This document shows positions 1 through 64,000 of a DNA stretch of 64,000 nt, piece after piece (the first letter of the stretch is position 1; each line of letters begins with the position of its first letter). The DNA comes from Cristatella mucedo (Eukaryota; Bryozoa; Phylactolaemata; Cristatellidae). The notes below the pieces were generated by a model that was not told where the DNA came from, ran no database searches, and saw only the letters and a program-made list of their open reading frames with translations. Location of the stretch: NCBI GenBank assembly GCA_009760855.2, contig WPIO01000015.1, positions 4,791,001 to 4,855,000 of the forward strand, given 5' to 3'. The position numbers and the translations under genes were made by a program.

Positions 1-1012
<1,012 letters not shown>

Positions 1013-1382
1013 TTAGCGGTACGTTAAGAACGTTAAGAACGTTAGCGGTTGGAGGCGTGAGACTTGAGGATGCTCTTGGCAATTTGCGGTTACTGTAGCC
1101 TAAGAGCTTACTTACTAAGAGCTCGGCTATCACCGCTGCTACTCGAGCTAAACGTTTCTCCTTTTCCTGAGATCGCTGAAAACTGTAGGTCGAGTAGCCG
1201 CAATTGCGGGCATCCCAGTCAACTTGAAGCAGTTATTTTCTGGTCCTGCTAAACAATCTAGCGGCTATAGAGTTCTCTGTCTACCTAGTGGTAAATTGCC
1301 GACGTTAAGGATCCTTTTTCGTTCACCAGGCAGCACTATTAGTTTCACCTGAAACTTTTCTGACCGTTATTTTTAACACGAG
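1013..1382. other. No recognisable gene
   Basis: Unique-looking sequence between two LINE remnants. It contains a short direct repeat of the unit ACGTTAAGAACGTTAAGAACGT near 1018-1041. No supported ORF, tRNA or known repeat is seen. Confidence 0.5.
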
Positions 1383-1800
1383 GAACCAAACTCGTTATAG
1401 GCGATTTTAATATTCACCATGGTAATCTAGCTGATCCTACTTATTATAAAATGCTTTCACTATTTGAGCCCTGCCTCTGTTCTCTAGTTCAAGCCCCTAC
1501 ACACGCAAAAGACCACACCCTTGATAGGATTTTCTACCGCGATTATACCTGCTAACCTCTGCTGTCATTCCTTTAGTCTGCTCACATGCGTATTTTAATC
1601 TCCCTGGAGTGCGTTTCTCTTTTGAAATACAATGACTTTGATGCTGTCCGCAGTAGACTTGCAACATCTACCTTTCCACTTGACCCTACACGACCTACCC
1701 TCCTTGATGCAATACTATATATACATCGTAAAATTTTAGTCTTGAGCTTAAAAGGATGGTCGCGCAGTAAAAGCAACGATAAATGCTAATTCTCCATTTT
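1383..1800 (+). mobile_element. LINE endonuclease-domain fragment
   Basis: The plus strand encodes a degraded apurinic-type endonuclease segment. L-V-I-G-D-F-N-I-H at about 1391-1417 is the GDFNIH catalytic motif. 'APTHAKDHTLDRIF' at about 1493-1535 matches the PTH-x(3)-H-T-L-D-x-I-F motif of L2/CR1 endonucleases. Stops follow, and the remnant runs into a (TA)n tract. The family could be A or a relative; the GDFN and HTLD motifs resemble the intact copy near 63.6-63.75 kb. Confidence 0.75.
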
Positions 1801-1812
1801 ATCGTGCATCTC

Positions 1813-1960
<148 letters not shown>

Positions 1961-2059
1961 GAACCGGGAGGCCCGGGTAACACCCACAACCCCGGCAGGA
2001 CAGGGCACCACCGGATAGCGTATATAAACAAGTTGAACAATTTCAATAAATCGTCCTGT

Positions 2060-2275
2060 ATCTGCAAGAACGCGGTACCTTTAGTTCGCATGTTCCAAAA
2101 GTCTGGAACTCACTCCCGACTAACGTCACGATATCCCCCGACTTGACGACGTTTAACAAAACTCTAAAAACTCACCTGTTTCAAACGCACAGCATTTGCT
2201 GGGTCCTTCTGATTCGTCATTTGCATGCTTATACGTGCTGACGCTGTGCATTTTACCACTAACCCTATTTACATA
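2060..2275 (+). mobile_element. LINE family A C-terminus, plus strand
   Basis: The plus strand reads a version of '[32 protein letters not shown]', the conserved end of the LINE reverse transcriptase ORF, then the 3' UTR ('GCTTATACGTGCTGACGCTG'). Its tail meets the tail of an opposite-strand copy at 2298, making a tail-to-tail inverted pair. Confidence 0.8.
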
Positions 2276-2748
2276 TAATAATACTAATAATAATAATGCA
2301 CTTGATAAAGCGCCCTCAGAGAACTTAATCTCTTTCTAGGCGCTTTACATTTGCTGCAAAGTGATACGCAATAGAATAGTAAGTAAAATCATGCTTGAAA
2401 AACAAACAAAATGAATAACATGGTTAGGGGTTACATGCACTGGGTCAGCATGCAAATGTGGTTAGTGGCAGCATGCACAGTGTCAGCACGCATAAGCACA
2501 TCGAGGACGAATCACAAGGACCCACTAAATGCTGTCCTAAATAGGTGTGTTTTTAAGTTTCTTTTAAATGTGGTCAGGTCAGGGGATGTCCTGATGCAGG
2601 TCGGGAGGGAGTTCCAGGCTGTGGGAGCATACGAGCTAAATGCACGGTCTCCAAAGGATTTAAGGTTTGTACGAGGTATTTCTAGACTGTTGGATTCCGA
2701 AAAGCGAGTGGTACGATGCTTTGCCTGATGGGGTAGTATATCTGAAAG
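2276..2748 (-). mobile_element. Young LINE family A 3' end, 5'-truncated
   Basis: Minus-strand copy of the last ~450 bases: C-terminal coding end, 3' UTR, stem-loop tail and an (ATT)n tail at 2276-2297 on the plus strand. It differs from the copy at 61101-61550 at only about eight positions by eye. It shares a diagnostic variant (GGGTTACATGCACTGGG instead of GGGTGACATGCACAGGG), so both come from one recent subfamily. The 5' truncation at about 2748 is typical of target-primed reverse transcription. Confidence 0.92.
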
Positions 2749-2809
2749 AAATACATGTTGGCAGTGTGCATGTTATCACGCACGCTTTACACCATATGAA
2801 CTAGATAGA

Positions 2810-2870
2810 GATGAAGTTCCCTGATAGCGCTATACACATATATCCTATTTTATTATTGTTAATGTTCTTT
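2810..2870 (+). mobile_element. Solo LINE-like 3' tail
   Basis: 'AGATAGAGATGAAG', then a GATAGCGCTATA-type stem and TATTTTATTATTG resemble the conserved tail stem-loop of the LINE and SINE-B families. No coding part is attached. Confidence 0.5.
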
Positions 2871-3190
2871 GCCTAGCAAAAGCCAAGTTTGTGGAGAATA
2901 ATGGCCATTTTCTGTTGACATACCAAGTGAGCTAGTGGAATATACCGAGCGTGGCGGCATTTGAAAGCATAGCAACATGTGCTCGACCAGGATGCGGTAG
3001 CCAGGCTACGCCGACGGCGACGCCCGTGGACGAAAAACATATTCTTGATTGCCTGCTGCGGTCTGCAGTAACGTAGCGGTCGGCGGACTTTGGACCGATC
3101 GCTCGCTTTACGTATAGCGGGCTGCCTAGTTTGCTTATCTGCTTAGCATATCGTGATCTGCTCATTTTGCCTATCTGCTTAACGTAATAA
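2871..3190. other. Unique sequence, no supported gene
   Basis: A short Cys-containing reading (C-A-R-P-G-C-G-S, about 2990-3010 plus) vaguely recalls a zinc-binding start, but a stop follows soon after and no domain can be supported. Confidence 0.4.
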
Positions 3191-3362
3191 AAATAATAAT
3201 AACACACTTGATAAAGCGCCCTCAGAGAACTCAATCTCTTTCTAGGCGCTTTACATTAACCGCAAAGGAAACGCGATGCGATGGTCAGTGGTAGCATGCT
3301 AGCAGCTAAACAGAAAGAATAGCATGGTTAGGGGTGACTTGCATAGGGTCAGCATGCAAATC
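3191..3362 (-). mobile_element. LINE family A 3' tail, 5'-truncated
   Basis: (ATT)n tail, the AAAGCGCC...GGCGCTTT stem-loop and 3' UTR signatures ('GGTTAGGGGTGAC', 'GGGTCAGCATGCAAAT') on the minus strand. It contains only 3' UTR. Confidence 0.9.
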
Positions 3363-3489
3363 ATTGACAGCAATCGCGGGCGCTTTTCCACTAATGCAAC
3401 GAAGAGTTGTCAGCCACCATTTCGAGGCCTTGTCCCTCTGCCGGCTTCTCTACTCGAACGCCGGCGACAGCTTGCGGCTCCGAGCTCGT

Positions 3490-3620
3490 ACAGACAATGG
3501 CGGTCCGCTGCCGGAAGTGGGAGCCCGCGTCCGTGCGTCACTTTGTCTCCGACAAAATTGGACGCGTGCGTGCCTAAAGTTCGCAAGCGTCCAAGGCACG
3601 CACGTAATCTGAAAGTAAGT
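3490..3620 (+). promoter_or_regulatory. Candidate promoter and first exon with splice donor
   Basis: A GC-rich island between LINE fragments. ACAATGGCGG at about 3494-3503 matches a YY1 site and a good start context. CCGGAAGTG at about 3510-3518 is an ETS consensus. GAAAGTAAGT at 3611-3620 is a strong donor-like sequence. The frame from the ATG near 3497 stops after about 26 codons (M-A-V-R-C-R-K-W-E-P...), so if transcribed this may be a 5' UTR exon. No protein family is recognised and no downstream exon is visible. Confidence 0.3.
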
Positions 3621-3703
3621 GGTAGGAATGTAACAATCGCTAAACCAAAGGGCGACCAATGCTAGCCAATAGCAGCGAAGCCCGCCTCACATTACGTTGC
3701 ATT

Positions 3704-3903
3704 CCAGCCTCATAATAATAATAATAATAATAATAATAATGTACTTGATAAAGCGCCCTCAGAGAACTTAATCCCTTTCTAGGCGCTTTACATTTGCTGC
3801 AAAGTGATACGCAATAGAATAGTAAGTAAAATCATGCTTGAAAAACAAACAAAATGAATAACGTGGTTAGGGGTGACATGCACAGGGTCAGCATGCAAAT
3901 CTC
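3704..3903 (-). mobile_element. LINE family A 3' tail, 5'-truncated
   Basis: An (ATA)n run followed by the conserved tail stem-loop and 3' UTR ending in 'GGGTCAGCATGCAAAT'. It is almost identical to 61101-61260, so it is a recent insertion. A SINE-A insertion starts about seven bases beyond its right end. Confidence 0.9.
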
Positions 3904-4100
3904 AGGCTAAATTAAATTAAATAATAGCTGATTTAGCAGCCTCTTTTGTACAGCGACAGAAGAGCTTTTACGGCTATCCCCACCGCTTTCAGTGGCAATA
4001 AAGGATCGCCCACCACAGAATTCGAACCCACGACATCGGGACCGAGGTCGTGAAAAGCAACCACCTTACCTAGTGCGACATCACGGCTCACCAAGGCTAA
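3904..4100 (-). mobile_element. SINE-A copy with 7-bp target duplication
   Basis: A complete SINE-A on the minus strand. The tRNA-like head has B box GGTTCGAATTC-like sequence and the facing ACGACCTCGG/CCGAGGTCGT hairpin, then the body and the AGAGGCTG...CAGC 3' segment, ending in an (ATTTA)n-like tail. AGGCTAA occurs at 3904-3910 and again at 4094-4100, flanking the element as a target-site duplication. Confidence 0.88.
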
Positions 4101-4984
4101 GGTAACATGCCTAGCCAATCACAGCGAAAACCTCTTGTTATTACGATACTGCTGCCGGTTAAATAATATCGTCGCTAGCCAATCAAGGTGTAGCCTTTTC
4201 TGCGACGTACGTAACGATAAGTATGTTTATGGGTCGCTGCCGTCACGAATACAGTTTTGGTTACGTCTTTCGGACTACCGGATGCGTGTTTGCTATTAAG
4301 CAAGTCAATAGCGCACACGTAACGTGTAAGATTCACGAGAAACCTAACTGTGATTCGATAAAAAATGTATGTCCGATTGGAACGGTACGACCAAATTTAA
4401 TGAATCTAAATTTCAAGGTAGCGTTGTTTCTGGCATAATGTACTATAAACCATATTTTTGTAAACTGGTGGTTTACGTTTTATTGGTATGCATGAATCAT
4501 TAATTGCACATTCAAGTGATATTCTTGGTCGGATTAAACATCAGGGATATGACATTGATGCTCCTCTACTGACTTTGCATGAGGTACAACAACATTTGAT
4601 CCTAAGACTTCACATAAATGCTGTCTTGGCTCATTCCATGGTTTTAATAAGTTCGGTTGTTTTATGAGTCAGCGTTAACTATCAGCATACGATGTGGCTC
4701 AGTCGTTTGGAGAGGTAGACGGGTGCAAGGAAGTGATGCGACCTCTAAGCCAGATTGAGGAGATTGAAATTGATTAGATTGAGCCGGTGAAGGTCAGACA
4801 GAAGTAGTGTGATGTGGCAGCAACCTGCTGACTACAGACCAAACGTGGCGCTTCATTTTGCACCAGGCACAGGTGATTATGTGTAAAGGCCGGGCGTCCT
4901 AAATAATATTTACAGTCTGATCCTGTGCATGTCGCGTCTAACAATACTATGCTTGTTAAATTGTGGATGTGATCACTAATAACT
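4101..4984. other. Mostly unique, with a faint minus-strand LINE relic
   Basis: CTAGCCAATC motifs occur at about 4109 and 4173. The 71-codon frame at 4223-4438 has no recognised domain. Around 4760-4850, 'GAGCCGGTGAAGGTCAGACAG' and 'GTGATGTGGCAGC' match the antisense of the LINE C-terminal coding region and indicate a very old family A fragment. Confidence 0.45.
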
Positions 4985-5078
4985 TGGTCGTGCCTTCTGT
5001 ACAGGATTTGTAAAGTACCTAGAGAGAGATTAAGTTCTCTGAAGGCAATACGGATCCATTGTTATTATTATTAGTATT
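4985..5078 (+). mobile_element. LINE family A 3' tail
   Basis: 'TTTGTAAAGTACCTAGAGAGAGATTAAGTTCTCT' followed by ATTATTATTAGTATT is the stem-loop plus (ATT)n tail. The outer stem is partly mutated. Confidence 0.8.
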
Positions 5079-5084
5079 AAAGAG

Positions 5085-5957
5085 AATTGCATTAATCTAG
5101 ATGTGAAGAAATCTATGTGTCATGTTTAAAGTGACCTTTTATTGATCGACCATATATCAGCTCCACAGAAAAGTCTGCCTAGTATCAGCAACATACAATT
5201 GCTAAAATTTGGGCTTGTTTAGATAAGTATTACATCTATGTTGGTCCATGCATTTATGACATCCCGTCATGACATCTGTAACTCACTGCCTGCTGACCTA
5301 CCGGCATGTACAATCAGGCGCTTACAGCTGGTGCAAAACTCAGCAGCTAACCTTGTCTGTCGTGAGCGTCATAATTGCCACATCACATCACTTCTCAAAG
5401 ACCTGCAATGGCTCCCAATCAAGCAGCACATCGACTTCAAGGTTTGGTCACTCACTTTTAGATCCTTTCATTCTTTAGGCTCCAGCCTATTTATCAGATC
5501 TACTTCTCAACCAGGCTAATCATCATACCACCCGCTTTTTGTAATCCAGCAGTCTACCAATACCTCGTACAAACCTCAAATCCCTTGGAGACCGTGCATT
5601 TAGTTCGTATGCTCCCAAAGCCTGGAACTCTCTCCCGACTTGCGTCCCAAAATCCCCTAACTTGACCACACTTAAAAAGAACTTGAAAGCGCACCATCTA
5701 TTTATGACAACATTTAGTGGGTCCCTGGAATTCGTCCTTTGTGTGCTTATGCGTGCTGACACTGTTGCATGCTGCCACTAACCACATATGCATGCTGACC
5801 CTGTGTATGTCACCCATAACTAAGTTACTCATGGTGTTTATTGAGCATGTACGACTAACCATTCGATCGTTCTTTCTCTGCAGCAATTGTAAAGCGCCTA
5901 GAAAGAGATTGAGTTATATGGGGGAGCTTTATCAAATGTATTATCATTATTATGTCA
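5085..5957 (+). mobile_element. LINE family A, 5'-truncated, with full 3' end
   Basis: This copy encodes, with stops, the segment from 'RNLCVMFKSDL' through 'LVHAFMTSRHDICNS', 'RRLQLVQNSAANLVCRERHNC' and 'LQWLPIKQHIDFKV', then the C-terminal PKAWNSLPTC region and the 3' UTR. It ends with the stem-loop at about 5890-5930 and TTATCATTATTATG. The longest remaining open frame is 5238-5519 (93 codons). Confidence 0.88.
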
Positions 5958-6120
5958 AAATGCATGAATATGTTCGTTTGATGATAAATTAATCGCATTA
6001 TTTGGCATACCTGTTTTTAATTTTTAGTCCTTTAAATGTTAATCTAAAATATAAAGCACTGCAACATTGCCTGCTAGTAGGGAAAGTTTACAGCTGAGTC
6101 AGCGTAACTCGGTTTGCCCA

Positions 6121-6408
6121 TAATTACTTAGCTGGTTTTTCGTCATTCAATTTGATAGAGTTTCCTGTCATCCTAGTGCAGATGTCAGCAATGCATGTAG
6201 CAAGGGAGTTAAGAGAGCTTTGAATGCTCGAAGGCTGGGAGGGATCAAAGCATAGGTACAGCTTTCTGTCATCTGCATAGAAGTGAAAGCCTAGATTGTG
6301 CTTGTCGATCGCATCGGCAAGAAGGAAAATGTAACTTGCAAAAAGACGTGGACCAAGCACAGAGCCCAAGGGTACATTAAATTTCTTTGGTCTTATCCCT
6401 TTCCGCAT
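6121..6408 (-). pseudogene. LINE family A reverse transcriptase core fragment
   Basis: A 94-codon minus-strand frame carries the reverse transcriptase core: a degraded [10 protein letters not shown] ('PLGSVLGPRLF'), then '[32 protein letters not shown]', then 'KLNDEKPAK'. The YADD catalytic Asp pair is intact. Both the N-terminal and C-terminal parts of the polymerase are missing, so it is a relic. Confidence 0.88.
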
Positions 6409-6424
6409 TTATTTCTGACATCCA

Positions 6425-6868
6425 CATATAGATGCAAGCAAACGTTTTTGAATTGAATGATGATAAAACCAACTTAATAATTACATACCTCGTATAAACC
6501 TCAACTCATTTGGAGACCGTGCATTTAGTTCGTATGCTCACAAAGTCTGGAACTCACTCCCGACTTGCGTCACAACATCCCCTAACTTGACCACATCTCA
6601 AAAGAATTTAAAAAACACACCTATTTAGGACAGCATTTAATGGGTCCCCGTGATTCGTCCTTCATGTATTTATGCGTGCTGACACTGTGTATGCTGCCAC
6701 TAACCACACTTGCATGCTGAGCCTGTGCATGTCACCCATAACCATGTTATTTATGTTTATCAAGCATGATACCACTCACCATTCGATAGCGTTTCCTTTG
6801 CAGCAAATGTAAAGTGCCTAGAAAGAGATTGAATTCTCTGAGGGTGCTTTATTAAGTGTATTGTTATT
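6425..6868 (+). mobile_element. LINE family A with internal deletion
   Basis: A short 'FELNDDKTNLII' coding piece at about 6437-6482 is joined directly to the C-terminal 'TSTHLETVHLVRM' region and the complete 3' UTR and tail (stem-loop about 6810-6850). The roughly 600 bases between them in the long copies are missing. This is an internal deletion rather than a 5' truncation. Confidence 0.82.
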
Positions 6869-7260
6869 ATGGAAAGACAGATTGTGACTCAGACATTGGA
6901 AAGCTTAGATCAAAAAATCGGTTCTGCCAGCACATCTCCAGTTGCATCTGCACGAAATCCAAGTGTCGTGTTCAAAAGTGAACTCTCACTAGACGAGCAC
7001 ATCAGGTCCACAGTCATGTCTGCCTCCGCTCAGCTACATTGCTTTTCATTTTACTTTTTACATTTATCTAAAGTTTAGAAACGTTGCTAAATTTTCAACT
7101 TGCTTACTCATGAGTACTATGTCAAAATTGATCTATGGATTTGTGACATCAGGTCTCGACTTTTGTAACTCACTGCTTGCTGATCTAGCTGCTGGTGCAA
7201 TCAGACACTTACAGCTGGTGCAAAGCTCCGAAATTAGGCTTGTCTGGCGCGAGTGTCCCA
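6869..7260 (+). mobile_element. LINE family A reverse transcriptase segment
   Basis: It starts where the previous copy ends and encodes degraded 'VTQTLESLDQKIGSASTSPVASARNPSVVFKSELSL...HIRSTVMSAS', then 'SGLDFCNSLLADLAAGAIRHLQLVQ'. It lacks its 3' end and is lost after about 7260. Confidence 0.82.
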
Positions 7261-8329
7261 GGTATAATGCATTCCAAAATTCCTATGGAACGACACTTAT
7301 TTTCCCACTGCCGACTATGGCACATCTTTTACAGCCGTCCTGAGCTGCTGCTTCCATGCTACTCACTTCCTCAACTCATGACTCAGCTGTACTTTCGGAT
7401 TTAGCATTTTTGCATGAGATGGCGACTTTGGTAACCATAGGCGTAGCCAAAGTGACGTAAGCGTCGAGTTCGCTGTAGAGAACTCTTCATCGTAATACCC
7501 ACATAGGCTTTGTGCCTCGGAGTCACAGGCAGAGGTAAGATAGAAAACTTTCCGCAGTGATACCACTCGGTCTTCTAGACTTTGTGGTTTACAGACGAAG
7601 CACAGGAATGATATATATGCATATATAAGCAAAAAGTAGTTGCACTTGCAAAAAGTCAAAAAATAAAAGCGATATTATCCGGTGAAGCTAAACCCATGAG
7701 CCGGAACGAGGGGTGATAGTTATACAGCTCCTTCGTTCCTACAGATGCATAGTGGACATATTAACGGCTCAGGGAGGGGGCGGATTTTGCTACAGAGGCC
7801 AAACTTTGACACTTTCGTCTGCCATCTGAAGAAACGATGTAAGGTCGCAGAGACAGAGGTCGAAGTCACGCAGTCGCTTTCTTGCTTGACTTTAGGACAT
7901 TCTGAGACATTTAGGACGTGACAGGGCTGCGCTATTTCCTTAGAACGATGCAAGCTTAATGTGGAGGTTTTGGTCCAATGAGCTTTTGAGGTCGAATGCA
8001 AAACCTCGACCAGGGAATCGATCAATTTCTCGATAAACTTCGCCTAATTTCTAGGCCTCGGCGAGAGCTTTAATCGTGAGGCTTTAATCGTTGCTTCAAG
8101 TATTTCGCTAACATACGAGTCGGTAACAGTGTTTCGCTAGGATATTTTGGACTGGGCCACCCTAATTCTTAAACTAAAGCCTAGATAGGCAACTTAAGAG
8201 CGTTCAATACTTAGAGACGAACGGCATTAAGTGCACTGGAAGCGCCTCTTAAAAAGTCTCGGCAATCATTATCGACCGCCCCTCCAGTTCTCAGGGACGG
8301 TTCTAACTTTGAACCAAGAGTCCGAGCCT
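7261..8329. other. Unique sequence, no recognised gene
   Basis: Open minus-strand frames at 7363-7659 (98 codons) and 7720-8025 (101 codons) show no recognisable domain. A short AT-rich stretch lies near 7608-7630. No repeat family seen elsewhere in the window is evident. Confidence 0.4.
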
Positions 8330-8458
8330 ATGGGCAAGGTGCCCGCAAGTCGCCATCCGGGCTACGGGTTAAAGTCCTGCAGCAAGCAATTCTTTATCGC
8401 CCGCTGCAAGCGCTAGTCGCTCAGGCTCTTCTGCAGCTGCATAAATGAGGCTGCTGAA
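8330..8458 (+). mobile_element. SINE-A, 5'-eroded copy
   Basis: The head is degraded ('GGTTAAAGTCCTGCAGCAAGCAATTC' in place of the B box region). The body 'TTTATCGCCCGCTGCAAGCG', 'GGCTCTTCTGC' and the 'AATGAGGCTGCTGAATA' end match SINE-A. A better copy follows immediately in the same orientation. Confidence 0.7.
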
Positions 8459-8638
8459 TAATGGCACACCAGGTAAGGCGGTTGCTTTCACGACCTCGGT
8501 CCCGAGGTCGTGGGTTCGATTCCTGTGGTGGGCGATCCCTTATCGCCACTGCAAGCGGTGGTGATAGCCGTAAAGGCTCTTCTGTCGCTATACAAAAAGA
8601 GGCTGTTTAAGCAGCTAGGATTTTTTTTTTACATTTTA
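8459..8638 (+). mobile_element. SINE-A, well-preserved copy
   Basis: A near-complete copy: ATGGCACACCAGGTAAGGCGG head (A-box-like), CACGACCTCGGTCCCGAGGT hairpin, GGTTCGATTCC B box, body with 'CACTGCAAGCGGTGGTGATAGCC' and 'AGGCTCTTCTGTCGCTATAC', the AGAGGCTG...CAGC segment and a T-run. It lies in tandem with the eroded copy to the left. Confidence 0.88.
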
Positions 8639-8764
8639 CTTATGGCTTTTACCTCGATTCGGCCCCGCCTTTCTTGAAAGGATAGTTTCAAACGGGTCGG
8701 GATTTTCCGTCCACGTTACAGATAAATAAAAATGCGCGTCCGGTCGGCTGAGTCATACAGGCCA

Positions 8765-8930
8765 ACTTGCTATTGGCTCGCGGCTGCCAAAGTTTTGGGG
8801 AAAACCAGTACGTCACCCCGCCCCCTAGCGTCACCCCACCCATTTACGTCAAGAGTTTATGACTCACACGCCCGACCCCAGTTAGAAGGGGCGGAGTTGG
8901 TGGCGTGTACGCATTTTCATTGGACGAGGC
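8765..8930 (+). promoter_or_regulatory. CCAAT/GC-box/CRE promoter cluster
   Basis: Within 170 bases there are two inverted CCAAT boxes (ATTGG at 8772-8776 and 8919-8923), CGTCACCCCGCCCCC at 8811-8825, TTACGTCA (half CRE/ATF) at 8844-8851, and GGGGCGGAG (GC box) at 8888-8896. No TATA box is evident. The mix is typical of GC-rich animal promoters and lies 170-330 bases before the BH3-containing ORF. Confidence 0.5.
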
Positions 8931-9095
8931 TTTGCGTCTGCCCGGCAGTCGTAGGGACCCTGCCTGCAAGGGAAAGTCCCGGGGTTTTCCTTGCTCGGTG
9001 TACTTGCCCCGCGGAATCGCTCTCAGACGTGATAGTCGCCGCTTCGACGAACCGACGCTACTATTGGAACGCGAAAAAACCCGCTCGGTGCCGAG

Positions 9096-9326
9096 ATGTG
9101 TGCACCGCGTACTACGTCTGGCGGCGGCAAGCCAGTCGACGAGCGCAGAACCCCTGAAGGAGCTCCTGTCAGCGACATGGCCGTCGTCGCCGAGATCGCC
9201 ATAATGCTGAGGGGCTTGGGTGACGAGCTGAACGGCGCGCGCGCCGCGTCATCTTCGCCGAAAGTTCGGCTTCGCCAAGCAGCGTTTCCTCCGTCGGCAG
9301 CGACTGCAGAGCATCGACAACGCTGA
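9096..9326 (+). CDS. Candidate BH3-only pro-apoptotic protein
   Basis: A 76-codon ORF with in-frame stops upstream at about 9030. The first ATG has G at -3. A second in-frame ATG at codon 28 (GACATGG) is a stronger start. Residues 34-46 (9195-9233) read I-A-I-M-L-R-G-L-G-D-E-L-N. This fits the BH3 pattern of hydrophobics at h1, h2, h3 and h4, the invariant G-D, and the trailing Asn seen in Bim. In the family, such a helix binds the groove of Bcl-2/Mcl-1 proteins at the mitochondrial membrane and triggers apoptosis; the small size and lack of other domains fit BH3-only proteins. There is no C-terminal membrane segment. The flanks are Pro/Ala/Arg-rich, and the GC-rich setting produces chance frames on both strands, so the call rests on the motif plus the upstream promoter cluster. 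A further exon is possible. Confidence 0.5.
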   Translation: MCAPRTTSGGGKPVDERRTPEGAPVSDMAVVAEIAIMLRGLGDELNGARAASSSPKVRLRQAAFPPSAATAEHRQR

Positions 9327-10424
9327 GTGAGCCGGCGACATCAATCGGCAGCTGAATTGAAATGGCGACGGCTCGCTGTCGTTGCCGACGACCCGACGGC
9401 AGCAATAACCTTTAGCGACAGCTAAGTGAACTCGGCACCTTAGTAGGCTTTCGCGAGTGCCGAGGCACGGCCTCGAGCGGCTACGCACGACCTGCGTGGC
9501 CGAAGGCCGGCTTTTGGCACCGCTTCCGGTCCCGATTTCGACGCCTGTCTTATTGTGGCATTTGCACCCCATCTGCGTCTGGTGAATCCATGCTGAGGCT
9601 CGGCCTTCAGGATCCATCAGCGCTGAATTGATTGGCGGTGTGGCCAGTGGCGGAGCTGTCAGTGGCCGATGACAGTGACAGCGACAGCGACAGAGTATGG
9701 GATCGAGTGCTCTCCATGCCTGCCTGCTACAGCAGGCATCTTTGGATGACTTCAGCACGACCAGTGAACGCTGGGTCGGAAATGTAAGCGCGCAGTTCAT
9801 GAAGCTCTTGCGCATTCTAACAATCCGAATGCCTGGATCTCGATGTTATAAGGCTACTCGGAAGTAGAGAGGAAGCCCACGAGTATATCTAAATAAAAAG
9901 TTATTGGGGCTCTGTGTTTAGTATCGATATGACAGCCTTGCTGTCGTTTGCAAATGGCAGACAAATACGAAGACAGGGAAGACAGTGCGTATCCGCACTT
10001 GCTAATTGTGAGCTGCATGCTAGCTCTCGAGTGCTTAAATTTCGGATGCATGCTGGGAAAGTGGCCCCTGAGTTCCCTGCTCCTTTGCATCACCTGGGAT
10101 CGATGCCAGCGTTTTTGATAGCCGGGCATTGTCTGTTTCATACTGTCCTCAGTTTCAACATTGGCAATCGGAACTAGGTCGTGACCGTGTCGCAGGACGT
10201 CTTTGCGGGTTTGTTACTTGAGTGCCTTTCTGGCTCACCCTTCACATCATCTCAAAGACAGAAGGGTAAGCCAGAGCCAGTGCATGATCTCGACTTTGAG
10301 GTCACTGGTCGTTCATATGTTTACAGGCATATTTGTAGTGCATTGGCATGTATAGCCGTGCATACAATGTACTCAAGGCCTACTTATGGAGCCTTTCGGG
10401 ACACTCTCGCTCTCTCTATCGCTT
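9327..10424. other. GC-rich then unique DNA, no further gene supported
   Basis: The first ~500 bases stay GC-rich. An acidic Ser-Asp repeat reading without its own ATG lies near 9670-9700 plus and could be exon material of the 9.1-kb gene, but no clear splice sites frame it. The 188-codon minus-strand frame at 9249-9815 looks like a composition artefact. No repeats are recognised. Confidence 0.4.
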
Positions 10425-11190
10425 GAATCATCTGCACGAAATCTATGCGTCCAGTTCCTAAGTGACCTTAACTTGTCGATCAAATCAGCTCCACAGTCGG
10501 CCTACGTTCAAGTATAGAACATTGCTAAAATTCGGGCCTTCTTAGATGGGGATACTACATCCAAATTGGTCCATGCATTTGTGAAATTAAGTCTCGACCT
10601 CTGTAACTCACTGCTAGCTGGTCTACTGGCTTGTGCAATCAGGCGACTACAGCCGATGCAAAACTGCAGCTAGGCTTGTCTGTCGTGAGCATATCAGTTG
10701 CCACATCACACCACTTCTCGCCGACCTACACTGGCTACGAGTCAAGCAAAGGATCAACTTCAAGGTTTTGTCACTCACTTTTAGGTCCCTTCATTCTTTG
10801 GCTCCGGCCTACATATCAGATCTACTCCCCCACCAGGCCAAGCATCGTACTGCCCCACTATTCAGAGTCTAGCTGTTTAAACCACACCTCGTACAAACCT
10901 CAAATCTTTTGGAGACTTTGCCTTTAGTGTGCATGCTCCCTAAGCCTGGAACTCACTCCAGACTAGCGTTACAACGCCCCCCGAGTTGATGTCATTTGCA
11001 AAGAAGCTAAACACCTCTTTCTGTTAAGCATTTTTGGTGTGTCCTTGTGGTTTGTCCTTTGTGTGCGGATGCGAGCTTATGTGTACTGCTGACACTGTGC
11101 ATGCTACCACTACTCATAGTTCATATGTTGACAGTGTGCATGTCACCTCTAATCATGTTATGCTTGTTGACATTATTGATATTATTATTA
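10425..11190 (+). mobile_element. LINE family A, 5'-truncated
   Basis: It starts at 'ESSARNLCVQFLSDLN' and runs through 'KLVHAFVKLSLDLCNSLLAGLLACAIRRLQ', 'RLVCREHISCHITPLLADLHWLRVKQRINFKV' and 'LPHQAKHRTAPLF' into the 3' UTR, ending near TATTATTATT at 11175. The stem-loop is lost. Stops and frameshifts make it inactive. Confidence 0.87.
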
Positions 11191-12751
11191 AAAATACCAG
11201 AGCTTGATGCATTTCATTATATATGAACACAGTGCAGCAAATATGTCGACTTAAGTTTCGAAGCCCAAATGTGCAATTTTCATATGTCTGGTTCATTTTT
11301 TCCTAGTGCTCAAAAATGGATATAGGTAAATGTCAGATGATTCGATAGCCTCATTTTTATAGCAAGAGAATAGCCTCTGCGCCTATCATCTGCTTGCAGC
11401 AGGCAATACAAATTGCCTGCGGCGAGACTCGAACCCAAGACTTGGCTCGGACAGAGCCTGGTAGCTGACTCGACAACTGCATCGACTCAGCTTATCACTT
11501 GTTTTGCTATGCATCAATATTACCAACCGAGGTGAATCCCCTGAGCGACTTCTTTAGCCAGAAGAAACCCCATGCATGCACACCATCCTGATAAAGCCGT
11601 TAAAGCCATACTTATTGCTGCTTACTCGCGTCGTGTGGCGAAGCATGCAGGACTCCACTACTCTCTCGGCTGCTAATATAGGCACCACTGTTGACAGTCA
11701 TGCTGCTGCCATTGCTTGTGCCTGGCTCGCCTGGCTTGACACCATCTAAAAATAAATCTCATCTAAAGTGCTTTGATATCGGCTAAAATAAGTAGTGTGC
11801 TGAAGCTCAGCAGAGCAGAGCAGGTGAAGTAATTGATTGAGCCAACGTGGTTCCTGTGTGACGTGATGTTCCAGTGGTGGTGGTGCACACATGGATCGAA
11901 CGATCAGAAAGCAGTACAGCCACGGCGGTAATTTATGACGAATGCTCATGCAGGAAGTTGGGAAATCAGTTGGATCACATTTGGTGACCTACCAAGCAGA
12001 ATGACCTTCCTTCCACCAACAGAGTTATGACATGGATGCATATTGCAGGTCTGCAGATACAGGCGGCCCAAGGTCGATTGCCACATTCACAGGGTAACTA
12101 TCTTGTGCTTGCTTACCAACGTTGCCGAAGTTTAGGATGGGGTCGGGCCAGGGGCAGCGAGAGTAAAAGCTGCAGCAGCAAGGGCACACTGATACACACA
12201 TAACATACGGCAAGCCGTTATAGCAAGAGCAAACAACTGCAGGTCCACGAAATCACGTGACTTAATGTCCTTCAAAGCAGAAGCAAGGCTCCGCATGCTT
12301 GCCTAGCTGCGTAGACCTTGTCAGCGTTAATCGTCCGGTATGCGTGTATGCATGCTCCACTTGTGCAGTGAATTCATTACTGCTAATCGTGATTTTCCAT
12401 TTTCTTACATGTTTGCGTTTTTACACTTTCTTTCCAACCCGTATGAAGTGGCCAGAAAGAGATTTTGTTCTGCTTTCGAGTAATGGAAATACTTCATCTT
12501 GTCATGTTGCTATTATTGCTAACAAAACTATCAGAATTATTTAGGGAATCGTCGCAGCTGAATGCTGCGAATGCTGCTGTGCTGCTGCTACTTTGTCCTG
12601 CAAAGAATGTGACAGCTTCGAGAAAGTCAAACTGCCTAATCAAACTATCTGGTCATGTCACAGACATGAAGCAGCAATGATGAAATGCTTAATGCTCAAC
12701 GTACTGCAGTTTATAAACCTACGGTGGCATGTACGTACTCAGGTCGGTTTG
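11191..12751. other. Mostly unique, with SINE and tail relics
   Basis: At 11350-11480 a minus-strand tRNA-derived SINE relic is suggested by 'CGGCGAGACTCGAACCCAAGAC' (antisense B box). At about 12440-12475 'GGCCAGAAAGAGATTTTGTTCT' resembles a LINE 3' tail. Open frames such as 12299-12544 show no known domain. Confidence 0.45.
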
Positions 12752-12930
12752 TCGAGCCGTGATGGCACACTAGGTAAGGCGGTTGCTTTCACGACCTCGG
12801 TCCCGAGGTCGTGAGTTCGATTCCTGCGGTGGGCGATTCTTTATTGCCACTGCAAGCGGTGGTGATAGCCCTAAAAGGCTCTTCTGTTGCTATACAAAAA
12901 GAGGCTGTTTAATCAGCTAGGATTTTTTTT
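12752..12930 (+). mobile_element. SINE-A, reference-quality copy
   Basis: Complete element. GAGCCGTGATGGCACACTAGG head, CACGACCTCGG-TC-CCGAGGTCGTG at 12790-12813 (an 11-base perfect inverted repeat), AGTTCGATTCC B box at 12814-12824, body, and 'AGAGGCTGTTTAATCAGC' followed by a T-run. The tRNA-like head implies internal RNA polymerase III promotion. Confidence 0.92.
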
Positions 12931-13444
12931 GTCAATTGGCCAGAGATAACTGATTTAGGGCGACTCATTGTTGTACCTACTTACGATCCCTGGTATCCAC
13001 AGCTCTGCATTAGGACATTGCAGATGAAAAGGTGCTGTGGAAATTAAAGAGCAAAGAGACAAATATTCTAGTGGGGAACAAACGACGCATCGAGAATTAC
13101 AAGGAGCATGCAAGTAAGCAGCAGGGTGCTCTGATGCAGGCGCCACTACATCCCACGCTTCTGTGCCGCACAGCAATGCACCCGCAGCTCAGAGTTGTCA
13201 GTGTTGCTCAGTATTGTTCGTGAGCCGACAGTACCAATCTGGAAAAGGGGCGCAGTTCTTACGGGCAACGAGAAGTGACATGGTTGGTTACCGTCATGCA
13301 CTGATTAGCAGCGGCAGTCGATTCAATAACATGCATCGCGTAGGCACTATGTTCACATGTGGTGAGCCGAAATCGATACATCCGGTCACCTATTTTCTTG
13401 TGGCAATGGACTAGTGAAATGGCCGCGATTGGCCTCGAATGCCT
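12931..13444. other. Unique sequence, no recognised gene
   Basis: Several overlapping 60-80 codon frames on both strands, none with a recognisable domain. Confidence 0.4.
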
Positions 13445-14440
13445 ACTACCGACCCATATTAAAACCTCAAATCTAGCAAGTGCATTCCAGTAGTCAAGTT
13501 TTAGAGCAGACCGCTCTGCAGAGTCAGCGCTGCTTCGAGTGAGCGACCTCTCAAATAATGTCGACTCGGGTAGAGTCCCTCGGCTAGTTCTACTGGATCT
13601 CGCGGCTGCAGCTTTTGCTACCTTTTATCACGTATTCCTGCTTGAGCATCTATCACCTTGCATAGGCAGCACAGGAATTGCATTACTGTGGACTAGGGCT
13701 TATCTCAACGGAACATTTCAGAGTACTGATGTCAACGGCCCCGGGTGTTCTAGCGAGTCTTTAAATCACTAGCTATCCCAAGGATCTCTCCTAGGCGTGC
13801 TTCTTCTTAACGATTCGCACTCTCAATATTGCGAATGTGAAAATAAAAAAACCTAGCTGATTAAACAGCCTCTTTTTGTATAGCGACAGAGGAGCCTTTA
13901 CGGCTATCGCCACCCCTTGCTGTAGTGATATAGGATCGCCCACCGCAGGAATCGAACCCACGACCTCGGGACCAAGGTCGTGAAAGCAACCGCCTTACCT
14001 AGTGTGCCATCACTGCTCACCTATCCAAGCACAATTTTGGCTTTCTTTAGAATGCAGATAGCACACAGCTCTCTGTCTGTGCTTTGCCAACCGGCCTCCA
14101 CCTCAAACTCAATCAAATCCCTGTTCTGCAGCATGTATTGCTTACATTTGCACTTAGATGGCAGCAAAGTAAACTTGATCGAATTAAGTGACGAAAAAAT
14201 CAACCCAATTCGAAAACCTAGTGCTACGCCACAAACGAAAAGATAACTTTCAAAATGGGCTCGGCTAAAATATCTCTAGAAGTCTCTGCACCGAATCTGG
14301 GTGTCCTGTTCGAAATGGTCTTTCACTGCCAGACCCCATCTAGCTGGCAGTCAGGCTCGCCCATTTTCAGCTCGGCAAAACGGCAAAAATGCAGGCCCGA
14401 ATTGTTATCAGGCTGTTAGCCTGCTTCAGCTCGTCGACGT
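13445..14440 (+). mobile_element. LINE family A reverse transcriptase, split by a SINE
   Basis: The left part (to about 13840) encodes eroded palm motif A, 'LVLLDLAAAAFATFYHVFLLEHLS', and 'SQGSLLGVLLL', a worn GVPQGSVLG. The right part (from about 14022) resumes at the 'KHNFGF..YADDxQ' position and continues to 'KSAHFQLGKTAKMQARIVI'. The SINE-A at 13842-14020 therefore inserted into this LINE. Numerous stops; no 3' end. Confidence 0.82.
13842..14020 (-). mobile_element. SINE-A nested in LINE
   Basis: A minus-strand copy with the full set of SINE-A blocks: tail, CTAGCTGATTAAACAGCCTC, GGCGATCC body, GAATCGAACCC antisense B box, the GACCTCGG/CCAAGGTC hairpin (one mismatch), and the head CCTTACCTAGTGTGCCATCAC. 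It interrupts the reverse transcriptase. No clear target duplication survives. Confidence 0.88.
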
Positions 14441-14611
14441 AAGTTGTTGATTTAGCTGATCGCTGCTCAAGCAGTCGAGCTTCACATTGTTTCTTCTTTT
14501 TATTTTAGAACCTGCAACAAGAACAGTGTGAGCGAGCATCGTTGCATAAGCGTTGGTAAAGTATGACTGACTGATCACGGTGCAACGCAATTTTTTCGTC
14601 CCTTGGTATTA

Positions 14612-14715
14612 AATAATGATAATAACAATAATAATACATTTGATAAAGCGCCCTCACAGAACACAATCTCTTTCTAGGCACTTTACATTTGCTGCAAAGG
14701 AAGCACGATCAGTGT
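14612..14715 (-). mobile_element. LINE family A solo 3' tail
   Basis: (ATA)n-type tail, then CATTTGATAAAGCGCCCTC...CTAGGCACTTTACATTTGCT in antisense. Only the terminal ~100 bases are present. Confidence 0.88.
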
Positions 14716-14905
14716 TATTTTCTAATTGCTCTTGTATGGCCACTATTTCCTTCAAAATTGGCTTTTGTGATGAGCACAGTGACTGATTTGAATTCAATTC
14801 GGTTCCGATGAGAAAACTGTAAAATTCGCCACTTGCGGTTCACATTCAGTCTGAAAGAACAGCACACGAACCCAAATTAACACGTATTCACTTACAAGTC
14901 ACACA
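14716..14905 (+). repeat. Unclassified dispersed repeat, copy 1
   Basis: Similar to 36467-36665. Both begin AGTGTTATTTTCTAATTGCT and share CCGATGAGAAA/CCAATGAGAAA, CTTGCGGTTCACATT and an AATTAACA-ATTA end, with gaps between. It matches neither the LINE nor the SINE families here. Confidence 0.55.
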
Positions 14906-15559
14906 CAAACGACTGCTGAAATGGGTTCAGAAGGGAGTAGATTTTCTAGTATCATGGTTTTCTGCCTCCGACAGCATCGGAAATACATATCAGAAGTACT
15001 TGAAAGGTGGTGACTCATTGTCTAATGCCGTGACACATTGCTTGACGAGGCCGAGCTCGGTGTGCACGGATGGCATCTGCAGCTTCTCAGGCTGCTCACA
15101 CAGCTGCTCTCACCAAATGCTCTCCCCTACAGAGAACTCGGTCCGCCGTCGCCAGTCTCTTTTTGTGATAGCATGTTTTAGCATCGAGGCAGGTGTCCCA
15201 CGGGCAAAGAAAACAAGAAAACCTCGTGAAAGCGACCACGAAGTCCGTCTGGAATGACACCCACATTTTAAAGTCTCCAATTAACTCCCGGTCATAATCG
15301 CCATACTTAAAAGCACTCAGCCACACCTATATATGGATGTAGTCCTCTTAAGGGTATGAAGAGCAAGCCACAGCAAGAGATTGGTACAGTGGTGCAGTTA
15401 GGAAGCAGCGACTTTGAGGCTCGTTGATGACCTGTCTATGACTCGGGTTACAGGTGATTCCTAAAGCCTCGAGCAGACAGGCCACATGATTGCGGAAGCA
15501 CAGCCCACAGGCCCACTGAAAAGTAAGGAAAAAGATGGCGGTGCTCACTGTGATCTGTT
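14906..15559. other. Unique sequence, no recognised gene
   Basis: Frames of 60-85 codons on both strands lack known domains. Confidence 0.4.
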
Positions 15560-15672
15560 ACTTTGATCTTATATTCTGTTACTTGATCGTGCTTTCTTCG
15601 CAGCAAATGTAAAGGGCCTAGAAAGAGATTCAGTTCTCGGAGGGCACCTACTCAAATGAATTGTTATTACTT
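15560..15672 (+). mobile_element. LINE family A solo 3' tail
   Basis: 'GCAGCAAATGTAAAGGGCCTAGAAAGAGATTCAGTTCTC' with GGAGGGCACC and ATTGTTATTAC. The terminal 3' UTR and stem-loop only. Confidence 0.87.
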
Positions 15673-16007
15673 TCACGGTTTCCCTCAACAAGTTCCACTC
15701 CTTGCACTCAGATTTCAAAAGCTCCACTGGACTTGGTAAGACTGTGGTCACTGATCATATCGTTGAGGTCTTTCTGGTGGGGGGAAGTACGGCCTTCTGT
15801 CGTCAGCTGCACCTGTGAAATTGTCACCTGGATGTCTGAAACATCTTCCTCTCTGTCTGACCAATTGCTGCTCTCTCCCAAAGATGGCCGATCCCTCTCC
15901 AGAGGGACGGGGACAAGGTTTAATTTTAGGCATACAGAATTAGGAAAATGCACTTTGCACCAACGGAAAAAACAAATACAAATCTGCGCACTAGTGTAAA
16001 CAAAATA
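15673..16007. other. Unrecognised open stretch
   Basis: Open in two minus-strand frames (15708-15953 and 15569-15751) and one plus frame (15661-15999). The minus reading is rich in Ser/Asp/Glu and could be an exon of an unknown gene, but no domain or clear splice pair is seen. Confidence 0.3.
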
Positions 16008-16143
16008 TACAATTAATTCATCTATATAGCGCCCTAAGAGAACCTAATCTCTATTCAGGCGCTTCACATATGCCACAGGGCTCGAGCCAACGACCTCGGC
16101 CAGGCCTTAGTCGGGGCGAGCACCTTAACCGCTTGGCCAAACT
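16008..16143 (-). mobile_element. SINE-B copy
   Basis: In antisense: tail TATATAGCGCCCTAAGAGAA...CTCTATTCAGGCGCTTCACATATG, then GGGCTCGAGCCAACGACCTCGGCC and GTCGGGGCGAGCACCTTAACCGCTTGGCC. The sense strand therefore reads a tRNA-like A box (TGGCC-AGCGGTTAAGG), a GGNTCGAGCC B box, and a 3' stem-loop homologous to the LINE tail. Confidence 0.88.
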
Positions 16144-17089
16144 AGCAGTCAAAGGCCTGCAGAGGCAAAACAGTTGTTGCAAATATTCTTTCACCAAAAG
16201 GGTGGGGCAGCTAAAATATTGACGAGAGAGTTCTCGGATCTAATACAGCAGCTGCAAAGCTATCAAATCATTTAAGTAGGTGGCAGCTGGAGGCAATAGC
16301 AGACAGCAGCCGCACGCAGAGGCAACAGAAAAAAGGCAGTAGACAGAGACATCAGTAAGAAAAGACAGCAGTAGACAGAGGTAGCAGCAGACTAAGACTT
16401 TGGCAACCGAAAAAGGCAGCAGCAGACAAAAGCAGCAGCAGCAGCAGCAGCCAGATCTAACATCGGACAGAGGCAGCAAGTGGCAGCTGCAGCCAAGCAA
16501 AAGAGAACTTGTTGATATCACGGGCCGGCTGCCCAACGAGAGGTTTTTTCAGATTCGTCAGTGTAGCCATGCGAAATTATTCTTTATTGGTGACAAGCTG
16601 CATACAAAATAAGTATTCAGGCCCATTATGCATGCCGCAGGGCCCGAGCCCACGGCTCGGGTCGTTAAAGTCAAACACTCCCCCCCCCCTGCCAAACCAG
16701 GGCCGCGACTCGAACGACCAGCGTAGAAGATAGCTCGTTTGATCAGCACCCCAGCTGATTTGAGTAAGATAGCGTCTGCAGTTGATGGAGGTGAGCTCCA
16801 TTAAAGTATCGAGGCCCCTCTCACTCGCACCAGCTTTGGTGATGCAAAGGCGTTCAGAGCCCCCCCCCCCCCACAAGCCGTGCCAGCTCCGGACCCTCGG
16901 CCAAATCACTCTGGTGCTGTGCGGGGCTGAGTCTTTCGAACGCGAGGCTTGCAAACTCGGTGCAACTCGGAGCAGACAGCAGTACTCTACTCTTATGACA
17001 AGCTGTAGGCTCTGCTACTGACAGAAGTGATACGAAAGAGCTGCAGTGCCTATTGAACTAAAGTCCTTGGCCGGACAGGGCACTTGAAA
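16144..17089. other. CAG-rich and C-tract DNA with a SINE-B relic
   Basis: (AGC)n-rich at about 16380-16510, with a run of (GCA) units near 16432-16450. Homopolymer C tracts at 16680-16689 and 16860-16872. A degraded SINE-B, minus, at about 16600-16676 ('GGGCCCGAGCCCACGGCTCGGGTCG'). No host gene is supported. Confidence 0.5.
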
Positions 17090-17215
17090 TGAGTGCTAGT
17101 CCTTAGTCCAGGGGTAAGGTCCTGAAGTGGGCGATCCATTATTGCCCACTGCACTCGGTGGTGATTGCCATAAAGGCTCTTCTGCCACCTATTTAAATAA
17201 GGCTGCTGAATAAGC
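17090..17215 (+). mobile_element. SINE-A, diverged copy
   Basis: Body blocks 'GTGGGCGATCCATTATTGCCCACTGCA', 'CGGTGGTGATTGCCATAAAGGCTCTTCTGCC' and 'AAATAAGGCTGCTGAATAAGC' are clear. The head and B box are eroded. Confidence 0.75.
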
Positions 17216-17479
17216 AAACCTTCAACTTAAAAACCTTTAGTGCCTTGAAGCATGGCTAATGAATGGTTGATGCTTCGCCAATGCGTGGAGTGTGCCAAAG
17301 TAAAAGAGCACGGCAGCCACCAGGAATGAGCACCAGCCACAGCTTAAAGCTCACTAATTCGAAGCCCAAAATACAACTGAAAAACCATCACGTGAAGTAG
17401 ATCTAAAGCAGAGATTGTGACACACTCAGTTAGCAATAATTCTTTTAATTCAGGAAATACTTACTAGAAATGATTACAA

Positions 17480-17960
17480 CAATGATAAAAATACTATGAC
17501 GTTTGTGCGGTACCAAAAGAACCAAATCTCTATCAAGTGGCACTTTACAAGTCTGCAAGAAAAGCAGTAAGCAACAAGGATTAATGACATTCACAGTAGC
17601 AAGCTTGTACGAGCATGCTAAAGCATAAAGAAGACAGTCATGGCCACTAGTTAGTAGAATCATGGAAAGTGAAATGCACTGAATCATGCTCTGGTAAGCA
17701 CGGAAAACACAAAAAAGTAAAAAAAAAGACAATCGGGAGAAGGGAGAGCTGACCAGAACAGATGCACCTTTTTCTGAAACTTAAAAAATACAAGTTCATT
17801 GCAAGTAGCGACCGATGCAATATAGAGTCCCAAACTTTAGGTGCATTCGAACTGAAGGCCCGATCACAAAAATATTTCAATTTACTTCGAGAGATGGGGC
17901 GACAACTAAAAGCCGAGGAGAATGTGGTGCAAGAGCAAACCGGAATAGCTAGGATCTGGG
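17480..17960 (-). mobile_element. Old LINE family A 3' half
   Basis: In antisense: a worn tail ('AACCAAATCTCTATCAAGTGGCACTTTACAAG', about 17520-17550) and coding remnants equivalent to 'LKARSQKYF' and 'LGAFELKAR', which are antisense readings of the FGDRAFSSYAPKxWNSL region. It is much more diverged than most copies and resembles the relic at 24775-25060. Confidence 0.65.
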
Positions 17961-18345
17961 AATAGTAGGCTGGTGCAAGACGGTGTATGCTCCCAAAGCC
18001 TGGAACTCCCTCCCGACCTGCGTCAGAACATCCCCTGACCTGACCACATTTAAAAGAAACTTTAAAACACACCTATTTAGGACAGCATTTAGTGGGTCCC
18101 TGTGATTCGTCCTTGTTGTGCTTATGCGTGCTGACACTGTGCATGCTGCCACTAACCACATTTGCATGCTGACCCTGTGCATGTCACCCCTAACCATATT
18201 ATTCATTTTGTTTGTTTTTCAAGCATGATTTTACTTACTATTCTATTGCGTATCACTTTGCAGCAAATGTAAAGCGCCTAGAAAGAGATTAAGTTCTCTG
18301 AGGGCGCTTTATCAAGTGCAATATTATTATTATTATTATTAGCGA
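17961..18345 (+). mobile_element. LINE family A 3' end, 5'-truncated
   Basis: It begins in 'YAPKAWNSLPTCVRTSPDLTTFKRNFKTHLFRTAFSGSL', with the original stop, then a complete 3' UTR, the stem-loop (about 18268-18310) and (ATT)n. This part is intact and young-looking. It faces away from the older minus copy on its left. Confidence 0.92.
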
Positions 18346-18671
18346 CCTATAAGGCAGAGGGAGAATCGGAAAGTCAATTCGATGCTTGATAGGGAGCCAG
18401 TGAAGTTCAAGCAGATGTGGTTCATGCGAGAGTCATGCGTTTTGACAGATCAGACGAAGTACAAAACTAGCAGAACTATAATCTTGAGGGGGAACAAGTA
18501 AAGAAGCAAACTCGATTTCCTGGCTACTGTAGAATGTCTCCACCTACCGGTCATGATTCTGAATGTGGGGCCATCCGCCAGCCGCGGCCGGACCGTCAAG
18601 TGATCGGTCAGTGACCACGGGTCCACTCGTTCAGCCATTGGCAGCTTGTACAGGCTGCTTTCGCTGTCCTT
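18346..18671. other. Old minus LINE relic and unique DNA
   Basis: 'GTCAATTCGATGCTTGATAGGGAGCCAGTGAAG' (about 18375-18407) matches the antisense of the LQWLPIKQ coding block, so a very old family A fragment is present. The remainder is unassigned. Confidence 0.45.
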
Positions 18672-18776
18672 GAGGTAAGGTGATTGGGCTTCACGACCTT
18701 GGTCGTGGACTCGAGTTCCTTTATAGCCCACCGGAAGCGGGGGAAGTGATGGTCGAAAAGGCTCTTCTGCTGCTTA
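18672..18776 (+). mobile_element. SINE-A, diverged copy
   Basis: GGTAAGGTGATTGGGCTTCACGACC head, GGTCGTGGACTCGAGTTCC B box region, and 'AAAAGGCTCTTCTGCTGC'. Truncated before the 3' end. Confidence 0.7.
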
Positions 18777-18955
18777 CTTTTACCTTGGATGCCTTTATGT
18801 ACCTGACAGCATCAGCTAAGTGAGGCAGTTATATCAACACTATCTGCCGTTTTCTTTACTTGACATCTCCGTGCTTGTTTAAGACTATATCCTCAATCGG
18901 CCCTTTTATTTTTTAATATTTATATTAATATAATTTAATATTAATATTTAATATT

Positions 18956-18958
<3 letters not shown>
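18777..18958. other. AT-rich unique DNA
   Basis: Increasingly AT-rich towards a (TA)n tract, with imperfect TTAATATT repeats at 18916-18958. Nothing coding. Confidence 0.5.

Positions 18959-19022
<64 letters not shown>
18959..19022. repeat. (TA)n microsatellite
   Basis: About 64 bases of pure alternating AT, next to a SINE-B/LINE tail fragment. Confidence 0.97.
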
Positions 19023-19023
<1 letters not shown>

Positions 19024-19130
19024 TTATTCACTTTTGAAGCACCCTAAGAGAGCCTCATCTCTATCCAGGCGCTTCACAGGCGCTTCATATGTGTTTCACA
19101 GTGTCAGCACGCATAAGCACATGAAGGAAG
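19023..19130 (-). mobile_element. SINE-B tail fused to LINE 3' UTR fragment
   Basis: The SINE-B type tail ('AAGCACCCTAAGAGAGCCTCATCTCTATCCAGGCGCTTCAC', with GGCGCTTCA repeated) runs into 'TGTCAGCACGCATAAGCACATGAAGG', a block of the family A 3' UTR. The join could be a rearrangement, or a LINE copy with this tail variant that lost part of its UTR. Confidence 0.6.
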
Positions 19131-20009
19131 AAGGCTGTTAAATAAACTGCTCGTTACTTTAGCTTGTCTATTCGAAATGCTGGCGGGCCTTTGCACCGCA
19201 AGGCAATGGGACTGATCTGTTCATTACCAGGCTACTTTTGTACAATTCGCTCGCAGCCATTTTGTAGGTATCTTTTGAAAGAATGCAACAGTTATTCCGT
19301 TCTCTAATCGAATATTTTTTGTTATAGCGTGACCACCAATACAGTTCATACGATAGTAATAAATTTATGACGAGCAAAGTATAATTGTAAATAAAATAGA
19401 AATAGATCCTTTTTCGATTAATTTATCGCCCGACACAATTTAATCGCGAAGTTTGCCCTTGTGTGATTTCCTTGAAACCGGTAGTTTGTTTTCTCGTTGT
19501 TGCAAATTTGCCAGGTCTCATTACAAAAAATCCAGGCTTAGCCAGCGTTGATCTGTTGCTGTGAGGCATAGATATAAATCTAGTTCTGGTCGATTTGCTA
19601 AGTGCAGGCCACACCCTCCCGGCAGTCAAGTTGCATCGAGATTGCTGTGAAAATCAATCTTCACTTATAATAGGCGCACCGTAAAACTGGCTAAAATTAA
19701 AAATTGAATTGTGCATCGAATTATGATATCGATAAGCAGGCTTTTGATCAGCGCGTTATTTAATTTCGTGCTTGAACGCTGTGGAGATTATCTTGCAGTG
19801 GTGCGGATACAAATGAAGAGCCTGATCGGGATAATCGGTCATGGCGGCTGTCAGCTGTCAGAGGGTGAGTCATTTCGGCCGAGCCTTCACGAGCCATACG
19901 CTCATATGAGGGTCTTGAATTGTCAAATTGAATAACGTGAGCTTTTTTGTGGGTATTTAACGTGATATTTTTTTTATTAACGTGAGATTTTTCGCGGGTT
20001 CACTCAGAA
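19131..20009. other. Unique DNA with a dispersed repeat
   Basis: The segment 19490-19640 is similar to 20775-20925: shared CCAGCGNNGATCTG, GTGGCATA-type, ATAAAT and CCCTCCCGG blocks. Frames at 19168-19377 and 19711-19935 have no known domain. Confidence 0.45.
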
Positions 20010-20660
20010 TAGCTTAGCCTTAAAATGAGCTCGGCCGCTATATCTCCTGTAGTCTCTTCGCGAAATCTAGGGGTACGCAATCGGGATGAAGCTATCCTTC
20101 TCTAGATGACCGCATTAGCTCCGCAGTCAAATCTGCTTACCACTAACAACGCGAAACTGCCTGAATTCGTGAAGGCTTAGATGCAACGACTAAGTTGGTC
20201 CACGTATTCGTCACTTCCGTCTAGATTTCAATTTCTCCTTACGATCTTTATTACGTCCAACAATATACTTGCAAACTGGTGCAAAACGTTGCCGTTACGT
20301 CCATCTGTGGTGGGTGAACGTCGCAACTGCCACGGTACACCACCACTTCTGTATGACCTGCACTGGCTCCCAAAAAATCAGAGTATTGACTTCAAAATCT
20401 TATAGCTCACTTTTAGGTCCGTTCATTCTATACTGTGCTCCCGCTTATGTGGCTGAAATAATTAGCCTTTAATAGGAAGTAAAAACCAAAACCACCATTT
20501 TCTGATAGCGTTTGCTCGGTCCACGTAATTTATGTCCTTGTGCATGCTAAATTTAGACACCATCTCACCAATAATCCGTTTACAGGCTTTTTATTCCAGC
20601 ATACATATATTTCATAGAAAGAGATGCAGTTATTTTACTGTTTAATACAAATGTTTTAAT
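20010..20660 (+). mobile_element. Decayed LINE family A 3' half
   Basis: It carries 'ARNLGVRNRDE', 'TKLVHVFVTSV', 'GERRNCHGTPPLLYDLHWLPKNQSIDFKIL' and the start of 'AHF*VRSFYT'. A worn tail (ATAGAAAGAGATGCAGTTATTT) lies near 20615-20640. Many stops. Confidence 0.75.
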
Positions 20661-21059
20661 ATCGCTATCTGTGTTATTTGCTTTCTCAACTGCTTCGCTA
20701 TTTTGAGTTATCGCTCTAAATCGCTAGAAAATATTCATTGTGTGATTTCATTAGAAGCCACAATATCTTATTTTAGCGTTTGAAATAATTATTACGAATT
20801 TTGGCTTTCCCAGCGAGGATCTGCTGCAGCTGCGTGGCATAAATATCAGTCTCGCTCTATTGGTTTGGCAAGGTCGAGTTGCCAAGCGCCGGCCGCGCCC
20901 TCCCGGTTACCAGGCCTCTCCGTATTCTAGCGAATTATTTGTATTTTCATATAGATATTTTGCATCTGCCTGTAACTCCACTAAACCATGTAGAATTTGC
21001 CAACGTCATACCACAGTTATCCATAGAGCACATACAATGCAAGTGGCTTTCGGGGGAAT
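20661..21059. other. Dispersed repeat copy and unique DNA
   Basis: 20775-20925 pairs with 19490-19640 in the same orientation. The rest is unassigned. Confidence 0.4.
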
Positions 21060-22405
21060 CACTTTTACTACTTCCATAAAATTATCTCTCCTTTCTTTTT
21101 TGTCAAAGATTCCTGAAAATATTTTCATTGAGCAGCTGTTTGCACATATTGAAAATAACGAATTTCAGAAAATTTTAATCGGGGTTCAAGCGGCAGCACT
21201 CCACTGAAATAGCACTCCTTCGTGTAACCAATGACATTATGTGCAGCAAAATAGCGGGAATGTCACTGCTCGAGCTCTCTCTTTTATCTATCAGCTGCCT
21301 TCGACACTATTAATCACGATATCCTACTTGAAAAATTAAAGATCGGGCTGGCGGATGAGGCACTCGCGTTGTTTAAATCTTACTCGCCCAATTGCAATCA
21401 ATCCGGGTTCTGGGGGGGGGGTCGGGTCGGGTCTCATTCACCAAACCAGTCACCCTTGGAGTTCTATAAGGGTTCGACCTCGGTCCTTTGCTATTCTCCA
21501 TTTATAATCAACCTCTGAGAAAAGTGATTCGGACCCATGGAATAGGCCGTCAATTTCATGCTGACGATTCTCAGCTGTATTTGTCATTCAGACCGTCGGA
21601 ATCTGCAGCAGTGACTGACAAACTGGATGCTTGCCCTGCAGACTTTTGAGGCTGAATGTTGAAAAATTTCCTAACTAAACGACGATAAAATGTAACTGCT
21701 ACTCACAGGACACCACAAGCATGCGGGTGGACTAAAAGGCTTTATTCTTCTAATAGGCGATGCTGTTGTGCGACGACCATCATCGCGTGCTTGTAATTTT
21801 GGTGTCGTCTTCGACAAATGACTAAATTTTAAAAGCTTCATCAAGAAGACTGCTTCTACAGCTAGCCATCATGTCCAATCCCCATTTAAGATTAAGAACT
21901 GTCGTCCACGGTGTTTGGCAGAGAATTTAGCTAGCTCCTTGGTTCTGTCTCGGCTACATTATTGTAATTCCCTTTTGGCTGGGCTACCGAAAACGGCCAT
22001 TAGGATACTGCAGCTGGTGATGCATACGGCTAGTTTACAAATCCGGTTTGACCAAGCATAACTTTTGCTGAAAGAGCTTGGATGGCTGCCGGTTGATTAA
22101 CGAATAGAGTAGAGTTTTTACACTACACGAGGCCCGCCACGGCTTGGCTCCTCCAAACCTAGCTAAACAGCTACACCAGTTTCAGCCTCCGCGTTCCCTC
22201 TCGTTGTTCGCGGACAATAAATTAGCTGTCACTCCCCAGCTTAAAGACCGTTGGCGACAGAAGCTTTTTCTCAGCAGGTCATTGACTGCGGAACGCTGAG
22301 GAATTTATAAGCTTCCCTTCATTCGTATTTAAAAAGCGTAGAAAGAGACTTAGCTTTCACACGGCGCTATTAAAATGGCATTAGTATTTACTATTTTTAT
22401 TACTT
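21060..22405 (+). mobile_element. LINE family B reverse transcriptase, decayed
   Basis: A second L2-like lineage. In order, with frameshifts: palm motif A 'LSAAFDTINHDILLEKLKIGLADEALALFKSY' (about 21290-21390), 'VTLGVL.GFDLGPLLFSIYNQPLRKVI' (about 21450-21520), 'RQFHADDSQLYLSFRPSES' (Y to H in YADD, about 21550-21605), and the C-terminal 'LKTVGDRSFFSAG' (about 22240-22280). The tail 'AAAAGCGTAGAAAGAGACTTAGCTTTCACACGGCGCT' at about 22330-22370 is the same stem-loop type as family A. A G10 tract at 21412-21421 interrupts it. Confidence 0.82.
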
Positions 22406-22880
22406 TTTCTTAAGCGATGTTGCCGCTGGCATAGTCGCTGCCCCACCATGTAGGGTCTAGGCTGCTACTCATGCGTGTTGTGGCTAATAGAGCCCTGGCT
22501 AGGCTTCACTGCGTTATTTGGTGACTTACTGCCGATGTAGCAACGAAAATGGTACGATCACCAGCCCGAGAGAGAGAGAGAGAGAGAGCCCATAGCTATT
22601 GATCATAGCCATGGGTAAGAGATCTGTCTCCACGTCCGATCTTGCCTGTAGCCAGAGGCGGTGCCAATATTTTCAGCTTTTTGGGGGGCATGATATGCCA
22701 GGTGATAAAAATTTATCGCACACAATTGTAGCGTTTATTCCACACGCGCTCGCCTAATGAAAGTTCATCGAATAGCAATAGGAGTAATAGGACATGAGAT
22801 CGTCGTTACGACCGACGCCGAGAAATAGGGAGCGGGTCAGGTCACTGCTCCCGTCCTATTGTGGAGAGGAGGTAAAAAAA
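22406..22880. other. Unique DNA with (GA)n
   Basis: A short (GA)n run at about 22568-22588. No gene recognised. Confidence 0.5.
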
Positions 22881-23005
22881 TATTATTCATTTGTATAGCG
22901 CCCCAAGAGAACTTAATCTTTATTCAGGCGCTTCACGTGTGACTCAGGGCTCGAGCCCACGACCTCGGCCAGACCTTGGTCGGGGCGAGCACCTTAACCG
23001 CTGAA
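22881..23005 (-). mobile_element. SINE-B, well-preserved copy
   Basis: In antisense: TATTATTCATTTGTATAGCGCCCC...ATTCAGGCGCTTCACGTG, GGGCTCGAGCCCACGACCTCGG and GACCTTGGTCGGGGCGAGCACCTTAACCGCTG. The tRNA-like head meets a family A LINE copy at about 23005. Confidence 0.9.
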
Positions 23006-23059
23006 CATATCCGGCTCGGCACCGCCTCCTCCCCTTCTCAACTTCTTCACCACCCCCAC

Positions 23060-24213
23060 TCCATAGCTTTGCCACCGCTTGTAGTTGCTGATGTGATTGC
23101 CAAGCAGAATCTAGACTTTCACTTCTATGCGGATGACAGTCAGTTGTACCTTTGCTTTGATCCCTCCCAGCCTTCGAGCACCTCGAATTTTCTCAACTCA
23201 CTTTCGGCATGTATTGATGACATCCGCACATGGTTGGCAGCAAATTTTCTAAAACTAAACGATGATAAAACTAACATACTAGTTATGGGCAAACCCAGTG
23301 TGACTCAGAAATAGGAAAGGTTGACGCTCAAAATTGGCTCTGCCAGCATATCTCCAGTTGAATCAGCTCGAAATCTAGGTGCCATGTTCCAAAGTGACAT
23401 CTCGTTAGACGACCCCATCTTCTCCACAGTCAAGTCTGCCTACTTTCTGCTACATAACATTGCTAAAATTCGGGCTTGTTTAGATAAGGATACCACGTCT
23501 AAATTGGTCCATGCATTTGTAATATCCCGTCTTGGCTTCTGTAACTCACTGCTGCAGGCCTAGAGGCATGTGCAATCAGGTGCTTACAGCTGGTCCAAAA
23601 CTGCAGCCAGGCTTGTCTGTCGTGAGCATCCCACTTGCCACATCACACCACTTTTTACCGACCTGCACTGGCTACCAGTAAAGCAACGGATTGACTTCAA
23701 GGTTTTGTCGCTCACTTTTAGGTCACTTTATCCTTTGGTTCCAGCCTATCTCTCAGACCTACTCCCCCACCAGGCCAAACACTGTACCACCGGCTTTTCG
23801 GAATCCAGCAGTTTACAATACCTCGTACAAACCTCAAATCCTTTGGAGATCTCGCATTTAGTTCGTATGCTCCCAAAGCCTGGAACTCACTCCTGATTTG
23901 CACAACATTTCCCGACTTGACCACATTAAAAAAGAATTTAAAAACACACCTATTTAGGACAGTATTTATTGGTTCCCTGTGAATCGTCCTGGATGTGCTT
24001 ATGCATGCTGACACTGTGCAGGCTGCCACTAACCACACTTGGATGCTGACCCTGTGCATGTCGACCCTAACCATGTCATTCATGTTGTTTATCAAGCATG
24101 ATATTACTTACCATTCAATCGCGTTTCCCTTTGCAGCAAATGTAAAGCGCCTAGAAAGAGATTTGAGTTCTCTGAGGGCCCTTTATCAAGTGCATTATTA
24201 TTACTAATATTCT
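23060..24213 (+). pseudogene. LINE family A, YADD to 3' end, few stops
   Basis: One of the better copies. Coding begins at 'PLVVADVIAKQNLDFHFYADDSQLYLCFDPSQPSS' with an intact YADD and runs to 'WLAANFLKLNDDKTNILVMGKPSVTQK', where a TAG at about 23312 interrupts. It continues 'ERLTLKIGSASISPVESARNLGAMFQSD...RLGFCNSLLQA', a second stop, then the C-terminus, 3' UTR, stem-loop (about 24140-24185) and ATTATTATTAC. It lacks the endonuclease and palm motif A. Confidence 0.92.
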
Positions 24214-24571
24214 AGCTATACACTATACACTAACTGAAATAAGCGGAATCTACGTGCCCTGCTGTGTATTTGTTATGGCTAGTTGGCTGTTGACCACGTT
24301 TCGATATCGACGCAAGTCGCGTCGCCTTCTCGTAGTAAGGCTTCTGTGTACAGAACGCTGCTGTGTCAGTTTGCTTGCAAATATACAGCTGCTGAGGTCA
24401 GGTTGAGGTTCTGAGGTTTACTCGTTCGCCTCATCTGGCCAGCACCTGCCGGAATGCGACCGGCAGAAAAACACTAGACGGTCGTCACTTCATTTTCGAG
24501 AATGAAATAGGCAGCGAGGTAATGCCAAGCCAGCATTTCTGCTGGGTCGGCGAAGGGATGTTGCTTACCAC
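24214..24571. other. Unique sequence, nothing recognised
   Basis: No supported ORF or known repeat. Confidence 0.4.
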
Positions 24572-24722
24572 GCGTCTTAGCAAAGGGATAAAGTGCTTGC
24601 TCTTCACGACCCAGGCCGTGGGTTCGAGTCCTACAATGGGCGATCTTTCATTGACCACTGCAAGCGGCGGTGGCAGCCGTAGAAGTGTTTCTGCTGCTAC
24701 ACAAATGAGGTTAAATCAGCGA
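24572..24722 (+). mobile_element. SINE-A, diverged copy
   Basis: AAGTGCTTGCTCTTCACGACC...GCCGTGGGTTCGAGTCC (B box GGTTCGAGTCC), GGGCGATCTTTCATTGACCACTGCAAGCGGCGGTGG and AATGAGGTTAAATCAGC. All SINE-A blocks are present with substitutions and the A box is worn. Confidence 0.82.
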
Positions 24723-24774
24723 AACTTCAACTTCGAAGTATCATGCTTTGAACATCATGCTAAACTAAGAAGGA

Positions 24775-25060
24775 AGAAACTAATGGCCACCGGTTAGTGC
24801 GCCCTCTCTCTGGCTAGTAAGGTGCATTGATACATGCACAGGTGTGCATGCACAGCATGTCTGAACCAAAAACAGATCAGTTAACTGAAGTGAAATGAAA
24901 GCTGATCTTAACAGATCGTCCATTGATGAGACTTAAATAGTGCAAGGTTATTGCAAGTAGTGACCGAACCGGAAGCAAGTTAAGACCTTTGCTGCATGCC
25001 AGCTGAAGGTTTCTTTTCCAAAAGATTTCAATTTTGGGCGATGGATGGATGGCAAGATGA
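24775..25060 (-). mobile_element. Old LINE family A fragment
   Basis: It matches the relic at 17640-17960: 'TAATGGCCACCGGTTAGTG', 'GAGACTTAAATAGTGCAAGGTTATTGCAAGTAGTGACCG' and 'TTTCCAAAAGATTTCAATTTTGGGCGA'. Coding identity is barely visible. Confidence 0.5.
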
Positions 25061-25184
25061 CCAGATATGGACGAACAGGTGGTGTGAGAGCATACGGGGG
25101 AGCATATGGGGGGACCAGGAGGTTAGATAGGCAAGTGGGTAGCTAGAAGTGGTGACCAGTATGACCAGAATAAGGATCCTGAAT

Positions 25185-26398
25185 TCGATTCAATGCTTGA
25201 TAAGGAGCTAATGACTCTCAGACAGAAGCAGTGTGTTGAGGCAGCTGTGCAGCTTAATGTCTACTTCAAGGAGGCTATGAGTAAGCTCACCCTAAAATTC
25301 ATCTCCCAATCAAAGAAGAATACTAGCCCTCCAGACCCTATACACACTGTTCCACTTTTACGATGCAGGTCTGCTGCTGCCATGCACAACATAACATCTA
25401 TCTCCTTAGCCTCAGGTCTTGTCCCTGAATAACAATGATAATAATAATAATAGTAATAAATTCACTTGATATAACACCCTCAGAGAACTCAATCTCTTTC
25501 TAGGCACGTCACATCTGCTGCAAAGAAATCAAGATCGAATGTTTAGAGGTAGCATGTAGAATAAACAACAAGAATAACATGGTTAGGGTGACATGCACAG
25601 GGTCAACATGCAAGTGTGGTTAGTGGCTGCATGCACAGTGTCAGCACACATAAGGGCATAAAGGATGAATCACAGCATCCCACTAAATGCAAATATGTCA
25701 TAAATGTCATAGCTAATGTCATAAATAGATGCATTTTTAATTTCTTTTTTTTAATTTGATCAAGTCACGAGATGTCGTGACGGAAGTCGGGAGTGAGTTG
25801 CGGGCTTTGGGAGCATACGAACTAAAGACACGGTCTCCAAAGGATTTGAGATTTGTGCGAGGTATGGATAAACAGATTCCAAAAAGCAGGTGGTACGGTG
25901 CTTAGCCTGGTGGGGGAGTAGGTCTGATAGGTACCATTCAAAAAGGCTGTATCTAGGCAATTCATTAAGAAAGCGGCACTAGTCCAAGAGAACTTTAGCA
26001 ACTTCTGCCCGGTCTCCCTACTGTCTTGTGTATTAAAGACACTTAAACAGGTAGTGGCAGACCAACCAAACTCTTACATCTCCCAACTTCCATCACGACA
26101 TCCCTGACTTGACCACATTAAAAAAAAATTAAAATCGCACCTATTTATCACAGCCTTTAGTGGGTCCACGTGATTCATCCTTTACGTGCTTATGCGTGCT
26201 GACACTGTTGCATGCTGCCACTACCCACACTTGCATGCTGACCCTGTGCATATCACCCCTAACCATGTTATTCATGTTGTTTATCAAACATGATACCACT
26301 CAACATTCGATCGTGTTTCCTTCGCAGCAAATGAAAAGCGCCTATGAAGAAATTGAGTTCTCCGAGGGTGCTTTATCAAATGTATTTTTATTATTACA
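25185..26398 (+). mobile_element. LINE family A, split by a minus LINE and internally deleted
   Basis: The left arm (25280-25430) encodes 'SQSKKNTSPPDPIHTVPLLRCRSAAAMHNITSISLASGLVP', the region N-terminal to the polymerase palm. A minus-strand LINE occupies 25434-25938. The right arm resumes in register at about 25940 with 'PFKKAV...FIKKAALVQENFSNFCPVSLLSCVLKTLKQVVADQ', then jumps at about 26095 to the C-terminal 'TSLTLTTLKKN', 3' UTR, stem-loop and TTATTATTAC. The palm and thumb are deleted. Confidence 0.82.
25434..25938 (-). mobile_element. LINE family A inserted into another LINE
   Basis: (ATA)n tail, 'CACTTGATATAACACCCTCAGAGAACTCAATCTCTTTCTAGGCACGT' stem-loop, 3' UTR and C-terminal coding region up to the LPHQAKHRTT block. 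It splits the plus-strand LINE between the codons for 'SGLVP' and 'PFKKAV'. The target duplication is not clear. Confidence 0.85.
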
Positions 26399-26780
26399 TT
26401 GAAAATTCAAACCTACCAAGTAAGTTCCAGTCTAGTTATAGAACTAATCAGTCCACAGAGGCAGCATTGCATCGGATGTAAAAGGAAATTCGGAGGAATG
26501 CAGACTTAGGTAAACTCTCTCTGCTCTTTTGCTTGATCTTTCGGCAACGTTTGAACTATTGGTCATCTAGTCCTTCTCGAGCGCCTCTCATCTCGCCTGG
26601 GCATTACTGGCAGTGCGATGCAAGGGTTTAGGCCCTTTGGGTTAAGCCTCACGCTTTTAACAACCGTGGTTAAGGTGAATGGCCATCAATAATTTGGTAA
26701 TGCTTTCTATACAGCATCTGTAAAGTGCCTAGAAGAAATTCAGTTCTCTGAGTGTGCTATACAAATGTATTACTCTTATT
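26399..26780 (+). mobile_element. LINE family A: palm fragment joined to 3' tail
   Basis: 'NLPSKFQSSYRTNQSTEAALHRM.KEIRRNADLGKLSLLFCLIFRQRLNYWSS' is the block before and across motif A, then 'SRAPLISPGHYWQC'. Around 26690 it switches to the 3' UTR end and stem-loop (about 26710-26760) with ATTACTCTTATTATT. The YADD and C-terminal regions are missing. Confidence 0.75.
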
Positions 26781-27070
26781 ATTATAATGCATTTGATGAC
26801 CGAGGTCACTAGGCATGAAGAGAAGTAGTCTTGTGACCTCCCTTAGTCCAGGTATAGTAATTCGACCAGTATAGTGAACTCACTTTCAGTAATTTCTTTG
26901 TAGCAGTGGAAAATAGAAGTGTGCTTCCAAATAACACATAAACAAGATTATACTTATGAGTGAAAACCCTAGCATCAATTAGGAAAGGTACGTTTTACAT
27001 ACGGAATCTTCATTGACCAAAAATTCACATTGCATTGTAATAACATTGTGTGATATAATATCATATAATA
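26781..27070. other. Unique sequence, nothing recognised
   Basis: No gene or known repeat. Confidence 0.4.
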
Positions 27071-27186
27071 TAGTTCATTTGTATAGCACCCTAAGAGAAC
27101 TTAAGCTTCACATATGTCACGGGGCTCAAGCCTACGATGTCGGTCATCACATTGACCTTGGTTGGGGCACACATCTCAATCCTAGT
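27071..27186 (-). mobile_element. SINE-B, diverged copy
   Basis: Antisense TTCATTTGTATAGCACCCTAAGAGAA, a partly deleted stem, GGGGCTCAAGCC (B box) and ACCTTGGTTGGGGCACACATCTCAA. Confidence 0.78.
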
Positions 27187-28139
27187 AAATATATTGTCCA
27201 TCTTAACCAGTTTTGTTGGGCACCATCTGGACTCCAGTCTGTCACCATATTTCCCCAGTGCAGCTGTTTAAAAACCCTACGTTCAACAGAATAGCTTGTG
27301 GTGTTTCATTTACTGCCTCCTGGCAATGATTGTTGTTAATGACATTGAACTAAATTATAAATTCATTACTGTTGCTATGTGTTTTCCATAGCTCTACAAT
27401 GAGTCTGGTAGCTATAACAACGCTGTTGGTGCTGACTTACCAGAAGTCCCACCAGCAACTGGGATCGTTTATATGCAAATTAGAGCAGCCTGTTTTGGGC
27501 CATTTGATGCTCAAACCTCTTTGCTTGACTTTCAGAATCGTCCAGTTTGCTCAAGTCGGCGTATGAATTGAAAGCTTGCCGTTAGGCTAGGTGAATTTAT
27601 TTTTCAGGGTGAAAGCGTCTGATTTTGTACAAATATCGTTGGTTTGGGTCTGAAAGAGGATAGCATCGCATCTGTACACGGCTTTCCTCGAACCCAGCAG
27701 ACAGCGGAGCACCCAATAAGATAAGCACGTAGACGGCCTCTCGGTTGGCACCCTCCAAAACGCCAGGGGGCAGCATGGGTAGGATGACGACATCCTTTTG
27801 CCCATATGAAACGTCAAATGCCGGACCTCGTAGTCGAATAGGACTCGGAGGTGGTTAGCTTAGACTTCATAGTACTATTCGACAACAATGCCGACCCCTG
27901 GTGATCTTGGCCCAGTCAAGGTCGATAACTATTGTGGCATCGGTGCAAGGGCTCTGCTGGCAAGGGGCTTCAGGTCAGCCACGGTTCGACTTCCTTGGTC
28001 GGTGCTCTTGGCTGTTGGTTTCCGGTGAGTGAGGGGTGCCTCAGGAATCCTCGAATCCCTGAATCCCGAGCGACCCACAAGCGGGCTCGACGGATCTTCT
28101 GCACCATTCAGTGGTGGATTAGAGCCTGATGTCACCCTT
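27187..28139. other. Unique sequence, no recognised gene
   Basis: Frames at 27013-27294, 27372-27566, 27587-27817 and 27932-28129 show no domain. Confidence 0.4.
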
Positions 28140-28930
28140 CCGATGCCGGATCGATGGGGGTCCACCTTGGGATTATGGAACTTTGTGTACACAGTGGATG
28201 AGTTCCTTAGTGATCGTATCGGCATTTCTATGCAGACGAACAAGATAGAAAGTGTATGGCATGGCATCAAAGCAGGCAGAACGTAGAGCGAGCGATGTTG
28301 AGGGTCAAATGACTACCTCCCAAACTGGCAGTGGCGTTGGCTGCTATCGGAAGTAGGTTCAGGGCTATAGGGCGTGGCAGCCGACCTCTGCAGCTTGAAG
28401 TTTGAGAAAGGCAACAGCCCCCTGCAGGCTCGGCCATAAGCTGTCAAGCGATCAAAACAGCTATCACAGCGCCAGTAGAAATGCACTCAAAAGGTCGCAC
28501 GTTTCATGCAGTGGACAGATCCTCAAACGACCAGCAGCAAAAACAGCCCTGCGACATGCAACTGCAGAGGTCGGCATGCGTGAGGCAAGCAGCAGTATAT
28601 GCCAGGCTAGGCATTCGTGCCGAGACCTGATCGAACCACATGCCCCTGTGACGAAGTCATGGCGACCTGCTGTCAAGTCGGCCTACTTTCAGCTGAGGAA
28701 CACTGCCAAAACAATTCAGCGCCTGCTGTGACAAGAGTACGACAGCCAAAATAGTGCACACGTATGTGACTGTCAAACCCAGATTCCTGCATTTCCCTGT
28801 GCTAAGGACTTGTGGCTTGTGCACATAATCACGTGCAAATGGTGCAAAACTCAGCAGCTCGTCTGGTCTGTCATCAACTGCACCCAGTGTACATCTAGAT
28901 GGGCTGCCTCCGACTGAATCCGGGACTTTC
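28140..28930 (+). mobile_element. Heavily decayed LINE family A
   Basis: 'GSTLGLWNFVYTVDEFLSDRIG' (about 28155-28220) corresponds to [18 protein letters not shown], followed by a frameshifted HFYADE at about 28222-28242 and DPSQP-like 'HQSRQ'. Further right, 'AVKSAYFQLRNTAKTIQRLL' (about 28670-28730) and 'VQMVQNSAARLVCHQLH' (about 28830-28885) follow in order. Confidence 0.72.
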
Positions 28931-29009
28931 TTGGACCAGTCTACCTATCCGACCACCTTGCTCATCACTGCACATTATTATTATTGCACATATTAATAAT
29001 GATAATAAT

Positions 29010-29380
29010 AGTAATAACAATACTGATAATTTTGTTAAAGTGCCCTCAGAGAACTCAATATTTTTAGACACTTTACAAGTACTGCAAACGGAGCATGACT
29101 AAATGGTTAGTGGAAGCACCCTCAATGACTACAAGCATAACATGGTTAGGGGTGACATGCACATGGTCACCATGCATTTATTAGTGGCATCATGCATGGT
29201 GTCAGCACGCATCTGCACACAAAGGACGAATCGCATGCATCCACTAATGCTGTGATAAATAAATGCATTTAGCTTCTTTTTAAATGTGGTCAAGTCAGAG
29301 GATGCCGTGATGCCAGTCGGAAGTGAGTTCCGGGCTTCGGGAGCATGCGAACTAAAGGCAAGGTCTCCAAAGTTTCGATT
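29010..29380 (-). mobile_element. LINE family A 3' end, 5'-truncated
   Basis: (ATA)n-like tail at 28998-29030, worn stem-loop 'TTAAAGTGCCCTCAGAGAACTCAATATTTTTAGACACTTTAC', 3' UTR and C-terminal frame 'FGDLAFSSHAPEARNSLPTGITASSDLTTFKKKLNAFIYHSI'. Confidence 0.87.
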
Positions 29381-30420
29381 GTGCTTTTGCACTCAAGCCA
29401 TCAACCACCTGCATGTTCTGATACTCGTTATATCAGTTCATGGCGGTTGCAGCAGCTTGCACTGATCGAGCAACCCAATCACCGAGAAGGTAAGCTAACC
29501 ACCTTCACGTTACCTGGAGGAGGGTTGTGATCTACTCTAGGAGGCTACTAAAGGTGGAGCTGAGGCAATGTGATTATAAGCTCGAAAGTGTGAGAGTAAG
29601 TTATTCTGACCTCTTACAATCGAGAGGTAAGACTTACTTTTAAGAGGTAAGAGGGCTACACCTACTGCCATAACACAGGCTCCTAGCCCACGGCTTCAGT
29701 GAGCACGTGGGATGTTTACGTGATCCTCGTTAAAATCTCTCTATCAAAAAGAACTGCAGGATGGTCGAAGGTTGCCTTCTTATTTTTAAAAGATGAACGA
29801 TGAAAATGCAAAGGTCTCATGTGCCAGGTAGTGGGTAAATATAGGGCTGCTTTTAGAACCTAGTATCGATCAGCCATCATCCCACGATTTGTGCACCCTA
29901 GTCGGGTTCTGATGAACGTGCTTTCGAAGTCCACATTAGGCCACTCACCAGCCTGTTTTAGCCAATTAGAGAAGATTACACTTACATTTAACAGACATCA
30001 ATTTGGCTCGAGGATCTGTACATAAAATGCAAAAATTAAAGAAAAGCAAAAAGTCTGAAGACGAAGGAGAAAACAGCACAACCAACTTTAAAATTTTAAA
30101 CTACAGACTACAAAATATCCAATTCCAACATCCAGGAACCGCTAATAAATTCTTGGACTGTCATAATCTGGCTGATGTAGCATGCCAAATTTTCACTGCC
30201 TCCCATATTAAATTGCTAGTGCCATCCTAGGCCGGGATAAAAAAAAGAAAGCTCACAACCTCAGTAGTTCAAAGCCTAAAGTATGACGAAATAATTATTT
30301 GATGAGTTTGGCCTCTTTCTATTCTAAAATACAAATTATCCAATATTTGGTTACTAAACACTGTGAGGAGCCGAAAATAACATCAGGCATTTCCATTATC
30401 CAACAGCATACATGAAAACA
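29381..30420. other. Unique sequence, no recognised gene
   Basis: The frame 30003-30230 (75 codons) starts Lys/Ser-rich and has no recognised domain. 'GAGGTAAGA' is repeated around 29603-29650. Confidence 0.4.
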
Positions 30421-30540
30421 TTCTGTATCTGTACAGCACCTCAAGAGAACATAGTCATTATCCAGCTGCTTTGCATATGCAGCTCGGGCTCGGGCCCACG
30501 ACCTCGGTCGTCAAAGGTGAGCACCTTAACCCCTGGGCAG
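30421..30540 (-). mobile_element. SINE-B, diverged copy
   Basis: Antisense 'ATCTGTACAGCACCTCAAGAGAACATAGTCATTATCCAGCTGCTTTGCATATG', GGGCTCGGGCCCACGACCTCGG and GAGCACCTTAACCCCTGGGC. Confidence 0.82.
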
Positions 30541-30634
30541 TGGCAGAGCCAAATGGCAGTGGGGCAATCGCCACATTATGGACAGAGGTAAGTACCTCGT
30601 ATATCCTGGGGCAAATTTTCCCATGCCTTGGTGT

Positions 30635-30673
30635 GAGGGTTGGGCGGCAAGGTACCCTTGCCGCCCAACCCTC
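30635..30673. repeat. Perfect 18-bp inverted repeat, 3-nt loop
   Basis: The arms are 30635-30652 (GAGGGTTGGGCGGCAAGG) and 30656-30673, exact complements around TAC. It is not part of any element recognised here. As RNA it would form a very stable hairpin; as DNA it could extrude as a cruciform. Confidence 0.9.
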
Positions 30674-31861
30674 CCACCTGAACCCTTACCCCCAGCCTGA
30701 AACTCCTGGCTCGGCCTCTACCCCAAAACAGGGCCACGGTAATAGTAATAACAATAAGTCGTTTTCGTAGCACCGAAAGTGAAAGCTGAAGCTCTACCTG
30801 AGCATATTGCAGCTCACTGCAAGAGAAGCCACCGACAAGAGTAAATGAGAAGCAATTTATCAGGCTTAGACAAACATGCAAAAGCACCAGCTCATCTTGC
30901 TCAGAAAACCATGCATAATCATACTCGAAGATATTCGTGATAGCTGGTTAGTAGACGCCCAGTAATAACATGCCGCAAAAGACAAGTTCACTGTGGTTCA
31001 GGAAAGCCTGAGCGAAATTGATACTAGGCATCAGCGTTTGGCTTTGTCAACTAGGTAGGTTTGACCATAATCATTATTATAATAGTCTCAATAGTAATAT
31101 TAAAATTAATAATTATCATTATCATTATAGGGGCTCAAGAGCAAGATTCTTTTTTAAAGGGTCTAAGAGGGCTGTTCAGCTTCGGTCCGACCCTTCAGGC
31201 TCTCCAAATGGAGTTCTAATATCGTTTTGAACAAACCTAACGATATGTGCCGAACGGTGGGTGTGCCTTTGCAGCTCAGCCCCGGGCATTAAAACTAAAT
31301 TTTAGAGTTGGATCCATAAATTAGTCGGAGCTGCTACCTTTGGTGGCAAACCTTGGCACGAGCCTGCACGGTATTTTCTTATAAGGAAGCAGTCTGCTTT
31401 CTCCTAAGTTGGAACTAAATAAATACACCAGCTCGACAGCCAGCATGCCGGAGGGAGTGGCTCAAGCCCTCCCGATGAGAGAGTGCCGATTTCTTTTTTA
31501 GGTAGAGGTCCTCAACAGCTTCAATGCTGCGAGCCGCATTTCGACAGTTCCATATTTCTGAGCCGATCCTTTGGCAGACGTGCTTAGAGTCTTGACCAAG
31601 AAATGAAGGCAGATATTTAACGAGGACACTGAATATGCTGTTGGCGGTTCAGGTCCGTGATCAAAACACTTGTCAACTATCCAACTGGCCAGTCGGCTTG
31701 GATGTTAGGCCCATATAAGTTCAGCTATTGATTCTGTAATTTGCTGGCAGTCGATGTGTTTTGCTACCGGTTGCCATGAACTTATTCCCATCTCTAGGGC
31801 TGAAGCTTATTTGCAGCAACAGATCAGCCAACCACAGAATACAGAAAAATCCCGGTATCGA
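30674..31861. other. Unique sequence with an imperfect ATT tract
   Basis: An imperfect TAA/ATT array lies at about 31066-31130 and is probably the fossil tail of a lost element. No gene is recognised. Confidence 0.4.
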
Positions 31862-32152
31862 ACAAGAATTAATAATAATAATAATAATGCACTTGATAAA
31901 GCGCCTTCAGATAACTCAATCTCTTTCTAGGCGCTTTAGATTTACTGCAAAGGGAAATGCAATTGAATGGTGAGTAATATCATGCTTGATAAACAACATG
32001 AGTAACATGGTTAGGGGTGACATGCACAGGGTAAGCATGCAAATGTGGTTAGTGGCAGCATGCACAGTGTCAGCACGCATAAGCACACGAAGGACGAATC
32101 ACAGGGACCCACTAAATGCTGTCCTAAATAGGTGTGTTTTTAAGTTCTTGTC
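31862..32152 (-). mobile_element. LINE family A 3' UTR, 5'-truncated
   Basis: (ATA)n then GCACTTGATAAAGCGCC, the full stem-loop and 3' UTR to the GGACCCACTAAATGCTGTCC block. Little substitution, so fairly recent. Confidence 0.92.
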
Positions 32153-33336
32153 AGTAACAGGCAGCTTTGTAATTACTCGCTGCGGGCAGCCTCTCTCAAA
32201 AAGGATATTCAATCACACGCAACTCCGGCCGGACGGCAGAAATGAGAAATAAGGCTGTGGACGCTCCAGCATCGACGGCAATGCCCGGCTGAAAGTAGAC
32301 ATTCCAACTACCAACCAATTATACACTCAGGACAGCAGTCTGAGCCATACCCTCGTTTTGAGTCACGATTCTAAAGAGGCTGGCAAGGCACGATCGAGCT
32401 GGCTGCTATTCTACATTTTGGTTTCTGCGATGCATTGAATTATTCGGGGAGCTAGTCTGTTGATGCTTATGCAGAGGATCCTTGCGAAGTTGTTGGGACC
32501 GTCTGCTGCTGCTGCCAGAAGAGCTGGCGACACCGGATGACTTAGTCAGCTGCAGACGACTCCGGACGGAAGCGCTATTGGATAGATGGCTCAGCCATGT
32601 GCTGCAGAAAAACGTTGCACTCCACTCTGCAGTCGGCCAGCGAGCACCGACAATGAGTCAAGCCGCAACAACTCGTGCTCTTATTGCCTCTGCCCGCAAG
32701 GCAGTGAACTGTGCCCGAATGGACTTTGGAGCCTCCTGTTGCAACAAACGCCTCAAAAATGCTGCTGGTAGCAGCACTGCAGAGCCAGCTGCTCAGCTGC
32801 AAGCAGCAGCATCTACTGTAGCAGCAGCAGCAGCTTCGATGATGCACTTTTGAAGCAGCTGCCGGCGTCCGCCATACAAAAGCTGCGAGCACACAGCTGC
32901 CCAGGCAAGGAAGCAGGCAGTGCTGGTCGATGAGCCGTCACACAGATAATAAACAGCAGGAAAGGTCTGCTGCTTATCAAGCACAACGTCAAAATGAGCA
33001 GGCAGCCACCGGAAAGGCAGTTGCTCTCATCACAGCAGCAGGCAGAAGCAGCATCAACAGCAGCAGCAGCATCAACAGCAGCAGCAACTGCTTAAGCTGC
33101 AGGGGCACCGGTTGAGCGAAGGCCAGCAGCCTAAGGTCACGCAGCAGCAGCAGCAGCAGCATCTCAGCTCGAGGGGGCAGCTAGTTCGCAGGTCAACGAC
33201 GATAATTCCCAGCTGGCGTACATACACTCTAATGCCCCTTGGTGTACATCGTCGTCAGAACTCGTGGGGATTTAAGAAGATCCTAGTCGGGCTATTCTGG
33301 ACTATTGCTCTATTAGGCCCGGAAGACGGCGAGCAT
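32153..33336. other. CAG-rich unique DNA
   Basis: Clusters of CAG/GCA units at about 32765-32840 and 33040-33165. The frame 32482-32853 plus (123 codons) is Ala/Ser/Arg-rich from this composition and has no recognised domain. Confidence 0.45.
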
Positions 33337-33474
33337 ACACACGCACATACACACGCACATACATACGCACATACACACGCACATACACACGCACATACAC
33401 ACGCACAAGCACATGCACGCACACAAACACACGCACACACATGCGTGCACGCACACACACACGAGTGTAAGTAC
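33337..33474. repeat. CA-rich minisatellite, 12-base unit
   Basis: A tandem array of ACACACGCACAT and close variants, degrading to mixed (CA)n on the right. His-Thr-His-Ala frames across it are artefacts. Confidence 0.93.
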
Positions 33475-33689
33475 ACAAGCAGGGCTTCTGGGGATTGCCC
33501 TCGGGTAGGCGGCTTCAGCTGTCAAGCTGTAGGCGTCATGAGCTGAGGCACTGGTCACAAGCTATGCAAACAGCCAGGCATGGAGCACGTGTTGCTCCCC
33601 TTCCTTAGGCAGAATGATGCTGCAAATGAACTTAAAGGTCACCAGCTGTTGCTCACATCCGAAAGGGTTGCTGCAGGACACCGTGGTTC

Positions 33690-33765
33690 GAGCTCCGAAT
33701 AGAGATTACGTTCTCTTAGGACGCCACACAGATGAAAAGGAATATTGTTACATTGTATTATTACA
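33690..33765 (+). mobile_element. SINE-B 3' half
   Basis: CGTGGTTCGAGCTCCGAATAGAGATTACGTTCTCTTAGGACGCCACA with ATTGTATTATTAC. It has a B box, then the SINE-B tail, in sense orientation. Confidence 0.65.
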
Positions 33766-35017
33766 TCGGAACGCGAGCTCCGACAGAGTGGCTGGGCTGA
33801 AAGCAGCCGACGTCATTGGCCCCCTCCGGCAGTAAAGGAACTGTGCTGGGACTGCAGCATCCAGATCACTACCCCTGGCCTCCCTCCCGTAGTGTAATCC
33901 TCTGAGTAACGGGCAAGTGGAGAAGACAATTGTCTGGTCAGCAGATGCAGCGATGACAAAAAATGTTCAGCGATGGGTAAATCTGTGGGCGCAGTCATGA
34001 GCACCACCCAATTCGTCCATCGGGGGACTGGCTCCCTACTGAAGCCACTTTACTGCAGGGTCTCCGGTTGGAAACCCTGCTGCCTCTTGGTGAGCATGCA
34101 TTAGTTGCAGTAAACCACCACCAGTTGTTGGCTAGCTAACGGTTGCTTAGCAGAGTGGAAACGATAGCCCAAGAAGAACCTGTTTTTGCAGAACTTGTTT
34201 TGCGCGAAACGGTAGGTAGGGGCACTGGCAAGAAAGATGTGGATCCCCGCTGAGGTCGGCAGCTATCACCAACATCTTACCTGCTGCAATTTGCTTTCGG
34301 GCAAAATATTCGACAAAATCCAACGCCTTTCAACCAGATTCCTCAAAGTAGGGCACTGCTACCTTCCTGACCAAAGCAGCATGCCACGACCAGCAGCCGA
34401 GTCTACATTTTCCACTATACACTGATCGTCAGTGCGATTCAGCAGATCCATTCCTACTACTTCGCTGCAAAGATGTAGGATTGACAGCCTCGTTGCCAGT
34501 CGAGCTGCTATTTCCGTTGCTATGTGACGCCATGGATCTTATTTGTCAATTGCTTGGCTGGTCCCGACGAGCAGCACTCTGTTGCCACGCTACTAGCAGA
34601 GTAGTCATCGAACAGCACGACAACAGCAGCAAGCGGTCGAATCTGGAGGTAGCATCGGTACACATTTAGCAGTACGCCGAGTAAGAGCTGCCCAGTAGCA
34701 CTGCATGCTTGCAGTCTTGGCAATCGTGATTAGTGCAGCAGAGGATGATGTAGTAAAGCCGAAGCAGGCCATTTGCAGGTGCGGCTCCCTTCAAGAACAT
34801 TAAGTAAGCATTCATTATGGTGGCTACCGAGAAGCATGCTGTCTCAACAACTTAAGCCAATAGAACATTGAACCATAAAGTCAGCCTATGATATGCTCGG
34901 CCAACAGTGCCTATCTAGACAAGAGTGAGTGAAGGCAGATTCGAGCTATTGCTCAGTATCGTCCTTGACCTTGCCAGACCAGCCAAAACATTAAGCAGGC
35001 ACCGAGCTATGAAGAAC
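33766..35017. other. Unique sequence, faint LINE relic
   Basis: Near 34875-34930, 'AAAGTCAGCCTATGATATG...TATCTAGACAAGAG' may be a much-worn KSAYFQL...LDK block. No gene is recognised. Confidence 0.35.
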
Positions 35018-35105
35018 TAGCATATGGAAAGTGCTTAGAGATTTAGTTCTCTAAGTGTTGTATATAAACTGTCTTATTATAATTGTCATTATTATTATTA
35101 TCATG
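35018..35105 (+). mobile_element. LINE solo 3' tail
   Basis: 'GGAAAGTGCTTAGAGATTTAGTTCTCTAAGTGTTGTATATAAACTG' and (ATT)n. Confidence 0.75.
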
Positions 35106-35156
35106 TCAAGCAATTCATAGATTTTGTGTGTGTGTGTGTGTTTGCATGCGCGTATG

Positions 35157-35977
35157 AGTGCATTCTCGTTAGACGACCACATCAGCTCCACAGTCAAGTC
35201 AGCCTACTTTCAGCTACACAGCATTGCTAAAATTCGGGCTTGTTTAGATAAGGATACCACGTCTAAGTTGGTCCATGCATTCGTGACATCTCGTCTCGAC
35301 TTCTGCAACTCACTGCTTACTGGCCTACCGGCATGTGCGATCAGGCGATTGCAGCTGTTGCAAAACTCTGCAGCTAGGCTTGTCTGTCGTGAGCGGCGCA
35401 GTTGCCACATCACACCACTTCTCGCCGACCTGCACTGGCTACCAGTCAAGCAACGGATTGACTTCAAGGTTTTGTCACTCACTTTTAGGTCACTTCATCC
35501 TTTGGCTCCAGCCTATCCCTCAGATCTACTCCCCCACCAGGCCAAGAATCGTACCACCCGCTTTTTGGAATCCAACAGTCTACCAACACCTCGTACAAAC
35601 CTGAAATCCTTTGGAGACCGTGCATTTAGTTCGTATGCTCCCAAAGCCTGAAATTCACTCCCTACTTGCGTCAGAAAATCCCCTGACTTGACCACATTTA
35701 AAAAGAACTTGAAAACACCTATTTAGGACAGTATTTAGTGGGTCCCTGTGATTCGTCCTTGATGTGCTTATGCGTGCTGACACTGTGCCTGCTGCCACTA
35801 ACCACATTTGCATGCTGGCCCTGTGCATGTCACCACTAACCATGTTATCCATGCTGTTTGTTTATCAAGCATGATATTACTCACCATCCAATTGAATTTC
35901 CCTTTGCAGCAAATGTAAAGCGCCTAGAAAGAGATTGAGTTCTCTGAGGGCGCTTTATCAAGTGCATTATTATTATC
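35157..35977 (+). pseudogene. LINE family A C-terminal half, nearly open
   Basis: The longest clean C-terminal coding stretch on the plus strand: 'FSLDDHISSTVKSAYFQLHSIAKIRACLDKDTTSKLVHAFVTSRLDFCNSLLTGLPACAIRRLQ' on to 'LKSFGDRAFSSYAPKA', where W has become a stop (TGA at about 35649). Then 3' UTR, stem-loop and ATTATTATTATC. The 5' truncation abuts a (GT)n run at about 35125-35140. Confidence 0.93.
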
Positions 35978-36466
35978 AAAGTTATTCAACCTATCAAAGT
36001 AAACATATAGTGGTATCTGTTCAGCCAGAGCACTTGAACAAACGTTGCAGCCTGCTGTATCGTGTAGTACTAAACCGAATTTGCCCTTCCTGGTCCCTTT
36101 TCCTCTATGCCCACGTTCTCCTTAGCAGCTAGCTTTGTAATGTCAGATTACTACGTCTAAATTATCTTTGACGTTAGCTGGTACACCAGCAAACAGCCCT
36201 CAAGCAAACAAACACGATGTAACACGATCTTCGTCCCTGGCAAGCAGAGGCCTGTAAAGGAGGTGGTTCTGGGTTCATCCCCAAGCGCCTTCGGCAAGGG
36301 AAAATTGGCTGAAAATTGGCCTGGCCACGCACCAAGTGGCGGCAAGCAGCAGCCGGCAGCGGCTGCTGCTTGCTGCCGGCCAACCGGGTGTCGGACTCGG
36401 CTCCCACCTACCAGGCTAGCGGAGGCAGCTGCCACCTCTGCCTCTGGCTTTGCTTCTGCTGGCGGG
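35978..36466. other. Unique DNA, locally GC-rich
   Basis: The region 36330-36450 is rich in CAGC/GCTG and open in several frames; no domain seen. Confidence 0.4.
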
Positions 36467-36665
36467 TAAGTGTTATTTTCTAATTGCTGATGCCTCGGAA
36501 GTTTAAAAAATAGTAACTATTCCCTACAAACTTTGTGTTTTTTGTGACCAGGAGAGGGAATAACCTGAAATCGACCCATTTCCAATGAGAAACCCGACAA
36601 GTTAGCATCTTGCGGTTCACATTTAATCAGATATACCAGCAAGTTAATCAGAATTAACAATTATT
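36467..36665 (+). repeat. Unclassified dispersed repeat, copy 2
   Basis: Partner of 14716-14905 (shared blocks described there). Same orientation. Confidence 0.55.
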
Positions 36666-36944
36666 AACATTCGAGTAATCCAAAGTAGACTAGTCAAAGG
36701 GATCCAGACATGAGTAGATGTTCTACGTTTGCGGCTATACTGCAATTACTTTTCGAAGAAGCCCCAAACATAGTTCCCTGTCATGTTTCAGTTATACTGT
36801 CCTTAGGAACAACATTCAGAATTCAGCATTTCAAGGTGAAAGTGCTCGAACTGTATTTTTTGAGTGAGCTCCAGTTCCTCTTGGATTTTTCAAAATGAGG
36901 ATCAATGATATCGGCTCTTAGGGAATAATTCTGAATCCCATTAA
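36666..36944. other. Unique sequence
   Basis: A 62-codon plus frame (36710-36898) has no recognised domain. Confidence 0.35.
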
Positions 36945-37640
36945 GGAATGATTGGGCACACCAAGTGTGACTCGGAAATTGGAAAGCTTAACACTCAAAA
37001 TCGGCTCTGCCAGCATATCTCCTATTGCATATGCACAAAATCTATGTGTCCTGTTCCGAAGTGACCTTCCACTTGATGGCCATATAAGTTCTACAGTCAA
37101 GTCTGCCTACTTTCAGGCACATAACATAGCTAAAATTCGGGCTTGGTTAGAAGGGATATTAGATTCAAATAGGTTCAGGCATTTGTGATATCTCATCTCG
37201 ACTTTTGTAACTCACTGCTTACTAATCAACCGGTCTGTGCAATCAGATGCTTGGAATTGGAGTAAAAACTCTGCAGCTAGGCTTGTCTATCGTGAGCGTC
37301 GCAGCTGCCACATCACACCACTTCTCGCCGACCTGCAATAGGTCTCAATCAGGCAGAGTATTGACTTCACGATTCGGTAACTCACTTTTAATTCTCTTCC
37401 TTCTCTGGGCTACCCTGAAGATCTACCACCGACCAGGCTAAGTATCGCACCACCTGCTTTTCTAACTCGAATAGCTATACCTCGTACGAACCTCAAATCC
37501 TTTGGAGACCACACCTTTCGTTCGTTGGCTCCCAAAGCATGGCACTCAGTCCTACTGACATTACGACATCCCCTGATTCGGTATTTAAAAAAGCTATATG
37601 CACCGGCATATCGCGGTTATTAGTGGGTCCTCGTGATTTG
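36945..37640 (+). mobile_element. LINE family A C-terminal half, decayed
   Basis: Opens with 'MGTPSVTRKLESLTLKIGSASISPIAYAQNLCVLFRSDLPLDGHISSTVKSAYFQAHNIAKIRAWL', then frameshifts through the CNSLL, CHITPLLADLQ and LKSFGDxxF regions. The 3' UTR begins ('TTAGTGGGTCC') but the stem-loop is absent. Confidence 0.86.
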
Positions 37641-38744
37641 TTCTTTGTGCACTTATGCGTGCAGCATTAGTGGTATGCACACGGTAGATGCATTGCGAGT
37701 GCCAACACTCAGATGCACATGCAACACTTGAGCCCTGCAGGCTATCGCTTACTTGTTTCTGCTGCAAATACAGGGCAGAGGAGAACGACAGGAGTGACGG
37801 AGGTCAAGGAGTTCACGTGTAAACTAACGAGATCAAGGAAACACAGAGCCACCGAGATCCAGAGTGCTGTGCAAGAACTCAGTGCTCTATAGCAAACAGG
37901 CAACATGCTATGCTTTAGCTAGACCAACATTTTGTTCAATAGATTTCCAAAAGCGATGCTATTAATGTCGAGAGATTTAGGGCTCAATAGCCTTCTAGCA
38001 GTGAAGGCTTTTACCACGTCATTGGCAAAGCACAAGAGCTGCTGGGCTGCAGTAGCAAGCCACGTGACTACATGGTCAGCTGACCTCACTCGATCGTGAG
38101 TCAGTCACTCACAGTCAGTACCAGGCAGTGCTTCCGATTAGGTTCTTTGCTAATTGGCCTCATGTGGGCAACCGGGTCAAGATGTCGATAAACACCCGAG
38201 ATAAACGGCTGCTTAGGAAAATATCAGGACAATGCGATCGCAAGGCATCAGAACAAGGCTTTCGGTTATAGAGCTCTCCTTCATCTTTCATAGTCCCTTG
38301 GTGTGCTACAAAGCGAAACATTCCATTTTTGCTCGAGGCCTGACACCTTTATGACTAGGTGCTAGATGAGTTCGCAGTTAGTCCACGAACAAAAGTAAAA
38401 GTGCTTTCTCGAAATCAGCCCTCCGAAAACTTGGCAGCAGCAAGCAACCACAAATACTTACCTCGGGGCTTGGTCGAGTCAGGGGATCCTGCATGCATGG
38501 GTTTGTTCCAATACGATTAGTTAAACTGCTGCTGACTGTCGACCATAAATGTCTAGCTTTAAGGATCAGAATACGATTGCGAGAAAAGAAATTGAGGTGC
38601 TAATCCAGCTAATCCTCGTTTCTATAGCAGCAGAAGAGGCTGCGTGGCTACAAATCACTTGCTCAACAAAACTAACGATAAAATTAAAACAACTAACCTA
38701 CTAAAATTAATTCTATGTACTGTGTTTGGCTGTGCTGTCCTACT
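37641..38744. other. Unique sequence, no recognised gene
   Basis: Nothing supported on either strand. Confidence 0.4.
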
Positions 38745-39118
38745 CATCCTTGTGTAAGCATGCCCAAATTTTTGCAATGATACGGAGCTGATAGTGCACA
38801 AGACTTGACAGTGAAGCCCATTTGATCATATAAGCGAAAGGCCACTTTGAAAAGAAAAAACAGATTGTACGCAAAAGCTAAAGGAGATATACTGGCCGGG
38901 CTTATTCTGAACGACTGATATTCCAACTTATAAGTAACATTGGGTTTGCCTTTTCATCATTTAACCTTAGAAGGTTTTCTGTCATCCGAGTGTGAATGTC
39001 AGTAGTTCGTGCTATAAAAGAGCTAAGATTGCTGGAATGTGGTGGAAGGCAGGGAGATATCACAGCCCGGGTACAAGTGTCACGTGCATAATTGTGAAAG
39101 CTTAAAGTACAATTGGGT
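38745..39118 (-). mobile_element. LINE family A middle fragment, decayed
   Basis: Minus strand: a CFDP-like block, 'HTRMTENLLRLNDEKANPML', 'RISPASISPLAFAYNLFFLF' and 'LSAPYHCKNLGMLTQG', i.e. the segment following YADD. No 3' end. Confidence 0.72.
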
Positions 39119-39215
39119 ATTAAGAGAGGCCCTTCGCTGTGGGCAAAGCAGGATTGCCTGCAGTGGGACTTGAACCTGCTATGCTGGACATTAAGCACCT
39201 TAGTCCGGAGCTAAG
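39119..39215 (-). mobile_element. tRNA-derived SINE relic
   Basis: 'GGATTGCCTGCAGTGGGACTTGAACCTGCTATGCTGGACATTAAGCACC' has an antisense B box (GACTTGAACC) and an A-box-like end. It is a different or very worn SINE, next to the LINE fragment. Confidence 0.5.
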
Positions 39216-39714
39216 AGTGAGAGTGAATGCATGACACGTCTGCAGGTGCATGTAGAGCAGCAGCCTTTCCGTTGCAGGTTTCAGAGAACTCCTACCTCCA
39301 CCCACCCCCACCCCCTATCCTGCAAAGCAACCAACCTGGCTGTGGCACTTCCCTGTTGCTGCCTTCCACCACGTAGCCTTCTCGGAAACCGACTAGTGCC
39401 TCTAGGATAGGCTGCACAGGGGCTACCGGACCAAAAGAGCAAAAGGCTCTGGACCTTGTTAGCCTGTTTACTATCGGCATCGGCTGTGTCATTGTGCTAG
39501 AATGGACCTAGTTTGATTTTGATGTGCCTAGTGACTATACTGGTGCAGCCTAACCTTGGCAGGCAAGCTCGGGGTGGGCTTTCGGAGTAAGCATCCATTT
39601 CTTGCGGATAGCGAGCAATTTCTTTTTAGATGTACAATTAGAAAGACTCTGACGAGGCTAGCTGGGGATTGAATCTTCTGCCTGCAGCACAGCTTTAGGC
39701 TCTACAAATTGGGG
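39216..39714. other. Unique sequence
   Basis: No supported gene. 'GGATTGAATCTTCTGCCTGCAGC' near 39665-39690 may be another SINE scrap. Confidence 0.35.
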
Positions 39715-40270
39715 GTAATAATAATAATACATTTGATTAAGCGCCCTCTGAGAACTAAATCTCTCTCTAGGCGCTAGACATTTGCTGCAAAGGAAACCCG
39801 ATCAAATGGCAAGTGGTCTCATGCTTGATAAACAAGCAACATGAATAACATGGTTAGGGGGTGACATGCACAGGGTCAGCATGCAAGTGTGGTTAGTGGC
39901 AGCCTGCACAGTGTCAGCATGCATAAGCACATCCAGGACGATTCACAGGGAACCAATAAAGGCTGTCATAAATAGGTGCGTTTGAAGTTCTTTTTAAATG
40001 TGGTTAAGTCAGGGGATGTCGTAACGTATGCAAGTCGGGGTGAGTTCCACGCTTTAGGAGCATACGAACTAAAAGCACGGTCTCCATAGGATTTGAGGTT
40101 TCTACGAGGTAATGGTAAACAGTTAGTTAGATTCCGAAAAGCGGGTGGAACGATGCTTGGCCTGATGGGGTATTATATCTGAAAGATAGGCTGGAGCCAA
40201 AGAATTAAGTGACCTCAAAGTGAGCGACAAAACCTTGAAGTCGATCTGTTGCTTGACTAGCTGCAGAGTG

Positions 40271-40721
40271 TTGCAGGCCAAGCATCATACCACCCGCTTT
40301 TTGGAATCCAACAGTCTACCAATACCTTGTACAAAGCTCAAATCCTTTGGAGACCGTGCATTTAGTTCGTATGCTCCCAAAGCCTGAAACTCACTCCCGA
40401 CTTGCGTCACAACATCCCCTGACTTGACCACATTTAAAAAGATCTTGAAAACACCTATTTAGGACAGCATTTAATAGGTCCCTGTGATTCGTCGTTCATG
40501 TGCTTATGCCTGCTGACACTGTGCCTGCTGCCACTAACCACATTTGCATGCTGACCCTGTGCATGTCACCCCTAACCATGTTATTCATGTTGTTTATTAA
40601 GCATGATATTACTCACCATTCAATTGCATTTCCCTTTGCAGCAAATGTAAAGCTCCTAGAAAGAGATAGAGTTCTCTAAGGGCGCTTCATCAAGTGCATT
40701 ATTATTATTAATATTATTGCA
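40271..40721 (+). mobile_element. Nested LINE family A insertion with target duplication
   Basis: Plus-strand, 5'-truncated copy from the HQAKHxTTRFLESNSL block to the 3' UTR, stem-loop and (ATT)n. The host LINE reads ...GAGTG-TTGCA before it (40271-40275) and TTGCA-CCAGC after it (40717-40721). Intact copies have GAGTTTTGCACCAGC, so TTGCA is the target-site duplication. Confidence 0.9.
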
Positions 40722-41175
40722 CCAGCTTTAAGCGCCTGATTGCACATGCCGGAAGCTCCAGCAAGCAGTGAGTTACAGAAGTCAGGGATGTCACAAATGC
40801 ATGGACCAACTTAGATGTGGCATCCTTATCTAAACAAGCCCGAATTTTTGCAATGTTATGCAGCTGAAAGTAGGCAGACTTGATTGTGGAGCTGATATGG
40901 TCGTCTAACAAAAGGTCACTTTGGAACATGACACCTAAATTTCGTGCAGATTCAACAGGAGATGGGCTGGCACAGCCAATTTCGAGCGTCAGCCTTTCCA
41001 ATTTCTCAGTCACACCTGGTTTGCACATAACTAGTAAGTTAGTTTTATTATCATTTAATTTAAGAAAATTTGCTGCCATCCATGTGCGGATGTCATCAAT
41101 ACATGCAGCAAGTGAGTTGAGAGAATTTTAGGTGCTCGAAGGGTGGGAGGGATCAAAGCAAAGGTACAAGTGAGT

Positions 41176-41366
41176 GTCATAAATAAATAATAAATAAATC
41201 CTAGCTGATTAAACAGCCTCTTTTTGTATAGCAACAGAAGAGCCTTTACGGCTACCACCACCGCTTGCAGTGGCGATAAAGAATCGCCCACCGCAGGAAT
41301 CGAACCCACGACATCGGGGCCGAGGTCGTGAAAGCAACCGCCTTACCTAAAGTGCCATCACGTCAT
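41176..41366 (-). mobile_element. Nested SINE-A with target duplication
   Basis: Complete minus-strand SINE-A with an (AAAT)n-type tail, inserted in the sequence encoding the YADD/QLY region. GTCAT occurs at 41176-41180 and 41362-41366. The uninterrupted LINE at 62170 reads GTGTCATCCGCATAG, confirming GTCAT as the duplicated target. Confidence 0.93.
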
Positions 41367-42345
41367 CCGCATAGAAGTGAAAGCCAAGATTGTGCTTGGC
41401 AATCACACCGGCAAGAGGGAGAGTATAAACCGTGAAAAGAACCGGACCTAGCACGGAGCCCTGAGGTACCCCATATTTCAGAGATGCCTCGGATTATCTT
41501 TGTCCATTCACGTCAATACTCTGGAGTCTCCCACTGAGGTAGGACCTGAACCATTGCAGAGCAGTGCCAGTGATGCCCAGGTGAGATGAGAGGCGCTCAA
41601 GAAGAACTTGATGATCGATAGTATCAAATGCTGCCGAAAAATCGAACAACACAAGCAGAGACAGTCTACCCATGTCTGCATTCCTAAGTAGGTAGTTATA
41701 CACTGAAGCAATGCTGACTCTGTGGAATGATTGAATCTAAAGCCAGACTGGAACTTACGATCATGGTTTGAAGTTTCAATATATGAGTTCAGCTGGTCTG
41801 CCACGACACGTTCCAGTGTCTTTGATAGGAAAGGTAGAAGGTGGGCAGCAGTTGCTTGGTTAAGTTAAGTTCTCTTCGTCTAGTGTCGCTTTCTTGAGAA
41901 GTGGCCTGACTACAGCTTTTTTGAAAGGTGCTGGGACATGATCTGAGGCTAATGACATGTAATTGATGTTAGTTATGCATGACAGCAGCAGATCAATGCA
42001 ACGTACGAGCAGGACAGTGGGAATAGGGTCCAGAGGACTTGTTTCTTCGATTGGGATATGAACTTCAGGACGAGATCACTAGTGCTGCTTAAATGTAGAT
42101 ATCGAGGTGCAGCCAGGAATCGATGGACAGCATTCTAGGGGGGATGCTGCCATCGCAGGGATGAACTCCCTGATCTTGTCTATCTTATGGAAAAAGAATC
42201 GAGAGAAGCCATCAGCTAGATCATCACAAGGATCATCAGGTAAGGACCTAATCTAGGAGCAGTTGAGGAGATGGTCGATCGTTGACATCAGCATTTTTGG
42301 ATTGTGCCTGTGATTCAACAATGTTTTTATAGAAGCTAGACTTGG

Positions 42346-42549
42346 GTACCTGTTTCTTTTTGTGTGGCTTCTAAATAGGCTTCCGGGCGGCTTGTCAAAG
42401 ACACAGCTGCAAGCTCTCGAAAGATGCCATTTAATAACGTTTTTAGACTGGTTAAAGATCTCTTATGCGAAAAGCATACCCAGCAGGCCGAGTCGGATTC
42501 GATTTCCAGAAGAGGCTATCATTAATTTTAGAAGAGGCTACCTTATTTC
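42346..42549 (+). mobile_element. Possible fragment of another LINE type
   Basis: The reading 'LSKTQLQALERCHLITFLDWLKISYAKSIPS' resembles the 'LERCHLRxILxIxW' C-terminal block of other non-LTR retrotransposons. One short match only. Confidence 0.3.
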
Positions 42550-42776
42550 TATGAAGTTTATGTGCCTATGCATGCTGCCACTGTGCATGCTGCCACTAAC
42601 CATACTTGCACCCTGACCATGTGCATGTCACGCCTTACCATGTTTATTCTTGTTGTTTATTGAGCATGCTAGCACTAACCATTCGTCCGTGCTTTCTTTA
42701 CAGCAATTGTAGAGCGCCTAGAAAGAGATTGAGTTCACAGAGGGCACTTAATCAAATGTATTATTATTATTATTAG
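42550..42776 (+). mobile_element. LINE family A 3' UTR and tail
   Basis: 3' UTR from 'TTTATGTGCCTATGCATGCTG' to the stem-loop (TAGAGCGCCTAGAAAGAGATTGAGTTC...GAGGGCACTTA) and ATTATTATTATTATTA. Confidence 0.92.
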
Positions 42777-42956
42777 GGTGAAGGTAAATGAATACCCCGG
42801 GCAGTTCAGCTGAACCGAGTAATTTTCAGGTCCGGCTCCTCAAGAGGCCAAGTGGGGTACTAAAAAGACAGTCCGTACTATACCTACTTTGCCACTCCTT
42901 TTTTTGAGTCGGTCTCTCGAGGTTGTGGTGGGTGTTATTTGCACTGCGTCTTCACA

Positions 42957-43092
42957 GAGAAGGTAAGGTGATCACTCTTCACCATCCTGTCGTGGGCTTA
43001 AGTTCAGAAGTGGGCAATTCCTTATCAGCCACAGTAAGCAGTGGTGAAGGCCGTAAAGGTTCTTCTGATGCTTTATAAATAAGGACGTTAAA
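42957..43092 (+). mobile_element. SINE-A, diverged copy
   Basis: GAAGGTAAGGTGATCACTCTTCACC head, CGTGGGCTTAAGTTC (worn B box), GCAGTGGTGAAGGCCGTAAAGGTTCTTCTGATGC, and AAATAAGGACGTTAAAACAATC. Confidence 0.75.
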
Positions 43093-43109
43093 ACAATCTA
43101 CGCTTTACT

Positions 43110-44035
43110 TTAATAATAACATTAACACAATTGTATAGCACCTTCAGTGAAAATCTCTATTGATTTTGTATATGCTGTGAATGAAGCATGATCGATGGTT
43201 AGTGGTAGGTAGCATGTTCAACGTCAACAAGCATAACATAGTTAGTGGTGACATGCACATGGTTAACATGCAAATATGATTAGTGGCAGCATGTGCAGTG
43301 TCAGCACGAATAAGCACAGCAAGGACGAACGGATCAGACGGCCGACTAAAAGCTGTGATAAATATATGCATTTTTAGTTTTTTTTTTAATGTGGGCAAAT
43401 CAGGAGCTGTCGTAAGGCAGGTCGGGAGTGAGTTCCAAGTTTTGGGAGCACATGAACTAAAGGCATGGTCTCCAAAGGATTTGAGGCTTGTACGAGATAT
43501 AGATAAACAATTAGATTCCAAAAAGCAGCCGGTACGATGCCTAGCCAGGTGTGGGAGTAGATCTGATAGGTAGGCTGGAGCCAGAGAATGAAGGGATCTA
43601 AAAGTGAGCGACAGAACCTTGAAGTCAATGTGTTGCTTGATTGGGAGCCATTGCAGATCGGCGAGAGTGGTGTAATATGGCAACTGTGCCACTTACAACA
43701 GACAAGCCTAGCTGCAGGGTTTTGCACCGGCTGTAAGTGCCTGATTGCACAGGCTGGTTGACCAGCAAGCAAGGAGATACAGAAGTCGAGACGGGATGTC
43801 AAAAATGCCTGGACCTATTTGCATGTGGTATCCCTGTTTAGGCAGCCTGGATTTTAGCAATGTTATGTAGCTGAGTAGGCAAACTTGTCTGTGTAGCTGA
43901 TTTGGTCGTCTGGTGAAAGGTCACTCTGGTCAACAGGACACTTCGATTTCGTGCATATGCTGGCAGAGCCGATTTCGAGTTAGGATTTCCAATTTCCTAG
44001 TCACACTTGGTTGCCCATAGCAAGCTGGTCGCATC
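43110..44035 (-). pseudogene. LINE family A C-terminal half and 3' end
   Basis: The minus frame 43144-43692 (182 codons) is open from 'ADLQWLPIKQHIDFKVLSLTFRSLHSLAPAYLSDLLPHLARHRTG' through 'LKSFGDHAFSSCAPKTWNSLPTCLTTAPDLPTLKKKLK' and past the usual stop into the 3' UTR. Upstream, 'MTSRLDFCISLLAGQPACAIRHLQ' is in another frame. The tail is worn ('AATTGTATAGCACCTTCAGTGAAAATCTCTA'). Confidence 0.9.
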
Positions 44036-45089
44036 GTAGTATCCTATTAAGGTCCTTCAGGAACCCTCCCCTCTGCCAGCATACAGCACTTATTATAGAA
44101 ATCAGCTCAACAGGCTGCTAAACTGTTGCAAGATTCGGTCCATTCGCTGTTACAAGCTGCATATAGATCTTAAAAATGAGCATGATATACCAGATAATTA
44201 ACATGTTTTCTTTCCAGTAATTAATACTCGGAAAGTGTTCTTTTGGAGAAAGCATTCTTTTGGAATGTGACACATATGTTAACCGATTATCATTATAATT
44301 CGAGTTTATAAAATTCCAAGAGTGCTGCACTCACCATTCATCTACTTGACCAGTCGTGAGCAGTCACCCAGGGCCTGTGCTTGGCACGGTTGCCGATGGA
44401 GGGGGTGTGGAAGGAATAATCATGAATGGGCTTCATTGTCTTTGGCCACCAAGCCACACACCCTGTACCGTGCCACTTGGGCAGCATCAATCGAGCACCT
44501 ATCGGTAATCGACCGTGTGCTGGAGCAACACGGGCCCCACACTGAAGCAAGCCCGACCCACAATGGCCCATATGCAGTGAGTATCAGCCACACAATGGCC
44601 AACATACCATGACTGGCAGAGCAGAAAGTCCCCAGTCGAACGCCCGGGAGTTCTGGGCTCTGCGTGGGCATCTGAGAGTCAGGAGGTAGCTAAACCAAGA
44701 ACTAGGACATACTTAGTGGGCAAGGAATGCAACCCCCCCCCCCCCCGATGGCCGTTTAGGCTTGCTCTTCTTCTGCTATGCAAAATGAGGCTACTATATC
44801 AGCTAATATTTATTCAAGCTACAAGCGTCTACAGAGAGGTCATTGGAAAAACAAAAGCTAGCAATAAGTACCGACCGCACAAGCCAGCACAAACTGGCAG
44901 GTTGCCAGCGACTTTTATGTAACTCATTTATGAGGCAAGGCAACGGGAGGGTTTGGCGCCAGCTGTTACGCCCCACCCTTTTCCTTCGCCGACTTGAGAT
45001 AGTGCAAGACCAGATATTCTCGGGCAGGGAGAGTGGAATGATAAAACTGGTTTCACTGGTAAACTAACGTTCATTTCTAATATTATTCT
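44036..45089. other. Unique sequence with a C14 tract
   Basis: C tract at 44733-44746. The following 'GGCCGTTTAGGCTTGCTCTTCTTCTGCTATGCAAAATGAGGCTA' (to about 44806) is a truncated SINE-A 3' half. No gene recognised; the 44322-44922 frames have no known domain. Confidence 0.45.
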
Positions 45090-45155
45090 CAATAGAGAAC
45101 TCATATGAAGCACCCCCAGATAACCAGATCTCTTTGAATGGACTTCACAGGCTAT
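45090..45155 (-). mobile_element. SINE-B type tail
   Basis: 'ATATGAAGCACCCCCAGATAACCAGATCTCTTTGAATGGACTTCACAGG' is a worn antisense SINE-B/LINE tail. Confidence 0.5.
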
Positions 45156-45545
45156 AATAATATTAATAATGATTACATTCGTAAAGACCCCCGAGGATAA
45201 AAAAAAAATCTCTTTCTAGGCACTTTATGTGCTGTAAACGAAGAATGTCAAATTGCTCAATGATAACATGAAAAGTGTTAGTACTAAAAAGCATGTAAAA
45301 GGACGATTCACAAGACCTGCAAATGCTGTGAGGAAAAGTGCATTTCAGCTTTTAATTTTCATCAAGTCAGGAAATGCCATGACGTCAGTCGGTGACGAGT
45401 TCCAAGCTTTGAAAGCACAAACTCACGGTCTCCAAAGCATTTCCGGTTGGTTCGAGGCACTGCTAAACGACTTGAGTCAGAAGAGCTGGTGATACGATGC
45501 CTAGCCTGACCAGGTAGGCTGGAGGGACGAAGCATATCAAGCAAC
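45156..45545 (-). mobile_element. LINE family A 3' end, diverged
   Basis: (ATA)n-like tail, 'TTCTAGGCACTTTATGTGCTG', a shortened 3' UTR, and antisense coding 'FGDREFVLSKLGTRHRLTS' preceded by 'GQARHRITSSSDSSRLAVPRTNRK'. Confidence 0.78.
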
Positions 45546-47279
45546 GAGCTTAGACCTTGACAAAAAGGTCAACGGAGCTGAGATGAGGCTCGAGAGGATG
45601 ATGATGCCACCAGATGCCTAGTGCGATGGCTCGGAGGAGGAGGAGAGAGGAGCAGCTGCCTGCTTAATTAACAGCAAACCTAGCTAGCACAGGGCATGAG
45701 GGCAGCAGCAACGCCCTCATGCGCCGCCGCCGGAAAAACCCCCTGCCCTAAAAAAATACCCCCCCCCAGTACAAGTCAACGTCATTGTCAGAGTAAGTAT
45801 GACAGGATTATTATCGAAACAGTGATCTCCAGGCATAGAACCGCAAAATGGAGGCAGAATAGCCACCACACTTTGCTAGTTTACACAACAAGTTATCTAC
45901 AGAAGTCGACCGACGTGGCCGGAGCAACAACGGCCGGTGCCGAATAAACTTGCCAGAAACTAGCAAAGCATGATTGGCAACGTAAGTCCATGTTACACAA
46001 GACTGTGCTCAGAAGTAGGCTAGTCCACCACAGCTGCCACACAGACTCGGAAAACGAAGGCGACTCCCGGTAGGAGAGGCAATTTCTTCCAGCTGCGTAC
46101 TTGCCAGCCACCGACAAGCTGCTGTGGCAGGAAGCAGGAAGGCGAGCATTCTTGCCGCGAGCCTTCCTTAGCATCTGGCTGCTAAGGAAGCAGATGGCAG
46201 AGCGCGAGCCTCAGCAAGCCCCGATGGTCCTCATCTGAGAGATCATCAGTCAGCTGCTCACTGGCCCCTGGACTTCCAGACTGAGCCCAGCGAAGCGGCT
46301 TCTGGCCTCGGCCAGCCCCTGCCTATGACTGGTCAGGCCTCGTCATGGAAAACGTCACCCTTACCTGCACACACCCCTACGATCTCACATGGGTACACTG
46401 AGCCACAACATATTAGTTATGAACCCCTAGCTACGGCTTAGATACTGTCTGGGGCCCACCCATGTCTCTCGCAGGATACGGTAAGCTGCATGTGTTCCTG
46501 GTGACACTAACACTGCAGGGCAGTCGTTGCTATTCGAATCATCCCATCCTGGAGTCGGGGGGGGGGGATACAGACTGAGTACTATTCGAGCGAGACACTT
46601 GGTATTAATCATCTCATCCGGGGACGGAGGCTAATTACATCCGGCTTCATGGGGAAACACCCTAAACAAGGCCTGAGTCCAATTGTATGAGCTGACACCA
46701 GTGACCTGCACTAAATTCCCTGCTGGCATTCAGTTCCTGGTTAGCCAGCACCAGCTGCTAGCAGCTGCAACATTCCTCTGGTCCAGAGTAACATTTCGCC
46801 GGTCTCAAGAGAGTTGGACACGGTGCCCTCTCTTGCTTTCTCTCTCTGGCACCATCTCTTACGGGGTTGCCCGACTCTCCTCGGCAACTAAATGCGGCCG
46901 ACACATTGTGCTGGGAGCTCACATCTCCTGCCGATGACCGATGCACCAGCTCCTCGAGGCCGATTAGCATTCATGCAACCAAAGCTCCAAAAGCCAAAGT
47001 CCAGATGATCTAGCACCCGACCTACACCCAGCAGTCTGCCGTGCTACAGTTCGACCTCCTGCCCCATCCCTGTAGTCACACCCACCCGTGGTGCAGAGGA
47101 GCAGTTTGAGGTGGGAGACGGTGGCCTGAGGCTGAGCAGCCAGCAGGCCCCACCCTCTTGACAACTCAACTCATAGTGGCTCCCCCTTCCCTCGAATAAC
47201 TCGCTGGGCCTCCTTCTGTCGTCACACGTCGTCTGCCGAGCACTGGTAGGCTAGAGAGGCATGGCTGCCGGTACACCCA
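45546..47279. other. Unique, moderately GC-rich DNA
   Basis: C9 tract at 45759-45767 and G11 tract at 46557-46567. No recognised gene; frames at 45893-46174 and 46964-47164 lack domains. Confidence 0.4.
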
Positions 47280-47348
47280 CACCGGATTGAGATTCAGTCC
47301 TCTGAGAGCTCTAAACAAATGTATTATAATTTTTATTATTATTATTAC
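47280..47348 (+). mobile_element. LINE solo 3' tail
   Basis: 'GGATTGAGATTCAGTCCTCTGAGAGCTCTAAACAAATGTATTATAATTTTTATTATTATTATTAC'. Confidence 0.7.
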
Positions 47349-49436
47349 ACATCTTAACTACGAAAGTCTAACAGAGTTCCTTCGTCCTTAATCGAACGTT
47401 CCTATGGCAACGAAATACAAGTTGAAGCTCGTGTGTCAAATCGTGTGTTAAATCTCCCGACTTCCGAGTGTTGACTCTTTGCCGAAGGTGAGAAAACGTT
47501 GACCACTTTCAAACTGTTCGGCTCGATTATCACTAGAATGCAAGATATATGCTCAAATGTAATGTGTATCACATATGTATCACATATATTAAAAAAGTTG
47601 CCCAGACGATTTTACGTCCACATTAAAGAGGCACTTAGCCCACCCAGGCAGTGATGCCAACAATAGCAGGCCGAGTGGCAAGTCTGCCGCCGACTGATGC
47701 CGCCGCCGCACACCAGGCCGGTACCATACACAGCAGAAGCTGTTGTGAAATGCCACTTACCACAGGCCCTGGCTGAAGACGATAGCAAAGAATACCAGAA
47801 GTCAAACACGTGTCCAACTCGCACAGCAGCCACAAGCTAGCCAGCTAGTGAAGCTGGCAGAACTGTCCAGGCGGACGGCGAAGCAAGACGGCTTCGTGGG
47901 ATGACTAGAGGCATACACAGGGCGTTCGCTCTGGCACTCGGGCGAAAAGGGGGCGGCAGCAGTGCGTGGTTGTGCGGAGCTCGTAGAGCGCGGAAGCCGC
48001 CAGGCTTGGTATCTGCTGAACGAGTCGCAGTTTCGGACCAGGCGGCTCGAAGCCGCCGCTGCTCATCATCGTGCTGCGCCGCACAGTACTCGGTCCTGTA
48101 TGCACATGCTCACTCCTCGGGGTCGTGTCTAGCTACCTGCGGCTAAGCAAACAGGGACCAGCCGTGTAAACACGGAACCATTAACCATCGAGACCCCCGG
48201 CCGGGCTGTGCGCGCTCGTCACGGCAGTCAGCCGGAACTGCACACTTGTGTATATGCAGTTGCCCCTGGTGACTATAGTCTCCGGCTGACCAAGACGGTT
48301 ATTGATCACGATAGCCGAGAGGCTGCGGTCATGGCCACGAAGCCCACTGCTCCGACCACAGCCGTCCAAAGCAGGCCCTTCCTGATGCCGTCTTCGAGAG
48401 CGGTCGGAGAAGGAAAGTGGTCCACGAAGGCATCCTGCCAAACGATAACGGTGCACTGCCTGACTAAGGATAACACCGGATGCACTCATGCACGCGTGCG
48501 CACACACCACACATGGTTGACTGCGAGCGACGGCAGTGATGCATTGAACCAAAATGGGAATGTATGACTGTCCTATGGGGCTAAAAGCAGTAGCCAGCTC
48601 TCCTCCGGGCCGCAGACGCACTGCCCCGAACAGGTTAGCCATGCAAGTGGTCGGGGCAGAGCAGCAAATGCAACTGAAGCACGATCCGTGTCCAGCAGAA
48701 CCCACCCCCACATCGCGTTCCACAAGACGAGTCCAGGGCAGCCACAACAACACGAGCGCGACAATGCATACAACTCTACCAGCCAGCAGTCCACAGTATC
48801 CACCGCCGTGCTCATGCAGACCACCTTCAACCAGCTTGAATGTGTCTACAGTTCGGCCAGCAATAAACGCCTGTCTGGTGTCTCGTGCTGCGATTTATCT
48901 CATCTTAATCTCGGCTACCCTACTTCTATCCTACCAACCATACTTACCTATCCTCTACCTCTTCCGTCTTAGCCTCTTTCCTTGACTCTTCAATGAGCAC
49001 ATAACCCGCAAGTTATTTCATAATTTGTCGTGATTTCCCCCCTCTCGCTTTCGCTCCCTCGCTCTTTTTCTCTCTAGTTTCATCTCCTTATCCAGCTCTC
49101 GAATTCTTCCGTCATTTTCATTCATTCTCCAGCCCTCTCTCTCTCTCTCTCTCCCTCGATCTTGTATTCTCCAGCCCTATCTCTCCCCCACCTTATTTTG
49201 CTTATCTCTTATCTGTCACGCTCTTTCGATTTCTCCGCTCCTTTTCTCTTCACCACTTTTCCTTCCTCTCTCCCTACGATGGTCACCCGAGAACGCTAAG
49301 CCGCCGGCCAAGCGCGAGGGTCGCGGACGCATGGGGCACCATCGCCGGGATCTCCGCGGTGGATGGCTGCGGCCTCTCGCTCTTTAAGCGGCGCGTCGCT
49401 CAAGCGGCAGCGCTCGCGCGGCGCCTCCTCACTCAC
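47349..49436. other. Presumed intron or downstream DNA of the Bcl-2-like gene
   Basis: On the minus strand this follows the GTGAGT donor. It holds a pyrimidine-rich plus strand (about 49020-49275) with (CT)n at 49134-49152. I looked for a short exon continuing BH2 plus a membrane anchor and could not identify one. Large open frames (48181-48753 minus, 48554-48985 plus) have no known domain. Confidence 0.4.
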
Positions 49437-49928
49437 CCAGTCGCCGAGCTGCTCGATCTTTCCGCCCAACCTCTTCTCCACGTAATGGCCGACCGCGTCA
49501 GCCAGAGCGTCGTCGCCGAGCATGTCCTCGTCGCGCCGCTGCTGCACTACGCGCACTAGCAGCGCGTAGATGGAGCAGACGCGGCCCCAGTTATAGACGC
49601 CGTCCTCGAACATCTCATCGATTATCTTGGTGAGCACGACCGGAGTCGACGCGTCGCTCCAGTTGTCGCTCGACGCTTTCAGCTTCCTGACCATGCTGGT
49701 GAACACGATCTCGTGCCTTGCCAGAAGATCGTCCACGACCCTCTTCATCGTCTGCACGTACTTGGAGTTCCATCTGGGCTCCCGGCCGCAGGCGTAGTCC
49801 ACCATGGCGCGCGCAAGCCTCACGGCCTCGTTCTCCACCCGCCGGCGAGCGGGCTCCGATTTGCCCTTGTAATTCGGCCATCGGACGCCGTAGTTCTCTC
49901 CGGGCACTATCATTCCGACGGCGTCCAT
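49437..49928 (-). CDS. Bcl-2 family protein, Mcl-1-like, first coding exon
   Basis: 164 codons from ATG at 49928. Residues about 57-83 resemble the BH3 helix of Mcl-1, with M-K-R-V-V-D-D-L in place of L-x-x-x-G-D (Gly to Val), then a long amphipathic helix ending in MVRKL. Residues 105-118 carry BH1, with F-E-D-G-V-Y-N-W-G-R-V. Residues 148-164 align residue for residue with the first half of BH2 and end at Trp164. The codon TGG is followed at once by GTGAGT (49436-49431), at the Trp where many animal Bcl-2 genes have an intron. The missing exon should hold the rest of BH2 and a membrane anchor. Known members bind BH3 proteins and guard the mitochondrial outer membrane; the NWGR motif does not by itself separate guardian from killer. 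Unspliced, the frame runs on to a stop at 49296 giving 210 residues without an anchor. Confidence 0.85.
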
Positions 49929-49930
49929 CC

Positions 49931-50115
49931 TTCTCGGTGCCTTTTTTTACGTTTATCTGAGCACGGACGCAGCGGCGACGGACGAAGCCCCACCCGAAGT
50001 ACAATGGCGGACTTGTGGGTCACAGGATGGTCTTTATCGGCTTCCTCGCGCATGCGCTCTTCGCGAGCTTCGTGGCTTAAAATAGCTACCGAGGGGAGGC
50101 GGGGCGGCGGTGCGG
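49931..50115. promoter_or_regulatory. Candidate promoter of the Bcl-2-like gene, possibly bidirectional
   Basis: GC-rich, CpG-dense DNA just upstream of the minus-strand ATG. GCGCATGCGC at 50048-50057 is a perfect palindromic NRF1 site. ACAATGGCGG at about 50002-50011 matches YY1 and also starts a plus-strand frame (M-A-D-L-W-V-T-G-W...) of about 50 codons. GGGGCGG lies at about 50099-50106. CTATTTTAAG-like sequence (minus) at about 50078-50087 could act as a weak TATA. The reverse-facing ATG suggests divergent transcription. Confidence 0.45.
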
Positions 50116-51480
50116 CCCGGCGGGCCGTTGGAGTGGCCCGAGCAGGGTATTCCCTCTGAGCCGCTCCGGCCGGCGATTTTACGTTCTCACTCGCTGGCGT
50201 CGCCCCAGCAGTCCAGGAAGCACGCGTCGGGCAGGATGCTCTAGAGTAGGCTGACTTGGTCCGGAATGGCCGACGCACGGGTAGGCGCGCTTTGTCCCGC
50301 GGCGGTCGGCACGGGCTCTGGCCGACAGCTCGGCGTCGGGCGGCCGATCGTACAGTTGCTCGTTACGTGTGAGGTGTGGGGCGGGACTGCACGGGTGCTG
50401 TGGGTCGCTGCTAGAGCTCGTAACGCGGCGCCGTAAGGGTTAGACCCCCAAGAACTTAGCGTTTCGAAATAGGTAGGTAGACACATGCATACATACATAA
50501 AGATAGCTAGCTAGAAAGACGGACGTCTAGACGAGTGCATAGATTGATTAGAAGAGCGAATGAGAGAATACCGGACCGCAGAAATATTATTTTGGCCGAT
50601 AACGGTTCGACTACAATGACGGACACTACAGGATTCAAAAAGGGAGCGTTGGTCGTAAAACTCAAAGCTGGCGCGGCGTAAATCTGCAGCGCCGCGCTAG
50701 CCTGGGCTTAATTTTAGCGCGAACGAGCGCTGCTCGGCGGGCAACAACTTCTTTGTCCCGGAGCAGTGAGCCAGAGAGGAGCACCAGTGCGGTGAGAGAA
50801 CGTGACCTTCACAGCGAGCCAGGAAGCTCTGGTACCAGCGGTGGCGATTCGGCCTTAAGAATTGGTCTGCCACCCGCGTGAGCGGCTGGTTGTTGTTGGC
50901 TGGCCTGTCAACCTCGGCCGCAGCTATGTCCAAAAAGAATCGTCTGAAACCTTTTCGGCATTCAAGCTGGACTGCTGGCTGCTCATCCGGCGTTCGAGCG
51001 ATGCTATTAATTCCGAAAAAATCAATTAATTCCTTACCGCAACGGCCACAGCGCCGGGCCTGATACCCTAAGCTCTCACCCCTTCTTCGTCTTGACTAGG
51101 TATCTAAGAGTAGAGCGATGCTCGCTCAGGGTTCGGCTCGTGCTTTTTCTTCAGCTCCGTTTCGACGCCGTCGCCGGTAGTTACCGGACTCGTACCTCTG
51201 AAAGTGAAAGCGGAGGGCGGGCTGTTCGCCGGCGATTGACGGGACAGGACGAGACAGCGCCAAAAGGTTTCGGTGGACGCCACCGGATACGGTCGTATCG
51301 CGCCCGAGCAAGCATTTTGTGTTGGTTTTGCGTTTTTTGTGTGCGCCCGTGCACTTGGTCTCAGCATAAGGATTTTCCGATGCAAACTAGAAGTAGTTCG
51401 GTGTGGTGTGCGAGATATTTCGGTGGTTTTCACTCCTCCGTCTATTTGGGTCGTTCCCCACAATTGACGTAGGTAGCCTA
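50116..51480. other. GC-rich unique DNA
   Basis: Many overlapping frames from composition (for example 51092-51472 plus), none with a known domain. GCTGGCGCGGCG and CGCCGCGCTAGC near 50668-50702 form an inverted repeat with one mismatch. Confidence 0.4.
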
Positions 51481-51650
51481 AGTACGGGAACGTATTTCTC
51501 CCGCTAGAGCGCTTGTGCTGTTAGGAGCCTGTGAGGAGTGTGGGGATAAAACTGAGCTAGACGCGCAGCGACATTGTGCGCTTGCGAATAAAGCTCAGTA
51601 AAATCCCCTATTTGTGCGTGTCTCCTTCCAAATCACGCCGCGAACTCATG
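51481..51650 (+). other. Possible polyadenylation region or LTR end
   Basis: GGGGATAAAACTGAGC (TATA-like, about 51541), then GCGAATAAAGCTCAGT (AATAAA at about 51587-51592) and a GT/CT-rich stretch TTGTGCGTGTCTCC. This order suggests either an LTR R-U5 region or a gene 3' end. No LTR boundaries or primer site are identified. Confidence 0.25.
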
Positions 51651-51949
51651 ACCCCCTTAGCAGCGGTAAGTAGGTTGGTGTTAGAAACGCTCCATCGAGC
51701 GACTACCTCTTATTGCGCGTAAGCGCGCACTGAGTCGCATTCGGTAGTATACTACGCCGCTTGGTAAGTGGCAGGTTACGCCTACTCCGCCGAGTCTCCG
51801 GCGTTAAAAATCGTCGATTATTAGCAGCAAAATTTTTCGCTTTCAAGCGTGATATTCGTTAACCCTATGCGTGAGAATCGCCGTTCTCGCCTACACGGCC
51901 GAAGATGTGTGAAGCGGAACCAGTATCCAGAAGTCTTTCTACTCCTGGA
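51651..51949. other. Unique sequence
   Basis: Nothing recognised. Confidence 0.4.
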
Positions 51950-52110
51950 TCCTTCGCCCAGAAAGTAAAGGGCTCGCTCTGTAGGACTCAGGTCGTGGGT
52001 TCGAGTCTTGCAGCAGGCAATCCTCAATTGCCCACTGCAAGCGGCGGTAATCGCCCGCCAAGGCTCTTCCGCCGATATACAAATAAGGCTGCCGAATCAG
52101 CCTTGACCTT
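51950..52110 (+). mobile_element. SINE-A, diverged copy
   Basis: AAAGGGCTCGCTCTGTAGGACTCAGGTCGTGGGTTCGAGTC (B box GGTTCGAGTCT), AGGCAATCCTCAATTGCCCACTGCAAGCGGCGGTAATCGCCCGCCAAGGCTCTTCC and AAATAAGGCTGCCGAATCAGCC. Confidence 0.83.
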
Positions 52111-53059
52111 TTTTCAGCTGCAGGTGACGGTCCTCACGAGCCAGGCCCGCTACCGCCCACCGAACGATGGGATGCATCTTCGCGACTCCGACTCTATGGG
52201 CAGCAAGCCGGCTTACCGGTTATCTTCTTGAGCATGCCCGACCGACTGTTCCGCGGCGTTTGTCCGCAGAAGGCCGCGGTACTGAGACGTCGGCATGCTA
52301 CTGGAGCCACATTATGGTAGTCTAAATATAATTCAAGGTCCCTGAATTATTATGATTCGGTAAATATCATTACTGATGGCTGGGCGGCATGAGTAACAAT
52401 AATAATAGGTCTAAGAAGTCTGCTTCTTATGCCGATCTAGCCAATGTCAAGGACTTCCCTCTGAGTCGACAACCGGAAGCATGAAAAGAAGCTCGGCTTC
52501 TTTTTGTTTTCACTCGGAAGCTGAGTTCCTGCAAGACGGACCCAAGATAGATTTATTGGACGGTAAGCAATTTTCTAGCCAACTCTGAGAGGCCTCACTA
52601 CCAATATGCTAGCGGCTCAGCCGACATGTTTTTAGCCTTTTTCTATGGAAAAAATTGCACGTATTCGCGCCCCATTCACATTCGTATTCGTACCACAAGG
52701 ACCGTTTACTAAGGTGGCTACCTTGGAGCGGTTGAGATGATGGCGGGGGGGGGGTACGGTTTTATAGAAGACTTGACTTTAGGTAGGATTCATTGGTACA
52801 AGATAACATTTTCCTCGTTTTTCTGTCGATGGAAAGCGATTTCGTACCTCGATACGTGCTCTCCAGCGTGTGCTTAGTAGTCAGCTAATCGAATATCTGC
52901 AGGAAACCGTAGGCTATCGTGGCGAGGGCTTAGTGACATTGTGCTTAGTGAGAGGGGCACATTCGTCCAGAAAATTGACTTGTGCCACGTTATAGCATCG
53001 TACCAGTGAGGGCAGGAGGGATATAGTGTATTGTACAGCCGACTCGAGGAGGAAGATAG
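52111..53059. other. Unique sequence with a G10 tract
   Basis: G tract at 52745-52754. No gene recognised. Confidence 0.4.
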
Positions 53060-53398
53060 CTAGCTTCGGGCTCTGGCGCTGTCGATTTCAAAGCTGTCAA
53101 ACGGTACGCACTGATATCTTTCCATCCATCTCATTTCTTCTTTCGAAGTCAAACTAAGGCTAGCGTGAAATATCTCGTCGTGTGATCGCTTAATAACTAA
53201 AAACATGGCCGTTTCTTGATCTTTAACTGGATAGCCGGCTATATCGTCGCTTAAATGGCGAGTCCCTCGGTCGGTCCAAGGGACTCGCCATTCCTCTCTG
53301 TCGAAAAGCACGCAACGGCTGGTTCGGCTAGCTTTAGCGGGCGTATTATATCGGCGATTTCCTTTCAGCGTATTTCTCTTCGGTCTGCATAACAGCAA
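53060..53398 (-). CDS. Unrecognised 112-codon ORF
   Basis: A minus-strand frame with balanced composition in an otherwise short-frame region. The C-terminal part (E-T-A-M-F-L-V-I-K-R ... E-E-M-R-W-M-E-R) faintly recalls the last strand and helix of a PH domain, but this is a guess. A 14-bp inverted repeat at 53254-53292 lies inside it, which argues for an RNA or repeat structure rather than coding. It could be an exon of an unknown gene or chance. Confidence 0.2.
   Translation of the reverse strand: MLLCRPKRNTLKGNRRYNTPAKASRTSRCVLFDREEWRVPWTDRGTRHLSDDIAGYPVKDQETAMFLVIKRSHDEIFHASLSLTSKEEMRWMERYQCVPFDSFEIDSARARS
53254..53292. repeat. 14-bp perfect inverted repeat, 11-nt loop
   Basis: AATGGCGAGTCCCT at 53254-53267 and its exact complement at 53279-53292. 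Not part of any element seen here. Confidence 0.9.
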
Positions 53399-53869
53399 CT
53401 CAAGTGATTTAAATCGTCAAAAGAACCTGCCATAGCGATAGGGAGGTCGCTGCTGTTGCCTGCTCCGAGGAGATGCTGACATCCGGTACAGTCGTTCGAC
53501 CAGCCTGAGACTAGAAGCTTCTAGCATCGGCAAGCAAAAATAGAAATTGCGAGTCCTTATTAAAAAAATTACTAATAAACTCGAAAGCTACATCCTAAAC
53601 ACAATCTTCTGAGAAGAGTGGAAGTCCCCGAGGCGGGCGCAGGCGCACTGCACGCACTGCAAGATTCGCAGGATACACTTTCGCTCATGAATACAGCGCT
53701 TCACTTCTTTCTTTCCTGGCATGAACGGCCTTTCCCTTTGCGGAGTACGTGCCCGACCATCTGTGCAAGCCCAGTATCCGCCAAGGTCTCTATGTACTAG
53801 ATAATAGTAATTTGGTAAGTTTACTAGCTAATAGTAATGTGGTAAGTTCGTTTGTAAAGCGCTCTGTGA
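53399..53869. other. Unique sequence
   Basis: A direct repeat of ACTAG-TAATAGTAAT-TGGTAAGTT lies at about 53796-53850. No gene recognised. Confidence 0.4.
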
Positions 53870-54160
53870 GAATAATTATAATTATAATAGTGCATTTTAA
53901 GTAGCGCCCTCAGAGAACTCAATCTCTTTCTGGGAGCTTGAAATTTGCTACAAACGAAGCAAGATCGAATGGTTAGTGGTGGCATGCTCAATAAACAACA
54001 GGAATAATATGCTTAGGGGTGACATGCACAGGGTCAGCATGCAAGTTTAGTTAGCGGCAGCGTGCACAGTATCAGCACGCATAAGTATACAAAGGACGAA
54101 TCGCAGGGACCCACTAAATGCTGTGATAAATATAGGCGTTTTTGGTTTACTTTTAAATGA
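53870..54160 (-). mobile_element. LINE family A 3' UTR, 5'-truncated
   Basis: Tail TTATAATTATAATAGTGCATTTTAAGTAGCGCCCTCAGAGAACTC, stem-loop with one worn arm, and 3' UTR up to 'GGGACCCACTAAATGCTGTGATAAATA'. Confidence 0.92.
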
Positions 54161-54894
54161 GAAGCGAATCTCTATCCGATTGCTTTACAGCTCGCTGCAA
54201 GGGATGCAATAATTCGAGACCATGCTGAAGCTGAGCTGGCGGGGTAGCGTCGATGCTAGGAGCATCGCCTTCGGGTCTGCGCCTGTACAGGTTACGGGTA
54301 CTTTCTTGGGCCGGCATATCAAAGCGCTTCAAATTACGGGCTTCAATGTGATGTGAGTGAGCAGCTTGGAGCGATCTACCATTCGTAACAGTAAGCGCTT
54401 GGGTAGGCGAACGCAAGTTTTTGACCTATTGACCTATTTTTGACCAATTGTACAATTCATCTTACTTTCCAACCTTTTTCTTTCTTCCCTTTGCTCTTCT
54501 TGCGAAGGCCAATCATCACAATCGGTACGGCGATATTGTGTAGCTGTCAAATTCAGTTAAGCACCGCTCCATAATGCGCATAGCTTAAGCAATAGATTCC
54601 TCCTTTGAACTCCGAAATTGGTAGTGCTAATTCTAATTGCAGTTTTAGGCATTCATTTCCGTGAGCGGTGGATATTTTACACCTGTCCAGATCGGAAGGC
54701 ACGCTCAGGGTACGACGCTCGCCGGATTAGCGAAAACAAAACTAACAAAGGCCGAATCCTCGGAAATTTTCTCCCTTCTGTCAATCGCTGGGTTTCGGCA
54801 CAATCGGAGGCAAAAGACTCGAAAGGTCTCCCAAACATCACAATCTGGTCGCCGTACAACGCTTACGTCTGTCATTCAGTGTCTGAATTTAGTG
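54161..54894. other. Unique sequence
   Basis: 'GAAGCGAATCTCTATCCGATTGCTTTACAGCTCGCTGCAAGGG' (about 54162-54204) resembles a LINE/SINE-B tail fused to the previous element. The 54618-54945 frames show no domain. Confidence 0.4.
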
Positions 54895-57040
54895 AATTCT
54901 GAACCTTCTTTGGAGAACAGCATGGGACCAAGTACAGACCCTTGAGGGACTCCACAGGTGACCCTTCTCATGTCTGAGACCTGACCCCCACACGACACGG
55001 ATTGAACACGATCAGACAAGTATGATTTAAACCACGCCAGTGCTTTGTCTGCCAGACCGATCGTTGTTCTCAATCATTCAAGCAGAACTTCGTGGTCAAT
55101 GGTGTCGAAGGCAGCAGACAGACCTAGCAGAGCTAGGGCAGGGACATTCCCGTCGTCGTTGCCACGTAGAATATCATTAACACGGAGGATAGCAGTTTCA
55201 GTGGAGTGCTGCCTCTTGAAACCTGATTAAAATGTTTCTGACATTCCATTATTTTCAATATGTTCAACTAGCTGCTTAGCAACAATTTTTTCAAGAATCT
55301 TTGATTAGAACGGAAGAAGGGAAACTGGATGATAGTTTGCTAGGACCTCTGTGTCTAATCTAGGCTTTTTAAGAATAGGTCTAACGATTGCCGATTTGAA
55401 GGACTTGGGGACGACCCCTTTTCCCAAAGAAGCATTACAAGTCTTGGTTATGGCAGGGCTAAGTTGGTCTGCCAGTGAAGACCACAGAGATGAAGGTATA
55501 GGGTCTTCAGGAGACGAGCTCTTTTTGCTAGACCTTATTAAGGCAGCCACATCACAGGCAGAAACATCGGAGAACCTTTTAAGAAAGGTCACAGGTTGAG
55601 GAACGGCGATTGCTTTGGTCGGATGGGGCTTAATGGAGGCATGAATGTGCACAATTTTTTCAGTAAAGAAGGCTGAAAACTTTTTGGCTGAGCCCTTAAT
55701 ATCTGGGGAGTCAGACATCACAGCATTGGCCAGTAAATGGTTTACTACTGTCTTATAAATCTGTTTAGTGTCGGACTGGCAGGAATTCAGCTTTCTAATG
55801 AAAAAAGAAGCCCTGGTTTTTTTAAGCTTTCGGGTGTAAACTCGAAGGAAGTCTTTAAAATTGACTAGGTCTGCCTCAGTGTCATGTTCATCGCATCTGT
55901 GAGGGTATCGAGGCTGCCGGTCGAGTCTGAATGCAGATCAAGAAGGCCTGCATCACAAACAGATTTCAAAAACTTGTCCATGTCAATGCTTTGTAAGTTA
56001 CGTCGTTTGGCAAATTCGACATTGCCCTGTTCATACGAGGGAGCAGGAACAGTAAACGAGACCGAACAATGATCTGAGAGGGTCAGTGGGCACACCACAA
56101 AGTCAGTGGGCAGGACATCCTTAGTGATCACGAGATCTAGAATGTGGCCACCGACGTGGGTGCTATGATTAACGTGTTGGGCCAAACCAAAATTCTCCAG
56201 ACAGTCAAGAAATGAGCGGACCTGGCTGTTGCTAGGGTTGTCAACGTGAATATTGAAGTCTCCTACAATCAGTAACGACCTGTCGCACACAAATATTTTA
56301 GCGAGGAACTCTGAAAACTTCTCTATAAACAAGTTTAGACAGCCAGAAGGAGGCCGGTATATCGCAACGGTGAGAGGCATTGTCTTTGATGAAGACCTGA
56401 TAGCAACCGATTCAAACGATGACCCATGCGAGAAACTGCACATTCTATAGACAAACGATTCGCGAACAACAATTGCAACCCGCCACCAACCTTGTCAGAA
56501 CGCATGGACTGATAGAATGAGAACCCGGGTGGGGTGGTCTCGGAAATACAGCTGCTGGAACTAGGCGTCATCCAGGTTTCGGTAAGCAGAAATGCATCTA
56601 GCTTCTCCTGGACCACCTGATCTTGGATAAGTAACCCCTTAGTTTTTAGAGAGCGGACATTTATTAGGCGGAATTTAAGAGGCTGTCCAACAACTGGGCG
56701 ACGGCGATGAAGTGGCTCGTATTCTCTACCGTTTGTGTCCGGCCCGGCGGACGCTGGCTCTTCGAATTTGAATTGGACCTTGGTAACGGCCGTCGGACGA
56801 CGTTTCACAACGTGCTGGGCCACAGCGGGTGGGCTACTACCGCAACAAGTACTATTCAGCGCTTTAAACTTACGAGTCGTAGGTTTGATAGCCGAGCTGT
56901 TGATAGGGCGAACGCTGGATGCAGGAAGGTTCTCACTGACCCGCCGGAGACGGCCCGCCGGTAGGTATCGACTAATGGCGACATCGCACCTTATGCTAAG
57001 CAGGTCCTGTTTTGTGTAGCATATTCGAGGACAGCTCATA
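54895..57040 (-). pseudogene. LINE family B: endonuclease and reverse transcriptase, 3'-truncated
   Basis: Minus-strand order: N-terminus (57039 inward) with 'ICYTKQDLLSIRC', endonuclease start 'LRLINVRSLKTKG' and 'DAFLLTETWM'; a frameshift near 56460; 'AIYRPPSG', GDFNIH (residues 61-66 of the 55865-56443 frame), 'HSTHVGGHILDLVI' and SDH (123-125); then 'SSSPEDPIPSSLW...VRPILKKPRLD' (55305-55721), and 'SAAFDTIDHEVLLE' to '[13 protein letters not shown]', where it ends abruptly. In palm motif A the catalytic Asp codon is Gly (LGLSAAFD; 55122-55124). YADD, C-terminus and tail are missing. Confidence 0.92.
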
Positions 57041-57763
57041 AATAGTCACAGCGAAGATAGCAACGGAATACCCGAAGGTATTACGGAGAAATCAAGTAAA
57101 GGTCCACACCATGCTAGTAGTCGCCCGAGGCCGCTCTTTTATGTCTCGGTATAAGTACAAATTGCTCATTAACATACCTATTAAGGTATTTCGTACCTGT
57201 CTAAGCATGGCTAAGCTCTCCGTTTTACGTCTGTCTGTCTTCTGTCCTTTGGTTTGACGGGCGGTATCCGGCGAGTGCTGACTTCTCAGGAATACAAGAC
57301 GACGACCAAACGTAGATCCTTCAGCAACCGCGAGCAGACAGATCGCCACTAGCCGCTCACAGATAATATCTCCTTTATCACTGCAAGGATCTTGCGTTAG
57401 AAATATCGGTCGGCTGCGCTACGAACAATTTCTCCACGTCCGTGCAGCAGCATCGGAGCACCGAAATTCCCCGCACATTAGGCAGAGCTGACTCCTTTAG
57501 ACAAGTGGAGCAAATCAACCAATCAAAGTTGTCCAGCATCTGCGTTTGCAACGACGGCCGGTCGGCGTAGGGAGACCGGTGACGAGTTGATGTCGAGAGT
57601 CAGGCTACAAGCTAGTTACCATTTAAATCGTCAGCAGAGCTTCCGACGGCGTAAGATGCTAATTTAAAAGCGGCCGACTAAATCAGCACAAGCATACGAT
57701 CTTCTCGACATGCATCAAGGTACTTCTATTACCAATAGGAACATCTCTCACCACCTATCCTAT
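57041..57763. other. Unique DNA upstream of the family B LINE
   Basis: It could include the LINE 5' UTR (57041 to about 57350), but no boundary is visible. No gene recognised. Confidence 0.35.
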
Positions 57764-57895
57764 ATATTATTCATTTGTATAGCACCCCAAGAAAACTTTA
57801 TCTCTATTCAGGTGCTTCACATATGCCTCGCGGCTCGAGCCCACGACCGCAGCCAGAACGTGGTCGGGGCGAGCACCTTAACCGCTGGGCCAAAC
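57764..57895 (-). mobile_element. SINE-B, well-preserved copy
   Basis: Antisense TATTATTCATTTGTATAGCACCCC...CAGGTGCTTCACATATG, CGGCTCGAGCCCACGACC and GTGGTCGGGGCGAGCACCTTAACCGCTGGGCC. Both tRNA boxes are readable in sense. Confidence 0.9.
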
Positions 57896-58794
57896 CACTT
57901 AACTAGCAATGCTGATTACTGTTGGCAGGCGACCAGTGTTTCTTATTAGGCCTGATCTCATGTGTACCATACTCTTCTTGGAAGACGGCAAGCTTAACGA
58001 GAACGCTCTCTTGATGGTCAAGAGACGAAAATACACTCATGGGCTGTGATACGGTGACCGCTCTCACCTATCTTCTGCTGTCGTGCCCATCAAGCTCTTT
58101 AAAGTCTTCCGGTTCCCTGAAAAATAAGTTTACATTAAAGAGACGCGGTCGTTACCGTAGAAGAGCAATTTAACCGGCACATTGCTTGTCCAAGTTTTCA
58201 CTTACATCCGGTGAAAGAATTGATTCACGAAGCTAGTGTCATCCAATTTGCTCTTAACTCTTTATCTCGGCGTGACCGCCGGCCCGCGAGAACTCATGAA
58301 CTGCTTACTTGGATCGGGTACGAATCCTTTTAGTGTTATATCGTGACGAGCAGTTCTCTTCTATGCAACAACTTAAAAGTCCTCCACATAATGAAACATT
58401 AGCACGCTACGTCGGCCAGATTATAACCGCCTCGATGCGATTCACGGTTACTGAATTGTAAGGATTACGAACCGGTTATGTTCAACATCTATGGTTAGGC
58501 GGCGTAAAAGCCCTGCTTATGTACTAGTCGTTCGACTATTCTCTGTGATGACATACTATTCTCTATCGATTACGTTTTTGTGCATTCTCTGTGCCTCTTT
58601 TCGGCTGCGAAACACGCTAGTCTACTTTTTTAACGACGCGGACGTTTTCATTCTAAGGTGCGAGTGCTCTTTATCGCTTTATCTTTATCCCTCTTATTAT
58701 ATTTATTTATCTTATCTAGCTTTATCTTTATCGCTGCTGATCTCTGTTACCTGTGGAACATCTGATCGCATGCAAGCGCTGCCAGGGATAAAGT
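57896..58794. other. Unique sequence
   Basis: The frame 58491-58805 plus (104 codons) is rich in Leu/Tyr/Ser from AT-rich DNA; no domain recognised. Confidence 0.4.
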
Positions 58795-59860
58795 CTTTTG
58801 CATAGCGCCACAAGAAACCAAATCTCCTATCACATGCTTTAAAACCTGTTGCAAGGCAAGCGATCATCAAGGGGTAATGGCAAAGAAGGGATCCTGCTTA
58901 ATCAAGCACGCAATAGTCAACCCTCCCAAGTGTTATGCTTACGCAAACACGCATAAACGTACTAGAAGACACTCACGACCGCTGGATAGTAGGATCCCCG
59001 GTTAGTAATGCACTCAAGCATGCACAGATAAGCAGAGTCAACAGGAAACAAAGACAAGCCCCCCCCCCCCCCGGAGCGATACGAAAAGCATATCGTTCCT
59101 GCCTGCAGTCAAGGCGTATACAGTTTCGTAATGTAAAAACATCAAAAAGAACAACACACCAGTGACAGAATATAATGAGTATGCATAGTCTTTATGAATG
59201 TCGTCAAATCAGTACAGGAAGAAATGTCATTCGGTAGTGAGCTTCAAGCTTTGGGAGTACAATCACTGAAAGCACGAACTCAAAAAGATTTGAAGACTGT
59301 AGGGGACACAAGCACTCCACTAGTGTCAGAAGAATGGGTGCTGCTTTGAGAGGCGTGATGTGAAACTAATTCAGATAGGCATGGCCGAGCAAGAGAATCG
59401 ATGGATCTGAAAGTGAGTGACAGAATCTTGAAGTCAATGTGCTGCATGAAGAGAGTGGTATAATTGGCATGTGCGACTCTTGCGATCATTCAAGCCTAGC
59501 TGTAAATTTTGCACCAACTGTAAGCATCTTATTGCACAGACAAGAAGACCTGCCTACAAGTGGCGAATTACAGAAGTATAGTCGGTCTAGCACGAATGCA
59601 ATGAGCGAATTGACTTTAGTGCCCTTGTATAATAAGCAAGCCCCAGTTTTGTATAGTTTACTCACGCAGAAGTAGGGAGAATCTGTTGTGGAGCTGGTGC
59701 GATCACCGAGTAAAAATAGTTTTTAGAAGAGGACACCGGATTACATCCGGTGACTGCAGCCGATGCTAATAAGTAGTTCTCGTCGGAGCTGACTCTTCGG
59801 ATTTAAGAGAAATTTGTGCTCATTTTAGCTCGACGACATGATGTCCGTCAAGTCTCAATT
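58795..59860 (-). mobile_element. Old LINE family A 3' half with a C14 tract
   Basis: Antisense tail at about 58800-58850 ('TGCATAGCGCCACAAGAAACCAAATCTC'). Coding 'MQHIDFKILSLTFRSIDSLARPCLSELVSHHA' on 59280-59489, and further blocks matching RRLQLVQ, CNSL and LDKD up to about 59735. A C tract sits at 59059-59072. Diverged and interrupted. Confidence 0.75.
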
Positions 59861-60539
59861 CCAAATTAGCGAGTGTCTTAAAAGATTTTTAATTCGATTC
59901 CTGTGAGGTCCAACGAATCGGACTTTGGTAGGATCGCTCTGGTTAGTGGACATTTAGAAGAGGTCAGTGGGGTCAGATGTCAGATTGACTCGATTGGATG
60001 GTCTGGAAAGGATGTGCCAGGATGCATGCTGTAAGATATTATCGATCGCCTCCTTCGCTTGACTGTCGGGTCCATGTCAAGGTTCAGCCTTCTAGCAGCA
60101 GCAGCAGGGGAGGGGTAGTGTGATCGCACTTCGAGCTCCGTTTCAATAGCAGGGCTGCCTTTCACTCTGCCAGTGACGTTTCGGTCACACGGTGTTTACG
60201 AGCCTGGCTCAATGGTGCTTTTATCAACAAGGGCCCGTGCGTCGGAGGCTCATTCATGATTTAGAAGCGTTGCTTCAATAGACGAATTGTTCGGCAGCAG
60301 CTGGGAGCATTGGCTTGGCAAGGGCTGGGTATTGCGGTCGCAGCACCCAGCCCAAGAGCAGCAGCACTAAGTGGTAAACGTAAGTAAACGATAGACGAAT
60401 CCACGAGCAGATGCCGCCCGAGCACCGAGTCTCGCCGATGAATCAACTAGCCTTCCTATGACGTAGCAGCTTGAATTCGTGAACGAACACCGTGGCTAAG
60501 TGTGATGCTGCTAAAACAGAGCATCTAGACTCATATCGA
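59861..60539. other. Unique sequence
   Basis: A short GCAGCAGCAG run lies near 60094. No gene recognised. Confidence 0.4.
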
Positions 60540-60660
60540 CCCAGAACCGCGGGTCGAGTCGAATCGAGCAGCAGACAGTCCTTTATTGTTCGCTTCAAGC
60601 TGGGCGTTAGCTGCCGTGGCTCTTCTGCCGCGAGCATAAATGGGGCCGTTAAAGCAGCCG
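60540..60660 (+). mobile_element. SINE-A relic
   Basis: 'GCGGGTCGAGTCGAATCGAGCAGCAGACAGTCCTTTATTGTTCGCTTCAAGC', 'GGCTCTTCTGCCGCGAGCATAAATGGGGCCGTTAAAGCAGCC'. Blocks in the right order, many substitutions. Confidence 0.62.
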
Positions 60661-61024
60661 ACCTTTATCTGTTGGTTAGATGAATAGATGCACGCGAGAG
60701 TGATCGCGATGCCATGCCATATAATGGATCTCTGTAGTGTAATTCTACAAAGACTAAGGACCAAAAGGGTATCATGCAGCAGAGTTTTCTACTGTGCTGC
60801 CAAAGCCAAAGCAACTGTCGCTGCATTCACACGTGCCTCCACTACGGACACATGTACCCGCTCGTTCCTTTGCTTAAAGACGGCTGGCGACAGAAGCACG
60901 TGCCCTGCAAGTCTTAGGCTGTAGAACTCACTTCCATCGCCACATTAGATGTTGCAGTTACTACGCTCGCGACTGAAAAGCTTAGCTGCAGAGTGTTCCT
61001 ATGAGGGTAAACCTTACGAATAAA
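60661..61024. other. Unique sequence
   Basis: No gene or repeat recognised. Confidence 0.4.
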
Positions 61025-61095
61025 TATTTCTGATAAGTAGGCTGGAGCAAGAGACAAAGTGAGTGAGTAACATGATCTTTAAGTAGATTGATTTG
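61025..61095 (-). mobile_element. Old LINE fragment at the insertion site of the young LINE
   Basis: 'ATAAGTAGGCTGGAGCAAGAGAC...GTGAGTGAG' is antisense of the LTFRSLHSLAPAYLSD block. The young LINE tail starts right after it, so the young copy landed in LINE debris. Confidence 0.6.
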
Positions 61096-61109
61096 ATATT
61101 GCACTTGAT

Positions 61110-61149
61110 AAAGCGCCCTCAGAGAACTTAATCTCTTTCTAGGCGCTTT
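61110..61149 (-). promoter_or_regulatory. LINE family A 3' stem-loop (reference copy)
   Basis: In the sense strand, AAAGCGCC pairs with GGCGCTTT, and within the loop AGAGA pairs with TCTCT. L2-clade elements are known to need a 3' stem-loop recognised by their own reverse transcriptase. The same structure ends every family A copy with an intact 3' end in this window. Confidence 0.85.
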
Positions 61150-63306
61150 ACATTTGCTGCAAAGTGATACGCAATAGAATAGTAAGTAAAATCATGCTTG
61201 AAAAACAAACAAAATGAATAACATGGTTAGGGGTTACATGCACTGGGTCAGCATGCAAATGTGGTTAGTGGCAGCATGAACAGTGTCAGCACGCATAAGC
61301 ACATCGAGGACGAATCACAAGGACCCACTAAATGCTGTCCTAAATAGGTATGTTTTTAAGTTTCTTTTAAATGTGGTCAGGTCAGGGGATGTTCTGATGC
61401 AGGTCGGGAGGGAGTTCCAGGCTGTGGGAGCATACGAGCTAAATGCCCGGTCTCCAAAGGATTTAAGGTTTGCACGAGGTATTTCTAGACTGCTGGATTC
61501 CGAAAAGCGGGTGGTACGATGCTTGGCCTGATGGGGTAGTATATCTGAAAGATAGGCTGGAGCCATAGAATGAAGAGACCTAAAAGTGAGCGACAAAACC
61601 TTGAAGTCAATCCGTTGCTTGACTGGTAACCAGTGCAGGTCGGCGAGAAGTGGAGTAATGTGGCAACTGCGACGCTCACGACAGACAAGCCTAGCTGCAG
61701 AGTTTTGCACCAGCTGCAATCGCCTGATCGCACATGCTCGTAGGCCAGTAAGCAGTGAGTTGCAGAAGTCGAGACGGGATGTCACGAATGCATGGACCAA
61801 CTTGGACGTGGTATCCTTATCTAAACAAGCCCTAATTTTAGCAATGTTATGAAGCTGAACATAGGCTGATTTGACTGTGGAGCTGATGTGGTCGTCTAAC
61901 GTGAGGTCGCTTAGGAATATGACACCTAGATTTCGAGCTGATGCAACTGGAGATATGCTGGCAGAGCCAATTTTGAAAGTCAGCCTTTCCAATGTCTGAA
62001 TAACACTAGGTTTGCCCATTACTAGTAAGTTAGTTTTATCATCGTTTAGTTTTAGAAAAATTTGCCGCCATCCATGATCGGATGTCATCAATGCATGCAG
62101 CAAGTGAGTTGAGAGAATTTGAGGTGCTCGAAGGCTGGGAGGGATCAACGCAAAGGTACAACTGAGTGTCATCCGCATAGAAGTGAAAGCCTAGATTGTG
62201 CTTGGCAATCACATCAGCGAGAGGGAGAGTATAAACGGTGAAAAGGACCGGACCTAGCACAGAGCCCTGAGGTACTCCATATTTTAGAGGTACTTCAGAT
62301 GATCTTTGTCCATTCACGTCAACACTCTGGAGTCTCCCACTGAGATAGGACCTGAACCACTGCAGAGCAGTGCCAGTGATGCCCAGGCGAGATGAGAGGC
62401 GCTCTAGAAGTACTTTGTGATCGATGGTATCAAAAGCTGCCGAAAGATCGAGCAAAACAAGAAGAGACACTCTACCCATGTCTGCATTCCTAAGTAGGTC
62501 GTTGTATACCCGAAGCAATGCTGACTCTGTGGAGTGATTAGCTCTAAAGCCAGACTGGAACTTACTAGCAAGTTGTGAGGTTTCGATATACGAGTTCAGC
62601 TGGTCTGCCACGACCCGTTCCAGTGTCTTTGATAGGAATGGTAGAAGGGAGACTGGGCGGTATTTGCTTAAGTTCTCTTGGTCTAGTGTAGCTTTCTTGA
62701 GAAGTGGCCTGACTACAGCTTTTTTGAAAGGTGCTGGGACCTGACCTGAGGCTAATGACATATTAATGATGTTGGTTATGCATGGCAGCAGCAGATCAAT
62801 GCAACGTAGGAGCAGGACAGTGGGAATAGGGTCCAGTAGACTTGTTGTCTTCTTTGATTGAGATACGAGCTTTAGGACTACATCACTAGTGACCTGTTTA
62901 AATGCAGACATTGAGGCGCAGCCAGGAACCGAGGAACAGCATTCTAGTGGGAAGGTTGTCATCGCAGGGATGGATTCCCTGATTTTGTCTATCTTCTGCA
63001 CAAAGAATCGAGAGAAGCGATCGGCTAGATCATCACAAGGATCATCAGGTAAGGAGCTAACCTGGGAACGGTTGAGGAGATGATTTATTGTCGACATCAG
63101 CATTTTTGGATTGTGCATCTGTGATTCAACAATGTTTCTATAGAAGCTAGACTTAGCCTTTGCTAGGATCGAACGGTACGACCTACAGTAGTCTTCATAT
63201 GCCTGTCGATGGACAGTTAGTCCGGATCTTTTGTATGCCTTTTCAAGCTTTCGTTTAGTAGACTTGGCTAGTTTAATGTCTGTGGTAAACCATAAGCCGT
63301 CTGGGC

Positions 63307-63328
63307 GGGGGGGGCCCCCCCCCCCCCC
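63307..63328. repeat. G8C14 tract inside the LINE
   Basis: Eight G followed by fourteen C, self-complementary over 8 bp. It breaks the reading frame between the endonuclease and the reverse transcriptase linker. Confidence 0.95.
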
Positions 63329-63895
63329 GCACAGTTCGCTTTGTCAAAGGTGCAAACTCGTCGAGCGTGTCAGCTAGTGTCGTGTTGTAGCAATCTACCA
63401 GTGATGACAGATCGGAGGGAGGACTGAGCAGCAAAGGTGAAGCAGATATGCTCGCACGGACAGCATCGATGTCAAGGGTCTTGAGGTTTCGCGATTCACA
63501 GGTTATTTTAGAGGAGAATGTGGGCACACACTGTAGATTGAATGAGATCTGCATGTGGTCAGATAAGCAGGATTTGGTGATAACTGGTGATGACAAAGTG
63601 CAGTTATATGAGAAAATTTGGTCGAGCGTGTGACCCTTGATGTGGGTAGGGCCATGCACATGAGTAACAAGAGATAATGAGTCTGTCAATGTACGAAATT
63701 CGGTGCTGAAAGCGTCAGATAAGTTATCAAAGTGAACGTTGAAATCACCCATAACGAGGAAGGATCGATTTCTTGCACACAGAATCGAAATGAGATCGGA
63801 GAAATCTGAGATAAAGGAGGATTTGGTACCTGGTGGGCGATAGACTACTGCCAGTATCGGTAGCTTGTTTTCGAATTGATGCTCGATTGCATGTC

Positions 63896-64000
63896 TTCGG
63901 CGACAATTGCTGTAACGTGGCAGTTGACGTTCACGAGAGACAAGTTTGGCGGCCCAGTTCTGAACCGCCTTTAAGCTTCTATATTTCGCAGGATGGAAGT
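63896..64000 (-). mobile_element. LINE C-terminal scrap at the 5' end of the young LINE
   Basis: The minus strand reads 'LKAVQNWAAKLVSRERQLPRY', the RRLQLVQNSAARLVCRER block of a related reverse transcriptase, in the same orientation as the young LINE whose endonuclease begins just downstream. It belongs to another element that continues outside the window. Confidence 0.7.

Follow-up and report, generated by a model that had tools for sequence, protein, structure and literature searches.

A BH3-like 13-mer in a short open reading frame behind a promoter-like CpG island of Cristatella mucedo is probably a chance resemblance

A stretch of 64,000 nucleotides of Cristatella mucedo DNA (the window; the host genome comprises 572 Mb in 688 contigs) contains a short open reading frame (ORF) in which 13 residues resemble a BH3 helix. 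The frame lies in a CpG island behind a cluster of promoter-like elements (Table 1). We consider it probable that the resemblance is due to chance and that the frame is carried within some transcript of the island. The alternative that first comes to mind is a genuine BH3-only gene, compact and driven by AP-1 and CRE elements, with a frame of 49–76 residues that would serve as a candidate stress input to mitochondrial apoptosis. We regard this as doubtful, and the evidence for and against it is given below as it arises.

Table 1. Positions of the features discussed in the text, numbered from the first nucleotide of the window.
Feature	Position	Strand	Remarks
Promoter-like cluster, AP-1/CRE half/CCAAT/GC	8749..8923		exact-match scan
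Isolated CpG island	8701..9800		GC 0.59, CpG o/e 1.17
76-codon ORF	9096..9326	+	ATG 9096, TGA 9324-9326
Most coding-like open 29-codon window	9162..9248	+	11.9 bits; six frames of 8400-10300
Alternative start Met28	9177..9326	+	G at -3, G at +4
BH3-like 13-mer IAIMLRGLGDELN	9195..9233	+	residues 34-46 of the 76-aa ORF
Possible poly(A) signal AATAAA, T/G-rich stretch behind	9892..9897	+	weak evidence
Open frame with Bcl-2-family exon	49299..49946	-	PF00452, 6e-15

The initial annotation proposed a Bim-like motif in a short ORF with a clean upstream stop. The motif lies exactly where it was placed, and the stop is present as an in-frame TAG at 9033-9035, the frame being open from 9036 and giving a product of 76 aa. 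The only plus-strand ATGs within 8860-9180 are those at 9096 and 9177. Both are in the frame of the ORF and share it with the motif, which speaks for a gene. A start at the second of them, Met28, would give a product of 49 aa with the BH3-like segment near its N terminus. In 10% of 5000 trials, island-like random DNA gave an ORF that began with ATG and was 76 codons or longer. The motif IAIMLRGLGDELN has the invariant Leu and Asp and the hydrophobic h1–h4 positions of BH3, and it was fair to say that it matches every key BH3 position, although its helix is less amphipathic than that of Bim.

By itself, the motif is no evidence of a BH3 protein, because its frequency is at the background level. 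The 9-residue core pattern, LxxhGDEhN, occurs 17 times in the 572 Mb of the genome, and the reversed pattern likewise occurs 17 times. When all 17 core-pattern sites were inspected, only the candidate combined an upstream Met in frame with surroundings that are rich in GC (0.62) and in CpG. We scored 13 of the 17 with a matrix built from 14 human BH3 peptides, leaving out two sites with almost no upstream open frame and two whose motif was interrupted by a stop. The highest score of the 13 was that of the candidate (17.5), followed by sites at 16.5 (with a proline in the helix), 14.7 and 14.6. Its rank and its setting among the core-pattern sites both favor a BH3-only gene. The score also falls within the leave-one-out range of the 14 human BH3s (6.3–30.3), and it is the best in 264 kb of real sequence, where the runner-up reached 15.5. 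The counterweight is the number of equally good matches to be expected: 60 Mb of simulated DNA gave 28 matches of at least 17.5, which corresponds to 0.030 per 64 kb and to about 267–270 per genome. If the candidate is indeed a chance product, its value is one of calibration, showing that a BH3-like 13-mer of this quality is expected hundreds of times in a genome of this size.

The position of the motif changes this estimate. In simulated DNA of island-like composition, we found 46 matches in 117 million positions, 16 of them with an in-frame upstream Met. The chance of an equally good motif was about 2.5e-5 per 76-codon ORF, which argues for a gene. The number of chance cases genome-wide would be about 0.2, assuming 20,000 promoters, with both the promoter number and the ORF size taken as assumptions. 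For features that were picked post hoc, it is therefore moderately surprising to meet such a motif in the first ORF that follows a promoter-like island. The site is unusual only in the combination of a motif, a promoter-proximal ORF and locally coding-like codons, and these were combined after looking.

The coding evidence for the ORF is mixed. Over all 76 codons, the synonymous codon score was -13.3 bits, which is inside the null distribution (p 0.085, or p 0.24 when the motif is left out), and 2 of 42 chunks of kinase exons scored as low as this. The parts of the ORF before 9168 and after 9254 had synonymous scores of -8.6 and -11.0, respectively. In addition, GC3 in the ORF is the same as GC2 (0.62 for both), compared with a GC3 of 0.85 over 20 kinase exons (4034 codons). 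Codon use over the whole ORF is non-coding, unlike that of the kinase exons of the same genome, and the non-coding codon choice across the rest of the frame stands against a BH3-only gene. The core of the ORF behaves otherwise and is a point in favor of such a gene: in the motif and 10 codons on each side, a window picked after looking, synonymous choice was coding-like (p 0.003), beginning at about Met28. The most coding-like open 29-codon window contains the motif, and the runner-up, at 7.7 bits, overlaps it on the minus strand. Windows from kinase exons had a median of 14.2 bits in the same codon model. The window starting at 9168 scored 10.5 bits; of 5519 open windows sampled in its vicinity, about 1.25% did as well or better. 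Because the 29-codon model includes amino-acid use, the motif itself lifts the score of the 9162-9248 window.

We compared the candidate with named BH3 proteins. Human Bim (BCL2L11; PDB 2nl9 chain B, with its letters confirmed) is identical to IAIMLRGLGDELN at 8 of 13 positions, and the common positions include the h1 Ile, the small Ala, Leu, Arg, Gly-Asp-Glu and Asn. Noxa (PMAIP1) and Hrk each agree at 7 of 13 positions when the BH3 peptides are compared. These identities support the BH3-only reading. Unlike Bim, the candidate has I and M in the places of Q and E, and for this reason its helix is less amphipathic, with a hydrophobic moment of 0.32–0.37 as opposed to 0.57 for Bim. Moreover, it is without a recognisable membrane segment. 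If the candidate starts at Met28, it would resemble Noxa and Hrk in its small size and in having the BH3 close to the N terminus. Hrk carries a C-terminal hydrophobic tail, which the candidate does not have: no separate hydrophobic tail or membrane anchor was found in the ORF, and the best 19-aa hydropathy (1.36, residues 23-41) overlaps the motif. A simple weight matrix for splice donors found none above the 85th percentile within the open frame, so that joining of the BH3 frame to a tail exon by splicing finds no support. The lower amphipathicity, the lack of a membrane tail and the lack of a good donor inside the frame all weigh against a BH3-only gene.

The searches for relatives of the ORF point in the same direction, as they revealed neither a family match nor a second copy. 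In Pfam, nothing matched the ORF up to an E value of 10, with HMMER filters that drop most matches above about 0.1. By the same search, the ORF is without a second BH domain, as is expected of BH3-only proteins. The profile of the Bim family (Pfam PF08945) did not match the ORF, and a genome-wide search with this profile yielded two weak hits, at E 1.3 and 7.3, both away from the candidate site. In the PDB, the full ORF had a single low-complexity match (E 1.1), and a 26-mer of the candidate matched no chain (phmmer, E up to 10). At the protein level, the genome contains no second copy below E 0.56. A search of the genome with the Bim peptide returned no matches and is uninformative, because even the candidate itself was not recovered.

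BH3-only proteins are known to act by docking in the groove of their partners and by releasing effectors of the Bax/Bak type. By analogy, a BH3-only gene at this site would use an AP-1/CRE stress promoter to make a short mRNA and a probably disordered protein of 76 or 49 residues, whose BH3 helix would dock in the groove of a pro-survival Bcl-2 protein and thereby free or activate Bax/Bak-type effectors. Such a protein would act like Noxa, Hrk or Bim, and common descent with them would not be needed. Nine genomic places match PF00452, including one that lies on the contig of the window, 120 kb beyond the Bcl-2-family frame described below; Bcl-2-family partners therefore exist in this genome, which is in line with a BH3-only gene. 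Some of these loci look Bax/Bak-like in our own reading of their sequences. The BH3 segments of the genome's own Bcl-2-family members, aligned by eye, score 18.8, 21.8, 7.2 and 5.0 in the matrix, and the candidate falls among them, again in favor of a gene.

One of the nine places lies in the window. The Bcl-2-like gene mentioned in the initial annotation is real, but it is a separate gene (49.3–49.9 kb, minus strand). Its best match in the PDB is Mcl-1 (2.1e-7), and its domain ends in GDW followed directly by GTGAGT, which is the BH2 intron position. This position (GGW or GDW, then GTRAG or GTACG) is common to six family exons of the genome, the window exon included. That the ORF belongs to this Bcl-2-like gene was ruled out: the exon is on the opposite strand and 40 kb away, and it has a BH3 region of its own that aligns with the residues of Mcl-1 which we take to be the BH3. 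The exon 120 kb from the first (L008, G000:C66:4960429-4960731, minus strand) is a second, divergent member of the family, with a BH3-like segment that, aligned by eye, has G in place of the invariant Asp.

The CpG island was defined by windows of 300 bp, a length of at least 400 bp, GC >0.55 and o/e >0.75. It is isolated; the neighboring islands listed are at 3251-3700 and 47651-48900, and there is no other between 3,701 and 47,650. Within it, an exact-match scan located minus-strand CCAAT boxes at 8772, 8919 and 9063 and GC boxes at 8818 (minus strand) and 8889 (plus strand). A cluster of CCAAT, GC and CRE elements had been claimed for this region. The CCAAT and GC boxes are there, but of the CRE there are only half-sites: TGACG, read on the minus strand, occurs at 8811, 8829 and 8847, with a spacing of exactly 18 bp. 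The scan found no full 8-bp CRE. To the elements named before, we can add AP-1 sites at 8749 and 8860. A combination of at least two CCAAT boxes, one GC box and three CRE/AP-1 sites in 260 bp was found at one place only in 264 kb, with thresholds chosen post hoc, after this site had been seen. The three CGTCA half-CREs and the TGACTCA at 8860 make up a small ordered array (8811-8866) resembling a response element for stress or cAMP.

From these elements we infer that the island would act as a CpG-island promoter of the AP-1/CRE/CCAAT type, at about 8700-9000, and would start a transcript, presumably on the plus strand. The type of promoter would also suit a BH3-only gene. In the reading that we prefer, the ORF is most likely one of the short frames that GC-rich DNA ordinarily contains, belonging to a non-coding first exon or a lncRNA or being an upstream ORF, and it probably does not function as a protein; the likeness of one of its segments to a BH3 helix would be coincidental.

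Alternatively, the island might supply promoter and first exon to a different protein-coding gene, in which case the ORF would be untranslated or an upstream ORF. Examples would be FBXL5, with a distal non-coding exon here on the minus strand, or a plus-strand gene located downstream, with a 5' exon here. A human query located FBXL5-like coding exons to the left of the window, about -11.6 to -21 kb from its start and on the minus strand; the first coding exon is the one at about -11.6 kb, and the exons are divergent from the island. This arrangement is consistent with such a gene, as are the three CCAAT boxes, all of which are on the minus strand, and a donor-like GTGAGC at 9327, directly after the ORF stop, which scores 0.06 and ranks at the 88th percentile among the GT sites of the window. 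However, FBXL5 has closer islands, at about -2.6 to 0.15 kb, and the extension of the island rightward of the promoter cluster would fit plus-strand transcription better. As to a downstream gene, the 264 kb contained 1300 open frames of 70 aa or more; 22 of these passed a GC3 filter, and none of the 22 is on the plus strand of the window. We consider another protein-coding gene improbable. A second copy of the candidate beside a second FBXL5 was ruled out, as the FBXL5-like exon tested matches once in the genome.

Directly to the left of the island there is a tRNA-like B-box, GGTTCGATTCC, at 8513 (8459-8550), which recurs on the minus strand at 13948 and 41296; the region 8459-8550 is perhaps a SINE. 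ARAGORN found no tRNA gene in 8300-9400, and Rfam gave no matches over the whole window. An origin of the candidate from a repeat or transposon is not supported, because the DNA of 8640-9920 matches its own genome once, at itself, in a search that skips very common words.

If the candidate were a BH3-only gene, a lophotrochozoan would possess a BH3-only trigger induced at the level of transcription, of the kind reported missing in molluscs. Its frame would be too short for gene predictors, and the combined use of motif, promoter and codon signals could find other short, fast-diverging BH3-only genes. In a study of bivalves, BH3-only proteins were not detected (PMC3634015), and a study of the oyster states that no BH3-only homologue was identified in the entire phylum Mollusca (PMC5550854). 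A 2022 survey describes BH3-only proteins as "potentially present" in Lophotrochozoa, and the legend to its Figure 5 gives abbreviations for annelids, brachiopods and molluscs (PMC8998228). That figure apparently shows BH3-only candidates from these phyla, which lowers the novelty of the present one. The BH3-only proteins of schistosomes and other Lophotrochozoa that this survey covers (PMC8998228) would come from the same broad animal group as the candidate if the Lox5 evidence is right.

That evidence comes from homeobox genes, in a reading based on 6 of 21 matches. Two Lox5-like genes with KLTGP after the homeodomain and two genes that we take to be Dfd-like lie on contigs C665 and C221, and C665 also carries what is presumably a Post2-like gene (L074-L078). 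KLTGP is described as a Lox5 signature of lophotrochozoans and platyhelminths (PMC5431905). The host is thus probably a lophotrochozoan, because KLTGP follows two of the homeodomains, and one with some duplicated Hox genes. A lamprey, which high GC3 and duplicated kinases had suggested at first, was set aside; queries with a lamprey globin and with a molluscan haemocyanin profile gave no hits, results that carry no weight in either direction. Elsewhere in the window, there are matches to LINE-type reverse transcriptase and endonuclease, and long TA-type microsatellites at 136-468 and 1790-2143 translate as (IY)n frames.
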